DNA of 64,000 nucleotides, taken from assembly GCF_000422945.1 (NCBI RefSeq), contig NZ_AUHA01000002.1, positions 372,001 to 436,000 of the forward strand, read 5' to 3'. The DNA comes from Daejeonella oryzae DSM 19973. Its GTDB lineage: Bacteria; Bacteroidota; Bacteroidia; Sphingobacteriales; Sphingobacteriaceae. The position numbers were made by a program, and so were the translations under genes. A model generated the notes under the pieces. It worked only from the letters and a program-made list of their open reading frames with translations. It did no database searches and was not told the origin of the DNA. This document shows positions 1 to 64,000 of this stretch, in pieces; position 1 is the stretch's first letter; every line of letters begins with the position of its first letter.

Positions 1-125
1 ACGGTACAATTCCTATCTGTTTGTGGGAATGGGAAAGCAAATTGAAAAAAGGTGACAATGTTATCCTTGCTGCCTTTGGCGGTGGTTTTACATGGGGATC
101 GGTATACCTTAAATGGGCTTACTAA
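1..125 (+). CDS. fabH: 3-oxoacyl-ACP synthase III (FabH), C-terminal end only
   Basis: The open frame enters at the window edge (first full codon at base 3) and ends at the TAA at 123-125, so only the last 40 residues are visible. They contain the [11 protein letters not shown] block near the C-terminus, which is characteristic of KASIII/FabH, the enzyme that condenses acetyl-CoA with malonyl-ACP to start fatty-acid synthesis. The catalytic Cys and His lie outside the window. The downstream accB-accC genes supply malonyl-CoA for the same pathway, which fits a fatty-acid cluster. The family call is fairly firm despite the short fragment. Confidence 0.85.
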
Positions 126-204
126 AAAATCAGAGCCTTTGTTAAAATTTTTATTATAATTTTAGATCGCTAAATTTTAATTTTTTTATACTAAAACACA
201 TAAA

Positions 205-681
205 ATGGATATTAAACAAATTCAAGATCTCATTAAGTTTGTCTCCAGGTCTGGAGTAAATGAGGTTTCTATTGAACAGAAAGAGTTTAAAATTACCATA
301 AAAACCAATCAGGCACCAACTTATGTTACGGCTAGCGTTCCTGCGGCAGCAGCACAGGTTTTACCTGCAGCACATGCCGCTCCTCCGGTTTCTCCGGTAG
401 AAGCTAAGGAAGTGCTGGTTCCTGTTTCTGATGATTCAAAATACCTCACTATTAAATCTCCGATGATCGGAACGTTTTACCGTTCATCCAGCCCGGATAA
501 GCCATTATTTGTTAATGTTGGCGATGAGATTAAGGCAGGACAGGTGGTTTGTATTATCGAAGCGATGAAGTTATTTAACGAGATCGAATCTGAAATTTCA
601 GGTCGAATTGTTAAAGTGTTAGTAGATAATGCAAGTCCGGTAGAATATGATCAGCCTTTATTTTTGGTAGAGCCTATTTAA
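205..681 (+). CDS. accB: Acetyl-CoA carboxylase biotin carboxyl carrier protein
   Basis: This 158-residue protein is the carrier that moves carboxyl-biotin between biotin carboxylase and the carboxyltransferase of acetyl-CoA carboxylase. The N-terminal part (1-35) is the usual AccB start, followed by an Ala/Pro-rich linker (about 36-75). The C-terminal biotinyl domain (about 80-158) carries the EAMKL motif, with K122 as the biotinylated lysine. The length matches AccB. The ATG at 205 follows an A/T-rich leader without a clear Shine-Dalgarno sequence. It sits 79 nt after fabH and about 90 nt before accC, and the three are probably cotranscribed. Known for the family: BirA attaches the biotin. 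Confidence 0.97.
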   Translation: MDIKQIQDLIKFVSRSGVNEVSIEQKEFKITIKTNQAPTYVTASVPAAAAQVLPAAHAAPPVSPVEAKEVLVPVSDDSKYLTIKSPMIGTFYRSSSPDKPLFVNVGDEIKAGQVVCIIEAMKLFNEIESEISGRIVKVLVDNASPVEYDQPLFLVEPI

Positions 682-772
682 TTTGAAGATACCCAGTTTG
701 ACTATTTGAAGTTAAATTACCTATTTCTTCATTTTCAGTTTGCCAAATTTTCAGGTTTTCAAATCAAAAACT

Positions 773-2113
773 ATGTTTAAAAAAATACTTATTGCCAACC
801 GGGGTGAAATTGCACTGCGAATAATCCGTACCTGTAAAGAGATGGGTGTTAAAACAGTAGCAGTTTATTCTACTGCCGACCGCGATAGTTTACACGTGCG
901 TTTTGCCGATGAAGCTGTTTGCATCGGCCCGCCACCCAGTAAAGATTCTTACTTAAATATTCCCAATATAATTTCTGCAGCCGAATTAACCAACGCAGAT
1001 GCTATACATCCCGGTTACGGTTTTCTTTCAGAGAATTCTAAATTTTCTGCCATCTGCCGCGATTACGGAATCAAATTTATTGGTGCTACGCCAGAACAAA
1101 TCAACGGCATGGGCGACAAAGCCTCTGCTAAAGAAACGATGAAACTGGCCGGAGTTCCAACTATTCCGGGTTCTGAAGGATTGTTAACAGATATTAAAAG
1201 CGGAATTAAGATTGCCGCTGAAATTGGTTATCCTGTTATTTTAAAAGCTACTGCCGGTGGTGGTGGCCGCGGAATGCGTATTGTTTGGAACGATGAGGAG
1301 TTCGAACCCGCATGGGATTCGGCACGTCAGGAATCTGCCGCAGCTTTTGGTAATGATGGTCTTTATCTTGAAAAATATGTGGAAGATCCGCGTCATATAG
1401 AAATTCAGGTGATCGGAGATCAGTATGGCAAAGTTTGTCATTTATCTGAACGCGATTGTTCTATTCAGCGTCGTCATCAGAAATTAATTGAAGAAGCACC
1501 TTCCCCATTCATGACTCCCGAGTTACGTGAAAAAATGGGTATTGCAGCTATTAAAGGAGCGCAAGCCGTAAATTACGAAGGCGCCGGAACTGTTGAATTT
1601 CTGGTAGATAAACACCGTAATTTCTATTTCATGGAAATGAACACGCGTATCCAGGTTGAACACCCGGTTACCGAAGAGGTTATCAATTTCGATCTGATTA
1701 AAGAACAAATAAAAGTTGCCGCCGGTATTCCGATATCAGGAAAAAATTACGAACCAACCATGCATGCCATTGAATGCCGTATTAATGCGGAAGATCCGTT
1801 CAATAACTTTCGTCCTTGTCCCGGAAAAATTACACAGTTTCATTCACCGGGTGGACACGGAGTACGTGTAGATACTCATGTTTATGCCGGTTATCAGATT
1901 CCTTCTAATTACGATTCAATGATTGCGAAGCTGATTTGCGTGGCACAAACCCGCGAAGAAGCAATTTGTACGATGGAGCGTGCTTTAAGCGAATTTGTTA
2001 TTGAAGGAATTAAAACTACTATTCCTTTTCATTTACGACTGATGAAAAATGCGAATTTCCGTGCAGGTAATTTCACCACCAAATTCATGGAGAGTTTTGA
2101 TCTTACAGAATAA
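773..2113 (+). CDS. accC: Acetyl-CoA carboxylase biotin carboxylase subunit
   Basis: This ATP-grasp enzyme carboxylates biotin on AccB using bicarbonate and ATP. The protein begins [17 protein letters not shown], the standard AccC N-terminus, so I chose the ATG at 773. An in-frame TTG at 740 would add 11 non-conserved residues. Visible motifs are the glycine-rich ATP loop [19 protein letters not shown], the [12 protein letters not shown] stretch and the catalytic-site [14 protein letters not shown]. The 446-residue length is typical of stand-alone bacterial AccC. A strong terminator follows at 2141, so fabH-accB-accC probably forms one unit. The carboxyltransferase genes accA and accD are not in this window. 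Confidence 0.97.
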
Positions 2114-2140
2114 GCATCTATAAAACAAAATAAACCGTAG

Positions 2141-2180
2141 ATACCATTCTAAAATCAATTAGAATGGTATTTTTGTTTTT
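2141..2180 (+). terminator. Rho-independent terminator after accC
   Basis: Perfect 12-bp inverted repeat (ATACCATTCTAA at 2141-2152 and its complement at 2159-2170) with a 6-nt loop, followed directly by a T-rich run to 2180. It closes the accBC unit just upstream of tatC. Confidence 0.88.
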
Positions 2181-2186
2181 AACAAT

Positions 2187-3068
2187 ATGAGCGAAGTAGA
2201 AAGCAACAGCCTGGTTAAGGCCGTAAAAGAAAAAGGCAAAAGCCTTGAAGCCGAAATGTCTTTTTTTGACCATTTAGATGTTTTGCGAAAACATCTGATC
2301 AGAGCCTCACTGGTAATAATTGTTTTTATGGGGGTTGCTTTCACCTTTTATGATTTTATTTTTGATAAGATCATCATGGGACCAAAGAGTACAGATTTCT
2401 GGACTTACCGGATGATGTGTGCCTTAAGCGAAAGATTTGATCTGGGTCCTGATTTCTGCATTACTAAAATCCCGTTCAATATTATTAATACCGAAATGGC
2501 CGGCCAGTTTACATTACAACTAAACTCTTCGCTGATGATTGGTATCGTTTTGGGATTTCCTTATTTGCTTTTTGAAATATGGCTTTTTGTGAAACCGGCC
2601 CTGCATGATAAAGAAAGAAAATCAGCCAGCGGCTTTACGTTCTATGCTACCTTACTGTTTCTGATTGGTATTTTATTCGGTTATTATGTAATTGCACCAC
2701 TCTCAATCAGTTTCCTGGCTGGATATAATGTAAGTGATGTAATTCAGAATCAGATTACTATCGATTCATATTTTTCTACGGTTGCTACCTTAACTATTGG
2801 ATCGGGTTTGATCTTTGAACTGCCTATCGTAATTTTTATCCTTTCAAAACTGGGTATAATGACGCCAAAGTTTATGCGTTCTTCACGCCGCTATGCCACC
2901 GTTATTATTCTCGTTATTGCAGCAATAGTAACTCCAACACCTGATATTTTAACCATGCTCACAGTAAGTTTCCCATTATTCTTATTGTATGAGTTAAGTA
3001 TCGGAATTTCTGCAAGGGTAGAAAGGAATAAAAAGAAGGCTGAATTAGAATTCGAAAAAAGCATTTAA
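2187..3068 (+). CDS. tatC: Sec-independent protein translocase TatC
   Basis: TatC is the multi-spanning membrane receptor that recognises twin-arginine signal peptides. The 293-residue protein has a cytoplasmic N-terminus with the conserved region FDHLDVLRKHLIRA (about residues 30-43), followed by several hydrophobic segments that fit the six-helix TatC fold. The first periplasmic loop is long, as in other Bacteroidota. The sequence ends in a charged cytoplasmic tail. The ATG at 2187 lies only 7 nt after the T-tract of the accC terminator, so the promoter must lie within or upstream of that hairpin. The start could alternatively be slightly internal. No tatA gene is adjacent. It may be cotranscribed with rpiB, 57 nt downstream. 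Confidence 0.95.
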   Translation: MSEVESNSLVKAVKEKGKSLEAEMSFFDHLDVLRKHLIRASLVIIVFMGVAFTFYDFIFDKIIMGPKSTDFWTYRMMCALSERFDLGPDFCITKIPFNIINTEMAGQFTLQLNSSLMIGIVLGFPYLLFEIWLFVKPALHDKERKSASGFTFYATLLFLIGILFGYYVIAPLSISFLAGYNVSDVIQNQITIDSYFSTVATLTIGSGLIFELPIVIFILSKLGIMTPKFMRSSRRYATVIILVIAAIVTPTPDILTMLTVSFPLFLLYELSIGISARVERNKKKAELEFEKSI

Positions 3069-3125
3069 CACCATATCTCTAAAATTTTACGTTTAGCTTG
3101 TACGATTAATTATACATTTACAATC

Positions 3126-3560
3126 ATGAATAAAAAATTATCCATTGCTATTGGTGCTGATCATGCAGGATTCGATTACAAGCAATTACTCAATGATCTT
3201 TTGAAGGATTACGAGGTTAAAGATTTCGGAACCTTCAGCGCAGATTCTGTTGATTATCCTGATTTCGCCCATCCGGTTGCGCAGGCTGTAGAAAATGGAG
3301 AATATAATCTGGGCATTCTTATATGCGGAAGCGCAAACGGAGTGGCCATGACTGCAAATAAACATGCCGGAATTCGTGCTGCAATCTGCTGGAATGAGGA
3401 ACTTGCCGAACTTGCCCGTAATCATAACAATGCCAATGTGCTATGCATCCCGGCAAGGTTTACCTCCCCTGAACTTGCTGAGGCCATTACTTTAAAGTTT
3501 CTGACTTCAGAATTTGAAGGCGGAAGACATGGCAATCGTGTTGATAAAATCTCTTGTTAA
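3126..3560 (+). CDS. rpiB: Ribose-5-phosphate isomerase B
   Basis: This 144-residue RpiB/LacA/LacB-family sugar-phosphate isomerase interconverts ribose-5-phosphate and ribulose-5-phosphate in the pentose phosphate pathway. It shows the N-terminal GADHAGF phosphate/substrate motif, DFGT, and the active-site block ICGSANGVAMTANK with Cys67 as the likely catalytic base. HAGIRAA and NNANVLCIPAR follow, all typical of RpiB rather than the unrelated RpiA. The length is as expected. The leader contains a TACATTTA element just upstream of the ATG that resembles the Bacteroidota -7 box. The M28 peptidase gene follows 18 nt later and may share the transcript. A LacAB-type role is less likely because no tagatose genes are nearby. 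Confidence 0.94.
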   Translation: MNKKLSIAIGADHAGFDYKQLLNDLLKDYEVKDFGTFSADSVDYPDFAHPVAQAVENGEYNLGILICGSANGVAMTANKHAGIRAAICWNEELAELARNHNNANVLCIPARFTSPELAEAITLKFLTSEFEGGRHGNRVDKISC

Positions 3561-3578
3561 ACTAAATCTAATTAAATA

Positions 3579-5180
3579 ATGAAAAAACAGTTCCTCTGGA
3601 TACTAGCGTTGTGGATTTCCATACCTGCATTCGCACAGGATCCCCGTGCACAAAAATTTGCCAAACAAATTACTGCTAAAGATGCCAAAAAGCATTTAAG
3701 TATACTGGCTTCCGATGAGTATGAAGGTCGTGAAACCGGTAAACCCGGCGCAGAAAAAGCCGCCAATTACATAGCTGCTCAGTTTAAAAAATTAGGATTA
3801 ACAGCTCCGGTTAATGGTTCTTACTTTCAAAACGTAAGTCTGGTTGAAAACCTGTTTGAGGTAAAATCTTTCAACATCAACGGCACAGCCCTTACTTTTG
3901 GTAAAGATTTCTACTTCTCAGGAACACCTGATACTAAAGCGATAAATGCTTCTGAAGTGGTTTTTATTGGTTACGGAATTGATTCTGAAAATTACAGCGA
4001 TTTAAAAAACACAGATATTAATGGTAAAGTTGTTCTGTTCATTAACAAAGGTGAACCTGTAAAAAATGGTATTTCGGCAGTTACAAAATCTGCTGATAAT
4101 TCTGACTGGAGCAAAGGACGCAAGCGTTTGCAATATATTCAAAGCAAAAATCCATCACTTATACTGGCTGCAAGTCCGGATGTAGCGGAAATTCTTGAGA
4201 AAAACGGCGAATATTTTAAATCAGCAGGAGGCCGCTTATCCCTAAAGAAGGAAAAGGCTCCGGATGCTAAAGCAAACGCAGCTGCTGTTGTAAATATCCC
4301 GGTTTCTGTAGCGGATATGATTTTGAAGAATTCAGGCTTAAATTATGAAACGTTAAAGTCATCAATTGATAACAGTTCTGAACCTAAAACGCAAACTGTT
4401 AAAACCAACTTCAGTACTGCATTTGGTCAGCTGTCAAAAGATGTTAAAGCCATGAATGTTATGGGCTTTCTTCCGGGAACTGATCTGAAAGATGAAGTGC
4501 TTGTATTTTCTGCTCATTATGATCATATTGGTTTAACTAAAAGTGGCACCGATAAAGTAAATAATGGAGCTGACGATGACGGATCTGGTACTACCGGGGT
4601 TATCGAGATTGCCCGTGCTTTTGCCAAAGCCAAAAAGGCCGGTAAAGGACCAAGAAGAAGCATTCTGTTTTTAGCCGTTACCGGAGAAGAAAAAGGATTA
4701 TTAGGTTCTGAGTGGTACTCAGAAAATCCGGTTTTCCCGTTGAATAAAACAATTGCCGATTTGAATATCGACATGATCGGCAGAATAGGAACTGCTTATA
4801 AAGGAAAAGCTGATTCGGCAAATTATTGCTACCTCATCGGATCTGATAAGTTAAGTTCAGATCTACACAAAATCAGCGAAAACGCAAATTCTATTTATAC
4901 TAAAATGACCATTGATTATAAATTCAATGATCCTAAAGATCCGGAGCGTATTTATTACCGTTCTGATCATTACAATTTCGCCAAACACGGTATTCCAATT
5001 ATTTTTTACTTCAATGGCGTGCACGAAGATTATCATAAGCCAAGTGATGAAGTTCACAAGATCAATTTCCCATTGCTTGCTAAACGTGCCCAACTAGTAT
5101 ATTATACGGGCTGGGATCTCGCAAATCGCGAAAGCCGGCCAGCTGTAGATGTTAAAAATGACATGCCTGCAACCAGATAA
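3579..5180 (+). CDS. Secreted M28-family zinc aminopeptidase
   Basis: Exported metallopeptidase of 533 residues. Residues 1-19 form a signal peptide (MKKQFLWILALWISIPAFA) followed by Q. A PA-like inserted region (about 110-280) precedes the co-catalytic zinc domain. Zinc ligands and catalytic residues can be followed in order: H313-x-D315 in SAHYDHIG, D332 in GADDDGSG, E370/E371 in TGEEKGLLGS, D398 in NIDMIGR and a late His in HEDYHKPSD. This is the M28 pattern (Vibrio leucyl aminopeptidase/PSMA-like), so it probably trims N-terminal residues from peptides outside the inner membrane. No T9SS sorting domain is visible, so a periplasmic or outer-membrane location is likely. Substrate preference cannot be read from sequence. 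Confidence 0.9.
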   Translation: MKKQFLWILALWISIPAFAQDPRAQKFAKQITAKDAKKHLSILASDEYEGRETGKPGAEKAANYIAAQFKKLGLTAPVNGSYFQNVSLVENLFEVKSFNINGTALTFGKDFYFSGTPDTKAINASEVVFIGYGIDSENYSDLKNTDINGKVVLFINKGEPVKNGISAVTKSADNSDWSKGRKRLQYIQSKNPSLILAASPDVAEILEKNGEYFKSAGGRLSLKKEKAPDAKANAAAVVNIPVSVADMILKNSGLNYETLKSSIDNSSEPKTQTVKTNFSTAFGQLSKDVKAMNVMGFLPGTDLKDEVLVFSAHYDHIGLTKSGTDKVNNGADDDGSGTTGVIEIARAFAKAKKAGKGPRRSILFLAVTGEEKGLLGSEWYSENPVFPLNKTIADLNIDMIGRIGTAYKGKADSANYCYLIGSDKLSSDLHKISENANSIYTKMTIDYKFNDPKDPERIYYRSDHYNFAKHGIPIIFYFNGVHEDYHKPSDEVHKINFPLLAKRAQLVYYTGWDLANRESRPAVDVKNDMPATR

Positions 5181-5183
5181 TAA

Positions 5184-5216
5184 AAATCCCCTGAGATGAT
5201 CAGGGGATTTTTTTTG
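5184..5216 (+). terminator. Rho-independent terminator after the M28 peptidase
   Basis: Perfect 11-bp stem (AAATCCCCTGA at 5184-5194, complement at 5200-5210) with a 5-nt loop and a run of eight or more T, immediately after the peptidase stop codon. Confidence 0.92.
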
Positions 5217-5357
5217 AATCAGATTTTATCAGTTTCTCTACTGTTTTATAATCAATCTGATTTACAATACCTTTCATAAATTCTCAGGTTTTCACAATTT
5301 TTGCAGCTTAATAAAGTTTTAAGGATTGCTTCTCATCAAAATAGCTAAATTCGCCTA

Positions 5358-6740
5358 ATGACCAATTACGCCTCGGAATTTCTGAATGAATCAGCTGAAA
5401 AAGCATTCGATCTTGACCATCGCCGAATTATCAATTACAACATTGGTAAATATGATGCCGCCGTTGAACGCGGCCTTTTAAAATTTTCTAACCTCGAAAA
5501 TTCTAAACGGAAAGCCCATGTCATAAAATGGAAAGTGATGGAAAACCTGGATAAATTACTTCCGGAATTTGAAGCCAATTTTCAGCGCAAAGGCGGTAAG
5601 GTAATCTGGGCAAATACGGCCGAAGAAGCTAATGCCGAAATACTGAATATCATTAAAAAAGCAGGAGCAAAATCTGTTATCAAATCCAAATCAATGGTTA
5701 CTGAGGAAATTCACCTGAATGAATTCCTGGAAGGTAACCACATTGAAACATTGGAAAGTGACCTTGGAGAATATATTGTGCAATTGCTGGGACAAAAGCC
5801 CTATCATATTGTAACTCCGGCCATGCACCTTAGCAAAGAGGATGTCGCTAAATTATTTAACGAAAAATTTGGCACTCCGACTGACGCTACTCCGCAGCAA
5901 TTAACATTAAAAGCCCGTGAACTTTTACGCGAAAAATATACTTCAGCAGATGTTGGAATTACCGGCGGCAATTTTCTGATTGCCGATACAGGAAGTTTAG
6001 CACTGACTGAAAATGAAGGAAATGCCAGGCTAACGACTACATTTCCTAAAATACATATCGCAGTGGTTGGTATTGAGAAAATCATTCCTTCAATGAGCGA
6101 CCTTGACCTTTTCTGGCCATTGCTTTCTACACACGGCACCGGGCAAAATTTAACAGTTTATAACACTATTTTAGGCGGGCCAAAGCAGGAAGGTGAAACG
6201 GATGGGCCTGAAGAAATGTATGTGATTCTTTTAGATAATGGCCGTACCAATTTACTGGCTCAAAAAGATCAGCGGCAAGGCTTATACTGTATTCGCTGCG
6301 GCGCTTGTCTCAATGCGTGTCCGGTTTATAAAAATATTGGCGGACATACTTATGAAAGTACATACAGCGGTCCAATTGGTTCTGTAATTACTCCGCATAT
6401 GCAGGGAATGGAAGACTTTAAACATTTAAGTTTTGCCTCAAGCTTATGCGGTAAATGCTCTGAAGTTTGCCCCGTTAAAATAGATATACATAAAATGCTT
6501 TTGCTTAACAGGCGTGATTCTGTGGAGCAGGGATTTGTAACCAAAAAAGAAGTCTACACCTGGAAAGGATGGAAATCCGGAATGATGAAACGTAAAATGA
6601 TGGATATGCTTTCTGGTTCGTGGAAAAACAGACTTTTAAAATTCCTTTTCAGAAAAAGCTACGGAACAAACCGGGCAATACCTAAAGTTGCTCCCAAATC
6701 ATTTAGTCAAACCTGGAAAGAAGAAAATCCGGAACAATAG
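5358..6740 (+). CDS. lutB: LutB-like lactate utilisation iron-sulfur protein
   Basis: This 460-residue protein has an N-terminal LUD (DUF162) domain and a C-terminal ferredoxin-like domain. Two cysteine clusters that would bind 4Fe-4S centres are visible: CIRCGACLNACP starting at C311 and CGKCSEVCP starting at C364. This is the LutB/YkgF architecture. In Bacillus, LutABC oxidises L-lactate to pyruvate. Here neither lutA (CCG-domain protein) nor lutC is adjacent, so the partners must be elsewhere or the protein works alone. The ATG at 5358 opens after a 140-nt leader behind a strong terminator, so it probably has its own promoter. The downstream E1 dehydrogenase gene is 95 nt away and may be independent. 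Confidence 0.88.
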   Translation: MTNYASEFLNESAEKAFDLDHRRIINYNIGKYDAAVERGLLKFSNLENSKRKAHVIKWKVMENLDKLLPEFEANFQRKGGKVIWANTAEEANAEILNIIKKAGAKSVIKSKSMVTEEIHLNEFLEGNHIETLESDLGEYIVQLLGQKPYHIVTPAMHLSKEDVAKLFNEKFGTPTDATPQQLTLKARELLREKYTSADVGITGGNFLIADTGSLALTENEGNARLTTTFPKIHIAVVGIEKIIPSMSDLDLFWPLLSTHGTGQNLTVYNTILGGPKQEGETDGPEEMYVILLDNGRTNLLAQKDQRQGLYCIRCGACLNACPVYKNIGGHTYESTYSGPIGSVITPHMQGMEDFKHLSFASSLCGKCSEVCPVKIDIHKMLLLNRRDSVEQGFVTKKEVYTWKGWKSGMMKRKMMDMLSGSWKNRLLKFLFRKSYGTNRAIPKVAPKSFSQTWKEENPEQ

Positions 6741-6835
6741 ATCAGATATTTTCAGTCATCACAGATATTAAGATTATCGGGCTATTCCGTGCTCAAAAAA
6801 CACGGAATCAATTTTCGAAGCTTTGAAAAATCTGT

Positions 6836-8830
6836 ATGTTTACCGGCATGAATTTCGACCGCAAAAACCTGGATGATCAAACCTTATTAGGCTTATACAA
6901 AAATCTGTTAAAGCCCAGGATGATCGAGGAAAAGATGCTGATTCTGCTGAGGCAGGGCCGCATTGGCAAATGGTTTTCCGGGATCGGTCAGGAAGCCATA
7001 GCCGTGGGAACTACTCTGGCCATGAAACCGGATGAATATATATTGCCCATGCATCGTAATTTGGGTGTTTTTACTAGCCGGCAAATTCCTTTGTCCCGTT
7101 TAATGGGTCAATGGCAGGGAAAAGCCTCAGGTTTTACAAAAGGACGTGACCGCTCCTTTCATTTCGGAACTCAGGAATTTAAAATCGTTGGGATGATTTC
7201 ACACCTGGGGCCGCAACTTGCGCTGGCAGATGGAATCGCGTTAGCGGATTTATTGAAGAAAGATAAAAAGGCAACGCTTGTATTTACCGGCGAAGGAGCA
7301 ACCAGCGAAGGCGACTTTCACGAAGCTTTAAATGTGGCTTCAGTTTGGAACCTTCCGGTGATATTTATAATAGAAAATAACGGGTATGGATTATCAACTC
7401 CTACCAATGAACAGTACCGCTGCGAAACACTTGCCGACCGGGCTATTGGCTATGGCATGGAGGGGCGGGTTATAGATGGCAATAATATACTGGAAGTGTA
7501 TCATACCATTAATGAGATTGCTGCAGAAATCCGGAAAAATCCAAGACCTGTACTTGTAGAATGTTTGACCTTCCGGATGCGTGGACACGAAGAAGCTTCC
7601 GGAACCAAATACGTGCCTCAGGAGTTATTTGAGGAATGGGCCGTAAAAGATCCGGTTAAAAATTTTGAAGAATATTTACTAAGTGAAAACGTACTCAGTC
7701 CAAATTTAATTACCGAGATAAAAGCAGATTTTAAACTGGGTATTGAACATGATGTTGAGCAGGTATTTCTGGAAAAGGAAATTGAACTCAACCAGCAAGA
7801 AGAGATTGCAGATATGTATGCTCCATATTTTGCTGAGTCGGTTCTTCCGGCAGATACAAATAAGAAATCTGACAAAAGATACCTGGATGCGATAAGTGAT
7901 GGTTTAAGACAAGGAATGCAAAAACATTCTAATCTGGTAATCATGGGTCAGGATATAGCCGAATATGGCGGGGCTTTTAAAATAACTCAGGGTTTTGTTG
8001 AGGAATTTGGTAAAGGAAGAGTGCGTAATACTCCAATATGCGAGTCTGCGATTGTTGGAGCTGCCTTAGGTCTCTCAATAAACGGATATAAAGCCGTTAT
8101 GGAAATGCAGTTTGCAGATTTCGCTACCTGCGGATTTAATCAGATTATTAATAACCTGGCCAAAACTCATTACCGCTGGAACGAAAAAGCAGATGTGGTG
8201 ATACGTATGCCTACAGGTGCCGGAACAGGTGCCGGACCTTTTCATTCTCAAAGCAATGAGGCATGGTTTACCAAAACTCCCGGACTAAAAGTTGTATACC
8301 CGGCATTTCCTTCTGATGCTAAAGGCTTGCTTCTTGCTGCCATTGATGACCCGAATCCGGTAATGTATTTTGAACACAAATATCTCTACCGCGGAATTTC
8401 AGAGCCAATTTACGACGACTATTACACTATTGAGATTGGAAAGGCAAAACTCGTTTTAGAAGGCGGGCAGTTCAGCATTATTACTTATGGCCTGGGAGTT
8501 CACTGGGCTATGGAATATCTCAAAAACAATCCGCAGCTTTCCGCAGATTTAATCGACTTAAGAAGCCTGCAGCCCTGGGATAAAGAAGCTGTAGAAAAAT
8601 CAATTAAAAAAACAGGGCGGGCTTTGATTTTACATGAAGATACGTTAACTAATGGCTTCGGTGCCGAACTCAGCGCTCATATAGCCGAGCATTGCTTTAA
8701 ATTTTTGGATGCGCCTGTTATGCGTTGCGCCAGTCTGGATACAGCCATCCCGATGAACAAAAGTTTGGAAGATAATTTTTTGGCAAAAAGCCGTTTAGCA
8801 GAAACCGTGGAGAGACTGATGAATTACTAA
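6836..8830 (+). CDS. Fused E1 alpha/beta subunits of a 2-oxoacid dehydrogenase complex
   Basis: This 664-residue thiamine-diphosphate enzyme joins both E1 subunits in one chain. The alpha half (about 1-330) has the TPP/Mg motif starting GEGATSEGDFHEALN at residue 152 and ending in NNGYGLS. The beta half (about 350-664) starts with the ISDGLRQGM and MGQDIAEYGGAF regions and contains the CESAIVGAALG block. It catalyses oxidative decarboxylation of a 2-oxo acid and transfers the acyl group to lipoyl-E2. Similarity is strongest to branched-chain 2-oxoacid/pyruvate-type E1, and fusions are common in Bacteroidota. E2 and E3 genes are not in this window. The start could be Met1 or Met5 (6848). Confidence 0.9.
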   Translation: MFTGMNFDRKNLDDQTLLGLYKNLLKPRMIEEKMLILLRQGRIGKWFSGIGQEAIAVGTTLAMKPDEYILPMHRNLGVFTSRQIPLSRLMGQWQGKASGFTKGRDRSFHFGTQEFKIVGMISHLGPQLALADGIALADLLKKDKKATLVFTGEGATSEGDFHEALNVASVWNLPVIFIIENNGYGLSTPTNEQYRCETLADRAIGYGMEGRVIDGNNILEVYHTINEIAAEIRKNPRPVLVECLTFRMRGHEEASGTKYVPQELFEEWAVKDPVKNFEEYLLSENVLSPNLITEIKADFKLGIEHDVEQVFLEKEIELNQQEEIADMYAPYFAESVLPADTNKKSDKRYLDAISDGLRQGMQKHSNLVIMGQDIAEYGGAFKITQGFVEEFGKGRVRNTPICESAIVGAALGLSINGYKAVMEMQFADFATCGFNQIINNLAKTHYRWNEKADVVIRMPTGAGTGAGPFHSQSNEAWFTKTPGLKVVYPAFPSDAKGLLLAAIDDPNPVMYFEHKYLYRGISEPIYDDYYTIEIGKAKLVLEGGQFSIITYGLGVHWAMEYLKNNPQLSADLIDLRSLQPWDKEAVEKSIKKTGRALILHEDTLTNGFGAELSAHIAEHCFKFLDAPVMRCASLDTAIPMNKSLEDNFLAKSRLAETVERLMNY

Positions 8831-8865
8831 AATATTAAGCTCTCGGGCACATTTGACAAATACAT

Positions 8866-9444
8866 ATGCAGGATAAAAAACACAGACAGAACCAGGCAAA
8901 AATTCTGCGAATCGCCAGGAAAATACATCGTACCACGGGAGCCTTGCTGTTCGTTTTTTTCTTTATTATTTCAGTTAGCGGATTGTTTCTGGGCTGGAAA
9001 AAACACAGCGGTGGAATCATTCTTGCCAAATCTTACCAGGGGACTTCCAGCGAATTAAAAGACTGGCTTTCCATTGACAGTCTTCATAAAAATGCAGGCA
9101 AAATATTTATTGACTCCATATCAAAAACCCTCTCACAGGAACTTGACAGAATTGATATCAGAAAAGATAAGGGAATGGTGAAATTTGTATTTTCCAAAGG
9201 TTACTGGGGCATTCAGCTGGATGGGGTAACCGGTAAATTGCTTCATATAGAAAACCGCCGTGCAGACCTTATTGAAAATATTCATGACGGCTCAATTCTC
9301 GATTCCTATTTCAATACCAGTAACGGGCAAATAAAGTTGGTTTATACTACTGTAATGGGAATTGCTTTACTAATATTTACAATCACGGGTTTTTGGCTAT
9401 GGTATGGACCTAAACGGATGAGAAATAAAACTGCTCCTGATTAG
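8866..9444 (+). CDS. PepSY-associated membrane protein
   Basis: This 192-residue protein has a short basic N-terminus, a first transmembrane helix at about 25-45 (ALLFVFFFIISVSGLFLGW), an extracytoplasmic PepSY-like domain (about 60-150) and a second helix at about 162-182 (TVMGIALLIFTITGFWLWY). This resembles a one-unit version of the PepSY_TM family, whose larger members act in iron-siderophore reduction or inhibit extracytoplasmic peptidases. The start of the first helix (HRTTGALLF) and the WLWYGPK end match that family. It follows the E1 gene by 35 nt and may be cotranscribed with the secreted-protein gene 35 nt downstream. The role is unassigned. Confidence 0.72.
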   Translation: MQDKKHRQNQAKILRIARKIHRTTGALLFVFFFIISVSGLFLGWKKHSGGIILAKSYQGTSSELKDWLSIDSLHKNAGKIFIDSISKTLSQELDRIDIRKDKGMVKFVFSKGYWGIQLDGVTGKLLHIENRRADLIENIHDGSILDSYFNTSNGQIKLVYTTVMGIALLIFTITGFWLWYGPKRMRNKTAPD

Positions 9445-9479
9445 TGAAACTCCTTAATCTCATTTAAACTTTATACAAA

Positions 9480-10043
9480 ATGAAATTTACATTCTCTGTT
9501 CTATTGTTTTTAATTTCTCTAAGTACAGTGGCTCAGGACCAATCCGGAGCACAAAAATTCTGGAAAAATCTTCAAAAGCATTGTGGTAAATCCTTTGAAG
9601 GTGAAATAACTGAAGGGCCTGCAAACGATGATTTTAGAGGTAAGAAATTAGTAATGCATGTTCGCAGTTGTGATGAAAACCGAATTCGCATTCCGTTTTT
9701 TGTAGGAGATGATAAATCCAGAACCTGGATATTAACTTATGAGAATGATCGAATCCAACTTAAGCATGATCATCGTCATGAGGATGGAACTGAAGATAAA
9801 ATCACGCAATACGGCGGAAAAACAACAAATTCAGGATTGACTAATATCCAGTTTTTCGCTGCTGATCAGGAAACTGCTGATCTGATTCCTGCGGCTTCAA
9901 ATAATGTATGGTGGATTACGCTGGATGAAAAATCCTTTACTTATAACCTTAGACGGATTGGTTCTGACCGTTTATTTTCGGTACGGTTTGATTTGACTAA
10001 AGCAACAGCAAATCCATCCGCTCCATGGGGATGGAAAAATTAA
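9480..10043 (+). CDS. Conserved-looking secreted protein of unknown function
   Basis: This 187-residue protein has a clear signal peptide (MKFTFSVLLFLISLSTVA, cleaved before Q). The mature part has only two cysteines (HCGKS and RSCDE), close enough to form a disulfide, and a His/Asp-rich segment (KHDHRHEDGTEDK). It is rich in polar beta-type segments and ends in WGWKN. I do not recognise an enzymatic motif. It may be periplasmic or outer-membrane associated. It is convergent with the SprT-like gene, separated by 4 nt, with no obvious terminator between them. The PepSY membrane gene lies just upstream, which suggests an envelope role but does not prove one. Confidence 0.7.
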   Translation: MKFTFSVLLFLISLSTVAQDQSGAQKFWKNLQKHCGKSFEGEITEGPANDDFRGKKLVMHVRSCDENRIRIPFFVGDDKSRTWILTYENDRIQLKHDHRHEDGTEDKITQYGGKTTNSGLTNIQFFAADQETADLIPAASNNVWWITLDEKSFTYNLRRIGSDRLFSVRFDLTKATANPSAPWGWKN

Positions 10044-10047
10044 TTGT

Positions 10048-10659
10048 TTATGCTCCCATCAGCATTACCTCGGCCAAAGGATTGAATAAATAAACTGCAC
10101 CTGTCTTAAGTTCAACGCAGCGGAAACGTTTTCTTACCTGCATCTCTTTCCTGAAAACCCGGCCATTTTTCATTTGAAACAAGCTGTTTACAGGTAAGCT
10201 TTCTACCGTGATTACATTTTCGGGCTTGCTGTCATAATTCTGCAATGCTCTGAATAAATTAGGATCAGAACAGCTGGAAGCTGCGGGATTCTCCAGATAG
10301 GAAATAATAGCCTTATTAATATCCATCGGAAATACATTTTTATCAAAAAATGGTCGCATCATCCGTTTAAAATTTTGTTTCCATTCTTTGCCATGCGGCT
10401 TTGCTTTCCGCTTATGCTCATTCCAGGTATGAAGATGTGCAAATTCATGAACCGTTGTTACCAGAAATGCATATTGATTAAGGTTGTAATTAACAGAAAT
10501 ACGATGACCCGCATCCTTAAATGGCGGACGGTAGTCGCCGTATTTAGAATTACGGTTACGCGAAACTTTAAACTCACATTGAAAATAATCAATCCAGCGT
10601 GCTACAATGGGTGCGCATTCTGGCGGAAGATATTTTTCGAGAATGACTATTTTATCCAA
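10048..10659 (-). CDS. SprT-like zinc metalloprotease domain protein
   Basis: This 203-residue protein has the metal-binding signature HEFAH (H71, E72, H75) and a further His at 89 in KPHGKEW, the layout of the SprT/Spartan zincin fold. A small C-terminal region (about 150-203) is basic and beta-rich. Related eukaryotic Spartan proteins cleave DNA-protein crosslinks. The function of bacterial SprT proteins is not settled. The start must be the TTG at 10659: an in-frame stop lies two codons upstream and the first internal Met comes after the catalytic motif. The 73-nt gap to feoB (ending 10733) suggests a separate promoter or readthrough from the feo genes. Confidence 0.85.
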   Translation of the reverse strand: MDKIVILEKYLPPECAPIVARWIDYFQCEFKVSRNRNSKYGDYRPPFKDAGHRISVNYNLNQYAFLVTTVHEFAHLHTWNEHKRKAKPHGKEWKQNFKRMMRPFFDKNVFPMDINKAIISYLENPAASSCSDPNLFRALQNYDSKPENVITVESLPVNSLFQMKNGRVFRKEMQVRKRFRCVELKTGAVYLFNPLAEVMLMGA

Positions 10660-10732
10660 TTTTTATAAACCTGAATGACTAACGTGCAAACGTTAAATAA
10701 AGCATAAGATTTTAAAAAAGCAAAATTGCAAT

Positions 10733-12847
10733 TTATTTAAGAGTCTGGTAAACTATAAAACTTGCTACATAAGCGAGTCCGGTCATATATACAAATTGAA
10801 TAGTCGGCCATTTCCAGTGCTTTGTTTCACGGTACACGACGGCTACTGTGCTCATACATTGCATGGCAAAAGCATAGAAAATCATCAGTGAAAATGCAAC
10901 TGCGGTGGTAAAAACAGGCAGGCCGGTATCCGGATTTCGGGCACTCTGCATTTTCTGCCTTACAGATTCCAAATGCTTGTCATCTGCATCCACGCTATAA
11001 ATTGTAGCCATCGTACCCACAAATACTTCGCGGGCTGCAAAGGAAGTGATCAGCGCAATGCCTATTTTCCAGTCAAATCCCAGAGGTTTAATAGCGGGTT
11101 CAATAGATTTTCCCAAAACACCTGCATAAGAATTTTCCAGCTTGGCTGAGGCTATTAAGCGATCCAGTTCTGCCGGAGTATATTTCTGCGTGTATAAATC
11201 ACTTTCAAACTTTTTTTCAATAGTATCAAACCTCTCGCCCGGGCCGTAGGATGCCAGAACCCAAAGAATAATTGAAATAGCGATAATTACTTTACCAGCT
11301 TCGAATACAAAAGTTTTGACTTTTTCGTACATCGTCAGCAGAATATTATTCCACCTGGGCATCCGGTACACCGGTAATTCCATGATAAAATATCCACGCT
11401 CACGCGATTTTAAAATATATTTCATCACCCAGGCCACTACAACAGCACTGATAATACTAAAAACATATAAGGACATTAAAGCAACACCCTGCAGATTTAT
11501 AAAACCCCAGATACTTTTCGAAGGCACAACCAGAGATATAAGCAATGTGTAGATAGGCAAACGTGCCGAGCATGCAACCAGCGGAGTTACCATGATCGTA
11601 ATCATGCGGTCTTTCCAGTTTTCAATATTTCGGGCACTCATAATGGCAGGAACTGCGCAAGCCAGACCACCTATTAAAGGAACTACAGATTTTCCGTTTA
11701 AACCTACCTTACGCATGATCTTATCCATCATAAAGGTAACTCTGGACATATAGCCCGTATCTTCGAGAATAGATATAAAAGCGAATAAAATGGCGATTTG
11801 CGGAATAAAAATCAACACTCCGCTTAGGCCTGCAAGAACTCCGTCAATAAGCAAACTTCGTAACACACCTTCGGGCAGTAAGCTGTTTCCGGTGTCGGCC
11901 AGCCAGACAAATAACTGCTCAATTAATCCCATTGGATATTCTGACCAGGCAAATATGGATTGAAATATCAGGAATAGAATGACTGCAAATAGGATAAAGC
12001 CGAAAATTTTATGAGTAAGAACTTTATCAATCCGGTTACTAATGGTTTCGAGCTTGGCATCTGCCTTAAAACTTATGGTATCAAAAAGAACATCGTTAAT
12101 AAAATTATAACGGGCAATAGTTTCGGTAGCCTGAGTTTTTTGCGAATGAAACGCAAATTCATTCTCAATTTCGCTTATTCGTTTATTTTCATCCGCATTA
12201 AGAAAGCTTAATTGTTCATGCTGATGTGCCAGCTGCAGAGCAACATAAGGCAAATCAACTTGCAGCTCCTTCTGAATTTTCCGTATTAATTCAGGTGCCA
12301 GCGACTCCACTTCAATAGAATCTACCTGCAATGGAATTTTTGAGGAATTTAAAATTGCCTGTTTCAGGCAGCTGATGCCATCATTGTTTCGGGCGGATAT
12401 TGGAACTACCTGAACACCCAATTTGAGAGCCAAGGCATCTGAAGAAATTTCAATTCCTGAACGTTTAGCCAGATCCATCATATTCAGGGCAATAATGACC
12501 GGAATTTTAAGATCAGCAATCTGGGTATATAAAAGTAAGTTTCGTTTTAAATTGGAGGCATCTGCTACAAATATGATCAAATCCGGATGAATGGCGCTTT
12601 TTTTATCTGCCAAAGCTTCCATAACGATCACTTCATCCCGACTTTTAGGATATAAGCTATACGTTCCGGGAAGATCAATTATTTGAGAAATACGGTTATC
12701 GGGAAGTTTACAAAAACCCGTTTTCTTATCAATGGTAACGCCGGGGAAATTACCAACCTTTTGGTTAAGCCCGGTTAAAATATTAAAAAGAGTAGATTTT
12801 CCGGAATTGGGGTTACCAATAAGAGCAATTTTAAGATCGCCTTCCAA
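10733..12847 (-). CDS. feoB: Ferrous iron transport protein B
   Basis: FeoB is the inner-membrane Fe2+ transporter with a cytosolic GTPase domain. The 704-residue protein shows G1 GNPNSGKST (residues 11-19), G3 DLPGTYSL, G4 NMMD, a helical GDI-like linker, and then a membrane part from about residue 280 with the Gate motifs GGLACAVPAIMSAR and PLVACSARLPIY, both with conserved Cys. The start appears to be a TTG at 12847, because feoA's TAA stop lies one codon upstream in the same frame and no ATG is available before the G1 motif. feoA and feoB are therefore nearly fused. Iron-dependent repression is likely; see the palindromes upstream of feoA. Confidence 0.96.
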   Translation of the reverse strand: MEGDLKIALIGNPNSGKSTLFNILTGLNQKVGNFPGVTIDKKTGFCKLPDNRISQIIDLPGTYSLYPKSRDEVIVMEALADKKSAIHPDLIIFVADASNLKRNLLLYTQIADLKIPVIIALNMMDLAKRSGIEISSDALALKLGVQVVPISARNNDGISCLKQAILNSSKIPLQVDSIEVESLAPELIRKIQKELQVDLPYVALQLAHQHEQLSFLNADENKRISEIENEFAFHSQKTQATETIARYNFINDVLFDTISFKADAKLETISNRIDKVLTHKIFGFILFAVILFLIFQSIFAWSEYPMGLIEQLFVWLADTGNSLLPEGVLRSLLIDGVLAGLSGVLIFIPQIAILFAFISILEDTGYMSRVTFMMDKIMRKVGLNGKSVVPLIGGLACAVPAIMSARNIENWKDRMITIMVTPLVACSARLPIYTLLISLVVPSKSIWGFINLQGVALMSLYVFSIISAVVVAWVMKYILKSRERGYFIMELPVYRMPRWNNILLTMYEKVKTFVFEAGKVIIAISIILWVLASYGPGERFDTIEKKFESDLYTQKYTPAELDRLIASAKLENSYAGVLGKSIEPAIKPLGFDWKIGIALITSFAAREVFVGTMATIYSVDADDKHLESVRQKMQSARNPDTGLPVFTTAVAFSLMIFYAFAMQCMSTVAVVYRETKHWKWPTIQFVYMTGLAYVASFIVYQTLK

Positions 12848-12850
12848 AAT

Positions 12851-13066
12851 TTATTGCAATATAATTGTAGAAGCTTCCAGCTTCCGAAGGCTTAATTGAT
12901 AACCGGATACTCTGATAGCCATCGGATCGCCAAGAGGTGCATATCGTTCAACAACAATAGATTCACCGGGTAAACATCCCATCTCCATTAATTTTACTGA
13001 CATTTCAAGATCAGTAAATTCTTTTATCACACCAGATTGACCTGGTTCTAGTTGCGAAAGCTTCAT
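12851..13066 (-). CDS. feoA: Ferrous iron transport protein A
   Basis: This 71-residue SH3-like FeoA protein is a small cytosolic partner thought to regulate FeoB. The sequence MKLSQLEPGQSGVIKEF and the following LMEMGCLPGE match the FeoA beta-barrel core, and MAIRVSGYQLSLRKLEA is the usual C-terminal part. The ATG at 13066 is well placed. Its stop is followed, after one intervening codon and in the same frame, by feoB, so translational coupling is likely. The leader upstream is very A/T rich and holds inverted repeats that could be an iron-regulator operator. Confidence 0.95.
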   Translation of the reverse strand: MKLSQLEPGQSGVIKEFTDLEMSVKLMEMGCLPGESIVVERYAPLGDPMAIRVSGYQLSLRKLEASTIILQ

Positions 13067-13086
13067 GTTCTTTTTACTTGAGCCAA

Positions 13087-13138
13087 AAATAAGCTTATTT
13101 AAATTAAATCCAAATAAGAAGAATCATTTAATTTAAAT
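13087..13138 (-). promoter_or_regulatory. Candidate operator palindromes upstream of feoA
   Basis: The leader of feoA contains a perfect 14-bp palindrome (AAATAAGCTTATTT, 13087-13100). It also has a 13-bp inverted repeat with arms at 13097-13109 and 13126-13138. Such A/T-rich dyads resemble binding sites of Fur or DtxR/MntR-type metal repressors, and the position 20-70 nt before an iron-uptake operon is right. Because the region is strongly A/T biased, chance palindromes are common, so this is only a candidate. The rest of the 13067-13267 gap shows no gene. Confidence 0.4.
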
Positions 13139-13267
13139 TACTTCGTCATTTTTATTTGAGAACTACTTCCCAAACCGCCAGAATTATAAAACCGCGGGCA
13201 ATCGCATTTTTTTTTGAATATGCTACAGGAAGATAGCGTGGATATGAATAAAAAAACGCCGATTATT

Positions 13268-13663
13268 TTACAATAATTTTTCATTGAATCGAATTCTGTG
13301 TAAAAAAATATAGCTGAATATTCCCATTCCTACGCCTGTCATATCCGCAAAAAAGTCCCACCATTCGGCCGAGCGATACGTGAATATATAATATTGAAGC
13401 ATCTCAATAGCGGCACCCAGAAATGTGGTTATTAAAAGTATTTTCAATATGGTTATAGTACGATAGGTATAACTCAATTGTTGTCTTATTTTTCCGTAAA
13501 ATAACAGAACCGTTAACACAAAGAAAAATCCCGTATGAACCAGTTTATCAAAACCTTCGAATACGGGAATTTTTGTGTTATTACTGATTGGTAAATCACA
13601 TAGAATAAGAACAATAACTGCCCAGATAATAGCCAGGTACTGATATCTTAAGGTGTTAAGCAT
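13268..13663 (-). CDS. VanZ-like family membrane protein
   Basis: This small membrane protein of 131 residues has about four hydrophobic segments. The spacing of polar residues fits the VanZ-like family: DKLVHTGFFFVLTVLLFYG in the second helix region, GAAIEMLQYY, and EWWDFFADMTGVGMGIF near the C-terminus. The acidic and aromatic residues in the last two blocks are the family hallmark. VanZ confers low-level teicoplanin resistance in enterococci, but most family members are uncharacterised. Its ATG overlaps the gcvH stop by one base (TAATG), so it is translationally coupled to gcvH, an arrangement I recall as common in Bacteroidota. Confidence 0.82.
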   Translation of the reverse strand: MLNTLRYQYLAIIWAVIVLILCDLPISNNTKIPVFEGFDKLVHTGFFFVLTVLLFYGKIRQQLSYTYRTITILKILLITTFLGAAIEMLQYYIFTYRSAEWWDFFADMTGVGMGIFSYIFLHRIRFNEKLL

Positions 13664-14052
13664 TATCCGCCAACCTGTTCTTTATATTCATCTGCAGAAA
13701 GCAACGAATCTAATTGTGCATTATCAGCTAAATCAATTTTTACCATCCAGCCCTCACCATACGGATCACTGTTTACAAGTTCTGGGTTCGTATCCAACTT
13801 TTTATTGAACTCGATTATCTTACCATTAACCGGCATGAAGAGGTCTGAAACAGTTTTAACCGCTTCTACGGTACCGAAAACATCATCATGGTTAATATGC
13901 TCGCCAACTGTATTGATATCTACATACACAATATCTCCCAACTCATGCTGGGCAAATTCTGTGATGCCAATAACGGCCTGCTTACCTTCATTACCTTCGA
14001 TACGAATCCATTCGTGATCTTTCGTATATTTTAATTCGGATGGGAAATTCAT
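13663..14052 (-). CDS. gcvH: Glycine cleavage system H protein
   Basis: This 129-residue lipoyl carrier of the glycine cleavage system shuttles the aminomethyl group from GcvP to GcvT. The lipoylation site is K66 within [13 protein letters not shown]. The flanking sequences (KYTKDHEWI at the N-terminus, [14 protein letters not shown] and the late MVKI) are diagnostic of GcvH. The length is standard. The ATG at 14052 is supported by the family N-terminus. gcvT and gcvP are not in the window. It is cotranscribed with the VanZ-like gene. Its promoter lies in 14053-14180, where nothing else coding is seen and no glycine riboswitch fold is evident. Confidence 0.97.
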
Positions 14053-14186
14053 TGCGTTTATTATTTTGGTTGCTCAAAAATAGAATAAGATATTTGAATT
14101 AAGAATTGAGAATCAAGATAATCTATTACATTAAGGCAAAGTATTTACAAATACACGTATTTGATATACCCGGAATCTTAAAACAA

Positions 14187-14218
14187 AAAAACCTTTTCCC
14201 GGAAAGGAAAAGGTTTTT
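14187..14218 (-). terminator. Orphan terminator of the atpG-tail remnant
   Basis: Perfect 13-bp inverted repeat (AAAAACCTTTTCC at 14187-14199, complement at 14206-14218) with a 6-nt loop and A/T tracts on both sides. It lies 18 nt downstream of the stop codon of the duplicated atpG end, just as the live atpG has its own terminator 20 nt after its stop. Confidence 0.85.
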
Positions 14219-14236
14219 AAAATGTTAATAAGTTAA

Positions 14237-14302
14237 TTATGCGTTACTCAATGCAGCTGCACCACTCACAATCTCCGTTAACTCAGTAGTAATCGCTGCC
14301 TA
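14237..14302 (-). pseudogene. atpG: Remnant: last 20 codons of a second atpG
   Basis: Read on the minus strand, this fragment encodes the final 20 residues of ATP synthase gamma (AITTELTEIVSGAAALSNA preceded by A) plus a TAA. The peptide is identical to the end of the intact atpG at 14876. At DNA level, 11 of the 20 codons differ, all synonymously (14 differences in 63 bases, including a TCA/AGT serine switch). The position matching the next upstream codon is TAG here and CAG in the intact gene, and similarity stops there. The fragment cannot be a functional gene. It looks like the displaced 3' end of another atpG allele. Confidence 0.85.
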
Positions 14303-14335
14303 AGTAATTAGACCTTTTTAGAATGATTTGCTTGC

Positions 14336-14741
14336 TCACTTAACCAGAGTTCTTAAAAAAGCTACTAATAAAATAAGCGCAGGTAAAATACTATAATATG
14401 CAATAAACTCCAATATCCCGTCTTCTCTTCTTTTACGGTCCAGTTTTTCTATAACAATAAGATATTTTTCACCTTTAAGCTTCTGTCCGAGTTTAAAAAT
14501 AAAATATAGGACAGTGCATATCAATATAAAAACTTCTATAGCTGTAATTGTGGTTACAAAAAAAATACTAATCAGATATCTGGTGATAATGGATAATGAA
14601 TATCAATACAATATGTATTAATATCAGGGAATCACACACTCTTTTAATAGGAATTTGCTTTGCTTTAGCCCAATTTATTCCAAATATTCTTTTGTGAATC
14701 TTAAACAGCAGATAGAAATAATAATTATATAATGTGTTCAT
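14336..14741 (-). pseudogene. Frameshifted small membrane-protein gene (probable)
   Basis: Two overlapping minus-strand frames look like halves of one small membrane protein. The first (ATG at 14741, stop at 14568) gives 57 residues starting MNTLYNYYFYLLFKIHKR and ending in a hydrophobic segment. The second is open from about 14600 to 14336 without any ATG and continues with hydrophobic residues, a charged section (KLGQKLKGEKYLIVIEKLDR) and a final helix (YSILPALILLVAFL). A shift near the A/T homopolymer around 14559-14566 would join them into a protein of about 130 residues with about three helices. Small two-to-three-helix proteins of this layout are frequent in Bacteroidota; their role is unknown to me. 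Part two could alternatively start at a TTG (14524). Confidence 0.5.
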
Positions 14742-14823
14742 GATTAAATTGGATCACAGCTAAAAATATAAACAGAAGAAAGATTTAGTGGATTAAGATT
14801 CCTTCCAAAAAACCAGCAAACAA

Positions 14824-14855
14824 AAAATCCCTTGCCAAAACTGGCAAGGGATTTT
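14824..14855 (-). terminator. Rho-independent terminator of the atp operon
   Basis: Perfect 14-bp stem (AAAATCCCTTGCCA at 14824-14837, complement at 14842-14855) with a 4-nt loop, 20 nt beyond the atpG stop. On the minus strand it is followed by a T run. It ends the long atp transcript. Confidence 0.93.
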
Positions 14856-14875
14856 CGATATCCGGATGACCGAGA

Positions 14876-15757
14876 TTATGCATTTGAAAGCGCTGCTGCA
14901 CCGCTGACGATCTCTGTTAACTCTGTAGTAATAGCTGCCTGACGGGCCTGGTTATATGAAAGTTTTAATGCTTTCAACAAATCTCCGGCATTTTCAGTAG
15001 CCTTATCCATCGCTGTCATACGTGCTCCGTGCTCTGAGGCATGAGAATCAAGTATGGCTTTATAAACCTGTGTCTTGATAGATTTTGGTATTAACTGTTC
15101 CACTATTTCTTCCTGAGAAGGTTCTAAGATATAATCAACAGATACTCTGCTCACTACAGACTGAACTGAACGTGGAACCGGTAATAATTGTTCGCTGGTA
15201 AGAATTTGAACGGCTGCATTTTTAAACTGATTATAAACCAATTCTACGCGGTCATAATCACCATTTGCAAAACCAGTCATAATATCTTCCGTAATTTTAG
15301 AAGCGTTCTGAAAAGTTAAAGCATTGTATAACTCGTTATTATTACCAATTACTTTATAATTACGCTTTTCATAAAAATCCTGAACCTTTTTACCGATTGC
15401 TACAATCTGAACATTCCCTTTACGAAACTGCTCCGGATATTTTTCAGCAATCAGGTTATTGGTGGTTTTTATCACGTTCATGTTAAAAGCACCGGCAAGA
15501 CCTCTGTTAGAAGATACCGCAATTACCAATACACGCACAGGTTCACGCTCCTGTATGAAAGGGGAATTAGATTCTTCCAGACTGGCAGAAAGGTTTGCCA
15601 GAATTTCTTTCATTTTATTAGCGTAAGGACGTAACTGAACAATTGCATTAGTTGCTCTTTTCAACTTGGCCGCCGAAACCATTTTCATGGCTTTGGTGAT
15701 CTGCTGAGTTGAACTTACAGATGCTATACGATTTCTTACTTCTTTTAAATTAGCCAT
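14876..15757 (-). CDS. atpG: ATP synthase F1 subunit gamma
   Basis: This 293-residue central rotor shaft of F1 couples proton flow through the c-ring to ATP synthesis in the alpha/beta hexamer. The N-terminal coiled-coil helix MANLKEVRNRIASVSSTQQITKAMKMVSAAKL and the C-terminal helix ending TELTEIVSGAAALSNA are the conserved gamma signatures. The ATG at 15757 fits the family. It is the last gene of the atp operon and is followed by a strong terminator. A 78-nt palindromic repeat occupies its leader right up to the start codon. Downstream, a second diverged copy of its 3' end is present at 14237-14302. Confidence 0.97.
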   Translation of the reverse strand: MANLKEVRNRIASVSSTQQITKAMKMVSAAKLKRATNAIVQLRPYANKMKEILANLSASLEESNSPFIQEREPVRVLVIAVSSNRGLAGAFNMNVIKTTNNLIAEKYPEQFRKGNVQIVAIGKKVQDFYEKRNYKVIGNNNELYNALTFQNASKITEDIMTGFANGDYDRVELVYNQFKNAAVQILTSEQLLPVPRSVQSVVSRVSVDYILEPSQEEIVEQLIPKSIKTQVYKAILDSHASEHGARMTAMDKATENAGDLLKALKLSYNQARQAAITTELTEIVSGAAALSNA

Positions 15758-15763
15758 TTTACT

Positions 15764-15841
15764 TAGATGTGAGATGTGAGATCTGAGATTTTAGACCGGT
15801 AAAGTCTTAAGCTCAAATCTCAGATCTGCTTTCTCAAATCT
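15764..15841 (-). repeat. AGATCT/TGAGAT-rich palindromic repeat before atpG
   Basis: The atpA-atpG gap is almost entirely filled by a hairpin-forming repeat. The arms AGATCTGAGATTT (15779-15791) and its perfect complement (15815-15827) are flanked by further GAGATGTGAGAT-type units. Read on the atpG strand it resembles the repeat before uvrC (26001-26076), including a shared core of ACTTTA, then TCT, then AAAATCTC, then ATCTC. Both copies end within about 10 nt of a start codon. This suggests a dispersed intergenic repeat family, possibly with an effect on mRNA folding. Confidence 0.65.
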
Positions 15842-15844
15842 TAA

Positions 15845-17419
15845 TTAATATTTTCCCGCCAATTCCTTAGCTACTGTTTCTAAAGCCGAAGTGATGGTAT
15901 CATCCAGTTTCCCAGCTTTTAATCCAGCTAAAACTTCCGGGTGACGAACTTCTAACTGCTGAAGATATTCTGCTTCAAAAGCTTTGATCTTATTTACAGG
16001 TACGTTACGCATTAAATTTTTTGTTCCTGCGTAAAGAATAGCCACCTGTCTTTCAACAGACTCCGGAGAGAACTGACCTTGCTTTAATAATTCTACGTTA
16101 CGGGCACCTTTATCCAAAACAGATTTGGTAGCAGCATCCAGATCAGAACCGAATTTAGAGAAAGCCTCTAATTCACGGTATTGAGCCTGATCCAGTTTCA
16201 AAGTTCCGGCCACTTTCTTCATCGATTTAATTTGTGCGTTACCCCCAACACGTGATACCGAGATACCTACGTTAATTGCCGGACGAACACCTGCGTTAAA
16301 TAAATTCGACTCCAAAAATATCTGCCCATCCGTAATAGAAATTACGTTTGTAGGAATATATGCAGAAACGTCACCAGCCTGGGTTTCAATAATTGGCAGT
16401 GCCGTTAATGAACCACCACCTTTAACAATGTGACGAATAGATTCTGGCAAATCATTCATTGCCTGTGCAATGCTGTCGTTCGAATTGATCTTTGCAGCAC
16501 GTTCCAATAAACGGCTGTGAAGGTAGAAAACGTCACCAGGATAAGCTTCGCGGCCTGGTGGACGACGTAATAATAAAGATACTTCGCGGTAAGCAACTGC
16601 CTGCTTAGATAAATCATCATAAATGATTAAAGCTGGTCTTCCTGTATCGCGGAAAAACTCACCAATTGCAGCGCCTGCAAAAGGAGCATAAAATTGCATT
16701 GGAGCCGGATCAGCTGCAGAAGCTGCAACAATAACCGTATAAGGCATTGCTCCTTTTTCTTCCAATGTTTTTACAATCTGTGCTACGGTAGAGTTTTTCT
16801 GTCCGATAGCTACGTATATACAAAATACAGGCTGACCTGCTTCGTAAAATTCCTTCTGGTTGATAATAGTATCAATACAAACTGCTGTTTTACCAGTCTG
16901 ACGATCACCAATTACCAATTCACGCTGACCACGGCCAATCGGAATCATTGCATCAATAGCTTTAATACCGGTTTGCAAAGGCTCAGTTACAGGCTGACGA
17001 TAAATTACACCCGGTGCTTTACGCTCCAAAGGCATTTCGTAAGTATCTCCCAAAATTGGTCCTTTACCATCCATTGGCTGACCAAGCGTGTTAACTACAC
17101 GGCCAAGCATGCCATCACCAACTTTGATAGATGCGATTTTGCTGGTACGCTTTACAGTATCACCTTCTTTAATCTCATCAAAGGCGCCTAATAAAACCAC
17201 ACCCACATTATCTTCTTCAAGGTTTAGTACGATACCCTGTAATCCGTTATCAAACTCAACCAGCTCACCTGATTGAACTTTTGTCAAACCGTATACACGG
17301 GCAATACCATCACCCACTTGTAATACGGTACCAACCTCTTCGAGTTCGGCTTCTGATTTAAAGCCCGCCAATTGTTGTCTTAAAATCGCCGAAACTTCAT
17401 CTGGTCTAACCTCTACCAT
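15845..17419 (-). CDS. atpA: ATP synthase F1 subunit alpha
   Basis: This 524-residue non-catalytic nucleotide-binding subunit of F1 has the Walker A motif GDRQTGKTA (G171 to A179, Lys177), the [16 protein letters not shown] segment and [20 protein letters not shown], which are diagnostic of AtpA. The N-terminus ([17 protein letters not shown]) is the usual alpha start. It lies between atpH and atpG in the standard order. The gene for the catalytic beta subunit (atpD) is not in this cluster. In Bacteroidota atpD and atpC are usually encoded at a separate locus. Confidence 0.98.
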
Positions 17420-17473
17420 AGTTTTTATTTATGAGTATTTTATGTAAATCTTTATTATTCTTCTTTTGTATTC

Positions 17474-18019
17474 TTAAACAGCTTTCTGTTCAAATTCTTT
17501 TTTCAGCTTACGAAGCTGGCTGGAAAGACTGGTATCAAATTGCTTATCTCCCACGTTTAATATAAACCCGCCAATAAGGTTGGGATCTACTTTTGTGGTT
17601 AATAAAATCTCACCATGAGTAGTTTCTTTTATTACTTCCTCAATTTGCTTCTTATTTTCTTCGCTTAAAGGGGCAGCGCTTGTAACTGTTGCTTTAACAA
17701 TGTTTTTGCGGATATTATATTCATCTACAAATGCTTTTGCAATAGAATATAAAATTGACGAACGCTGTTTGTTAACCAGAAGCTTAAAAAACGACAAAAC
17801 AACGGGATTAAAACGGGAAGCGAAAAGTTCTTCCAGAATATTCAGCTTTCTGCTTGGGCTGATAATTGGATTTTTCAATACCGCCTGTAAGGTTGGGTTT
17901 TGCCTAAGAGTTTCTATAAACGATACAATATCGTTCCTGATCGGCTCAAGAGTATTTTGCTCCTCTGCCAGGTCCATTAACGATTTCGCGTAACGCGATG
18001 CAACTTGTATTTCAGACAT
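17474..18019 (-). CDS. atpH: ATP synthase F1 subunit delta
   Basis: This 181-residue delta (OSCP-like) subunit attaches the peripheral stalk to the top of F1. The N-terminal ASRYAKSLMDLAEEQ and the C-terminal block with VDPNLIGGFILNVGDKQFD are the family signatures. The order atpF-atpH-atpA is conventional. The ATG at 18019 fits the family N-terminus (MSEIQVASRYAKSL). The 68-nt gap to atpF and 54-nt gap to atpA hold no obvious terminator, so all are on one transcript. Confidence 0.95.
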   Translation of the reverse strand: MSEIQVASRYAKSLMDLAEEQNTLEPIRNDIVSFIETLRQNPTLQAVLKNPIISPSRKLNILEELFASRFNPVVLSFFKLLVNKQRSSILYSIAKAFVDEYNIRKNIVKATVTSAAPLSEENKKQIEEVIKETTHGEILLTTKVDPNLIGGFILNVGDKQFDTSLSSQLRKLKKEFEQKAV

Positions 18020-18087
18020 ATTATTTTAGTTATGGGCAATGAATTTTAGGTTGCAATGCATCATAAAACCATGCTCAATACTCAATA

Positions 18088-18600
18088 CTAATTAAGTTTA
18101 ACTTCTTTCAACAGATCAGTAACCAGCTCATTTTGTTTGTTCTGATCTTCGAACTGACTGCGTAATACTTTCTCTGCAATTTGAAGAGATAAAGTAGCAA
18201 CCTGATTTTTCACTTCAGCCATAGCTGCAATTTTCTGATTTTCGATTTCCGTTCTGGCTTTCTCAATCATTTTTGCACCTTCAGTTTGTGCAGCAGTTTT
18301 TGCGTCACTTACAATCTGATCTTTTAATTCTTTGGCTTGTTTTAATATCTCATCACGCTCAATACGTGCCTGCTTTAACAGGAGCTCGTTTTCGCTGGTC
18401 AGTTTCGCCATTTCTTCTTTAGCCATTTCGGCCTTAACCAGAGCATCTTCGATAGAGCGCTCGCGTTCGTCTAAAGCCTGCACAATAGGTTTCCAGGCAA
18501 ATTTACTTAACAGGAAAAACAGCAGAATAAAGGCAACAGTTGACCAAATGAACAATCCCGGATCGGGACTTACTAAAGGATTTAATGCCAGTAATGTCAT
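18088..18600 (-). CDS. atpF: ATP synthase F0 subunit b
   Basis: This 170-residue subunit forms the membrane-anchored peripheral stalk. A single transmembrane helix (about residues 14-33, GLFIWSTVAFILLFFLLSKF) is followed by KPIVQALDERERSIEDAL and a long charged coiled coil (about 50-150) rich in Ala, Lys, Glu and Gln. This is the usual AtpF layout, and the length is standard. It is separated from atpE by a hairpin at 18637-18675, which may lower its expression relative to the c-subunit. Confidence 0.96.
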   Translation of the reverse strand: MTLLALNPLVSPDPGLFIWSTVAFILLFFLLSKFAWKPIVQALDERERSIEDALVKAEMAKEEMAKLTSENELLLKQARIERDEILKQAKELKDQIVSDAKTAAQTEGAKMIEKARTEIENQKIAAMAEVKNQVATLSLQIAEKVLRSQFEDQNKQNELVTDLLKEVKLN

Positions 18601-18636
18601 TATTTTATATTTTTTGTTTATTTCAATTCATTAAAT

Positions 18637-18675
18637 AAAAAGAAGGCTGCTGCCAATCGCAACAGCCTTTCTTTT
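18637..18675 (-). terminator. Intra-operon hairpin between atpE and atpF
   Basis: On the minus strand, directly after the atpE stop, a near-perfect 10-bp G/C-containing stem (AGGCTGTTGC pairing with GCAGCAGCCT, one G-U) with a 5-nt loop is followed by a run of five T. It looks like a partial terminator or an mRNA-stabilising hairpin. Either would raise the amount of atpE message relative to downstream atpF-H-A-G, in line with the high copy number of subunit c. Confidence 0.65.
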
Positions 18676-18676
18676 A

Positions 18677-18910
<234 letters not shown>

Positions 18911-18934
18911 TTAAACAAAAAAAATAAATTCATA

Positions 18935-20089
18935 TTAGTGTTCAGCGTGTTCTTCAACCGCCATACCTATAAATAAGGCCGACAAGATAGTGAAGATAAA
19001 CGCCTGAATAAAACCTACAACCAACTCAATTACGCTGATAAAGATTACAAAAGGAACCGCAATACCTGCTACTAAGACTGATTTTAAAATAAAAATCAAT
19101 GAAATTAAACTTAGTATTAGAATGTGACCTGCTGTAATATTTGCAAATAATCGAATCATTAAAGCGATAGGCTTTGTAAATAAACCAATGATCTCTACAG
19201 GAATCATCAGCGGATATAGCCACCATGGAACATGCGGCTTAAATACGTGACCCCAGTAATTTTTGTTACCGTTAACCGTAGTTAGTACGAATGTACACAA
19301 TGCAAGCATCATGGTTACAGAAATATTACCTGTAAGATTTGCTCCTCCCGGGAAGAATGGAATTAAACCCATCAGGTTATTTAACCATACAAAAAAGAAT
19401 ACGGTTAATAAATAAGGCATAAAAGCAGCATATCTGTACCCTAATTGCGGCTTTGCAATATCATCACGAACAAAAAGAATTATTGGTTCCAGAACAGACT
19501 GCAATCCTTTGGGAGCTTTTCCCTCACGTTTGCGGTAAGCTTTAGCTATACTGATGAAAACGACCAATAAAACAATGATGGATATAAACAATGAAACCAC
19601 GTTCTTGGTAATGGAAATATCAAGCGGCTTGGCATTAGTTGGAACACTGTTTTCATCTAACTCTACATATGCTCCTTCTGCATTTTTAGCTGCATTGGGA
19701 TAATAGAATTTACCATGATAATTAATCAGCTTCTGCCCATCCTCTTCGAAAATCTCTGTTCCGTGATCGTTATGACCATGCTTATTTGACAAAAAAGTAA
19801 CAAGCCCGTTATCAGACCATAAAATTACTGGCAAAGGAATTGAAACCGAATGATCACCTTCACCCCAGAAATGCCATTCGTGAGAATCTGCAATATGATG
19901 AAGAATGGTGGCAGAAATATCTTCCTCTTTTTCTTCATGCGGTGCGTTCATTTCAGAACGGCTAACATGCGGTTCTTCTACCTTTACAGGCTCTTGAGCA
20001 ACTGAAGTAAAGATTGTACAGGCTAAAAAAACAGCGGAAAACGCGATGCTAACTATTTTTTTTGAATTGAAAATATGGCTCAAATCCAT
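18935..20089 (-). CDS. atpB: ATP synthase F0 subunit a
   Basis: This 384-residue subunit a forms the proton half-channels against the c-ring. The essential arginine is R313 in LMIRLFANITAGH, and the C-terminal helices end in AVEEHAEH. Unlike the roughly 270-residue proteobacterial protein, it has a long N-terminal extension: a signal-like hydrophobic segment (about 12-31, IVSIAFSAVFLACTIFTSVA) and a periplasmic, His- and Asp-rich region (about 32-150, e.g. SNKHGHNDHGTEIFEEDGQK). Such extensions are typical of Bacteroidota AtpB. Its function is not known to me; a role in assembly is possible. Confidence 0.95.
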   Translation of the reverse strand: MDLSHIFNSKKIVSIAFSAVFLACTIFTSVAQEPVKVEEPHVSRSEMNAPHEEKEEDISATILHHIADSHEWHFWGEGDHSVSIPLPVILWSDNGLVTFLSNKHGHNDHGTEIFEEDGQKLINYHGKFYYPNAAKNAEGAYVELDENSVPTNAKPLDISITKNVVSLFISIIVLLVVFISIAKAYRKREGKAPKGLQSVLEPIILFVRDDIAKPQLGYRYAAFMPYLLTVFFFVWLNNLMGLIPFFPGGANLTGNISVTMMLALCTFVLTTVNGNKNYWGHVFKPHVPWWLYPLMIPVEIIGLFTKPIALMIRLFANITAGHILILSLISLIFILKSVLVAGIAVPFVIFISVIELVVGFIQAFIFTILSALFIGMAVEEHAEH

Positions 20090-20104
20090 TTATTTAAGGG
20101 ATAT

Positions 20105-20494
20105 TTACTTTAATTTTTGGTTGCGCAAGTTACACAACAAACAATAGATTTCAAATACCGTATGAAAGAAATACAGATAAAAATAATTCAGTAAAAATTT
20201 AGTGGGGTCAACGTTGATATTATTTAAATAAACAAAGGCCATTACCATGCAAACAAGCAACTTTATTGTTACAGTTCCCAACAAAGCCTGCCCCGAGGCT
20301 TTGTCACTTATTTGCATTCTCCAATAGGCTATTAAATAAAGTATAAGTGTAAGCAGACCAAAAACCAGATAAAGATCCCAAAAAAAAGGAATCAAAAGAT
20401 TTTTATCCCCAAAGTAATAAGAACCAAAATATGGGAATGCCGCCAATACCGCCAAAAATCCTGCGTAAAGAATAAAAAATCGTTTCAGGCTCAA
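20105..20494 (-). CDS. AtpI-like small membrane protein of the atp operon
   Basis: This membrane protein of about 129 residues has about four hydrophobic segments, between atpZ and atpB where other bacteria have atpI. The topology matches AtpI (c-ring assembly/Mg2+-related helper), but I see no decisive motif, so the assignment rests on position and topology. I chose the TTG at 20494, which overlaps the atpZ stop (TTGA). An ATG at 20566 in the same frame would extend the protein to 153 residues but overlap atpZ by 76 nt and add a hydrophilic stretch unlike a membrane-protein start. The gene is only 15 nt upstream of atpB. Confidence 0.65.
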   Translation of the reverse strand: MSLKRFFILYAGFLAVLAAFPYFGSYYFGDKNLLIPFFWDLYLVFGLLTLILYLIAYWRMQISDKASGQALLGTVTIKLLVCMVMAFVYLNNINVDPTKFLLNYFYLYFFHTVFEIYCLLCNLRNQKLK

Positions 20495-20730
20495 GATTTT
20501 AACTGTCTGATGGTTTGATAAATAGATACAATTACTCCCAAAACTCCGGCCAAAGCGGTTATCCATTGCGTTTCATTCTGGTAGTATTCATCCAGTTTAT
20601 ATCCAATGAAGGCACACACCCCAATGATTGCCATCATCTGGAAGGCTACTCCGGTATATTTTGCATAACCGGATAAAGCCTTCTTCTCATCTTTCAAATC
20701 TTCTTCGTTAGTTGGCTTTTCGGGAATCAT
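20491..20730 (-). CDS. AtpZ/AtpI-family F0F1 ATP synthase-associated protein
   Basis: This 79-residue protein has a charged N-terminus (residues 1-20) and two hydrophobic helices (about 27-46 and 57-75) joined by the KLDEYYQNETQW loop. This is the ATPase_gene1 (AtpZ) pattern: YTGVAFQMMAIIGVCAFIGYK is the family-typical first helix. AtpZ and AtpI are thought to form a divalent-cation channel supporting the ATP synthase. It is the first gene of the operon. A TAGTTTTG promoter-like box lies about 22 nt upstream of its ATG. Confidence 0.85.
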   Translation of the reverse strand: MIPEKPTNEEDLKDEKKALSGYAKYTGVAFQMMAIIGVCAFIGYKLDEYYQNETQWITALAGVLGVIVSIYQTIRQLKS

Positions 20731-20751
20731 AATTGCTGGTTAATTAAGGCA

Positions 20752-20759
20752 CAAAACTA
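20752..20759 (-). promoter_or_regulatory. Candidate -7 element of the atp operon promoter
   Basis: On the minus strand, TAGTTTTG matches the Bacteroidota -7 consensus TAnnTTTG. It lies 22 nt before the atpZ ATG, leaving a very short 5' leader. A clear -33 TTTG at the ideal spacing is not seen, so this is a candidate. The rest of the divergent 20731-21032 gap (302 nt) shows no gene. Near 20950-20970 there is a weak TATATTTA box that could serve porW on the plus strand. Confidence 0.45.
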
Positions 20760-21032
20760 TTAAATTTCACGACTAAATTATGGAGAAGGTTTGCCGGGAA
20801 AACTCCCGATATAATCTCAAGTGCTATTAGTACCGGTTTATTTCGATAATTTTGCAGCATTGCCAGAAAATGATCTTCGGCAAAAAATTATCCCATCAAG
20901 GCATTAAGCAGTCAACCTGTTATCCGGCTTAAGCAAAACTGAATTGAAATACTATATTTACAATTATAGTTCTGCCTTCTCCGGTAAAAATAAAATGGCC
21001 GGTACAAGGTTATTGTAATTAAATACAATCAA

Positions 21033-23765
21033 TTGAAAATCACCTTTAAATACACGTTTGTAGTTATTGCTTGTTTTTGGATTTGCGGATGCGGGTCACA
21101 AAAAAATACAATTGCCAATCGGGGGATGCAAAACTTAACTGCCCGCTACAACATTCTGTATAATGCAAAGGAGCTTGTTAATGAGAGTGAAAGAAATATC
21201 AATTTAACATATCAGGATAATTTCGAGAATTTTATCCCGGTTTTTAAAGATCCGGATGAAAGCCTTGCACAGCCTGAACTAAAAAAACTGGATGACGCAA
21301 TACTTAAGTCTAACACCATTGTAAATGAAAAATTCCAAAGTAAATTTGTTGATGATGCTTATTTCTTAATTGCCAGAGCCAATCATTTTAAGGCAAATTT
21401 TTACAATTCGGCTGAGTATTTCACCTATGTATATCAATCTTTCCCCAAAGAAAAAGAATTAAGACAGGCTGCGTTAGTGTACAAAGCACGATCATTAATT
21501 AGCTCTAACCGATACGAAGAAGCTGAATCAACAATCGATTCTGCTTTTAAATATATTAGTTCTGAAAAGAAATCAGTAGCTGATATTAACGCTTTACGGT
21601 CGCAGCTTTTCATCTATTCGCGACAGTATGATGAAGCAATTCCCTTTCTTCAAAAAGCAATCAGCCTGAGTAAAAGCAAAGAAAATAAAATCAGATGGAC
21701 TTTTTTACTTGCCCAATTACAGAATCATACAGGTAAAACAGAAGCAGCTGCATCCAATTATTTAAGAATTATTAAAAGCAATGCTCCTTTTAATATGGCT
21801 TTTAATGCACTTCTTAACAGGATTACGATTGAAGATGAAAAAAGCGGTAAAAAAATTGATCGGGCGGAACAACTTAACTCCCTGCTAAAAGATGATAAAA
21901 ACCGTGACTTTCTGGATCAGATATATTACGAAATAGGAAATAGTTACGCAGCAGAGAATGATTTAGAAAATGCTATCGAAAATTATAATAATTCACTCAG
22001 GCAAAATTCCAGAAACCAGAATCAGAAAGGTCTTTCCTATTTAAAGCTTGCGGATCTGTATTTAAATCAATCTGATTTTATAAAGGCCAAAACTTATTAC
22101 GACAGCACTCTGACCAACCTTTCTCCGCAATCTGCGAATTATGAGTTGATTCGTAAAAAGTCTAGTAATCTATCTCTGCTTGCCAGTCGATTAACAACAA
22201 TTTCCGAGCAGGATACACTACAAATGCTTGCCAGTTTGCCGGAAGCTGAGCGTAAAACAAGGATAGGTATTTTAGCCCGGCAACAGGCGCAAAAATCCAT
22301 ATCGTCCGATGGCACTATTCAGAACAATATTTTCTACAGCAACACTCAGCCCTTTGAAAATAAACGCGACGGAAAATTCTACTTTAACAACACTACCGCA
22401 TTAAGTCAGGGCTTGTCAGATTTCAAAAGAAGATGGGGAAACAGAAAGCTGGAGGATAATTGGAGACGGAGTCTCCGTTCATCGGCAGACATTGCCAATG
22501 CTACTTCAGCAGAACCAGATTTCCCGGGAATTATGATTCCTGAAAATCCGGACCAGGTTGCCATAACACCTCAGAATTTAGAGAGTCGCTTTGCGGATAA
22601 TATTCCGCTTACTGCAGATCAGAAAGCAGCATCTGATCAGAAAATTGAATCAGCTTATTATGATATTGCCAATTATTACCGTGAAGTTTTAGGTGACTCG
22701 CCGAAAGCAATCCGGAATTATGAGATACTGATCGGGCGGTTTCCGGAAAGTTCTTTTAAGTTGCCCGTCTATTATAATTTGTATCGCTTATATGCGGATA
22801 TCAATCCGGAAAAATCCCAACAATATAAAAATATATTGCTAACTCAATACCCTCAGACGCCGTTTGCTAAGATCATACTGGATCCTTCTTTTAATCAGCA
22901 AACCGATGTAATGGATGTGGCTTTAAATAAATCCTACAATGAAATATATAATTTATACGAATCTAAAAAATATACAGAAGTTTTAAACAGCATCACTGAA
23001 GCCGAGAAAAATTTCGGACAGAATAGTTTATCTCCGCAACTGGCCTATTTAAATGCCTTAGCTATCGGGCATACTCAAAAATTACCGGCTTTGGACACAG
23101 CCTTCCGACAAATCACAAGAGATTTCCCGGAGGATAAATTAATTGTGCCACTGGTTCAGCAGCACTTGGTTTATCTGGAAAATAACCGCGAAATGATGGG
23201 CCGGAGACTATTTGCTCTGCTGGACGAAGATCCCAATGAGCCCCGTTTTGTTGAAGAACCCCGTACACAGCCCGTTCAGCAGCAAGTAATTGTTAAAAAT
23301 TCCGATAAACAGAATGATCCCGTTAAAACTACCGGGGAAAAAGAAGAAATTGTTCAAACCAATCCGGAAATTGCAAATATTCCAAAGCCTTTAGGAAGTT
23401 CATTTTTAGCCCTTGTAGATTCGGCTGAGTATTATTTTGTAGTGAATGTTTTAGATCCCTCCTTAAATTTAAGCTCTTCCAGATTTGGCATAGGTCAGTT
23501 TAACCGAACTAATTTTGCAGGCGGTGCAATAAAACATCAGTTAAAAGCGGTAAATAACCAAAATCAACTGATATTTGTAGGCGTATTTTTTAGTAAGAGC
23601 GATGTTGTGGATTATTACCGGAATATTAATCCATTAATAAAAAACATCATGAAAATACCGGCTGACAAATACAATACCTTTTTTATAAGTAAACAAAATC
23701 TCGATAAACTGAACGATCGCGAAATGGTCAATCAGTACATTGATTTTTATCAGAAGAATTTTTAG
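21033..23765 (+). CDS. porW: PorW/SprE-like T9SS tetratricopeptide lipoprotein
   Basis: This 910-residue lipoprotein has a signal peptide ending in the lipobox ICGC (lipidated C20), then the conserved NRGMQNLTARYNILYN segment. A long array of tetratricopeptide-type helical repeats follows (e.g. SYLKLADLYLNQSDFIKAK, AYYDIANYYREVLGDSPKA), and a C-terminal alpha/beta region (about 790-910). This matches the PorW/SprE family, needed for type IX secretion and gliding in Porphyromonas and Flavobacterium. The start is a TTG at 21033; no in-frame ATG precedes the signal peptide. The penicillin-binding protein gene follows 18 nt later and is probably cotranscribed. The other T9SS genes are 11 kb downstream. 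Confidence 0.85.
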   Translation: MKITFKYTFVVIACFWICGCGSQKNTIANRGMQNLTARYNILYNAKELVNESERNINLTYQDNFENFIPVFKDPDESLAQPELKKLDDAILKSNTIVNEKFQSKFVDDAYFLIARANHFKANFYNSAEYFTYVYQSFPKEKELRQAALVYKARSLISSNRYEEAESTIDSAFKYISSEKKSVADINALRSQLFIYSRQYDEAIPFLQKAISLSKSKENKIRWTFLLAQLQNHTGKTEAAASNYLRIIKSNAPFNMAFNALLNRITIEDEKSGKKIDRAEQLNSLLKDDKNRDFLDQIYYEIGNSYAAENDLENAIENYNNSLRQNSRNQNQKGLSYLKLADLYLNQSDFIKAKTYYDSTLTNLSPQSANYELIRKKSSNLSLLASRLTTISEQDTLQMLASLPEAERKTRIGILARQQAQKSISSDGTIQNNIFYSNTQPFENKRDGKFYFNNTTALSQGLSDFKRRWGNRKLEDNWRRSLRSSADIANATSAEPDFPGIMIPENPDQVAITPQNLESRFADNIPLTADQKAASDQKIESAYYDIANYYREVLGDSPKAIRNYEILIGRFPESSFKLPVYYNLYRLYADINPEKSQQYKNILLTQYPQTPFAKIILDPSFNQQTDVMDVALNKSYNEIYNLYESKKYTEVLNSITEAEKNFGQNSLSPQLAYLNALAIGHTQKLPALDTAFRQITRDFPEDKLIVPLVQQHLVYLENNREMMGRRLFALLDEDPNEPRFVEEPRTQPVQQQVIVKNSDKQNDPVKTTGEKEEIVQTNPEIANIPKPLGSSFLALVDSAEYYFVVNVLDPSLNLSSSRFGIGQFNRTNFAGGAIKHQLKAVNNQNQLIFVGVFFSKSDVVDYYRNINPLIKNIMKIPADKYNTFFISKQNLDKLNDREMVNQYIDFYQKNF

Positions 23766-23783
23766 CAGGAGCCAATTATCAAT

Positions 23784-25994
23784 ATGAATAACAAGTTATC
23801 TCAACAAGACATCAGCCGATATACAATTAGTTTCTGGAAATGGGTCATTGGCCTTATTGCGTTTGGGGCTATTTTAATCTTCAGCATCGGGTTAGGTTTA
23901 TTTGGCCAGCTGCCCTCCTTCCGCGATCTGGAAAATCCAAAAAGTAATCTCGCATCAGAAGTAATTTCTGATGATAATGTAGTTTTAGGGACATATTATG
24001 TTCAAAACCGCTCGAATGTACGTTACGACCAAATTTCTCCGAACGTAATTAACGCTTTGGTTGCTACGGAAGATATCCGCTTTTACAATCACTCCGGCAT
24101 TGACTTTAAGCGTACGTTCACCATTATTTTTTACAACCTATCGGGACGAAAACAAGGGGCAAGTACAATTACACAGCAGCTTGCTTTGAATTTATTTTCA
24201 GAAAGGGCTAAAAATCCGGTAAAGCGTTTTATTCAAAAACTCCAGGAATGGATCATTGCGGTAAAGCTCGAAAGAAATTATACCAAAGAAGAGATCATTA
24301 CCATGTACTTAAACACCGTGGATTTTGGCTCTTACAATACATTCGGAATAAAATCAGCGGCACGCACGTATTTTGACACCACACCAGACAAGCTTGCTCC
24401 TCAGCAGGCGGCTATTTTGGTAGGAATGCTAAAAGGCCCCTCTTTCTATAATCCCTTAAGAAATCCGGAAAGGGCTTTGATCAGAAGGAATACGGTTCTG
24501 AACAACATGAATAAGGAGAATTATTTAAGCGATGAAGAAGTTCAGAGATTAAAGGATCTTCCGATGGGACTTAAATTTAATCCTTCAGATCATAATGAAG
24601 GGTCTGCACCTTATTTCAGAGCGGTGCTGAAAAAAGACATTCAAAAAACTTTCGAAGAAAATTCAATCACCAAGGCAGACGGTACTCCCTATGATCTGGA
24701 CCGTGACGGTTTAAAGATCTACACGACCATTAATTCGCGAATGCAAACCTATGCCGAGCGGGCCCAGAGAGATTATTTAAAAGATCTGCAAAGACAATTC
24801 AATGCTCAGTTCAGAGGAAAAAATCCGTTTAAAGATTACCAGCAATTAATTGACCAGGGAATGAAACGCTCTGAGCGCTATCAGCAGTTAAAAGCCGAAG
24901 GGAAATCAGCGGATGAAATTAAAGAGGATTTTAACAAACCTGTTAAGATGTCAATCTTTAGCTGGAAAGGCGACATTGATACCCTGATGCGCCCAATTGA
25001 TTCTATCAGATATTATAAATTAATGCTGCGAAACGCATTAATGTCTATGGAACCTCAAACAGGTTATGTAAGAGCATGGGTTGGAGGAACCAATTTTGAG
25101 CATTTTAAATATGATCAGGTAAAATCAGGTACACGCCAGGTGGGTTCTACCGCCAAACCTTTTACCTATGCAGTTGCAATAGGCAGCGGCGGTTATTCTC
25201 CCTGCTATTCGGTGGCCAACGAGCCGGTAACCATTGAAGGCTGGACACCACGTGCTTACAAACCACTTCCGGGATATTTAACTTTGAAAACAGCTCTGGC
25301 ACATTCCCAAAATTATATTACAGCGTATATGATGAAGCAGGTGGGAGAAACGGCAGTTGCAACCTTGATTAAAAACATGGGAATAACCAGTAAAATTCCA
25401 GTCGTCCCTTCTATTTGTTTGGGAACTTTTGATGCTTCTGTTTATGATATGACAGGTGCATATTCAACATTTGTTAATTTGGGAGTATGGACCGAACCGC
25501 TTTATTTATTAAGGATAGAAGACAAAAACGGAAATGTGATTTACGAACGCAAGCCCAGAATTAAGGTGGCATTAAATCCGCAAACCGCATACGTAATGAC
25601 GAATATGTTAAAGGCAGTTGTTACCGAGGGCACAGGCAGAAGGCTAAGAGGACGGTACAATTTAAATAATCCTATCGGAGGAAAAACCGGAACTACACAG
25701 AACAATTCTGATGGCTGGTTTATGGGTATCACCCCGCAGCTGGTTACCGGAGTTTGGACCGGGGCCGAAGACCGGGCCATCCACTTTGCTTCAACCGACC
25801 AGGGTGAAGGTGCAAATTCGGCATTGCCAATTTTTGCCTTATATATGAAAAGTGTGTATGCCGATAAAACGTTAAATTATTCAAAAGGCGATTTTGAAGC
25901 TCCCAAGGGCGGCACAACCATCACTTTAGATTGCGGGGCTTATAGCAAACAAGAATCGGGAGAAACGGAACTCGATGAAAAATTAGGATTTTAA
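23784..25994 (+). CDS. Bifunctional class A penicillin-binding protein 1A
   Basis: This peptidoglycan polymerase and crosslinker has 736 residues. There is one N-terminal transmembrane helix (about 18-40). The GT51 glycosyltransferase domain has catalytic E96 in ATEDIRFYNHSGID and the GASTITQQLALNLF motif. The transpeptidase domain has the nucleophile S455 in GSTAKPF (SxxK), the SQN triad and K634-T-G-T. All catalytic motifs are intact, so the enzyme should be active in the periplasm on lipid II. It is 18 nt downstream of porW. A short acidic C-terminal tail follows. Related to PBP1A/mrcA, but the exact paralogue is not certain. Confidence 0.94.
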   Translation: MNNKLSQQDISRYTISFWKWVIGLIAFGAILIFSIGLGLFGQLPSFRDLENPKSNLASEVISDDNVVLGTYYVQNRSNVRYDQISPNVINALVATEDIRFYNHSGIDFKRTFTIIFYNLSGRKQGASTITQQLALNLFSERAKNPVKRFIQKLQEWIIAVKLERNYTKEEIITMYLNTVDFGSYNTFGIKSAARTYFDTTPDKLAPQQAAILVGMLKGPSFYNPLRNPERALIRRNTVLNNMNKENYLSDEEVQRLKDLPMGLKFNPSDHNEGSAPYFRAVLKKDIQKTFEENSITKADGTPYDLDRDGLKIYTTINSRMQTYAERAQRDYLKDLQRQFNAQFRGKNPFKDYQQLIDQGMKRSERYQQLKAEGKSADEIKEDFNKPVKMSIFSWKGDIDTLMRPIDSIRYYKLMLRNALMSMEPQTGYVRAWVGGTNFEHFKYDQVKSGTRQVGSTAKPFTYAVAIGSGGYSPCYSVANEPVTIEGWTPRAYKPLPGYLTLKTALAHSQNYITAYMMKQVGETAVATLIKNMGITSKIPVVPSICLGTFDASVYDMTGAYSTFVNLGVWTEPLYLLRIEDKNGNVIYERKPRIKVALNPQTAYVMTNMLKAVVTEGTGRRLRGRYNLNNPIGGKTGTTQNNSDGWFMGITPQLVTGVWTGAEDRAIHFASTDQGEGANSALPIFALYMKSVYADKTLNYSKGDFEAPKGGTTITLDCGAYSKQESGETELDEKLGF

Positions 25995-26000
25995 AAAACA

Positions 26001-26076
26001 GATACAAGATATTAGACTTGAGATATTGAGACAATAACTTTATCTCAAAATCTCTTATCTCCATCTTATATCTAAT
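26001..26076 (+). repeat. GAGAT/ATCTC-rich palindromic repeat before uvrC
   Basis: The whole uvrC leader is an imperfect hairpin. The inner arms GAGATATTGAGA (26020-26031) and TCTCAAAATCTC (26043-26054) pair with one mismatch, and the outer arms (from 26001 and to 26076) pair imperfectly. The uvrC ATG begins one base after the repeat. It is similar in sequence and position to the repeat before atpG (15764-15841). Confidence 0.65.
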
Positions 26077-26077
26077 C

Positions 26078-27901
26078 ATGAAAGAATTTGATCACCGCCT
26101 GGCCTTGCAAAAAGTACCACCCAAACCGGGTGTGTACCAATTTTGGGATATTAATGGCGAACTGATCTATATCGGCAAAGCCAAGAATTTAAAAAACAGG
26201 GTTGGTTCGTACTTTAATAAAGATTCTTACCGGGTAAATGCCAAAACAAGAGTACTGGTCAGTAAGATTAATAATGTTACATTCACAATTGTTGATACCG
26301 AAATAGATGCATGGCTGCTTGAAAACAGCCTCATTAAAAAGCATCAGCCAAAGTACAACGTAATGCTGAAAGATGATAAAACCTACCCATGGATTGTCAT
26401 CAAAAACGAACGCTTTCCCCGAATTTTCTGGACCCGGAAAATTATTAAAGACGGATCCACATATTTCGGCCCGTATGCATCCATTAGCATGATGCATACT
26501 ATTCTTGGACTTGTAAAAGAAATTTATCCGTTACGAACCTGCAATTTGCCGCTTACGCCAGAAAATATTGCTTCAGGCAAATACCGGGTTTGCCTCGAAT
26601 ATCAAATTGGCAACTGCAAAGGCCCATGTCAGGCTTTCCAGTCAGAACCAGATTATAATCAGGGTATCGAAGAAATAAAAGATATTCTGAGCGGAAAAAC
26701 CGGTTTTATTATCAGAAGGCTCAAAAATGAACTGGATCAGTCTATTGCCGAAATGAATTACGAACTGGCTCATCGCTTAAAGCGGAAGTATGATCTCTTA
26801 GAAAATTATCAGAGCAAATCAACCATTGTAAATTCTTCAATTTCTGATGTGGACGTTTTTGGAATAGCCACCGATGAAAAACATGCTTTTATAAATTTCT
26901 TAAAAGTAATGAACGGGACCATTATTCAGACACAAACGCTCGAAATTAAAAAGCGCCTCGACGAAACGGATGAAGAATTGCTCACCCTCGCCATTTCTGA
27001 ATTCAGAGCACGATTTAACAGCCATTCTAAAGAAATTATTGTCCCTTTTGAAATTGAACTGGACGATCCCGGAATCAGATTTACAGTACCTAAACTGGGT
27101 GAAAAGAAAAAGCTGCTTGATCTCTCGCTAAAAAATGTTGCGTTCTTTAAACGCGAAAAATTAGAACAATACGAAAAGCTGAATCCTGAACTCAGAACAG
27201 ACAGGCTCTTAACCCAGATGATGAAAGATCTGAGGTTAAATCAGCTTCCCCGCCATATCGAATGTTTTGATAACTCCAATTTTCAGGGCAAATTCCCGGT
27301 ATCGGCAATTGTTGTGTTTAAAGATGCCCGGCCATCAAAAAAAGACTACCGGCATTTTAATGTTAAAACTGTAGAAGGTCCGAATGATTTTGCCACTATG
27401 GAAGAGGCGGTTTACCGTCGATACAAAAGAATGATGGATGAAGAGGGAACTTTACCGCAACTAATTGTAATTGATGGCGGAAAAGGTCAGCTTTCTTCGG
27501 CCGTAAAAAGCCTTAAACTCCTGGGAATTGAAACTCAGGTTACCGTTATCGGCATTGCCAAACGATTAGAGGAAATCTATTATCCCAATGATCCATATCC
27601 ACTGTATCTGGATAAAAAATCAGAATCCTTAAAGATTATCCAGCAATTGCGTGATGAGGCGCATCGTTTTGGAATTACTTTTCACCGTCTAAAGCGGGAT
27701 AAATCAACGCTCTCTACCGAACTGGAAAACATTTCAGGTGTCGGCCGCACGTCAGCAGATAAATTATTGCGTCATTTTAAATCAGTGAAGAAAATCCGGG
27801 AAGCAAGTGAGGAACAATTAATGGAAGTTTTAAATCTTAAGCAGGTAAAGGCTATTCTTGATTATTTTAAGGAAGCAGTTGAAACACCTAAAATTCAGTG
27901 A
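26078..27901 (+). CDS. uvrC: Excinuclease ABC subunit C
   Basis: UvrC makes both incisions in nucleotide-excision repair after UvrAB mark the lesion. The 607-residue protein has an N-terminal GIY-YIG nuclease (PGVYQFWD, then IYIGKAKNLKNRVGSYF, about 15-95). A cysteine group, CNLPLT to CLEYQIGNCKGPC, lies in the 160-185 region. The UVR motif for UvrB contact (about 205-240) follows, then the RNase H-like C-terminal nuclease with ECFDNSNFQG and VIDGGKGQL. A helix-hairpin-helix DNA-binding end has ISGVGRTSADKLLRHF. The length is standard. The ATG at 26078 abuts a palindromic repeat, so its mRNA leader is strongly structured. Confidence 0.97.
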   Translation: MKEFDHRLALQKVPPKPGVYQFWDINGELIYIGKAKNLKNRVGSYFNKDSYRVNAKTRVLVSKINNVTFTIVDTEIDAWLLENSLIKKHQPKYNVMLKDDKTYPWIVIKNERFPRIFWTRKIIKDGSTYFGPYASISMMHTILGLVKEIYPLRTCNLPLTPENIASGKYRVCLEYQIGNCKGPCQAFQSEPDYNQGIEEIKDILSGKTGFIIRRLKNELDQSIAEMNYELAHRLKRKYDLLENYQSKSTIVNSSISDVDVFGIATDEKHAFINFLKVMNGTIIQTQTLEIKKRLDETDEELLTLAISEFRARFNSHSKEIIVPFEIELDDPGIRFTVPKLGEKKKLLDLSLKNVAFFKREKLEQYEKLNPELRTDRLLTQMMKDLRLNQLPRHIECFDNSNFQGKFPVSAIVVFKDARPSKKDYRHFNVKTVEGPNDFATMEEAVYRRYKRMMDEEGTLPQLIVIDGGKGQLSSAVKSLKLLGIETQVTVIGIAKRLEEIYYPNDPYPLYLDKKSESLKIIQQLRDEAHRFGITFHRLKRDKSTLSTELENISGVGRTSADKLLRHFKSVKKIREASEEQLMEVLNLKQVKAILDYFKEAVETPKIQ

Positions 27902-27908
27902 GTTAATT

Positions 27909-28063
27909 TAGATTGCGGGTCGAGCCGGGGATGACACTAGAAAAGAAGGAATCATTACGGGCTCGATCCGTAATCTCGTTCTTGATTTCCTTCACTCCTA
28001 TCTTATATTCCTAAAGAATAAAAAGTTTAGTTGACAGTCATTGCGGGCTCGACCTGCAATCTA
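27909..28063. repeat. Cluster of three REP-like palindromic units
   Basis: The uvrC-downstream gap holds three copies of a G/C-rich unit close to GTCATTGCGGGCTCGACC followed by TGCAATCTA. Copy 1 (27909-27934) is inverted; copies 2 (27952-27976) and 3 (28038-28063) are direct. Each unit is itself partly palindromic (GCGGG/CCCGC), and copies 1 and 3 together can form a large stem. It has no coding content. The layout resembles REP/BIME elements, which often sit at 3' ends of genes, and may act as a bidirectional terminator between uvrC and the convergent reductase gene. Confidence 0.75.
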
Positions 28064-28105
28064 ATCGTATAAGTATTCCAATAATTAAATGCTTACTCAG
28101 AGAAT

Positions 28106-28684
28106 TCAGGTTTCACTGCGTACCGGTTCATAAGTTAAAACAACTATCCCGCAGTCAAATGAAGTAGATTTTACCAAAGTCAGATTTTCTTTGCTGTCAA
28201 GATCAGTAAAAATCGTCATGCCTTCAGCAATTGCCACCGGATTAATAAATAAGTGAAACTCATCGATTAGCCTGTGTTTTATCAGAGAAGATACAAAAGC
28301 GGAACCTCCATAGGCAATTATATCTTTACCATCCTGCTGTTTTAGTTTGTTGATTTCTTCAACAAGATCGCCCTTCGCTAAAACCGTATTCTCCCATTCA
28401 GACTTGTCCATTGTTTTGGTAAATACTACTTTGGGCGTATTCGTAAATTTCTGTCCGGCTGTAAATTCCGCATCTTCCGGATTGGAAGCTACAGCCGCCC
28501 AATGAGGTATAAAACCTTCAGCAAGTTTTCTTCCCAAAACAATGCAATCTACCGGTTCAGTGAGATCGGCTACATATTGTTTTAATTCTTCATCCCAATC
28601 CCATATCATCCAGTCCATCTCCCCATTAGGTCCGGCAATATATCCGTCCACAGTCATTTGCACCTGAAGTTTTAATTTTCTCAT
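28106..28684 (-). CDS. RibD C-terminal/dihydrofolate reductase-family protein
   Basis: This 192-residue cytosolic protein has the DHFR-like reductase fold. It shows the start MRKLKLQVQMTVDGYIAGPNG, DCIVLGRKLAEGF, and the nucleotide-binding block KDIIAYGGSAFVSSLIKHRL followed by IDEFHLFINPVAIAEG. This is the RibD_C (YwjB/YyaP-like) family. These proteins are NADPH-binding reductases of unknown substrate and should not be read as housekeeping FolA. The 92-nt gap upstream to the DUF885 gene on the same strand leaves cotranscription open. The downstream side is occupied by the REP-like cluster. Confidence 0.88.
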   Translation of the reverse strand: MRKLKLQVQMTVDGYIAGPNGEMDWMIWDWDEELKQYVADLTEPVDCIVLGRKLAEGFIPHWAAVASNPEDAEFTAGQKFTNTPKVVFTKTMDKSEWENTVLAKGDLVEEINKLKQQDGKDIIAYGGSAFVSSLIKHRLIDEFHLFINPVAIAEGMTIFTDLDSKENLTLVKSTSFDCGIVVLTYEPVRSET

Positions 28685-28776
28685 GGCTCTCTAAGGTTTT
28701 TACAATACCAATTTCCTGTAAAATTTAATTAGCAAAAAAACATTTAAGTAATTAGTTGGCTGCTTTCTAATTTTTA

Positions 28777-30096
28777 TTATTGCATGTCAGCAGGTGTTAC
28801 TTCATTAGATAAAAGCCATTTAAACAACTCCCACCTTTTTGAAGGATTATTACTTGTACCGCCATTCCGTTCAATATAATTCTTTACCAGATCATACCCA
28901 TACGTATAATTGATTACATAACTCTGGTACTTCCTGCTAAACGAAAGTGAACGAACTGCATCCTCCTTATTAAATAAGCCATAATTCATCAGCCAGCGAA
29001 TAGCCTCATCATCATTCATGGTACCATTTATAACTCTGCGGGTTACTTCGGTGCGAACATGCTGAAGCTTGCCTTTAATAGCAAGAGCCTGATAGTAAGC
29101 GCCTATCCCTGTAGTATCTAAACCTGCTAAGGGCAATACTACCGACTTAGTAAAATTTATCTTTTCTTCGCCCGGAAAGGCAACTTCAAGTCCGTAGTTA
29201 CCGCTTCCTTCTGCAATAAGCGATTGAGGGCTGAATAAAGGATAAAGCGAAATCTCAATCCAGCCCTTATTGTGGTAAAGATTCTTTTCGAACAAGGTAT
29301 TGTAAACATGGTGACCGGGATACCCCTCATGACTGGCAATATCAATTACCCGGTCTATTAATGCAGTTATATCAGAATTAAACTGGATCAGGCTCTTATA
29401 ATTTCCCTGATACCAGTTATAGCCACTCCAGGGCTTTCCATTAACATATTCAAGGCGAAATTCCTCCGAGTGAGGAAGTTCGACCTGTTTCCGGGTACGT
29501 TTTGCGCTTTCTGCAATACAGGTTTTAATTACAGTATCTAATTTTTCCCTGGGGATAACAAAGCGATTAGCCAATGTTTGAAACCGGGCATTTACATCTC
29601 CCCTGCCGGGTAATAATTGATCCATTTGATTTAGCAGAATACGAAAATGGTCTTCACCTAAATTAGGGAGTTCTACGCCGAACAGTTCCTTAGCCTGTAG
29701 TTCAAAAGACGCCGGTTCACCTGCAAACATTTTGATGCGGCGACTGAATGCTGTTAGCTGGCCGCGTATCCATATTGCCCGCTTGCCCAAAGATTTATCT
29801 TTTATATACGGGCGAAGCTGTTCCAGCAATATATTTGTAGTATTTAATAACCTGTCTTTCGGAAAAATGGCTTCCTTAACGCCGACAGGCTTTAGCGAAT
29901 CAGGACCGTAATACGCATCTACAAAATCAGAATCATATTGTCCGATGGCTAATCCCAAACGCACATAATTTTCCGCTATTTGGTTAAACGGGGTGATACC
30001 TGATTTCTGCTTTGAATTTTGTCCGTAGGATAACAGGGGAATAAAAATGATCAGTAACACGTGTTTTCTAAGCATGCTTATTTTGTAATGGTTCAT
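28777..30096 (-). CDS. Exported DUF885 family protein (putative metallohydrolase)
   Basis: This 439-residue exported protein has a hydrophobic signal segment (MLRKHVLLIIFIPLLSYG, then Q). The motif SHEGYPGHHVYN is the DUF885 hallmark and resembles a gluzincin HExxH active site. Downstream acidic residues are in SLIAEGSGNYGLEVAFP. Family members are often annotated as carboxypeptidase-like or collagenase-like, but few are characterised. The ATG at 30096 gives seven extra residues before the signal peptide; the ATG at 30075 (Met8) is equally likely. It begins 6 nt after the ABM monooxygenase gene, so the two are cotranscribed. Confidence 0.82.
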   Translation of the reverse strand: MNHYKISMLRKHVLLIIFIPLLSYGQNSKQKSGITPFNQIAENYVRLGLAIGQYDSDFVDAYYGPDSLKPVGVKEAIFPKDRLLNTTNILLEQLRPYIKDKSLGKRAIWIRGQLTAFSRRIKMFAGEPASFELQAKELFGVELPNLGEDHFRILLNQMDQLLPGRGDVNARFQTLANRFVIPREKLDTVIKTCIAESAKRTRKQVELPHSEEFRLEYVNGKPWSGYNWYQGNYKSLIQFNSDITALIDRVIDIASHEGYPGHHVYNTLFEKNLYHNKGWIEISLYPLFSPQSLIAEGSGNYGLEVAFPGEEKINFTKSVVLPLAGLDTTGIGAYYQALAIKGKLQHVRTEVTRRVINGTMNDDEAIRWLMNYGLFNKEDAVRSLSFSRKYQSYVINYTYGYDLVKNYIERNGGTSNNPSKRWELFKWLLSNEVTPADMQ

Positions 30097-30102
30097 TGTC
30101 TG

Positions 30103-30411
30103 TTAAATTCCCAGGCCTCCCATCACCTCCAGTTCCTGTCCTTTGGAGGGCGGTCCGTTCAGAATTGGCATGGCTTTCATGATTAACTCCCTAACGCCCT
30201 CCACCTTCAGTGAATTATCGTGATCTTCTTTGCTGTCCCATATCTCAGTTATAAAAACTGCGTCGGGTTTATTTGAATCTTTGCTGACTACATACATTTT
30301 GCAGCCTTTAGCAACTAAGAGAAGTGCAGATGCTTCAATTAAAATAGAAGTAAGTTCTAAAGCATGACCTGTCTGGGCTTGTAATTTTCCGTGTAAAAGG
30401 TATGGTTTCAT
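30103..30411 (-). CDS. Antibiotic biosynthesis monooxygenase (ABM) domain protein
   Basis: This 102-residue single-domain ferredoxin-like fold protein of the ABM/YgiN type shows HALELTSILIEASALL, CKMYVVSKD and FITEIWDSKEDHDNSLK in the expected order for the strand-helix layout. Relatives include quinol monooxygenases and Dabb-type stress proteins, and no cofactor is required. The substrate is unknown. It lies directly upstream of the DUF885 gene, with a 6-nt gap. The call is at family level only. Confidence 0.82.
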   Translation of the reverse strand: MKPYLLHGKLQAQTGHALELTSILIEASALLLVAKGCKMYVVSKDSNKPDAVFITEIWDSKEDHDNSLKVEGVRELIMKAMPILNGPPSKGQELEVMGGLGI

Positions 30412-30517
30412 TGCTGGTTAAGTTTCAATATTATGATTTCCGGATTTCGATAATTTCTTCCGGATGGTATGCGTATGTAAATATGCAAGTTCCCTCAATA
30501 TAATTCAATCCCACAAT

Positions 30518-31111
30518 CTAATTATTGATATCAGAAAGCATTTGCTCGGCTTCACTTAACACTTTGTTATAATATTTTAACACCCAAAAGGCAAATCCTA
30601 AAAAGAATAAAACAGATACAGGGAAAATGATTGTCCAGAAGTTTGGTATCTGGCTGAGATTTTTCCCTTGAATTGCGGAGAACACAGGAATAATGATCAG
30701 CATGAGTAACATTCCTAAAGCCACATTCAGTTTCTGAAGTTTCTGAAATCTTATTTTTTGAGCGGCAAAACTTTTAATTGTTTCCAGGTAGGTCTTAGAA
30801 GAAATATTAATTCCTTTAACTGCCCGAAGCGATTGAAGAGAAATAATTGGCAGAATTAAAAGCAGAGCAATAGATACCAGACCAAATACCTGCATTAGCG
30901 TTTGATCTATTTTTAAAAGATTAACGCTGATGTATGCCGCGGCAATATAGCAGACAATGGTTCCCGTATATTCCGAAAAGCCAATCTTATTTAACTTAGA
31001 ATGATATTTCTGCTTGCTTATCCGTTCGATCATTTGATTGCTGAGTAGTTCCTGCTTTTCCACTCTATTGGTTAATTCTGCCCAGCCTGATTTCATTTGT
31101 TCAAGTTCCAT
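30518..31111 (-). CDS. Four-helix membrane protein, candidate anti-sigma partner
   Basis: This 197-residue protein has a hydrophilic N-terminus of about 45 residues (MELEQMKSGWAELTNRVEKQ), and then four hydrophobic segments in two pairs (about 49-67, 74-92, 130-146, 160-180). It follows the ECF sigma gene by only 2 nt, the place where membrane anti-sigma factors or sigma-associated proteins are found. It has no zinc-binding anti-sigma motif and no FecR domain, so the anti-sigma role is an inference from context and topology. The N-terminal EL.QMK..W pattern is frequent in Bacteroidota sigma-linked membrane proteins. Confidence 0.65.
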   Translation of the reverse strand: MELEQMKSGWAELTNRVEKQELLSNQMIERISKQKYHSKLNKIGFSEYTGTIVCYIAAAYISVNLLKIDQTLMQVFGLVSIALLLILPIISLQSLRAVKGINISSKTYLETIKSFAAQKIRFQKLQKLNVALGMLLMLIIIPVFSAIQGKNLSQIPNFWTIIFPVSVLFFLGFAFWVLKYYNKVLSEAEQMLSDINN

Positions 31112-31113
31112 AA

Positions 31114-31605
31114 TTATCTTTTTTTTATAATTTGTGATTTTAGCTTTTCTTTAATCCGGGAAATTCGTGTACCCACATTGCTGATGGAAATACCCACAAT
31201 TGCTGCAATATCTTCGTGACTTTTCCCTTCGAGGTAAAGAATTACGATTCCCTTTTCCAACAAATTCAACATCTGGATATGTTCATACAATAAGCGAATC
31301 CGTTCCTCTTCCTCAAAATCCGCATCTTCCTTAAACCGATCCGGGGCCAGGTCAATTGAAATTGTGTTTACTCGTTTTTTGCTTTGCTTTAAATGATATA
31401 TAGCCGTATTTAAAGCCACTCTGTACATCCAGGTGCTCAGGTTTGATTGTTGATTGAAAGACGGAAAAGACTTCCAAAGCTGGAAAACCACTTCCTGAAA
31501 TAAATCATTTCTGTCTTCATCGCTGTCAGTGTAAAGGCTTGAAATTTTATAAATCAAGCCTTCGTTCTCTTTAATCACTTCGGTAAACCGCTGCTTTATA
31601 TTCAT
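31114..31605 (-). CDS. ECF-type RNA polymerase sigma factor
   Basis: This 163-residue sigma-70 family protein has region 2 (DLFQEVVFQLWKSFPSF, LSTWMYRVALNTAIYHL) and region 4 with a helix-turn-helix (KSHEDIAAIVGISISNVGTRISRIKEKLK). Regions 1 and 3 are missing, as in extracytoplasmic-function sigma factors. It is the first gene of a two-gene unit with the four-helix membrane protein, which may hold it inactive at the membrane. The target regulon is unknown. The leader to the divergent DUF5690 gene is short (31606-31746). Confidence 0.92.
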   Translation of the reverse strand: MNIKQRFTEVIKENEGLIYKISSLYTDSDEDRNDLFQEVVFQLWKSFPSFNQQSNLSTWMYRVALNTAIYHLKQSKKRVNTISIDLAPDRFKEDADFEEEERIRLLYEHIQMLNLLEKGIVILYLEGKSHEDIAAIVGISISNVGTRISRIKEKLKSQIIKKR

Positions 31606-31746
31606 CTAAAATTAAATTCGAGCTATTAGTGTATGAAGTTGTCAAAAAATCACAATAGAGAAGCTTTATTTTTTAAAGTGCTTCCGAGATCAGGAAAATT
31701 CACGGCTAATAGCTACATTTCAATCACGAAAATTAACAGAATTGGC

Positions 31747-33030
31747 ATGTCAGAAAAAAATGGAGAGAAAAGCAGTCGGGTAAAAGTTGGGTTATATGCT
31801 GCTGTTGTTGTTTTTCTGGCCTACACCATGATTTTCGGCTTCCGCAAATCTTTTACAGTTGCCACATTCGACGGAATTGAAATAGCCGGTTACAGCTACA
31901 AAACAATCCTGGTTATTAGTCAGGTTTTAGGATACCTGCTTGCCAAATTCTACGGCATCAAGTATATTTCAGAACTTAAAAGAACAGGCCGCGGGCAGGT
32001 TATCCTCATTCTAACGGGAATCTCCTGGTTAAGCTGGCTGTTTTTTGCCATCGTACCGGTTCCTTACAACATTGTTTTTCTATTTATAAATGGCTTTCCT
32101 CTGGGAATGCTTTGGGGAGTTGTATTCTCTTATGTAGAGGGCCGGCGAAGTACCGATTTTATCGGTGCAACTCTGGCGGTAAGTTTCATCTTCGCCTCCG
32201 GATTTGTAAAATCTGTAGGTGCCTGGCTAATGGTTCAATTTGGTGTAAGCGAATTCTGGGTGCCCTTTTATACCGGACTGGTATTTGCACTGCCGCTTTT
32301 GTTATTTGTTTATCTGATGGAAAAAATTCCGCCTCCCAGCGAAGAAGATATTCAGCTCAGAACAGAGCGATCGGCTATGACCCAAACCGACCGCAAAAAA
32401 TTTATCAGCGAATTTTCTGCCGGATTGGTGGCTTGTGTACTGATTTACTGTTTTGCCACCATCTTTAGAGATATACGCGATAATTTTAGTGCAGAAATGT
32501 GGAAAGAACTTGGCTATTTTAATCAGCCGGCTATATTTTCAAAAACAGAAACTCCCATCACCCTGATAATTTTAGTGTTGATTGGCAGCATGGTGCTTAT
32601 CAAAAACAATTACAAAGCATTGCAAATGGCACATCTGTTTATTTTGCTGGGATTTGTAATTGCCGGAATATCAACCCTGGCTTTTACTGCTAAAGCCATT
32701 GAGCCTATCTGGTGGATGATGTTAGTTGGCCTGGGTCTTTATATGGTTTATATCCCGTTTAACGCCGTGTTTTTCGACCGGCTGATTTCTACCTTTAAAT
32801 ACACCGGAAACGTTGGTTTTTTAATCTACCTGGCCGATTCATTTGGGTATGTTGGCAGCGTGGGTGTTTTATTGAGCAAGGAAATATTCAGGGTACAATT
32901 AAACTGGGTTACTTTCTTTTCAAACAGCGTGATCTGGCTTTCGGCGATCGGGATACTGCTCACTATTTTCTCAATGCTTTATTTCGGAAAGAAGTTCGCC
33001 AGACTGAAAGCGGCAGCCATCACTGCTTAA
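31747..33030 (+). CDS. DUF5690 family membrane protein (MFS-like)
   Basis: This 427-residue integral membrane protein has about twelve hydrophobic segments and resembles the major facilitator topology. It starts MSEKNGEKSSRVKVGLYAAV and contains the TMIFGFRKSFTVATFDG and FPLGMLWGVVFSYVEGRR blocks that I associate with DUF5690. The upstream in-frame ATG at 31633 would add 38 polar residues without family-like character, so I chose the ATG at 31747. No substrate is known. It is convergent with the PorP-like gene (17 nt between stops). Confidence 0.8.
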   Translation: MSEKNGEKSSRVKVGLYAAVVVFLAYTMIFGFRKSFTVATFDGIEIAGYSYKTILVISQVLGYLLAKFYGIKYISELKRTGRGQVILILTGISWLSWLFFAIVPVPYNIVFLFINGFPLGMLWGVVFSYVEGRRSTDFIGATLAVSFIFASGFVKSVGAWLMVQFGVSEFWVPFYTGLVFALPLLLFVYLMEKIPPPSEEDIQLRTERSAMTQTDRKKFISEFSAGLVACVLIYCFATIFRDIRDNFSAEMWKELGYFNQPAIFSKTETPITLIILVLIGSMVLIKNNYKALQMAHLFILLGFVIAGISTLAFTAKAIEPIWWMMLVGLGLYMVYIPFNAVFFDRLISTFKYTGNVGFLIYLADSFGYVGSVGVLLSKEIFRVQLNWVTFFSNSVIWLSAIGILLTIFSMLYFGKKFARLKAAAITA

Positions 33031-33047
33031 ATCTTCCTGCCTGATCT

Positions 33048-34022
33048 TTAAAAATAACATTTTGGCTGATCTGCACGAGAATTTCCGAAATAGATTCCTA
33101 TAGATACTTCGTGCGAGCCATAATTATAGTTGCGCAGTTTGTTGAGGGAATAATCAAATGAATAAGCGATCCGTAATTTTTCGGTGGCAAACACTTCGGC
33201 AATAATACCGGTGGCGCTGCTTTTTTGCAGATCACGTTGTAAATAATCTTTGTTGTAGAGACTGAAAGAAGTACGGTAAAATGCACCTACCCATAAGCGT
33301 TCATCAAACAGCATGAAGGCGTTTACATCTACACTCGAAGGACCTGCCAGATCATCTTTTATCAGAAAAGAAGGCTTAAATTTCATAGTCGGGTTTAGGA
33401 CCAGCAAGGCTCCGCCGGTTAAATAATAGTGTGGCTTTGGTATGGGCGTTAAAATGTCGGTATCGCTTTTTGGTTTCATGTAATGTGCCAGGAGATTATC
33501 GACAGAAAAACCCGCAAAATAATTTTCATTGGAGAAATAAACGCCGGCCCGGGCATCGGGCAATATGGTGGTCTGTTTTATTTGCGGAATAAACTGATCA
33601 TCAGTCTCTGTTGACCGCAGCTTTGTTCCGTCTATACCCAGCTGAATGGCGCCAACTCCTAAGCCAAGTGCCAGCCTGGAAGATTCCAGGGCCCCAACCT
33701 GCAGGCGGTAGGCATAATTGGCATACGCAGACAAACTGCTTTGCGCACCAATTCTATCATGCGCAATCATTAGTCCGACTCCTACGTTCCGCCGGTAATC
33801 GGTTACCCCATCTATAGCCACCGAGGCGGTTTGCGGGGCGCCTTCTACACCTGCCCATTGCGAGCGAAGGGAACTTTGAAGATAGACTTGTTCTTTATAT
33901 CCGGCGTAAGCCGGATTAATATAAATTCCGTTAAAAATATACTGACTAAACTGTGCATCCTGCTGAGCCTGGCATATTGCTGCAATACACATCAGCAGGC
34001 ATATTAAAAAGTGCTTTCTCAT
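33048..34022 (-). CDS. PorP/SprF-family T9SS outer-membrane protein
   Basis: This 324-residue outer-membrane beta-barrel-like protein has a signal peptide ([19 protein letters not shown], then Q). The family start [25 protein letters not shown] is followed by [15 protein letters not shown] and regularly spaced amphipathic strands. PorP/SprF proteins help to secrete or anchor large T9SS cargo encoded next to them. Here the neighbouring upstream gene (stop overlapping this start by 4 nt, ATGA) encodes a protein with a type-B T9SS sorting domain, which is the classic cargo/SprF arrangement. PorP paralogues are numerous, so I do not assign a symbol. Confidence 0.9.
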
Positions 34023-35455
34023 CGAAGTAATGTTACATATCCTTTATAAACCTGCCATTTGCCGGAGTTGCCCTTAACTTTGAGAACATAGAAATAAGTG
34101 CCTTCATTTAAACCTTCGCCTGTCCATTGGTTCAGGTAACCAGTTTTTTCGTAAATATGGCTTCCCCAGCGGTTTAATATTACCAGTTCATTCTCTGCAA
34201 ACAGCTCCAATCCCGGAATGACAAAACTGTCGTTTTTACCATCGCCGTTAGGAGAAAAAACATTCGGAATTTGAACGCTGATAATTTCCTTGATATCTGT
34301 TGAAATATTATTTGAGAGATCGGCATCGGTATCAACCGAACTTACTCTTGCGGTATTGGTAATGTTTCCATCTGTTAATGCTCTCACACGAATTCTCAAT
34401 TCCAGCACCTGCGAACTATCCAGTTTGGGAATCATCCATTTAAAAACATTGGTTGGCTTATCATATTCCACACGGCCGGCATGTGGCATTATTGCTTCCA
34501 GATATTCTAATTCGGCCGGCAACTCATCGGTTAATACCACATTGCTGGCAAAATCGGAAGTCTTGTTAGTTACTGTAAAGAGATATTCAAATTCACCATC
34601 CCGGGTTACCGGTTTGGTTTCAGATTTTTTCACTACCGCGATGTCAACTACCGAGTACCTTACAATTACCAATTCGGCAGGAACATAAATAATCTCATAA
34701 TTATCTGAGCTTAATCCCCGCGGAATAATTTCATATTTACCTTCTTCTACTGCGCCTTGTGCACTTCCCAGATAAACTAAATTACCCTGCAGACCCGATT
34801 CATCATCACCGGGAATGAAACCAATAATATTTCTACCTCCACTTCCCTGGTATGGGCGCTGGTCGTATTCCTTTTGATCTCCAATGGCTTTAACAATTAA
34901 AAGTTTCTTTTTAATTACCTGCGGCTGCACCACAGAAACACCCGGACATTGGGCCGGAGTTTTAAAATCTGCGGTGATGTTTACTTTTCCCGCTTTCAAA
35001 ATCTGAACCTCATTGCCGTTTACAATACGGGCAATAGCAGGATCATCTATAGAATATTTTATTTCAGAACCGTCGCTGGCAGTTGCGTTTAATTTAAAAT
35101 TCGGATCGCCGTACGTTTTATCAGGCAATGGATTAAAGGTAATTACCGGTGTAGGAAGCAGAATGACTTCTACCGGATCAGAAAGCTCAGAAGCACAGCC
35201 TTCCAGGTTAAAAGCAGTAACAGTATACAGACCCGAAGTTCCAGTCAGGTAATTATCGCTCGTGGCACCCGGAATAATCTCCCCGTTTTTAAACCATTGA
35301 TAGCCGGAAGCTCCGGGCACGGGTGCCCGGAGCGTTGCGGCTTCTCCTTCACATATCTTTACTACAGGATGCGAGTCCATTCCATTCCTGGTAATACCGG
35401 GCAAACCCGATATCATAAGGAACAGGAGAAAGAATACAGCGCATCTGTTCTTCAT
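34019..35455 (-). CDS. T9SS cargo protein with Ig-like, MBG, DUF11 and gliding C-terminal domains
   Basis: This 478-residue secreted protein has a signal peptide (about 1-20), an Ig-like domain ([20 protein letters not shown], about 33-92) and an MBG-type domain near [24 protein letters not shown]11 domain (about 270-390, [24 protein letters not shown]) precedes the C-terminal sorting domain [14 protein letters not shown] to the end (about 394-478). The last is the type-B/CHU_C T9SS signal. It is therefore likely exported to the cell surface and held by the PorP-like protein encoded next, whose start overlaps this stop. An adhesive role is probable but not shown. Confidence 0.85.
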
Positions 35456-35466
35456 TGTAAGATTAA

Positions 35467-35499
35467 TTAAATTCCGGAGCGCATCGCCCCGGAATTTAA
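35467..35499 (-). promoter_or_regulatory. Perfect intercistronic hairpin inside the adhesin cluster
   Basis: A perfect 11-bp inverted repeat (TTAAATTCCGG at 35467-35477, complement at 35489-35499) with an 11-nt loop fills most of the 56-nt gap between the two exported-protein genes. No T-run of terminator quality follows. An mRNA processing or stability element, or a partial attenuator that tunes expression of the downstream cargo/PorP pair, is more likely than a full terminator. Confidence 0.55.
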
Positions 35500-35511
35500 A
35501 TCTGAATAAGA

Positions 35512-36357
35512 TTAGTTAATGGTAATAGTAGGTTTACCTGGTTTAGGTGTTACGATAAATACCGCATCTGCATTGTTTTGCTGAACCACTGCATCGTAAG
35601 AAGGAAGACAAGCAGGTTTAACAGTATAAACTACCTCTACCATGTATTTAAAGCTTCCGATTTCTGTTTCGGCAACTGTATACGTATTTGTAGTATTGGA
35701 CTGAAGGGCTGAGCCGATCTTAGTACCATCTAAAGCTGTTTTGTACCAGGTGTATTTATATTCAAAATCACCCACTACCGGGTTAGTTAATCCGGCAACA
35801 GAATTCTGTGCACCAGAAAATGCAGTAGTTGCGGTTAATACAATTGCCTGAGTTGCTGGAGTACTTCCCGGAAGGTTATCCACGCAATATTTTAATATTT
35901 CAGTATTGGCAACTGTAGCAACTACAGTTAGAGGAGGCAGAACATATACTGTAAAATCTTCGAATTCATCGGCCTTACAAGTTTGGTTGTTTCCGTAATC
36001 CTGAATACCGTATACTCTGTAGGTATGGTAACCGGGAGTAGCATTGGTAACCGGTAATTTGATAGTAGTTTGACCTGCAATGGCGTCGGCACCACCTGCA
36101 GAATTTACTTCATACCATTCGTAAGTAGCAAATGTATTTCCGTCTTTATCTGTTGCACTTGCATTTAGGTTAAATGTATTGCTGGCCGGACAAAATATAG
36201 CCAGAGATTTATCAAAGGCCGGAACGGTTGCTGTTGCGGGGCCGACTTTTAAAAGGCTCTGATCTGTAAAAGTCACTTGCTGGGCTGTTGAATTAAAAGC
36301 AATCAGCATGAATGTGCAAATGAAAGTCAGTTTTAAGAAAGTAAAGATTCTGTTCAT
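35512..36357 (-). CDS. Secreted Ig/PKD-like surface protein without a sorting domain
   Basis: This 281-residue protein has a signal peptide (about 1-25, [19 protein letters not shown], then Q), then beta-rich Ig/PKD-like repeats with paired cysteines ([35 protein letters not shown]). It ends abruptly with [12 protein letters not shown]. No type-A or type-B T9SS C-terminal domain is present. The tail is nearly the same as that of the upstream protein (HPKPGSPLIKIN) and resembles the first strand of another Ig-like domain, as if the reading frame of a larger adhesin had been divided. The exact role is unknown. Confidence 0.72.
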
Positions 36358-36376
36358 AAGGCTTGTATTTATCTGT

Positions 36377-37891
36377 TTAATTTATTTTTATTAAAGGTGA
36401 ACCCGGTTTGGGATGAATTACTAATTGAATTGTTTGTGTTTCTAAAGTGCAGGAAGGGCTTTGGTATTTGGTTACTACATAATTTCCGGCTACAGAAACC
36501 AGATAAGGCGACGCGATCACATTTCCCTGAGAATCTGTAATGATGTATGTATATAGTTCAGGATGATAATTACTGATTGATTTGCTGAGATCATAGGAGC
36601 TTCCTACGCATGTATCGGCAATAACAGACGAATTAATAACTGTGTATGCAGGAATAGTAAGAGGTATGGAAGTTTCACATAAATTGCTATCCCTTATATA
36701 CAGAATATGGTTACCGCTTGCAACCCCGGTAAATACACTGCCCGGCTGATAAGATCCGTTATCCAATTTATATTCATAGGTTCCGCTGCCACCAATTCCT
36801 GTAAGGGTTATAGTTGATGAACCCGGAGAGCAGGTTATTGCTGTATGGCTTTCGCTGAGGCTTAAAGCCGGAGGTGATGCATTTATTGTAGCGGATGCAG
36901 TTGCTGTACATCCATTGGCATCCGTCACCTGGTAATTATAAATTCCGGCGGAAAGATTAGAAGTAGGCGTACCCGAAAATGTATATGGAGCGGTACCGCC
37001 TGCGGCAGATAAAGCAACACTACCTGTTCCTCCGAAACATTTGATCTGTGTTGGCAGAGCGCTTAAAGTTATAGCCGAACCCGCAACAATAGTTTTGGTA
37101 AGCGTTGACTCGCGAATTCCATCGTTAACTTTTAAGGAAGCACTAAAAGGGGCAGCCGTATTCGCAAAAACATGCACAGGGTTAGCAAGAGTTGACGTAG
37201 ATCCATCACTAAAAGTCCATAAATATGAATACGTATTACTTCCTCCGGTAGTCAGGGATGTGAAATTAACCGATGTATTTGTTCCGTTATTACAACTTTT
37301 GTAAGTAAAATCAACAGATAAGGGAGTCCTGATTACTGCTAATGGAACAAATGAACATTTAGGCTCTTCAAAAGTACATTCTCCTGAAATATTTTGCTGC
37401 CAGGACATTTTAAAATTGTGAATCTTTAACACCTCTCCACAATTCCAGGTAATATTTCCCAGCTTAATTAGCGTTTTGGGGATGGCGATCTTTGAATAGA
37501 GACAATTGGTAATGCTGGTAGTGGTAGTAATTCCTGTTAAATTATTTGTAGCACTTAGGGAATAATCTACGTAGAGTGAATAACGGGTGGCATTACCAAC
37601 AACCTTTAACCATAAAAAACCGGTTACCGGTGTACCCGCTGTACACGGACTTGTTAGCTCCAGTCCATTGGCATCTCCAATATAAAACTCCTGAAAAACA
37701 AAATCATTAGAGGTACAGCCTTGCGAAAACGCATTTAAAGCAGAAGCAATGCCTATAATGAAAAGAAAAATCTTCTTGCTCCAGGAATTCCCCAGGGAGA
37801 GAAGTATTTTGATTTGCCAATTGAAAAATCTTCCGGTTTTTCCATCGCTGCAATTATAATCAGTAAGATAATTACCCGATCCGGATACCAT
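36377..37891 (-). CDS. Secreted PKD and SprB-repeat protein
   Basis: This 504-residue surface protein has an unusual 58-residue N-terminus with an internal hydrophobic stretch (KIFLFIIGIASALNAFSQG) that looks like the signal peptide. Since no ATG lies nearer to it, the start at 37891 or a non-ATG start is uncertain. There follow a region of unknown type (60-190), a PKD domain (about 190-270, VDFTYKSCNN, YLWTFSDGSTS) and SprB-type repeats (IKCFGGTGSVALSAAGGTAP, YNYQVTDANGCTATASATI). SprB is the mobile gliding adhesin of Flavobacterium. It ends HPKPGSPLIKIN and lacks a T9SS sorting domain. It is the first gene of the cluster, 19 nt before the next. Confidence 0.75.
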   Translation of the reverse strand: MVSGSGNYLTDYNCSDGKTGRFFNWQIKILLSLGNSWSKKIFLFIIGIASALNAFSQGCTSNDFVFQEFYIGDANGLELTSPCTAGTPVTGFLWLKVVGNATRYSLYVDYSLSATNNLTGITTTTSITNCLYSKIAIPKTLIKLGNITWNCGEVLKIHNFKMSWQQNISGECTFEEPKCSFVPLAVIRTPLSVDFTYKSCNNGTNTSVNFTSLTTGGSNTYSYLWTFSDGSTSTLANPVHVFANTAAPFSASLKVNDGIRESTLTKTIVAGSAITLSALPTQIKCFGGTGSVALSAAGGTAPYTFSGTPTSNLSAGIYNYQVTDANGCTATASATINASPPALSLSESHTAITCSPGSSTITLTGIGGSGTYEYKLDNGSYQPGSVFTGVASGNHILYIRDSNLCETSIPLTIPAYTVINSSVIADTCVGSSYDLSKSISNYHPELYTYIITDSQGNVIASPYLVSVAGNYVVTKYQSPSCTLETQTIQLVIHPKPGSPLIKIN

Positions 37892-38063
37892 AGTTTTGTA
37901 AATAATTTCAATGGCAGAATATATTTGCCAATGGAATTTTCTACGGAATCAGGGAAAGAAAGTTTAGTTTAATTAATAAAATTAACTGGGAAGAATGATA
38001 ACCCGCAATCAAAAAAGGCAAATCTTAGATCGTAACAGGATAATATTCAATTACTTATAAAAC

Positions 38064-38096
38064 AAAAAAAGCTTCCCGTAAACGGAAAGCCTTTTT
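38064..38096 (-). terminator. Rho-independent terminator after gldN
   Basis: A stem GCTTTCCG/CGGGAAGC (one G-U) with a short loop, extended by A/T pairs and followed by a T run on the minus strand. It separates the gldKLMN operon from the adhesin cluster. Confidence 0.85.
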
Positions 38097-38115
38097 GTAT
38101 GTATAATAGGAGGCC

Positions 38116-38982
38116 TTAGTAAGACCAAAGATCGTGTTCCCGATCCATCAGTTCTTTTTTCACTCGTTCAGATTCATATAACTTGTCTATACCAAGTGCA
38201 TAATCCTTAATACGCAGATCTTCAGGGTTAGATTCTTTTACAACATAACTGGCGAACAAGCGCTTCATGAATACATCGTCAAAACTTAATCCGGTAGCAT
38301 CATTCCTGCGGTTTACAACTTCCTTAGTAACCAGTAACTGGCGTGCTTCCGGAAAATAAATCCAGAATGCGGGCTGATCATCTAAAGTCTGACCAGCTGC
38401 TTTTACTTTCACCATAGGCGCAATTCCAATTATGCGTGGTTCAAAAACAGAACGCTGCTTATCAAATATCCAGTCCTCTTTTATTCTAAACTTCACAATA
38501 CTATCCGCATTGAATTCACCCGGTTTTACTTCTGTTCCGGTCTGATTTCCTTCATCATCGAAAATCGGCACCAGCACGCTGTCAGCAAATTTGGACATCG
38601 CTTCTTCCGGCTTAAGAATAGTAGAAAATTCATCTCCATTCACATCATCCCTGGTAGAAGTTGCATCATACGCGGTTAGTTCACCTGCCATTACAGCTTC
38701 CATAAAAACATCAATTAAACGTCCTTTAGGAGAAGCGAAAACCATATTTTGCTTTTCTCTAAGATCCATCTCACGCCAAACACGTTTACTGAACATTACA
38801 TCAGATTCACGCAGGTTAGCATAAGGGGTAACCTTAGCACTTAAAATATTGGTTTTTTTATAATAGCCATCAACCGGCCTTTCTACAGGCGTAGGTTTGG
38901 TGCTGTTATTTAAATTAGGCGTTTGTGCAAATGCTACAGCATTTACCGCTAAAAGAGCCAAAGTGAATATTTTTTTCATCAT
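38116..38982 (-). CDS. gldN: Gliding motility / T9SS protein GldN (PorN)
   Basis: This 288-residue periplasmic protein has a signal peptide (KKIFTLALLAVNAVAFA, then Q). With GldK it forms the ring-shaped periplasmic part of the type IX secretion core. Family features are the SKRVWREMDLREKQN stretch, the VDVFMEAV-like RLIDVFMEAVMAGELTAYDA region and the mid-protein FRIKEDWIFDKQRSVFEPRI block. The start is at either of two adjacent ATGs (38982 or 38979). It is the last gene of the gldKLMN operon, 6 nt after gldM, and is followed by a terminator. The length is close to known GldN. Confidence 0.95.
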   Translation of the reverse strand: MMKKIFTLALLAVNAVAFAQTPNLNNSTKPTPVERPVDGYYKKTNILSAKVTPYANLRESDVMFSKRVWREMDLREKQNMVFASPKGRLIDVFMEAVMAGELTAYDATSTRDDVNGDEFSTILKPEEAMSKFADSVLVPIFDDEGNQTGTEVKPGEFNADSIVKFRIKEDWIFDKQRSVFEPRIIGIAPMVKVKAAGQTLDDQPAFWIYFPEARQLLVTKEVVNRRNDATGLSFDDVFMKRLFASYVVKESNPEDLRIKDYALGIDKLYESERVKKELMDREHDLWSY

Positions 38983-38988
38983 AACAGA

Positions 38989-40518
38989 TTAATTAGCTGT
39001 TAATACAATTCCGTCTAATTGCCTTTGAGTTCCATCCGGACCAACGGCTACTATGTTATCAAAAATAACCCGCGTTCCCGGAGTTACACTGGCCATCGCC
39101 GCTCTCATCTGAGAACTTAACGTATTGCCGCTAGTTTGTAGTATCACTGCATCTGCACGCGGTTTCGCAATAACCAGGTTAAAACGAGTTACGTTAAATT
39201 TAGCATCAAAATCAAAGTTTTCGAGTATTGCAAAAACTGCATTCTGTGATTTAATCACCACAGAACTCATAGCTCCACCGGTTTTTCCTGCAAACTTTGC
39301 TTTAGGATCAGGTATCCGCTTTACGCGAAAATCACTTGTTCCAATGTTCTGCACTTTACCATTAATCTCTGCCGATACATTTACTTTGGCAGCACCTGCA
39401 GAATTTACTCTTACCGTATATTTTCCGTTCGAACCTGAAATACTACCACCGCTCATACTTACTCTCAGGTTTTCTTTCGGGATACCCGGAGCGGAAACCG
39501 AAACAGGATTAGGGACCCCGATATAAAACACATTCATTTTATCAGGAGATACCACAGCCGATGGGCGTGACACCTGATATTTCTGCTCGCTGGTTTTATA
39601 TTCTTTTATACTGCCGTCAGTTTGTTTAACTCTTACTGTTCCAACCCATGAAAAAACTCCTTCACTTCCGGTATTTACCGAATAAACTCCTTTACCATCC
39701 CTAACCTGCAAACTAGATCCTCCAACAGTAATTGTAGGATTTGATTTTGAGTCGTAAGCAGTTAAAAATACTTCGGCGGTATATGGCTGACCGGCTATAA
39801 CATAAGAAGTTGGTGCTACTGCTACTGCGGCAAACTGATCCAGATTGACTACTGCCTGATCCATTTTACCGAAAATTTTCTTCACTACATCCGACTCAGC
39901 ATTTTTAGTATCAGCCTGAATTTTTGTAAGGATGGTCATTGCTGCGGTTAAGGGAGTTCCTTCACCAAAATTAACATCTTCCCAGGTACGTTTTCCACCC
40001 ATTGGTTTTGCAGGATCTTTTGCCTCTAATGAAAAAGTTAAACTAGACCGGTCTTTTGGTTCAATCAGATTAATTAATTTTTCACGTGTTTCATTAATCT
40101 TGGCTTTCAAGCGGGCGCCTTCCTTTTTATTGATCATGATACCGGTTGCAATATCAAGGTTAGAACGCTCTACCAGATCACCCGTTTCCGGATCATACCC
40201 ATTACCTTCTTTAATAAACGTTTGCTTAAGTTTCTCCAGGTAACCGTTCAATTCTGCTGAAATTGCACGTGCCTGTTTTGCCTTTTCGTAAATTGGTTTC
40301 GCCCTTTCCGGCTCTTCCTTCAGTTTTGTATTTTCAAAGGAAGTAAATAATTGATTTACGCTGTTATTAACATTTGTTTGTGATGTAGCTAAACTATCAT
40401 TGATATTTTTAAACGCATTTAATATAGTATCTGATACATTTAACGCAAGCATAGCTAACAATACCAAATACATGATATTGATCATCTTCTGCCTGGTTGA
40501 TTCTTTACCTCCGGCCAT
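38989..40518 (-). CDS. gldM: Gliding motility / T9SS protein GldM (PorM)
   Basis: This 509-residue protein has one N-terminal transmembrane helix (about 13-33, NIMYLVLLAMLALNVSDTIL) preceded by the conserved MAGGKESTR, where R9 is the arginine known in Flavobacterium to interact with the GldL glutamate. The rest is the elongated periplasmic part: a helical first domain and three Ig-like beta domains that contact the GldKN ring. GldL and GldM form the proton-driven motor of gliding and type IX secretion. The length matches GldM of other Bacteroidota. It starts 41 nt after gldL. Confidence 0.96.
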   Translation of the reverse strand: MAGGKESTRQKMINIMYLVLLAMLALNVSDTILNAFKNINDSLATSQTNVNNSVNQLFTSFENTKLKEEPERAKPIYEKAKQARAISAELNGYLEKLKQTFIKEGNGYDPETGDLVERSNLDIATGIMINKKEGARLKAKINETREKLINLIEPKDRSSLTFSLEAKDPAKPMGGKRTWEDVNFGEGTPLTAAMTILTKIQADTKNAESDVVKKIFGKMDQAVVNLDQFAAVAVAPTSYVIAGQPYTAEVFLTAYDSKSNPTITVGGSSLQVRDGKGVYSVNTGSEGVFSWVGTVRVKQTDGSIKEYKTSEQKYQVSRPSAVVSPDKMNVFYIGVPNPVSVSAPGIPKENLRVSMSGGSISGSNGKYTVRVNSAGAAKVNVSAEINGKVQNIGTSDFRVKRIPDPKAKFAGKTGGAMSSVVIKSQNAVFAILENFDFDAKFNVTRFNLVIAKPRADAVILQTSGNTLSSQMRAAMASVTPGTRVIFDNIVAVGPDGTQRQLDGIVLTAN

Positions 40519-40559
40519 TTCTTATTTCCAGTTTTAGAGTGAAATTTATTATTAAAAGA

Positions 40560-41363
40560 TTAAACTCTTGGCTGATTCATAGCTGAAAGCATATTGCCAT
40601 ATATTGCATTTAAGGATGAAAGATTTTTGGCTAAACGGCCAACTTCTTCTTTAAATAATTTAGAATCTTCCATTGACTCGCTAAAGTTCTGCATGGTAAC
40701 AGATAGATTCTGGTAGAATTTATTCATTGATTTTAAGTGAGAACTAGAATCTTGCAATTCTAACTCGTATACTGCGTTTAAAGCTGAAAGATTTTTAGCA
40801 AGGCCATTTACTTGTTCATGGTATGCTTTTGAATCGATATGTGTATCAGCCATTTCAGAAAGACTTCCGGTTGCTTTATCAAAAGCGACACTTAAATTAT
40901 CAAATTTCTGAGAAGCTGTTTTAATTTTTCCTGAAAACTCGGTAGTAGCTACAGATGCATCTGCAACATTTGATATTGAAGAAACTTTGTCGCCAAATGT
41001 GCGCAAACCCGAACCTAAACTTTCAATCAGCTCCGGTCCGATTTTAGCGTCGGCCATCATTTTATCTAAAGCAGCTGTAGACGAGGGCATTGCAATGGTT
41101 GGTCTTGCAGATGCAACCGGCAGTTCACCGTCAAATTCATCAGATAATTCAGGGTAAACTCTTGACCAAGCAAGATCTTTTGCAGGAGGGAAAAAGCCGG
41201 TTAAGAAAAATAAAAATGCTTCAACACCTAATCCTACTCCAATCATATAATTTCCCCAAACACCACCCAGGTGAAGAATTTTAAACAAAGCACCCACAAT
41301 CACAATACTTGCACCCCATGAAATTGCAGTGTGCAATAAATCAACCTTTTTCTTTCCAGCCAT
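40560..41363 (-). CDS. gldL: Gliding motility / T9SS motor protein GldL (PorL)
   Basis: This 267-residue inner-membrane motor stator has two transmembrane helices near the N-terminus (about 12-32 and 37-56). E48 in GLGVEAFLFF corresponds to the conserved proton-path glutamate. A long, mostly helical cytoplasmic domain follows (about 60-267), which contains a duplicated pattern (VNGLAKNLSALNAVYELEL and VGRLAKNLSSLNAIYGNML). It pairs with GldM, encoded next. The 5' neighbour is gldK, and the order K-L-M-N is conserved in the phylum. Confidence 0.96.
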   Translation of the reverse strand: MAGKKKVDLLHTAISWGASIVIVGALFKILHLGGVWGNYMIGVGLGVEAFLFFLTGFFPPAKDLAWSRVYPELSDEFDGELPVASARPTIAMPSSTAALDKMMADAKIGPELIESLGSGLRTFGDKVSSISNVADASVATTEFSGKIKTASQKFDNLSVAFDKATGSLSEMADTHIDSKAYHEQVNGLAKNLSALNAVYELELQDSSSHLKSMNKFYQNLSVTMQNFSESMEDSKLFKEEVGRLAKNLSSLNAIYGNMLSAMNQPRV

Positions 41364-41419
41364 ATTAATAGTAAATTTTAACGATTTTAATGTATTTAGA
41401 TTTATTTGTGTTGTGAGAA

Positions 41420-42742
41420 TTAATTGCGTTTATCCTTAATATCTCTACCCTGATATTTGGATATGCAACGGAAACCTATGTAAGATTTGGCTGTATCCTG
41501 ATATTCAAAAGTGTTGGCAGAATTTTGAAGGAAGAAACCGATATCTTTCCATGAACCACCACGAACAACTTTCCGTTTCAATACTTCCGGATCATCTGAT
41601 TTCGCCTCGTAGTTAAAAGTTGGGTTCATATCATGGGTAAAAGTAGAAGCAGATTCATCGTATGCCGAGCTGGTCCACTCAGAAACGTTGCCGGCCATAT
41701 TATATAAGCCAAAATCATTTGGGTAATACGACTTAGCATGAACGGTGAAAGCACCACCGTCATCAATATAATTACCACGACCCGGTTTGAAGTTTGCCAT
41801 TAAGCATCCTTTTGCATTGCGGATATAAGGCCCGCCCCATGGATAACTTGTTCCAACACGTCCACCGCGTGCAGCATATTCAAACTCAGCTTCAGTTGGT
41901 AAATCATAAGGAGCACGTGCAGGAATTCCACGACTTTCTTTATAAGACTCATTGAAACGGGTTCTCCATATTGTAAAAGCACGTGCCTGTCTCCAGGTTA
42001 CTCCTACAACAGGATAATTGGCAAATGCAGGATGTGAAAAATAACCCTGAACCATCGGCTCATTCTGAGCGTATGCAAAATCAGACAACCATGTCAGCGT
42101 ATCCGGATAAATTGCTACAGTATCTCGTAAAATAAAATCAGAACGTCTTTTAGATTTATCATTACGAAAATTGGAAGCTTCACGTAATTTCATAATGGCG
42201 AAGTTGTATTTTAACAAACGAACATCAAGTTCATTTCGGTCAAATACACGATCCTCTCCCTGGTAATACATGGCCTGAAGTTTGGCTGCATTTGCAGAAT
42301 TTCCCTTTTTACCGCCCCATATTTCAGACCCATTTCCTACTTTTTTCCAATCAATATATTTTTTGCCGGCAGCATTCGGATCAGCTTTTCCTTTAGGCTT
42401 AAGGTAATATTTATCGTCCTGAAGATAGTTTGTAATCGCAATAGAATCACGCACCCAATTCACAAACTGACGGTATTCACTGTTAGTGATCTCCGTTTCA
42501 TCCATGTAAAATGCCTGAATAGTTACTTGCTTATTTTGGGATATCTGAGCGAAAGTGATATCCTGGTCAGTTTGTCCCATAATGAAAGTTCCGGCTGGTA
42601 CATAAACCATTCCATAGGGAACTTCATTGTTATGAAACTTCTTGGTTGAAACCCCAACCAGCTCACCGTTAGCACCTCCTTTACCGCAGCTACTTGCCAT
42701 TATGGCAACTGCTGCAAGAGCGATAAAGTATATTTTTCTCAT
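41420..42742 (-). CDS. gldK: Gliding motility / T9SS lipoprotein GldK (PorK)
   Basis: This 440-residue outer-membrane lipoprotein has the lipobox ASSC in MRKIYFIALAAVAIMASSC, then an FGE-sulfatase-like fold (GTFIMGQTDQ, ETEITNSEYRQFVNW, YNMAGNVSEWTSS, GGSW, GFRC). GldK and GldN form the periplasmic ring of T9SS. The ATG at 42742 is chosen: the frame stays open upstream to a TTG at 42775, but that codon overlaps a TAATTTTG promoter-like box, and the added 11 residues would spoil the lipoprotein signal. It is the first gene of the operon. Confidence 0.95.
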   Translation of the reverse strand: MRKIYFIALAAVAIMASSCGKGGANGELVGVSTKKFHNNEVPYGMVYVPAGTFIMGQTDQDITFAQISQNKQVTIQAFYMDETEITNSEYRQFVNWVRDSIAITNYLQDDKYYLKPKGKADPNAAGKKYIDWKKVGNGSEIWGGKKGNSANAAKLQAMYYQGEDRVFDRNELDVRLLKYNFAIMKLREASNFRNDKSKRRSDFILRDTVAIYPDTLTWLSDFAYAQNEPMVQGYFSHPAFANYPVVGVTWRQARAFTIWRTRFNESYKESRGIPARAPYDLPTEAEFEYAARGGRVGTSYPWGGPYIRNAKGCLMANFKPGRGNYIDDGGAFTVHAKSYYPNDFGLYNMAGNVSEWTSSAYDESASTFTHDMNPTFNYEAKSDDPEVLKRKVVRGGSWKDIGFFLQNSANTFEYQDTAKSYIGFRCISKYQGRDIKDKRN

Positions 42743-42772
42743 TTGATTGTTTTCGGTTTTGTATACCTTTTC

Positions 42773-42780
42773 CAAAATTA
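42773..42780 (-). promoter_or_regulatory. Candidate -7 element for gldKLMN
   Basis: On the minus strand, TAATTTTG fits the Bacteroidota -7 consensus TAnnTTTG and lies 30 nt upstream of the gldK ATG. A GTGTTTTTT stretch at about -33 is only a weak partner. The surrounding gap 42743-43049 (307 nt) between gldK and hemD contains no convincing open reading frame or RNA gene. It is A/T rich, and I see nothing else in it. Confidence 0.5.
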
Positions 42781-43049
42781 TACCGAATATAAATAAAAAA
42801 CACGTTAACCTTTAAAAAACTTACTTTCTACGTTTGCACGGGGCTTTTTCCTATTATAACAACCAGCTTATAATCAGCAATTTGAAAATGCTTTATTAAA
42901 CGCTAAATGTTTTCAAGTATTCTTATAAACAGAAAATTATTTTTTCTTACGTATTCGGGCGAACAAAGTTTCCTTTAAAATATAAAAATCTAACTATCAT
43001 GTTAGATGATTACTGTTTCAGAGAACTTAAGCCGTTAAATGATATTAAT

Positions 43050-43820
43050 TTATTTATTTACCTGCTTAATGTATTGTTCAATGGCCATAGTCATACTTGG
43101 CGCCTGTGGTGTGGGACCCGCAATATCCAATAATAAATTATGTTCTAAAACCGCTTTGTGTGTACTGGCACCAAAAGCAGCAATGCGGGTTGTATTTTGA
43201 ACAAAGTCAGGAAAATTTATAAATAAAGAATGAATACTGGAGGGACTAAAAAAGGCTAATATATCGTAATAAACTTCTTTTAAATCAGACAGATCACTGC
43301 AAACTGTACGAAATAAAACCGCAGAAGTAAAATCATAGCCATTGGCCTGCAGAAGTTTCATTGTTTCTTCTGCGGCAACATCAGAGCAAGGGTATAAAAA
43401 TTTTTCAGAAGCATGTTTTTTCAAAACTTCTTCCAAATCAGAAGCGGTTTGTTTGCCAAAAAAGATTTTACGTTTACGATATTGAATATATTTCTGCAGA
43501 TAAAGAGCGATTGTTTCGGATATACAGAAGTATTTCATCTCTGAAGGCACATCATAGCGCATTTCTTCGCAAATACGAAAAAAATTATCAACCGCATTTC
43601 TGCTTGTAAAAATAATTGCAGTAATTTCTGCAAGGTTTATTTTTTCTTTCCTAAAATCTTTAGCCGGAACTCCTTCTACATGGATAAAAGAGCGAAAGTC
43701 TATTTTTAAATTATATTTTTTTGCCAGATCAAAATATGGAGATTTATCACTTTCGGGTTTAGGCAATGTTATTAAAATACTTTTAACTTTTTTGTTTCTC
43801 GCTGATGATGCTTCTTGCAT
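43050..43820 (-). CDS. hemD: Uroporphyrinogen-III synthase family protein
   Basis: This 256-residue cytosolic HemD-like protein closes hydroxymethylbilane to uroporphyrinogen III in haem biosynthesis. It has the two-lobed HemD layout: an N-terminal lobe with KSILITLPKP and ITAIIFTSRNAVDNFF, then a second lobe with KFLYPCSDVAAEETMKLLQ, ILAFFSPSSIHSLFINF and AAFGASTHKAV. HemD sequences diverge strongly, but the TSRNAVD and FSPSS motifs are supportive. It lies 12 nt downstream of the DUF4271 membrane gene, an association I recall as common in Bacteroidota, and other haem genes are absent except hemW nearby. Confidence 0.85.
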   Translation of the reverse strand: MQEASSARNKKVKSILITLPKPESDKSPYFDLAKKYNLKIDFRSFIHVEGVPAKDFRKEKINLAEITAIIFTSRNAVDNFFRICEEMRYDVPSEMKYFCISETIALYLQKYIQYRKRKIFFGKQTASDLEEVLKKHASEKFLYPCSDVAAEETMKLLQANGYDFTSAVLFRTVCSDLSDLKEVYYDILAFFSPSSIHSLFINFPDFVQNTTRIAAFGASTHKAVLEHNLLLDIAGPTPQAPSMTMAIEQYIKQVNK

Positions 43821-43832
43821 GTGTTTTCGGCT

Positions 43833-44816
43833 TTAGAACCTAAGTGCTTTAATTAGAATAAGTATTGGACATACTTCGAGGGCACAAAGGTATATAATTA
43901 AATATGTTTTAGAAAATCGATAATTGGTTAAAATGTTTGCACCAGCACGTATAAACTGAAATGTAAAAATCAATCCTATTATAATAATCGCAATGTAGCT
44001 ATATACTTCCGAAAATCTGCTGGGTGTTAAGCTATATGCCAACAGTAAAGGCAAAAAAATTAATGCAGCGTTAAAATAACTTAAATAAAGGATGGTTATA
44101 TATTCACTAACGATTTTTTGTACACCAAATAAAAAGCCAAGTATCCTTAATACTAAAATTTTTAATGTAAAGGCTCCAATTATGGTTGCAGATAAAATTA
44201 AAAACCACTCAAACCCTGTAAATGCATATTTAATCTGATAATGTTCTCCCGAGAGATATAAGAACATACCAATAGAAAGTCCGAACAATAAATAAAGAAA
44301 TAAGAAGGGCCATGAATTGAACAGCATGTCTTCTTTATTTATCTGGCCCAAAGCCCTGTTGCTATAAAAAGATTGAATGATGGAACTTAACTCTTTTGAA
44401 AATGCATTTTTAAGGATAGCAAAAAATAAAATCAGGGCAATTATCACCAGGATAACCCAGGTTTTACCGGTATTCCTAAGTTTTCCCTCGTTTTCTACTT
44501 TATATTTCTTGGGGAATTTTTTCGCCCAAGCCTGGAAATTAAATTTTTCAACAGTATACAAATCTATTAAACTATCCAGAAATTGATTAGGCCTGTTTGG
44601 GTCAGGCGCTTTAATCCAAAGCATAGATAAAGAATCGGCATTGTTTTTTAGTGAATCAATTTTTTGATACGGTTTCCCAATTAAATTATCAGACTCAGGA
44701 GTTGAAACCGATGCTTGTTTTATAGAATCTGAACTAGCGGTATCTCTTTGTGCTATTGCCGATGTTTGGAGAAACAGGAAAAAGATCATTCCCAGACAAA
44801 AAATCTTTTGCACCAT
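43833..44816 (-). CDS. DUF4271 domain membrane protein
   Basis: This 327-residue protein has a signal-like N-terminus (FCLGMIFFLFLQTSAIAQ), a hydrophilic extracytoplasmic part (about 22-110) and then about seven hydrophobic segments to the C-terminus. The C-terminal membrane part fits DUF4271, a family confined mainly to Bacteroidota and almost always beside the HemD homologue. The function is unknown. Because the pair is conserved and closely spaced (12 nt), a joint role in the envelope, or simple cotranscription, is possible. The call is at family level from topology and neighbourhood. Confidence 0.72.
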   Translation of the reverse strand: MVQKIFCLGMIFFLFLQTSAIAQRDTASSDSIKQASVSTPESDNLIGKPYQKIDSLKNNADSLSMLWIKAPDPNRPNQFLDSLIDLYTVEKFNFQAWAKKFPKKYKVENEGKLRNTGKTWVILVIIALILFFAILKNAFSKELSSIIQSFYSNRALGQINKEDMLFNSWPFLFLYLLFGLSIGMFLYLSGEHYQIKYAFTGFEWFLILSATIIGAFTLKILVLRILGFLFGVQKIVSEYITILYLSYFNAALIFLPLLLAYSLTPSRFSEVYSYIAIIIIGLIFTFQFIRAGANILTNYRFSKTYLIIYLCALEVCPILILIKALRF

Positions 44817-44938
44817 AAATTTAAAATAGCCGGTTTATTATGAAATACACTTCTGGGCAAATTTACAAGATAATTATCCGGTTTGGTAAGTGATATTTAG
44901 CAAAATATAAATAGAAGTGTGTAATGCTTTTCTGCAGC

Positions 44939-46117
44939 TTACTTTAATAGAGCCGGGATGGTTTTAGCAAGTATGATAATATCCATTTGAAATGTATGAT
45001 TACGGGCATACCGATTGTCGAGGACCAATCTTCCCTCTTTATTATCATAACCTTTTTTACGCTTTTCGATTTGCCATAAGCCAGTAATTCCGGCAGGTGC
45101 CATAAACCGCAACACATATTTATCCGTTGTCAACTTCTCCGCATCTGAGAGAGGCAGTGGAAGATTCCCAACAATACTCATGTCACCTCTTAATACGTTA
45201 AATAACTGAGGAATTTGACTAAATCTGGTATAGTTTAAAAATTTGCCAACCTTAGTAAAGCCATGGAAAGAAGATTTTACATCTTCGGCGGTGTGGGCAG
45301 ATAGCTTTTCATTGTATTGAAATTTCTTTTCGCACCAGGTTACCTGATCAGCGTATACAGGAAACTGACATTTAACCCTCGTTTCTCTGCAACTTTCACA
45401 GAGACCAGTTTCAACCGAATTGTTTTGTAACTGGGTATTATTTTCTGAGGTATGGGATAAATTTATCCGATTATCTGCATCTAATTGCATCATCCGAAAG
45501 CTGAACATTTTAAAGATGCGGTAGTTACTCCCAGCTCTTAAAGAGTGAGTAAATACAGATCCGCGGCTTTCTAATTTTATTGCAATGATAATTAATACAA
45601 TTAATGGGGATAACAGAGTAAGTAAAAAGGCTGAAAACAGAATATCAAAAAGGCGGGTTTCATTTGGTATTTTATATGGAATATGAATTCGCTCACGCCG
45701 GTCTTTTGTTAATCGTTTCCAGTTTTGAATTACAAAATTTAAACGGCTTTCTATCTGAGCAACTTTAAAAGGCAATTTAAAAACATCCACCACACCCGCT
45801 CGCAAAGCAAGTTTAATTACATTTCTATCCAACTCTTTAGAAACTAAAAAGAATGGAACTTTAGGAAAATCTTGTTTATTTAAACTCTCAAGCAATTCAA
45901 TTCCATATGGTTCGGCAATTTCACTTTGAGAAATTACAGCGACAATATTTAAGCATTGCCTGTGATAAGCTTCCGCAAGTTCGCTCGCATTTTTATAATT
46001 AACCAGCTTTCTGTCCTGGAAATTACAAATAGAAAGTAAAGTAAAAACAGCTTTATTGCAATTAACCAGCGCTATTATTTCCTCACGAAGAGAAATATTT
46101 GAACTCTTATTTTTCAC
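44939..46117 (-). CDS. Sugar transferase with N-terminal degenerate receiver domain
   Basis: This 392-residue protein combines two modules. Residues about 20-130 look like a response-regulator receiver (IVAVISQ, FFLVS, AGVVDVFKLPF), but the phospho-acceptor Asp position is Q64. Residues about 150-392 form a bacterial sugar transferase (WcaJ/RfbP type) with one hydrophobic helix (about 156-182), the FSFRMM region and QIPQLFNVLRGDMSIVG. Such enzymes transfer a sugar phosphate to undecaprenyl phosphate to start exopolysaccharide synthesis. An insertion of roughly 70 residues holds four cysteines (C240-x2-C243-x6-C250-x11-C262), likely metal binding. Its ATG overlaps the upstream regulator stop by 4 nt. 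Confidence 0.82.
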   Translation of the reverse strand: MKNKSSNISLREEIIALVNCNKAVFTLLSICNFQDRKLVNYKNASELAEAYHRQCLNIVAVISQSEIAEPYGIELLESLNKQDFPKVPFFLVSKELDRNVIKLALRAGVVDVFKLPFKVAQIESRLNFVIQNWKRLTKDRRERIHIPYKIPNETRLFDILFSAFLLTLLSPLIVLIIIAIKLESRGSVFTHSLRAGSNYRIFKMFSFRMMQLDADNRINLSHTSENNTQLQNNSVETGLCESCRETRVKCQFPVYADQVTWCEKKFQYNEKLSAHTAEDVKSSFHGFTKVGKFLNYTRFSQIPQLFNVLRGDMSIVGNLPLPLSDAEKLTTDKYVLRFMAPAGITGLWQIEKRKKGYDNKEGRLVLDNRYARNHTFQMDIIILAKTIPALLK

Positions 46118-46521
46118 GAAGCAATACTTATTTTTATCCGCCTGAAAATTACTCTAACTCTAGCTTCCAGCTCCGAAGGATTAAAAGGTTTTGCCAGAAA
46201 ATCATCAGCACCTGCATCAAGACAACGTGTTCTAACCTCTGAACCCTCTTCTCCTGAAAGAATTAAAATAGGGATCTCATTAAAAAAATCACTTGCCTTT
46301 ATCTGTTCGATCAATCCAAACCCATCTAAAACCGGCGTATTGAGATCCGATATTATCAATGCAGGAATGTTTCCGTCTTGTAAAAAGGAAAGTGCATCTA
46401 ATCCATTACTGCAAATTTTAATTTCATAGGTTTCGTGAAGTACTGATTTAATAATCTTTTGCATAAAGATATCATCTTCTACAACCAGAAGCTTTTGGCG
46501 CATTGAATTTGTGAAACCCAT
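46114..46521 (-). CDS. Stand-alone receiver-domain response regulator
   Basis: This 135-residue CheY-like receiver has all key residues present: the acidic pair E15-D16 with D17 (LVVEDD), the phospho-acceptor D59 in IISDLNTPVLDG, Ser89 and K111 in FLAKPF. It has no output domain. It overlaps by 4 nt the sugar transferase that carries a degenerate receiver, so the two are cotranscribed and very probably work together. Phosphorylation of this protein may control the transferase. No histidine kinase lies nearby. The start could be Met1 or Met7 (46503). Confidence 0.92.
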   Translation of the reverse strand: MGFTNSMRQKLLVVEDDIFMQKIIKSVLHETYEIKICSNGLDALSFLQDGNIPALIISDLNTPVLDGFGLIEQIKASDFFNEIPILILSGEEGSEVRTRCLDAGADDFLAKPFNPSELEARVRVIFRRIKISIAS

Positions 46522-46813
46522 AAATTGAAAATATATAATAAATTCTAAGTGTTTAATAATTATTAATACGCTCCCACTTAACCTAACAAAGTTTAAATGA
46601 GCTATAAAAGCATTTTAGAGTGCCTTATATCTTAAGACCTTTTCATAATGCACTTAATTTTTACGGATGAATCTCATTAAAGTTGCGGGCAAATTCACTA
46701 TAACGATATTTTTTTTCAAAAAAATGGGGCATTTAGTTTATAACAATTGAAAATATTCTTAATCAGGCTCAAAAGTTAATTTGGTTATCTTTGAGGCTAT
46801 TTTATCTATCCTG

Positions 46814-47959
46814 ATGTCCGGAATATATTTACATATCCCTTTTTGCAAAAAAGCATGTCATTACTGCGATTTTCATTTCAGCACTTCTCCCAAATACAAA
46901 GATGAAATGGTTAGTGCTTTGCGGAAAGAACTGATTCTGCAAAAGAATTTCCTGGCAAATCAGAATATAGAAACCATTTACTTTGGTGGAGGAACTCCTT
47001 CTTTATTGGATGCCGATGAACTTCATATTCTGATTAGTGAAATCGGCAATCATTATGATCTGTCAGCAACAGCTGAAATCACTCTTGAGGCAAATCCAGA
47101 TGATTTAAGTCCGCAAAAAGTGAAAGAATTGAAACAAACCGCAATTAACCGGTTCAGTATTGGCATTCAATCTTTTTTTGAAGAAGACCTTATTTGGATG
47201 AACCGGGCACATAGCTCTAAAGAAACAGAGAGTTCAGTAAAAAGAGTCCAGGATGCAGGTTTCGAAAACATCACTGTTGATCTTATATATGGCTATCCCC
47301 TGTTAAGCGAAGAGAAATGGATCAGCAATATTACCCGGGTTATTAACCTGAATGTTCCTCATGTTTCTGCATACAGTATGACAGTAGAGCCGGCCACAGC
47401 CCTTGCTTCTTTTATAAATAAAGGCCTGCAGCAACCCATGAATGAAGCACAAAGTGCCGGACAGTTTATAATATTAATGGACTTTCTCCGGCAAACCGGA
47501 TTTGAGCACTATGAAATTTCCAACTTTGCCAAACCCGGAATGATATCCAGACATAATTCTAATTATTGGAAAGGCATTCCGTATCTGGGTATCGGACCAT
47601 CGGCACATTCTTTTAACGGGGAAATAAGATCATGGAATATAGCCAATAACAGCAAATATCTGCAGGCCATTGGGAACAATGAAATCCCTTCAGAGAGTGA
47701 AATTCTAACTATTCCTAATCAGGCTAATGAATATATAATGACCTCGTTACGCACAATGTGGGGAATGGATCAGGAGAGGATAAAAGCCAGATTTGGAGAT
47801 GACTATTTAAAAATCATTCAAAATAATCTTTCAGAAATAAATCCGGATTGGATTAAGGAAAACAATGGAAAAATTATGCTAACGCAGGAAGGTAAATTAT
47901 TTGCCGACCATATTGCCTCTGAATTATTCATCGATCCAAATCAGGATTTTCAAAATTAG
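46814..47959 (+). CDS. hemW: HemW-like radical SAM protein (haem chaperone)
   Basis: This 381-residue radical SAM protein of the HemN/HemW group has the 4Fe-4S motif C11-x3-C15-x2-C18 (CKKACHYC), followed by F as in HemW, plus FGGGTPSLL, EANPDDLS, NRFSIGIQSF and the HYEISNFAKPG block. HemW is a haem-binding chaperone rather than a true coproporphyrinogen oxidase. Since the extra N-terminal sequence of HemN is absent, HemW is favoured. I chose the ATG at 46814 because the conserved GIYLHIPFC follows directly. The upstream extension to 46781 is not conserved-looking. The SDR gene follows 8 nt later. Confidence 0.92.
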   Translation: MSGIYLHIPFCKKACHYCDFHFSTSPKYKDEMVSALRKELILQKNFLANQNIETIYFGGGTPSLLDADELHILISEIGNHYDLSATAEITLEANPDDLSPQKVKELKQTAINRFSIGIQSFFEEDLIWMNRAHSSKETESSVKRVQDAGFENITVDLIYGYPLLSEEKWISNITRVINLNVPHVSAYSMTVEPATALASFINKGLQQPMNEAQSAGQFIILMDFLRQTGFEHYEISNFAKPGMISRHNSNYWKGIPYLGIGPSAHSFNGEIRSWNIANNSKYLQAIGNNEIPSESEILTIPNQANEYIMTSLRTMWGMDQERIKARFGDDYLKIIQNNLSEINPDWIKENNGKIMLTQEGKLFADHIASELFIDPNQDFQN

Positions 47960-47967
47960 CCCTTTTA

Positions 47968-48756
47968 ATGAAAGACAAAATAATTTGGATTACCGGAGCA
48001 TCAAGCGGAATTGGCGAGGCGCTGGTATATTTACTGCATGAACAGGGCGCTAAACTGATTATATCATCCAGAAACCGAGATGCCCTGTATCGCGTAAAGC
48101 AAAACTGCAAAAATAACTCCATTGACATCCATGTTCTTCCTCTGGATTTGGAGCAGACTGAAATTTTACCTGAAAAAGCCGCTTTAGCACTTAAAATTTT
48201 TGGAAGAATAGATATCTTGATTCATTCTGCCGGAATCAGCCAGAGGGCTTTAGCTATAAATACCGGGCTAAAAGTTGCTCAACAACTTATGGATGTAAAT
48301 TTTTGGGGAGCGGTAAGTCTGACACAAGGATTATTACCATCGATGATATCGGCGGGCGGCGGGCAAATAGTTGTAGTTAGTAGCTTGGTTGGTAAATTTG
48401 GCACCCGATTACGTTCTGCTTATTCGGCATCGAAGCATGCTTTGCACGGCTATTTTGATTCACTCCGCATAGAAACGGAAGAACACAATATACATATAAC
48501 TATTGTGTGCCCCGGATTTATAAAAACCAATTTAACTTTTAATGCCTTACTTGCCGATGGCTCAGCTCAAAATACGATGGATGATGCCCAGGAAAACGGC
48601 ATGATGCCGGACGAATGCGCTTCAAAAATTATAAAAGCGGTAGCATCTAAGAAACGGGAAGTTTATATAGGCGGCAGAGAAAAATATGCTGTACTTATTA
48701 AAAGATTTTTCCCGGGATATTTTGCAAAAATGATTCGTAAAGCAAAAGTAGTTTAG
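47968..48756 (+). CDS. Short-chain dehydrogenase/reductase
   Basis: This 262-residue classical SDR has a Rossmann nucleotide-binding motif GASSGIG at residues 10-16, the HSAGIS motif (an NNAG equivalent), catalytic Ser in VVSSLVG, and Y152-x3-K156 in AYSASKHALHG. It reduces or oxidises an unknown carbonyl/alcohol substrate with NAD(P)H. The C-terminal hydrophobic/basic region resembles the DHRS7-like group. The gene is 8 nt after hemW and is probably cotranscribed, although no metabolic link is evident. Confidence 0.93.
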   Translation: MKDKIIWITGASSGIGEALVYLLHEQGAKLIISSRNRDALYRVKQNCKNNSIDIHVLPLDLEQTEILPEKAALALKIFGRIDILIHSAGISQRALAINTGLKVAQQLMDVNFWGAVSLTQGLLPSMISAGGGQIVVVSSLVGKFGTRLRSAYSASKHALHGYFDSLRIETEEHNIHITIVCPGFIKTNLTFNALLADGSAQNTMDDAQENGMMPDECASKIIKAVASKKREVYIGGREKYAVLIKRFFPGYFAKMIRKAKVV

Positions 48757-48922
48757 CCATCTCAATTAAAATATATTTACTTACTCCAAATCTGGAAAGG
48801 CTTACAAGTCTTCTGTTCAATAGAATTCTTAAAAAATCCTTTAAAAAATTTAAAAGGAGCTAAATCCGTAAAACAATATATCACGTAATTCATCCTGATT
48901 AACATATCAAAACCAAATCACG

Positions 48923-49474
48923 ATGAAAAAAATTATAATCCTGGCAATTGCATTAGTAACTTCTGCAGCCACAACGCAAACATTCGCTCAAAAAACTAAA
49001 ATGGTAGGTGGTGCTGCCATGTATCCAACCAAGGATATTGTAGACAATGCAGTTAATTCAAAAGATCATACCACTTTGGTAGCCGCCGTACAAGCTGCCG
49101 GATTGGTCGAAACTTTAAAGTCAGAAGGACCTTTTACGGTTTTTGCACCTACCAATCAGGCTTTCGAAAAATTACCTGCCGGAACTGTTGAAACTTTAGT
49201 TAAACCTGAAAATAAGGGTACTTTAACCTCCATTTTAACTTATCACGTTTTAGCCGGTAAATTCAGTGCTGATGCTATCATGAAAGCCATCAAAAACGGA
49301 AAGGGTTCAGCAGAATTTAAAACCGTTGCGGGTGGAACATTAACAGGTTCAATGAATGGCAAAAATCTTATTCTAACTGATGAAAAAGGTGGAAAATCTA
49401 TGGTAACTATCGCTGATGTATTTCAAAAAAATGGGGTTATCCATGTTATAGATACAGTTTTATTACCTAATTAA
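48923..49474 (+). CDS. Secreted fasciclin (FAS1) domain protein
   Basis: This 183-residue protein has a signal peptide ([20 protein letters not shown], then FAQ) and one FAS1 domain (about 40-182). The FAS1 H1 and H2 regions are visible: [16 protein letters not shown] and the late [12 protein letters not shown], with [10 protein letters not shown] between. FAS1 proteins mediate adhesion or bind small ligands at the cell surface. The gene stands alone behind a 166-nt leader and is followed by a terminator. Confidence 0.94.
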
Positions 49475-49493
49475 GAATTTCGTTTTGTTTTAG

Positions 49494-49528
49494 GTCCCGG
49501 TATGATGCTCATCTGCCGGGATTTTTTT
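49494..49528 (+). terminator. Rho-independent terminator after the fasciclin gene
   Basis: The stem TCCCGG (49495-49500)/CCGGGA (49516-49521) has an inner ATGA/TCAT pairing and a run of eight T following on the plus strand. Confidence 0.85.
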
Positions 49529-49592
49529 TGCCTTATAAAATGGGATTGCTGGTGTATAGTGATTTTGTTATATTTAATCATAAAATCTGAAG

Positions 49593-50465
49593 ATGAGTGG
49601 CATCTCTCTAAAATCTGTAGATTATCTAACAACCATCAGCAGGGAAGATTTTCTTAAAAACTACTTCAATCCCGGCGAGCCTGTGGTGATCCGAAATCTG
49701 AGTAAAAACTGGCCTGCATTAGAGAAATGGACCTTTAACTATCTCAAAGAAGTAGCAGGCAATCAGATAGTGCCTTTATATGATAGTTCAAAAGCAGATC
49801 CTTCCAAACCCATTAATGCCCCTGCTGCCGAAATGAAATTTTCAGAATATCTGGATTTAATACAACATCAGCCAACCGATCTTCGGATTTTCTTATTTGA
49901 TCCGATTAAATATGCCCCCATTTTACTTGATGATTACTATCCACCTAAAGAACTTCTTGGCGGATTTCTGGATAAATATCCCAATATGTTTTTTGGTGGA
50001 AAAGGCTCGGTTACATTTTTGCATTACGATATAGATCTGGCACATATTTTCCACACGCATTTTCATGGAAGGAAAAAAGTCATTCTGTTTAAAAACGAAT
50101 GGAAAGAGCGGTTATACGGCATCCCATTTGCAACTTATGCTTTAGAAGACTATAATATCGAAGATCCCGATTTTGATAAATTCCCGGCTCTTAATGGAAT
50201 TGCCGGATATGAAACTATTTTAGAACATGGCGATACCTTATTTATGCCTTCTGGTTATTGGCACTGGATGAAGTACCTGGAAGGGTCTTTCTCTATTTCA
50301 CTTCGGGCATGGGATAAATCCTGGGCGGTTAAATCGAGAAGCCTCTATAACTTAACCATCCAAAGAAAACTTGATGATTTTATGAAGCGGAATTTTCGCG
50401 AAAAATACATGAGCTGGAAAGAACAATTAGCAATAAAACGAGCATTGAAGTCCCTTGAAAAATAA
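49593..50465 (+). CDS. Cupin-like (JmjC/cupin_8) Fe(II)/2-oxoglutarate oxygenase
   Basis: This 290-residue protein of the cupin_8/JmjC type starts with the family pattern GEPVVIRNLSKNWPALEKW. The metal triad is H144-x-D146 (HYDIDLAH) and H224 (SGYWHWMKYL), and a Lys in HGRKKVILF could bind 2-oxoglutarate. Members hydroxylate protein or small-molecule substrates; the target here is unknown. It has no signal peptide, so it is cytosolic. The ATG at 49593 is in an A/T-rich context. It is convergent with the SusD gene, with a shared bidirectional terminator between. Confidence 0.88.
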   Translation: MSGISLKSVDYLTTISREDFLKNYFNPGEPVVIRNLSKNWPALEKWTFNYLKEVAGNQIVPLYDSSKADPSKPINAPAAEMKFSEYLDLIQHQPTDLRIFLFDPIKYAPILLDDYYPPKELLGGFLDKYPNMFFGGKGSVTFLHYDIDLAHIFHTHFHGRKKVILFKNEWKERLYGIPFATYALEDYNIEDPDFDKFPALNGIAGYETILEHGDTLFMPSGYWHWMKYLEGSFSISLRAWDKSWAVKSRSLYNLTIQRKLDDFMKRNFREKYMSWKEQLAIKRALKSLEK

Positions 50466-50478
50466 AATTAGTGTTAAT

Positions 50479-50508
50479 AAAAAAGACCCGCTTACGCGAG
50501 TCTTTTTT
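50479..50508. terminator. Bidirectional terminator between the cupin and susD genes
   Basis: The stem AAAAAAGACCCGC (50479-50491)/GCGAGTCTTTTTT (50496-50508) has one mismatch and a 4-nt loop. With A runs on one side and T runs on the other it can end transcripts from both convergent genes. Confidence 0.9.
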
Positions 50509-50521
50509 ATAATCCCCTATT

Positions 50522-51871
50522 CTAACCAGCATTTTCTGAAAACGGGAGCGGGAAGCTAACCCAAACATCATCTCCGGTACGATCAATCGGCAATTCATTA
50601 AGTTTATTATACCGGCGCATATCAATCCAGCGATGTCCCTCCATAAATAATGAATATCTCCGTTGGATTAACATTTCGTTAATCAAAGCAGTTTCAGTTA
50701 AAGCTCCGGAATAAGCAGTTAAACCGTGACCTTGCCTGATTCTGTTTATCGCAATCAAAGCATCCGTATAACCGGCTGCTCCACTTCTGATTTTTGATTC
50801 TGCATATATCAGAATTAATTCTTCGTTTCTGATAATAGATACAGGATCTGTATTACTCTGGAATATTACCAGATCATGCGTGCCTGTTAATCCGCTTTGC
50901 GTAGCAGGTGCAGATCGTAAAGCTATTTTATTTAAACGATCGTCATTTGCAGCACCTGCTGCAAGTGCATCGGTTCTGAATGCCGGTTGTGCAACTCTAA
51001 CTTCTCCTGTGGAATTTAATGGCAGAAATACCGGGTTAAGCTGGTCGCCTGTTGCACCTGAAAATACATGGTAAACTCCTGAATTAAAATCTCCGTTGAT
51101 GTTCAAAAAGGAGGCATTTAAAAAATTCAACGCTTCCGCAAATTGTCCTCTGTAAACAGCAACCCGGGCAGCTATTCCCCTGTTAAATCTCTTAAAACCG
51201 TCTGGATTATCAAAACCGGCAAAGCCGGCGGAAAGCTGGAAAGGAAAGGTTGCACCTGCAGCATTCAATTGCCCAAACCCTGATTCCAATAACGCAGCAA
51301 TCTGAGTTAATGCTTCAGCTTTAGGAACAAACGGTCCCAGATTAGAAGGATCTGCTACATCAACACGAATTCCATTATCATTAGAAAGATTTAATACCAG
51401 TAATAACTGATACGCTTTAATTGTATTTGCAAATCCTAAATAAGCCTGCTTTTGAGCTTCGGTTGGCAACGAAGTATTTTCAATAGCACTTATCAGGATG
51501 TTTGTATTTTTAATAGTTCTGTAGCGGCTGGCCCATGGATTTGTAGTATAAAATGTATTATTATCCAGTACAGCGTTACCGGCTCCTAACAGATCAGAAG
51601 TAAACCGGGGTTCTGAACCTGAAAAACGATAAATTTCCCGTCCAACGACTCCTACATCATCCAAATATGTTCCTAAATTATTTCGCATACTCGACTCAGT
51701 GCCTACAACCAGATTATTAAGATCATCTAACGTGGCATTGGATAAGGCACCTTCCAAACTTGGATTATTCGGGTTTATACTATCGTCAATTTTACACGAA
51801 GAAAATTGCAAAGTCAGGAAGACACAAAGTGCTGCGCTAACTATCTTTATATTATGAATTACTAATTTCAT
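50522..51871 (-). CDS. RagB/SusD-family nutrient-binding outer-membrane lipoprotein
   Basis: This 449-residue lipoprotein has a signal peptide with lipobox FSSC (lipidated C26), then the SusD helical TPR-type scaffold and a C-terminal part ending FMEGHRWIDMRRYNKL and VSFPLPFSENAG. These are typical of SusD, the extracellular lid of the SusC channel. It follows the SusC gene by 11 nt. The substrate cannot be predicted: no glycosidase, protease, sigma/anti-sigma pair or hybrid sensor adjoins it, in contrast to classic polysaccharide utilisation loci. Confidence 0.92.
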   Translation of the reverse strand: MKLVIHNIKIVSAALCVFLTLQFSSCKIDDSINPNNPSLEGALSNATLDDLNNLVVGTESSMRNNLGTYLDDVGVVGREIYRFSGSEPRFTSDLLGAGNAVLDNNTFYTTNPWASRYRTIKNTNILISAIENTSLPTEAQKQAYLGFANTIKAYQLLLVLNLSNDNGIRVDVADPSNLGPFVPKAEALTQIAALLESGFGQLNAAGATFPFQLSAGFAGFDNPDGFKRFNRGIAARVAVYRGQFAEALNFLNASFLNINGDFNSGVYHVFSGATGDQLNPVFLPLNSTGEVRVAQPAFRTDALAAGAANDDRLNKIALRSAPATQSGLTGTHDLVIFQSNTDPVSIIRNEELILIYAESKIRSGAAGYTDALIAINRIRQGHGLTAYSGALTETALINEMLIQRRYSLFMEGHRWIDMRRYNKLNELPIDRTGDDVWVSFPLPFSENAG

Positions 51872-51882
51872 GCGTTTGGCTA

Positions 51883-54837
51883 TTAAAGTTCAACAGTTAA
51901 ATGAAAAAACAATCTCTTAGACTGAGGAAATGGCGTAACCTCTACACCGGTTGAAAATCCGGTTCCTCCAAAATTTGAAACTTCGGGATCATAACTTTTA
52001 TATTTAGTAAATGTGTAGAGGTTATTTCCGGAAAATCCGACTTTTACCGCCGAAACAACATTGTTAAAAGCAGATCTTAATACGGTATTCGGCAGGTTAT
52101 AATAAAGACCAACTTCACGAATACGCAAATAAGATGCATCCTGAACAAAAGGACGGGCAGAAGAACCCAGTAATGAAGTTCTTTCTATGGCATTAATTAT
52201 ACCGTCACCGTCATCATCATCATCGTAATCCGGACTTGTACCACCCAAATCTGTGAGCAATTCGGTGAGGTTAATATTATCATATTTATATTTCCAGTGC
52301 AGTTGAAATGCGAGAGATAAATTTTTAAACAGCGTAAAATCATTGTTAAAATTCATCTGAAATTTAGGCTCTGCATTTCCTAATACTTTAACAGAACCAT
52401 CATCGATTCCTAATATTTGAGTAGCAACTTTACCTTCCTCAATCCGGAATGTGCCAAGAGTATTTCCAAATCCGCCGAGATTGAATGCAGGTACATCCAG
52501 CTTGGTAACTACCGATTTATTTTTCCAGAATGTGGTATGTGATACCCATTTAAAGTTTTCGGTATCGACACCCCTGACATTTAATGAAAGCTCAACTCCC
52601 CTGTTACGCAATGTACCGCCATTAATAATCTGAGTTGAGAACCCTGATGAAGTGGGCACATTATTGGCAAAGATCAGGTTGCTGGCGCTTTTTTGGTAAT
52701 AAGAACCTTCAAATGAAACTTTCCCCTGTAAAAAAGAAAGATCCATTCCGGTTTCAAATTCTTTTTGCCTCTCCTGCCGGATATCATCATTTCCCTGCTG
52801 TGTGGTTATAAGTACTCCTCCCGATCCGCCAATATTTGATTGAACCAGGTCTGTAAATTTAGATCCGAAAGGAGGGAAATTTCCGGATTCTCCATATGCT
52901 GCCCGTATCTTAAACTGGTTAATGGATGAAATATTCCAGAAATCAAAATTGCTTACATTAAAAGCAGCAGACGCTTTAGGGAATAGCTGGTATTCAGAAA
53001 CATCAGCATTATCCGATGATTTATCCAACCGTAAACCACCGGTTAAAATTAATTTATCATCGAAATTCACCTCTTCCTGAAAAAACAATCCTCTGTTTTT
53101 TCGCGGAATCTGAGTTTGAACAGCCTTTAGTGCTGCGGCCTGACTAACATTTGTTTGAGAACCTGTTAAAACAGTGGCGATATTTAATATAGTTTCCTGC
53201 TTGAAATTCTCAAGAGTGGTTCCTAAAGTTGTATTGAATGTCGCTTTGTTATTAAATGCATTTAAAGTATTAACCACAAATGCAGAAAAATTTAAATTCA
53301 GGTTGTTCGTGTTTCCTTGTATAGATGCTCCATCAGTACCATTACCACCCGATTGAAACTGTAATAGGCGGGGAAATAATGCTGTAGATTTTAAATTATA
53401 ATAATCGGCTCCGCCTCTAAAAACCAGTTTTGTTACCGAAGTGGAATTTTGCTGTAAAAAGCTGTTGAAAGTTAAGCCTCCGATAAACCTGTTTACCTTC
53501 TCATTATTGGTTGACAAATCTCGTGTCTGCAGAGGATTTGATGCTGCAAATGGATTATTAGGATATAACCCGCTTTCATTGGGATATAAATTTATAAAAC
53601 TTGGTGTAGAAGATAATGCAACACCGTAAGTTACACCCGAATTATCATTATTTGTCAATCCTCGATCTGTGGAAGAATTAATATAGTTTGTAGTAATTGA
53701 AAAATTAAACCGATCGCTGATGCGATGATCTATATTTGCCCTAACCGATGATTTCTCATATCCGGTAGTTTTAATAATTCCTTCTTCATCACTATAAAGA
53801 CCAGAAACAAAAAACCGCGTTTTCTCATCGCCGCCGCTTAAACTTAAATTAGATGTGCTTAGAAATCCTTTGTTTCCGTACATCTCATCTTCATAATTAT
53901 ATACTTTTCCACCGGCCTGATTAAATAAAGAAAGGGCACTAGCACCATACGTATCAATCACCCTCTGCTCTGTGAAATTACGGATGCCTAACTTTTTACT
54001 CAAGCTTGCCTGTCCAAAATCTTGTCTGAAACTTACTTTTGTTTTACCGGCAGAACCTTTTTTAGTTGTAATAATCACTACTCCGGAAGAGGCCAGAGCA
54101 CCATAAATTGCCGCCGCTGAAGCACCTTTCAAAATTTCAATATTTTCAATATCATCCGGATTAATGTCGGCAATCCGGTTAGTAGCATTATCCTGATTTG
54201 AAGGATTACCGCCGGCGGCGGCTGCGGTCACTGCATTTAATCCGGGAGAAATATCTGAGTTATCAATAAAAACTCCATCGATGACATACAATGGCTGGGT
54301 ATTTCCATTTACGGATGTGACCCCACGCAACCTGACTGAAAAACCACCACCGGGTGCCCCGGAGTTGGAGGTGATATTTGCTCCCGGTATTTTTCCGCTT
54401 AATGCGGCATCTACTGTTTGGGGGTTGGTGGTTCCAACAAGTTCTCTGGCAGAAACCGTACTTACCGCATTTGCCAGATTACTTCGCTTGACGCTGGTAG
54501 CCAGACCTGTTACCACTACTTCTTCCAGCCGGGCAAAATCTTCCTTTAATTGGACATTTAATGTTGGAGCCGCAGCAGCTTCCAAATTAATATAACCTAA
54601 ATAAGAAAAAACAATTGTAGAGCCATTTGGAACATTACTTAACGTGAATTTTCCTTCTGCGGAAGTTACCGTTCCGGTATTGCTTCCTTTGATTTTTACT
54701 GAGACTCCCGGAAGTGGATAATTTCTGCTTGCATCAGTAACCGTACCTGTAACATTCACCTGGGCACTGCTTACAAATGGAACTAAACAAAAGAGGAGTA
54801 AAATTTTTAAGAGTAATAGGTTTTGTTTCATATTCAT
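51883..54837 (-). CDS. SusC/RagA-family TonB-dependent outer-membrane transporter
   Basis: This 984-residue outer-membrane receptor has a signal peptide (about 1-25), a carboxypeptidase-D-like beta domain (about 28-105, GTVTDASRNYPLPGVSVKIK) and a TonB-box-like EEVVVTG. A plug domain (about 115-230, QPLYVIDGVFIDN, ILKGASAAAIYG, GVVIITTKKG) and a 22-strand barrel ending in an aromatic-rich segment (LFFHLTVEL) follow. It imports an oligosaccharide or peptide with the SusD lipoprotein encoded next. No N-terminal STN domain is present, so FecIR-type signalling is unlikely. The starts at 54837 and 54831 are both possible. Confidence 0.95.
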   Translation of the reverse strand: MNMKQNLLLLKILLLFCLVPFVSSAQVNVTGTVTDASRNYPLPGVSVKIKGSNTGTVTSAEGKFTLSNVPNGSTIVFSYLGYINLEAAAAPTLNVQLKEDFARLEEVVVTGLATSVKRSNLANAVSTVSARELVGTTNPQTVDAALSGKIPGANITSNSGAPGGGFSVRLRGVTSVNGNTQPLYVIDGVFIDNSDISPGLNAVTAAAAGGNPSNQDNATNRIADINPDDIENIEILKGASAAAIYGALASSGVVIITTKKGSAGKTKVSFRQDFGQASLSKKLGIRNFTEQRVIDTYGASALSLFNQAGGKVYNYEDEMYGNKGFLSTSNLSLSGGDEKTRFFVSGLYSDEEGIIKTTGYEKSSVRANIDHRISDRFNFSITTNYINSSTDRGLTNNDNSGVTYGVALSSTPSFINLYPNESGLYPNNPFAASNPLQTRDLSTNNEKVNRFIGGLTFNSFLQQNSTSVTKLVFRGGADYYNLKSTALFPRLLQFQSGGNGTDGASIQGNTNNLNLNFSAFVVNTLNAFNNKATFNTTLGTTLENFKQETILNIATVLTGSQTNVSQAAALKAVQTQIPRKNRGLFFQEEVNFDDKLILTGGLRLDKSSDNADVSEYQLFPKASAAFNVSNFDFWNISSINQFKIRAAYGESGNFPPFGSKFTDLVQSNIGGSGGVLITTQQGNDDIRQERQKEFETGMDLSFLQGKVSFEGSYYQKSASNLIFANNVPTSSGFSTQIINGGTLRNRGVELSLNVRGVDTENFKWVSHTTFWKNKSVVTKLDVPAFNLGGFGNTLGTFRIEEGKVATQILGIDDGSVKVLGNAEPKFQMNFNNDFTLFKNLSLAFQLHWKYKYDNINLTELLTDLGGTSPDYDDDDDGDGIINAIERTSLLGSSARPFVQDASYLRIREVGLYYNLPNTVLRSAFNNVVSAVKVGFSGNNLYTFTKYKSYDPEVSNFGGTGFSTGVEVTPFPQSKRLFFHLTVEL

Positions 54838-55060
54838 AGGTTTTGCTTTCCTAAATATACTGATTAGTAGAACATTGAAAAATTTTTAAAATACTTGTGT
54901 AGCGTTTTCACATAGTTATTTTAATCGGAAGAAATTCGAATATGGAAATTCTAAAATATCAAAACTCAGAAACAGTATGGAAGCAAACCTCTGTTAGGAA
55001 TGAGGTTAAATATCTTAAAAGAACAATTATATTGAACCAGCTCTCTAAAAGGTCAAAAAA

Positions 55061-55091
55061 AAAAGGAGATGACCAACGGCCATCTCCTTTT
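55061..55091 (-). terminator. Rho-independent terminator after the azurin-like gene
   Basis: Perfect 11-bp stem AAAAGGAGATG (55061-55071) and complement (55081-55091), with a 9-nt loop and A/T tracts on both sides. It lies 20 nt beyond the azurin stop on the minus strand. The rest of 54838-55060, upstream of the SusC gene, shows no gene; a weak TATATTTA box lies just upstream of the SusC ATG. Confidence 0.88.
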
Positions 55092-55110
55092 TTCAAGAAA
55101 TTAATTTGAC

Positions 55111-55638
55111 TTAAAGAGCAATCACTTTGCCTCTCATAGTACCCCAGTGACCCGGGAAACTGCAAATAAATTCATATTCTCCCGCAGGAACTGTAAAGGT
55201 AATTGTATCACTTTCACCAGGACCTAATAGTTTAGTGTGAGAAAGGATTGAAGTTTTCATGTCGGCAGGAATGTAATCAGAAGCCTGACTAACCGCTGCT
55301 TTTAAAGCAAATTGCTCTGTATCTGTACCTAATTTCAACAACACAAAATTGTGAGACATAGCCTCTTTAGGTAATTTACCGATATTCTTAAGAGATAGGG
55401 TTACTTGCTCTCCGGCTTTAACGCGAATTTCGGTTCTGTTGAACTTCATTAAATCATCACCGGTTAATTCCACTGTATTTGAAACCACCGTATCCGATAC
55501 TGCCTCAGGCGCTGAAACTTCAGGAAGTGAATTATCAACAGCCATCGTGTCTGCTGTTTCTTCTGATGTCTTATTTCCGCCACATGAAGCTAGAAAAAGA
55601 GGACTTACAACAGCTAATAAAAAAAATATTTTTTTCAT
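55111..55638 (-). CDS. Azurin-like type-1 copper lipoprotein
   Basis: This 175-residue lipoprotein has the lipobox LASC (C19), an acidic, Ser/Thr-rich linker (20-55) and a cupredoxin domain (about 56-175). The type-1 copper ligands are clear: H96 in AMSHNFVLL, C159 in FICSFPGHWG, H164 and M168. The C-x4-H-x3-M spacing matches azurin. It should be a periplasmic or surface electron carrier. Azurin-like lipoproteins are common in Bacteroidota. It stands alone, with its own terminator and leader. The redox partner is not nearby. Confidence 0.93.
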   Translation of the reverse strand: MKKIFFLLAVVSPLFLASCGGNKTSEETADTMAVDNSLPEVSAPEAVSDTVVSNTVELTGDDLMKFNRTEIRVKAGEQVTLSLKNIGKLPKEAMSHNFVLLKLGTDTEQFALKAAVSQASDYIPADMKTSILSHTKLLGPGESDTITFTVPAGEYEFICSFPGHWGTMRGKVIAL

Positions 55639-55802
55639 AATTTGATTGTTTTAAATGGCGCAAGTTAGATCAAAGCACAAGATAAATTATCATTTGAAAG
55701 TTATTAATCATGCTTGTTCAAAACTGCACGCTATGTGTAGAATATATAAACAAGTTTATGAAAGGAAGGTTTGTGTGTTAACATCGCATACAAAACATTG
55801 AG

Positions 55803-56246
55803 TTAGCTGCTATGATCGGCAACTACTTTCCATTGCCCTTTAATTTTTTTCATCAGTAAAGTAAAGTAACCCTGTGGTTCATCTTTCTCTCTTTTAAGAT
55901 GCCATGCGCCAACAACAAATGCATGCTCTGAATTGAGCATTCTGATTTCCTGAAAATTGAAAGTCAGAAAGCCCATCTCCTTTTTATCCGGATACCCTTT
56001 TTTGTAATTGTCAAGGGTTTGCTGCCATCCATATTTAGGGCCACCTTGGCCAATAAACACTAAAGAGTCTGATTTCCAGTATCCCTGCATATACTCTTCA
56101 AGATTTCCATTGTTCCAGGATAATCGCTGGTCTTCAAGAACCTTAATAATTTTTTGCTGCTCTGCCGAAGCGAATGATGTTTGCGATTGCGCAACGGCAC
56201 TTAGAGAAATCAGAAGTAGTAAAACTGCATAACCTATTTTTTTCAT
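55803..56246 (-). CDS. Secreted DUF4440/NTF2-like protein
   Basis: This 147-residue protein has a signal peptide (about 1-19, YAVLLLLISLSAVA, then Q) and a SnoaL/NTF2-like cone fold domain of the DUF4440 type: the start KVLEDQRLSWNNGNLEEYMQGYW, then DSLVFIG and GQWKVVADHSS at the end. Such domains bind small molecules or act as ketosteroid-isomerase-like enzymes; no function can be assigned. It sits 164 nt downstream of the azurin gene's start and is divergent from the VWA gene. Confidence 0.85.
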   Translation of the reverse strand: MKKIGYAVLLLLISLSAVAQSQTSFASAEQQKIIKVLEDQRLSWNNGNLEEYMQGYWKSDSLVFIGQGGPKYGWQQTLDNYKKGYPDKKEMGFLTFNFQEIRMLNSEHAFVVGAWHLKREKDEPQGYFTLLMKKIKGQWKVVADHSS

Positions 56247-56430
56247 CAGTTGTGATTTTTATAAGGTGAATATTGAAATTATTTTCAAAGTACAGATCGT
56301 CTTTAATAAGATCAAATATCACACATTCTAATGTACCGTTTAAATCACCCAATTTTTACATCATCCTAACATTAGTAGAACTCCAAACTTTTATCTTCGA
56401 ATTCTCGTTAATTAACCTGAAAGGCACACT

Positions 56431-57531
56431 ATGCGGGGACATGAATTCTCGAAATTTATTCCAAACGAACTTCCAAAAGGTGGATTTGAAGAGTTACTGA
56501 AATTATTTTTAGAACTATTAAACTATACAGCCGGAGATGCTAATGAATCATTGGCCTGGATGAATGAACTTGATAAGCAATATAATCTAACAACCGATGA
56601 ATACGGGATGGGAGATTTTATCGATGATTTAAAAAAGAAAGGCTACCTGGGGGATGATGACCAGAATTCAGGGGGTTTTAAAATCACGGCTAAAACAGAA
56701 CAAAGCATTCGTCAGTCAGCATTAGAAGAAATTTTCGGCAAACTCAAAAAATCAGGTAAAGGAAATCATAATTCCAATATTTCGGGAATTGGTGAAGAAA
56801 AGAATGCTGATAGAAGAGAATTTCAATTCGGCGACAGCCTGGATCAGATTGATATGACTGCGTCTATACATAATGCGCAGGTCAATCATGGTATCGGTGA
56901 TTTTACCATGACTGAACGGGATTTAGAAGTGGAGGAAAAGGATTATAAAACCATTACATCAACGGTTTTAATGATTGACATTTCCCATTCTATGATATTA
57001 TATGGCGAAGACCGTATTACTCCGGCCAAAAAAGTAGCGATGGCCCTCGCCGAGTTAATTCGAACGAAATATCCTAAAGATACCCTTGATATTGTTGTTT
57101 TTGGAAACGATGCATGGCCAATTACTTTAAAAGATCTCCCGTATCTGGAAGTCGGTCCTTATCATACCAATACCTATGCTGGTTTAGAACTTGCTGTAGA
57201 TATTTTGAGGCGCAGAAAAACACATAACAAGCAGATATTTATGATTACCGACGGCAAGCCGACTTGTTTAAAAGAAGGTAATAAATATTATAAAAACAGT
57301 ATTGGCCTGGATCGGAAAGTGGTAAGCAAAACGTTGAATATGGCTGCCCAATGCAAGCGGCTTGGAATTCCAATTACAACTTTTATGATAGCCCGCGATC
57401 CGTATTTACAGCAATTTGTTAAACAATTTACTGAAGTCAATGCAGGCAAAGCTTTTTACAGCTCATTAAAAGGCCTCGGCGAATACATTTTTGAAGATTA
57501 TATTAAAAACCGAAGACGAACAGTCAGGTAA
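56431..57531 (+). CDS. VWA domain protein paired with an AAA+ ATPase
   Basis: This 366-residue protein has a helical N-terminus (about 1-110), a linker with [20 protein letters not shown] and [13 protein letters not shown], and a C-terminal von Willebrand A domain (about 175-360). The MIDAS motif is intact: D183-x-S185-x-S187 in DISHSM, T247/T249, and D274 in MITDGKP. Proteins of this kind act with MoxR/magnesium-chelatase-type AAA+ partners to remodel or metallate a client. That partner follows 44 nt downstream. The family is widespread in bacteria, but I know of no function for this branch. No signal peptide, so cytosolic. Confidence 0.85.
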
Positions 57532-57575
57532 TTAAACATTGAGTCTTACACCGGCTGAATAACACCAAAGAAAAA

Positions 57576-59084
57576 ATGAATAAACTATCTATAAAAACAT
57601 TAGCAGAACTTAAGGCTTCTGGATATAAATCACGTTCGGTTAAAGAAGAACTTCGTGAAAATCTGATTATTCAGCTTAAAAATAAAGAAGCCGGCTTTGA
57701 AGGAATTATCGGGTATGAAGATACCGTTATTCCAGATCTGCAAACAGCAATTCTGTCACAGCATAATATTCTATTACTGGGATTACGCGGTCAGGCAAAA
57801 ACACGGATTGCCCGCTTAATGATTAATTTACTCGATGAATATGTACCCTATATTGAAGGTTCAGAATTATTTGAGGATCCGCTAAACCCAATTTCCTGGT
57901 TTGGTCATCATGTACTTGAAATTAAAGGCGAGGACACACCCGTATCATGGCTTCACCGTTCAGACCGGTATACTGAAAAATTAGCCACTCCGGATGTTAC
58001 TGTTGCTGATTTGATTGGTGATGTAGATCCCATCAAAGCGGCCACTATGAAATTGACCTATTCGGATGAACGTGTAATTCATTTCGGATTAATTCCCAGG
58101 GCGCACCGTGGTATTTTTGTAATTAACGAATTACCGGATCTTCAGGCCCGTATACAGGTAGCTTTATTTAATATTCTTCAGGAAAAAGATATACAGATCC
58201 GAGGATTTAAATTGCGTTTACCTTTAGATATCCAGTTTGTGTTCACCGCCAACCCGGAAGATTATACCAATCGGGGAGCGATTGTTACGCCTCTAAAAGA
58301 CCGTATTGAAAGTCAGATTCTGACTCACTATCCACAAACTGTAGAAATATCAAGAAAAATTACACAGCAGGAAGCCCGCATCAGCAAAGCTCAAAAAGAA
58401 TCGGTTGAAGCAGATGGCCTGGTTAAAGACCTGGTTGAACAAATTGCATTTGAGGCTCGTAATTCAGAGTATATTGATAAAAAATCTGGAGTATCTGCCA
58501 GGTTAACTATATCGGCTTACGAAAACCTGATCAGTAATGCCGAACGCCGCATGCTTTTAAATAATGAAACACAAACATTTGTCAGGATTTCTGATTTTTT
58601 GGGAGTGATTCCTGCCATTACCGGAAAAATAGAACTTGTGTACGAGGGAGAGCTTGAGGGGCCTGCCAAAGTAGCCAACATCCTGGTAGGAAAAGCTATA
58701 AAAACATTAATGTCCACCTATTTCCCTGATCCTGAAAAACTCAAAAAGTCTAAAGGTGTAAATCCGTATTCAGAAATTGTGAATTGGTTTGCGGCCGGCA
58801 ACAGCATCAGTATTCTTGATGATTTGTCTACAACTGATTATAAGGATAACGTTCAATCTGTTCCGGGTTTAAAGGCCATCATTAAACAGTTCCATCCTGC
58901 ACTTAGTGAGAACCAGAAAATATTACTTATGGAATTTCTTCTGCATGGGCTGGCCGAATATTCTCAGTTAAGTAAGTCATTTTTAAATAATGGATTTACA
59001 TTTACGGATATGTTTAACAGCTTATTCAGCGCAGAATTTAATGATGAGGACGAAGATTATGGCGATGATAAAGGCCGGTATTAA
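57576..59084 (+). CDS. AAA+ ATPase of the magnesium-chelatase/MoxR type
   Basis: This 502-residue ATPase has nucleotide-binding motifs close to those of ChlI/MoxR but altered. Walker A reads GLRGQAKT (K75) with Ala in place of the second Gly, and the Walker B end reads INELPDL (N184-E185) where DE is usual. Sensor 1 is FTANPEDY (N226), and the arginine finger is likely R243 in LKDRIES. An insert near 90-165 resembles the chelatase family. The C-terminal half (about 300-502) is helical. It probably works with the VWA protein encoded 44 nt upstream. It is annotated in many genomes as magnesium chelatase, but no chlorophyll genes are present here. Confidence 0.85.
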   Translation: MNKLSIKTLAELKASGYKSRSVKEELRENLIIQLKNKEAGFEGIIGYEDTVIPDLQTAILSQHNILLLGLRGQAKTRIARLMINLLDEYVPYIEGSELFEDPLNPISWFGHHVLEIKGEDTPVSWLHRSDRYTEKLATPDVTVADLIGDVDPIKAATMKLTYSDERVIHFGLIPRAHRGIFVINELPDLQARIQVALFNILQEKDIQIRGFKLRLPLDIQFVFTANPEDYTNRGAIVTPLKDRIESQILTHYPQTVEISRKITQQEARISKAQKESVEADGLVKDLVEQIAFEARNSEYIDKKSGVSARLTISAYENLISNAERRMLLNNETQTFVRISDFLGVIPAITGKIELVYEGELEGPAKVANILVGKAIKTLMSTYFPDPEKLKKSKGVNPYSEIVNWFAAGNSISILDDLSTTDYKDNVQSVPGLKAIIKQFHPALSENQKILLMEFLLHGLAEYSQLSKSFLNNGFTFTDMFNSLFSAEFNDEDEDYGDDKGRY

Positions 59085-59128
59085 TTTCACCAGACTATTT
59101 ATATTAGAGGCAATTACACCGTAAATTA

Positions 59129-60406
59129 ATGACCAACAGAATCATCGGATTAATCATCATCAGTATTATTTTGCTGATGATGGATTTATACATTTATAAA
59201 GCCATTAAATCATTAAACCCCAAACGCACAGAGAAGCAAAAAACACTTTTCGCTTCTCTGTGGTGGGGATATACCCTGCTTCTGGTTTTGGGCGTTTTTG
59301 CAGGGATATTTTTCAATATACGCTTGGCATTCAGATCGGTAATCCTGGTGGCCTTTTTTCTTACCGTCGTCACTAAATTTGCTTATCTCCCATTTTTATT
59401 TACAGATGACATTCGCAGATTTTTCATCTGGTTAAAAAGAAAATCAGGATTTAGTAAAGAACCTAAGACTCTCGCAACGGAGGATAGCTCCAATATTCCC
59501 CGTTCAGAATTTTTGCTGAAAGCAGGAATGATTGTGGCTGCGGTTCCTCTGGCTTCACTAACGTATGGAATGGCATCTGGTGCTTATGACTACCGTATAA
59601 AAAGGCAAGCATTATATCTTCCTAATTTACCCAAATCATTTGACGGAATAACTTTAGCTCAAATCTCGGATGTCCACTCAGGAAGTTTTTACGATCGTAA
59701 AGCAGTTCTGGGAGGTGTGGAGTTGTTACAGTCACAAAAACCTGATCTTATATTTTTTACAGGTGACCTGGTGAATAATATCGCTTCAGAAATGAGGGAT
59801 TACCAGGACATCTTTTCTAAATTAAATGCGCCGCTTGGTGTGTTTTCTGTTTTAGGAAATCATGATTACGGTGATTATCATTTCGGGAAAGAACCCTCTG
59901 CAGCAAAGGCTAAAAATCTTGCTGATGTTAAAGCAACCCATAAAAACATGGGCTGGGATCTCCTGTTAAACGAAAACAGAAAAATTAAAATCGGTAGCGA
60001 AGAGATTGCCATCATAGGAATTGAAAATTGGGGGGCCGGACGATTTGCCAAATACGGCAATATGGCAGAAGCAGTGAAAGGTACAGATCAGTCACCCCTG
60101 AAGCTTTTATTATCTCATGATCCTTCTCACTGGAGGGCACAGGTTTTACCAGAGTATCCGCAAATTGATGCCATGTTTAGCGGGCACACACATGGAATGC
60201 AGTTTGGCGTAGTTGCAGAAAAATTTCAATGGAGTCCTGTTCAGTATATATATTCAGAATGGGCGGGCTTGTATCAGGAGCAAAATCAGCAGCTTTATGT
60301 AAATGTTGGATATGGATTTCTGGGATATCCGGGCAGAGTTGGTATTCTCCCGGAAATCACGATATTTGAATTGCGCAGCGGAACTAATCCGGCAAATGTA
60401 ACCTGA
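59129..60406 (+). CDS. Membrane-anchored metallophosphoesterase
   Basis: This 425-residue protein has an N-terminal membrane part with about three or four helices (about 4-25, 45-65, 68-90 and a probable one near 127-145), then a calcineurin-like phosphoesterase domain (about 165-425). The metal-binding motifs are complete: ISDVHSG, FTGDLVNN, LGNHDYGDY, LLSHDPSHW and FSGHTHGMQFG. This is the YkuE-like group, whose members hydrolyse phosphodiesters or lipid pyrophosphates (e.g. UDP-diacylglucosamine). The substrate is not known. It starts 44 nt after the AAA+ gene, so it may be part of the same operon as the VWA/AAA+ pair. Confidence 0.9.
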   Translation: MTNRIIGLIIISIILLMMDLYIYKAIKSLNPKRTEKQKTLFASLWWGYTLLLVLGVFAGIFFNIRLAFRSVILVAFFLTVVTKFAYLPFLFTDDIRRFFIWLKRKSGFSKEPKTLATEDSSNIPRSEFLLKAGMIVAAVPLASLTYGMASGAYDYRIKRQALYLPNLPKSFDGITLAQISDVHSGSFYDRKAVLGGVELLQSQKPDLIFFTGDLVNNIASEMRDYQDIFSKLNAPLGVFSVLGNHDYGDYHFGKEPSAAKAKNLADVKATHKNMGWDLLLNENRKIKIGSEEIAIIGIENWGAGRFAKYGNMAEAVKGTDQSPLKLLLSHDPSHWRAQVLPEYPQIDAMFSGHTHGMQFGVVAEKFQWSPVQYIYSEWAGLYQEQNQQLYVNVGYGFLGYPGRVGILPEITIFELRSGTNPANVT

Positions 60407-60496
60407 CCAAATAAGGTCAGGGAAACACGATAGAGAAAGTTTAATTTAAGCAGCACTTATGTCGTCCTTAAATCAGCTATCCGACGGCAGCATAAA

Positions 60497-61378
60497 ATGA
60501 TGAATAAATATTTCAGGGAATCTCTCGATTTTTTATTGTTCAGCAACTTATTTATTGCCTTGTGTGCAGTGGCTCAGGGATTAGTCACCTATCAGTTATT
60601 AAATATTGAGCCGGAAAAACACGTGCTCGCACTCTTGTTTTGTGCAACATTGGCCCAGTATAATTTCAGCATTCTGCTTTCTAAACCCAAAGAACCATTA
60701 AAGTCTCCTTTCCGGCGGGTACACTGGATATTTTCACATTACCGGCTCATGATCACGCTGACCATGATCGCGGTATTATCATGCATTCCTCTTTTGTTTT
60801 TCCTTTCATTAACCAGTCAGATTCTGCTGGTTTTTTTAGGCATAATATCGGTGGGATATAGTTTACCAATTTTCAGTTTTCACGATAAAAAATTTGGATT
60901 AAGAAATATCCCCGGCGTAAAATTATTCCTGATTTCGCTTGTATGGTCGTTAAGCGTGGTTCTATTACCTATACTAGAAATTGAAGGTCAGCACTTATTG
61001 TCAATTTCTACCCGGGATACAATTCTGCTAATCGCAAAACGCTTTTTGTTCATTGCTGCCATAACTGTTCCTTTTGATATAAGAGACCTGTTCCAGGATA
61101 GAAGCAGTGCGTTAAAAACCATCCCTGTACTAATTGGTGAAAAAAGAGCATATATAGTTTGCCAGGCCTTATTGTTGGCTTACCTCGTATTGCTTTTCCT
61201 GTTTACAAAAAATTTCGATTCCAGTTTCTTTGCCTTAACAGCTACCATTTTGTTATCCGGCTGGCTGATTTTTCGTTCCAATTTTAAAAAGAATGAATAC
61301 TATTATTTTTTGTACCTGGACGGAACGATGATTGTTCAGTTTTTAATGCTGATGATTTTTAGCTGGATACCTGTTTAG
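60497..61378 (+). CDS. UbiA-like membrane protein with incomplete active site
   Basis: This 293-residue integral membrane protein has about eight or nine hydrophobic segments. The overall pattern fits the UbiA prenyltransferase superfamily. The second aspartate motif is visible (FDIRDLFQDR with D194 and D197), followed by LKTIPVLIGEKRA. The position of the first Asp-rich motif (NDxxD) reads QYNFSILLSK and lacks Asp. Either the protein is not a prenyltransferase or it uses an atypical site. It begins 90 nt after the metallophosphoesterase gene and ends 7 nt before the convergent GH31 gene. The function is unassigned. Confidence 0.65.
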   Translation: MMNKYFRESLDFLLFSNLFIALCAVAQGLVTYQLLNIEPEKHVLALLFCATLAQYNFSILLSKPKEPLKSPFRRVHWIFSHYRLMITLTMIAVLSCIPLLFFLSLTSQILLVFLGIISVGYSLPIFSFHDKKFGLRNIPGVKLFLISLVWSLSVVLLPILEIEGQHLLSISTRDTILLIAKRFLFIAAITVPFDIRDLFQDRSSALKTIPVLIGEKRAYIVCQALLLAYLVLLFLFTKNFDSSFFALTATILLSGWLIFRSNFKKNEYYYFLYLDGTMIVQFLMLMIFSWIPV

Positions 61379-61385
61379 CCTATTA

Positions 61386-63791
61386 TTAATTATTTTCCTT
61401 AAGCACAATTTCCTGCTTAATTCCTCTATTTTGAATGTGAATTGTTAAGGTGCTGGTGGCACTATTAAACCATGCTGTATTGCCGGTTCTATACATCTTT
61501 CCCGGTTTTTTATATTTTATTCTGCTCCCGTTAGAACTTAGCCTTTCCGGTTTAGTAAAATTGGGAATTTCGATATAAATATTTCTAAGCTTGCCGGGTT
61601 TTGAACTGGCAATTACAAGTGTATGCTGAGCTTTATTTTGAGAATTTCCGGTAAAGCTTAACAATTCGTATTCCGCCTTTTCAATGGCTTTCGGATCCTT
61701 CCCGTTATCATCATATAAAACAAACCGGGCACTTTTTTCCCGGTTAAGGAAATATTTAACCATCAATGTATCGCCAGCATATTTTTCAGTATTCTTAATA
61801 TCGGTCCCCATCGGAATAAAGCTTCCTGATTTTGCAAAAACCGGAATATCTTCTAAATCAGCTTTAATAATTGCAGAGTCTTTATAAATCTGATTGCTTG
61901 TCATATGTACCCAATCCCCTGAAGGAAAAATAACTTTACGCTCCGTTTTGCCTTTTTCAATTATGGGGGTAATTAGCAGATCTTCTCCCCATAAATACGC
62001 ATCATTTACACTTGCCAAATCAGAGTTTGAAGTATCAAAATAATTAACAGGCATTGCCATAGGCCTGCCGGAAACTGTGTTTTTATAGGATAATGAATAA
62101 TTATACGGCAGGTATCTATACCTGAGCTTTACATAGGACTTAATAACTTTTTGCGTTTCTGCATCCCAAAAAACGGGCTCGGGTGCGGCTACAGCAGGAT
62201 CTGCATGCGCCCTGAAAATTGGTGTAAAAGCGGCAAACTGCATCCACCGGATGTAGAGTTCTGCATCTTTTTCTCCAAGTGCAAAACCTCCGGCATCAGA
62301 ATGCATGTAAGCTATGCCGCTCATGCTCATACCCAGCATAATAGGGATCTGAGCTTTATATCCGCCCCATGACCGGGAAACATCTCCGCTCCAGGGAAAA
62401 GTAGAATATCGTTGCATTCCGGCTCCGCCGGATCTGGCCAAATTAAAAACCCGTTGCTGAGGAAAATCCTTTTTATAACCGTCAAAAATTGTTTTTGACC
62501 AGATCAATGGATAGACGCTGTGTACGCTTCTTGCTGTTCCATTAATATGTCTGATACTATCGGGATGCTTTTCAGGTTCACCCAAATCACACCACCAACC
62601 GGCAACTCCTTCATTAATACGCTGACGGTAAAAATTCCACAAATACTGCTGCGACTTCGGTTTAAAAATATCAATTAAGCCCGAAGCACCGGCCCAGAAA
62701 TTACCAATTATGTAATCTTTGCCATCAGCATCTTTAGCCAATAAACTTTTGCTGCTAACTTCGTTAAAGTTGTCTGAAAGCTTAGTTACATAAGTTTGGG
62801 TAATAGGGATGGTTTTTAAACCCATACTATTTAATTCAGCCAGCATTTTTTCCGGCTGCGGAAATGAATCGCGACGCCAGTCGTGATTTCCCATTGTTTT
62901 CACATCGCCATACCAAAAGAGATCAAGAACTACGGCGTCTAATGGATAACCGGCAGCAATAGTTTTACGTGCGGTTTCTATGGTTTCTGCCGCAGATTTA
63001 TACCCAAATCTGGACTGAATGAAGCCGAGCGCCCATCGGGGCGGCAGGGGTTGTTTTCCACTAAGGGAAGTATATGAATTTAATATCTGATCATTATTTC
63101 CGGCTATTACAAAATATGAGACATTTCCGCTTTGGGTTGAATAACTCAGCTCATCGCTTTTGCTTTTTCCCAGATCAAATAATCCGGCTCCCTGATTTTC
63201 GAAATAGATTGCATATCCTTTGGATGAAATAATAAGCGGTACCGAAACATTCAGATTTTGTTCACCATATGAATATCCATAATGTGGCTGATGATAATTT
63301 TCTAACAAATATCCGCGTCGGTTTACCGGAATCGCCCTTGAACCCGTTCCGGATAAACTTTCTTTATCATCTAACTGAAATGCCAGTCCGTGGATATTTT
63401 CGGAATTGCAGTAATAATTAAGATTTCTGGTAAGTGTTTTTCCAGCTTGATTAAACAGAAGCTGAAGATTATTTTTTGATAATGTTAATTCCAGCGAATC
63501 GGTTTTGAGAATAATTGATTCCGGAGTTTCGCTAACCTTTGCAATACCAGACTGTGGTTTTGAAACCAGTACATATGAAGAATCCGAAAATTCATTTAAG
63601 GCATCTAAATATGTAACCCGTAAAACATTTTGATCATAAGCTGAAATACGGATTTGGCCCGTTTCCGTATTAACCTTTAGATCCTGTCCATCAAAACTAA
63701 AATTTTTATATCCTGTGAAGTAAGTTTTAGACTGGCAAAAGGCTGAGGAGGTGGCTGCTAAGAACAGCGCAAAAAAAATCCTGAATTTCAT
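61386..63791 (-). CDS. Secreted glycoside hydrolase family 31 protein
   Basis: This 801-residue alpha-glucosidase/alpha-xylosidase-type enzyme has a signal peptide (MKFRIFFALFLAATSSAFC, then Q), an N-terminal galactose-mutarotase-like beta-sandwich and a (beta/alpha)8 catalytic domain (about 240-580). C-terminal beta domains follow. The GH31 nucleophile is D402 in WWCDLGEPE and the acid/base D470 in WSGDVSRSW; MSGIAYMHSDAGGF follows. It should cleave alpha-glycosides in the periplasm or at the surface. Substrate (glucose, xylose or other) cannot be read. It is not next to the SusC/D pair. Its leader is 68-nt and divergent genes are absent. Confidence 0.95.
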   Translation of the reverse strand: MKFRIFFALFLAATSSAFCQSKTYFTGYKNFSFDGQDLKVNTETGQIRISAYDQNVLRVTYLDALNEFSDSSYVLVSKPQSGIAKVSETPESIILKTDSLELTLSKNNLQLLFNQAGKTLTRNLNYYCNSENIHGLAFQLDDKESLSGTGSRAIPVNRRGYLLENYHQPHYGYSYGEQNLNVSVPLIISSKGYAIYFENQGAGLFDLGKSKSDELSYSTQSGNVSYFVIAGNNDQILNSYTSLSGKQPLPPRWALGFIQSRFGYKSAAETIETARKTIAAGYPLDAVVLDLFWYGDVKTMGNHDWRRDSFPQPEKMLAELNSMGLKTIPITQTYVTKLSDNFNEVSSKSLLAKDADGKDYIIGNFWAGASGLIDIFKPKSQQYLWNFYRQRINEGVAGWWCDLGEPEKHPDSIRHINGTARSVHSVYPLIWSKTIFDGYKKDFPQQRVFNLARSGGAGMQRYSTFPWSGDVSRSWGGYKAQIPIMLGMSMSGIAYMHSDAGGFALGEKDAELYIRWMQFAAFTPIFRAHADPAVAAPEPVFWDAETQKVIKSYVKLRYRYLPYNYSLSYKNTVSGRPMAMPVNYFDTSNSDLASVNDAYLWGEDLLITPIIEKGKTERKVIFPSGDWVHMTSNQIYKDSAIIKADLEDIPVFAKSGSFIPMGTDIKNTEKYAGDTLMVKYFLNREKSARFVLYDDNGKDPKAIEKAEYELLSFTGNSQNKAQHTLVIASSKPGKLRNIYIEIPNFTKPERLSSNGSRIKYKKPGKMYRTGNTAWFNSATSTLTIHIQNRGIKQEIVLKENN

Positions 63792-63858
63792 GCTCCCAAA
63801 CTACAAAAAAGGAAGTTAAAACTCAGGAATTATATGCCAGAGGCTAATTATTTATATT

Positions 63859-64000
63859 TTATTCGGTCAAAAATTTATATCCGACTCCCCGAATGGTTTG
63901 CAGATAATGTGGCTTGTCCGGATTATCTTCAATTTTCTTACGAAGACGAACAATATGCATATCCAATGTGCGGGTATTAACATCGGAGTTATAACCCCAA
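63859..64000 (-). CDS. OmpR/PhoB-type response regulator, C-terminal part only
   Basis: The frame enters from the right window edge and ends at the TAA at 63859-63861, so only the last 46 residues are visible. They form the end of a winged-helix DNA-binding domain: WGYNSDVNTRTLDMHIVRLR, then the recognition-helix region and wing LQTIRGVGYKF. These are diagnostic of the OmpR/PhoB family. The receiver domain lies outside the window. It sits upstream of the GH31 gene on the same strand (67-nt gap), but a regulatory link is not implied. Confidence 0.92.
   Translation of the reverse strand, partial: WGYNSDVNTRTLDMHIVRLRKKIEDNPDKPHYLQTIRGVGYKFLTE

Follow-up and report, generated by a model that had tools for sequence, protein, structure and literature searches.

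The 3' end of atpG is present twice in the atp region of Daejeonella oryzae DSM 19973, in two versions that encode the same residues with different codons and enclose a decayed small gene. In the window (the whole stretch of 64,000 nucleotides analysed here), one of these ends belongs to the intact gene (inner tail), and the other, a 60-nt coding copy followed by a positionally equivalent terminator, sits free about 574 nt past the atpG stop (outer tail; Table 1). Close to it lies one joint of a chromosomal inversion, both joints of which were located, and similar structures were detected in other genomes. We interpret this arrangement as the scar left by the insertion of a short segment at the atpG 3' end by one-sided homology, a reading to which we assign a probability of roughly 60%.

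Table 1. Features around the atpG-gcvH joint (window coordinates; a dot marks a feature without strand)
Feature	Position	Strand	Remarks
gcvH, first gene of the gcvH-vanZ-feoA-feoB block	13663..14052	-	block follows sprA in most congeners
Left inversion joint	14118..14187	.	stretch bounded by the native gcvH promoter region (its upstream end) and the outer terminator
Outer hairpin-T terminator	14187..14218	-	-18.6 kcal/mol, z -4.3
Free outer atpG tail, 20 codons + TAA	14237..14299	-	preceded by TAG at 14302-14300, replacing CAG
Non-homologous junction, decayed gene to free tail	14300..14335	-	proposed illegitimate joint at ~14300
Decayed small membrane-protein gene	14336..14741	-	~136 aa in two frames, frameshift near 14586; 27.6% GC
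Inner hairpin-T terminator of atpG	14824..14855	-	-28.2 kcal/mol for the stretch, z -4.9
atpG, intact, 293 aa	14876..15757	-	last 20 sense codons, 14938-14879, are the inner tail

Both tails encode AAITTELTEIVSGAAALSNA and each of them stops with TAA, the translation of the free tail (14299-14237, minus strand) being that of residues 274-293 of AtpG. Codon by codon, the inner and outer tails differ at 11 of 20 codons and 14 of 60 nt, and all 11 codon changes are silent, including leucine (CTT/TTG) and serine (TCA/AGT) switches; 11 silently different codons of 20 is also the figure given in the original prediction of a second atpG 3' end. That prediction placed the tail at 14237-14302; the 14237 end held, and the other coordinate was three bases too generous, the true start being 14299. 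Immediately ahead of the free tail, TAG (14302-14300) replaces the CAG of residue 273 in atpG, which puts the end of the homology at this codon or within it. This outer joint is sharp, as the atpG homology stops at the tail with at most two shared bases in codon 273. A search with the whole AtpG against the 3.9-kb locus (L001; tblastn, E <= 1e-3) recovered only atpG itself and the free tail, and full-length atpG is present as a single copy in the genome (3.45 Mb in 10 contigs).

The silent-only pattern of the tails is not due to chance, as none of 200,000 random sets of 14 changes retained all 20 residues, the best of them keeping 18 of 20, once. With no replacement among the 11 changed codons, a decaying duplicate was rejected, in line with what had been claimed from the first reading of the sequence. 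By contrast, a free atpG-end copy found in another family (G475, described below) carries 10 replacement or stop codons vs 4 silent ones, which is the look of decay. Per random change, the silent fraction in the tail codons is 0.26-0.31, so the tail is unlikely to have undergone more than two neutral changes after losing its function, the probability of three of them all being silent amounting to 0.017-0.030. With so few neutral changes, the stranding of the tail looks younger than the divergence of the two ends.

The level of this divergence was compared with that among 20 relatives, 16 of the genus and four from three other genera of the family. Over 17-18 codons, the inner tail showed 10-16 and the outer tail 7-13 silent differences from these relatives, and between the two tails 10 of the same 18 codons are different. 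Their distance is thus about that of related species, which argues against a decaying local duplicate and agrees with the suggestion that both ends evolved under selection in separate lineages. The outer tail was nearer to the relatives in 11 of 20 comparisons, farther in two and equal in seven; these relatives are not independent of one another, and the outer tail is only weakly favoured as the resident one. Since the tail is short (60 nt) and its silent sites are near saturation, donor and resident ends are not separable with confidence. Both tails end in Ala and the 20 other atpG genes compared all end in Gly, so that either both tails come from one close clade or the Ala arose twice. C-terminal Ala may also be present in other atpG genes of the family, such as those of G128 and G147, which match a 27-residue tail query over its full length at 96%.

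Regarding the terminators, the presence of a separate strong terminator behind the outer tail, parallel to that of atpG, was confirmed, and both hairpins fold well, with the z values given in Table 1. Each hairpin is perfect and followed by a T run, starting 20 nt (inner) or 18 nt (outer) after the stop codon, and both share a T-run/GTTT ending. Based on this ending and the similar spacing, the hairpins look like two versions of one atpG terminator. No Rfam family was detected at gathering threshold in 13600-15000.

The decayed membrane-protein gene stands alone between the tails, with no integrase and no second gene; it had no Pfam or NCBIfam family above cut-off, and the insert sequence occurs once in the genome. 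Homologues were matched at E <= 0.01 in nine of 301 family genomes, the own genome included. Two of them are clear and intact, G292 (E 8.7e-16) and G053 (E 1.2e-8); the intact homologues of these two genomes (loci L213 and L214) measure 132 and 128 aa, and no atp genes were present within the 16-20 kb fetched around either. The six remaining matches (E 5e-4 to 0.009) all contain stops, and no match was found in 19 congeners; a donor of this DNA was not found either.

Searches for further free tails were carried out at two levels. Within the family, 399 genomes were searched, 396 of them with a match at E <= 1, and multiple matches were found in 12: the D. oryzae genome itself (G000), G034, G118 and nine others, in which no second match fell below E 0.29. 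Another 26 genomes of the family showed no free tail (E <= 0.01), so that, at the thresholds used, none was found in the 424 other family genomes searched. Among the congeners, an atpG-tail match was detected in 18 of 19 and a free second tail in none, second matches in G002, G009 and G012 appearing only at E 0.30-0.63; the possibility, raised along with the original prediction, that all relatives carry the two tails was therefore not borne out. The class search covered 395 genomes, 15 of them in the family, with matches at E <= 0.01 in 356 and more than one match in six (G000, G499, G583, G632, G062, and G475). Second open frames of 299, 206, and 288 aa account for G499, G583, and G632, respectively, and G062 and G475, from other families, carry free tails about 0.63 kb past atpG.

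The second matches in G034 (C112, L185) and G118 (C9, L186) correspond to second full-length atpG-like frames, and such pairs could diverge silently. They lend some plausibility to a history in which two full atpG genes stood side by side, by duplication or acquisition, diverged silently, and one of them was later deleted down to its tail. The second copies in G034 and G118 are, however, only 69-71% identical in the tail vs 100% here; among the 18 congeners with an atpG match, a second one was found in G007 only, at 24% identity; and a small gene sits between the copies in D. oryzae. We consider this history improbable.

A remnant of an integrase-driven element was also considered, in which an attP-borne atpG 3' end would have rebuilt atpG and all but 0.57 kb of the element would then have been lost. 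Islands usually show two direct copies of the gene end, one of them rebuilding the gene, and remnants of the CIME type may lack the site-specific recombinase gene. The two direct copies at atpG match this anatomy, the homology starts sharply in the tail, and free tails behind atpG are also present in two genomes of other families. However, the interval between the copies contains no integrase; in 425 family genomes, no further free tail appeared at the thresholds applied; the copies in the three genomes start at different distances before the end of the stop (about 65 nt in the window, about 86 nt in G062, and about 185 nt in G475), unlike a fixed core; and a comparable pattern was found at an unrelated gene (L079, below). 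Moreover, the viral contigs searched contained no AtpG relative, no atpG-tail pattern and no relative of the intact-frame half of the insert; matches of the insert to phages were at chance level only (4 records, E 0.7). The plasmid collection yielded 49 records, and the 20 listed were all from other phyla and were annotated as ATP synthase gamma or unannotated. Such a remnant is thus an unlikely origin, if slightly less so than a deleted twin gene. Of the earlier proposal that the atpG 3' end was replaced and its old tail stranded, insertion at the atpG 3' end is supported. An integrase-type element at an attachment site is not supported: the insert is single-copy, the copies enclose no integrase, and the family searches brought up no second case of a free tail at the thresholds used. 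In the literature on atpG and integrative elements, insofar as its text was available, only a paper on an SXT/R391 element was found.

Free atpG tails were present in three of ~763 genomes with an atpG match (422 in the family and 341 outside), compared with two free tails among 1,958 other ORFs (Fisher p = 0.14), so that there is no significant sign of atpG being a special insertion site. This comparison is rough, as thresholds were mixed (E <= 1, E <= 0.01, identity >= 70%), the other ORFs, from 142 loci, include spurious and atpG ORFs, 91 of these loci are atpG-centred, and L045 equals L206.

The ends of genes other than atpG were addressed in a survey of C-terminal ends over the 142 loci (2.57 Mb, 1,961 ORFs), which revealed, besides the tails in G000, G062, and G475, displaced ends at L079 and L215; the remaining matches were paralogues, internal repeats, and short matches of one doubtful ORF (L213). 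In G062 (L270:5089-5834), an identical 84-nt copy starts 641 nt past the atpG stop, closing with TGA rather than TAA; a DUF5615/DUF433 gene pair on the opposite strand forms the insert, which we take to be the make-up of a toxin-antitoxin module. G475 (L271:6700-7697) presented a decaying 241-nt copy of the atpG end at 627 nt, extending into the terminator, with a 139-aa lipoprotein-like ORF between atpG and the copy. At L079:2392-3466, in Arcicella aurantiaca, a 237-nt copy of the end of a carboxylase-type gene was found at 594 nt, behind a DUF6934 insert (E 6.5e-44). Its 66 equal, 11 silent, and 2 replacement codons repeat the mostly silent signature of the tails in the window. Finally, L215:10849-12970 (G004), downstream of atpG, contains a Tae4-type T6SS effector gene (E 5.2e-16) and a lipoprotein-like gene, with the displaced effector end 542 nt past the stop, 71% alike (tblastn) and with 12 silent and 7 replacement codons, which resembles the known situation of effector displacement. 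The spacing from stop to copy was 0.54-0.64 kb across all the cases.

The copies in G062 (identical) and G475 (decaying) lack the silent signature, and copying of an end within the same strain fits them just as well; the three atpG cases, those of the window, G062, and G475, do not necessarily form a single family.

As controls, N-termini and gene-middle segments were surveyed too. N-termini gave one comparable case, in Mucilaginibacter sp. SMC90 (L059:11054-12306), a mirror image in which the N-terminus copy (85% over 20 aa) lies 588 nt upstream of the gene. The other matches were a 15-aa one 8 nt upstream (L074), a 14-aa one on the other strand and 7.5 kb off (L122), paralogues (L103), and a repeat-rich 111-aa ORF (L256). 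Gene-middle segments returned only paralogues (L080, L103) and the repeat-rich ORF of L256.

The second component of the locus is the inversion. The immediate upstream neighbour of gcvH is sprA in 17 of 19 congeners, the exceptions being G011, whose contig ends there, and G019, which is otherwise rearranged. Downstream of atpG, a 72-aa gene on the same strand was found in 14 of 17 assessable congeners, with a formyltransferase gene between both in G013 and G006; it was absent from this place in G005, G014, and G015, and the two congeners outside this set were G017, where the contig ends, and G016, with no atpG match. In D. oryzae, sprA (C1:1327643-1334692) is directly followed by the 72-aa gene, which constitutes the reciprocal joint (L219:10693-10811), and then by a patatin-like gene, a gldB-like gene, a 214-aa gene, and a NAD-synthetase gene (for these and for sprA, the names are those we presume them to carry). 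Hence, about 948 kb were inverted (C1 386.15-1334.7 kb). On the left side, DNA upstream of gcvH aligns to G006 and G013 only from ~14118-14122 downwards. Neither the inversion nor the adjacency of atpG and gcvH was found in the congeners assessed, and because of the inversion none of them has an atpG-gcvH flank. Elsewhere in the window, at 8866-10043, two genes stand between two conserved neighbours, a 664-aa gene and the sprT-like gene, and are missing from that place in the seven fetched congeners having this neighbour pair.

The midpoint of the inverted segment falls at ~860.4-860.8 kb, depending on whether its left end is taken as 386.15 or 386.9 kb, and the GC-skew switch is best placed at 857-865 kb of contig C1. 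Among the stretches sampled within the segment, all 13 before the switch had negative skew and 12 of the 13 after it had positive skew; outside, 9 of 12 stretches were negative on the left and 5 of 7 positive on the right. If this switch is the replication origin, the inversion is origin-symmetric, a common type of bacterial rearrangement, and we presume that it is centred on the origin.

The insertion joint and the inversion joint lie ~115-185 bp apart in one lineage, a nearness that the one-sided insertion model alone leaves unexplained. It would be explained if the inversion itself had made the structure in a single event, the broken ends being joined with a captured foreign fragment. Two further observations point the same way: the congeners assessed showed neither insert nor inversion, and the skew switch lies at the middle of the segment, a symmetry expected for fork-associated inversions. 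Nevertheless, the right joint (sprA/72-aa gene, L219) showed no match above chance to the atpG tail or to the insert, and insertion alone accounts for the two tails, making a single event improbable to about the same degree as the deletion of a twin atpG. In DNA duplication associated with inversion, the duplicates are found at both joints and in inverted orientation, unlike the two copies described here, which lie at one joint and in the same orientation; with no recognisable atpG tail or insert sequence at the right joint, the locus does not correspond to that process.

Insertion by one-sided homology would have proceeded as follows. Donor DNA from a closely related but distinct lineage, bringing its own atpG end, terminator, and small membrane-protein gene, would have paired with the resident atpG and crossed over upstream by homology, and at codon 273/274 of the resident atpG its downstream side would have been joined with no homology involved. 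Since the donor end codes for identical residues, AtpG would have stayed whole, and the resident end, together with its terminator, would have been stranded 0.6 kb downstream as the free tail. The process would be a homology-facilitated illegitimate recombination and its outcome an insertion with long target duplication. The ~948-kb inversion, which took place in this lineage too, joined this end of the atp operon to gcvH. The spacings, the scattered starts of the copies, the lack of a recombinase, and the unrelated genes involved fit homology on one side and non-homologous joining on the other; the silent divergence of the copies in the window and at L079 fits this mode of entry most of all. 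We infer the one-sided mechanism, the assignment of the inner end to the donor and the outer one to the resident, and any causal tie to the inversion.

A homologous joint in or upstream of atpG is an assumption of the model, and trees of 10 species showed no supported conflict. In them, the genome stands beside G013 and G006 for atpG as well as for the gcvH-feo block, and the other genes of the atp region leave it unplaced (support 0.14), so the trees give no independent sign of foreign DNA in atpG. Likewise, sliding silent distances along the gene in search of a crossover inside atpG revealed no contrast.

Silently diverged copies, in contrast to identical ones, separate the copying of a resident end from the arrival of an orthologous end, and arrival from elsewhere fits both the window and Arcicella. 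Looking genome-wide for gene tails that recur 0.5-0.8 kb downstream would reveal such events and aid in dating them, and a link between insertion and origin-symmetric inversion is testable in strains of this species. A wider and rather doubtful extension would be that solo small genes, such as toxin-antitoxin pairs or immunity-like membrane proteins, enter Bacteroidota genomes at core-gene 3' ends through one shared process, the incoming unit bringing the orthologous end of another species so that the gene is never broken, and that strand invasion at a fork can trigger origin-symmetric inversions, as it would have done here.

Among the systems known, insertion with long target duplication would be expected to yield copies that are both duplicates of one resident sequence. 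This does not hold for the two versions of the atpG end in the window, 11 of 20 codons being silently different, whereas the copies of G062 are identical. That process was described for restriction-modification genes of H. pylori (Nobusato et al. 2000, as summarised in the available part of PMC1643837 and mentioned in that of PMC4978471). The locus resembles it in that a small gene unit is flanked by long direct copies of the target, and differs in involving a core-gene 3' end and a membrane-protein gene, and in the silent divergence of the copies, which plain duplication of a resident target does not predict. As regards integrative elements that rebuild gene 3' ends and their CIME remnants, direct gene-end copies likewise flank foreign DNA and the gene is restored, but no integrase, fixed core, or element family was found here (on such elements, see PMC7563491 and PMC9815147). 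DNA duplication associated with inversion (Furuta et al. 2011, as cited in the accessible text of PMC8963470 and PMC4978471) shares the presence of a gene-end copy at an inversion breakpoint, and nothing else close was found in the inversion-breakpoint literature searched. The literature searched contained no core-gene tail with silently diverged copies; the queries were not aimed exactly there, and this is no evidence of absence.

A likeness also exists to the T6SS effector arrays of Vibrio, for which the available text of PMC5361080 proposes homology-facilitated illegitimate recombination, as defined in that of PMC3240628, and calls the process rare. As far as these texts describe them, the arrays show an upstream homologous anchor, a downstream non-homologous joining, and an end shifted behind the module, as the model proposes for the window. 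In Vibrio, the displaced gene changes its end, giving a variable effector, whereas AtpG is unchanged because the incoming end would be that of an ortholog. In conclusion, the structure belongs to a known kind, and the silent-only differences between its two ends point to an origin of one of them in another lineage.
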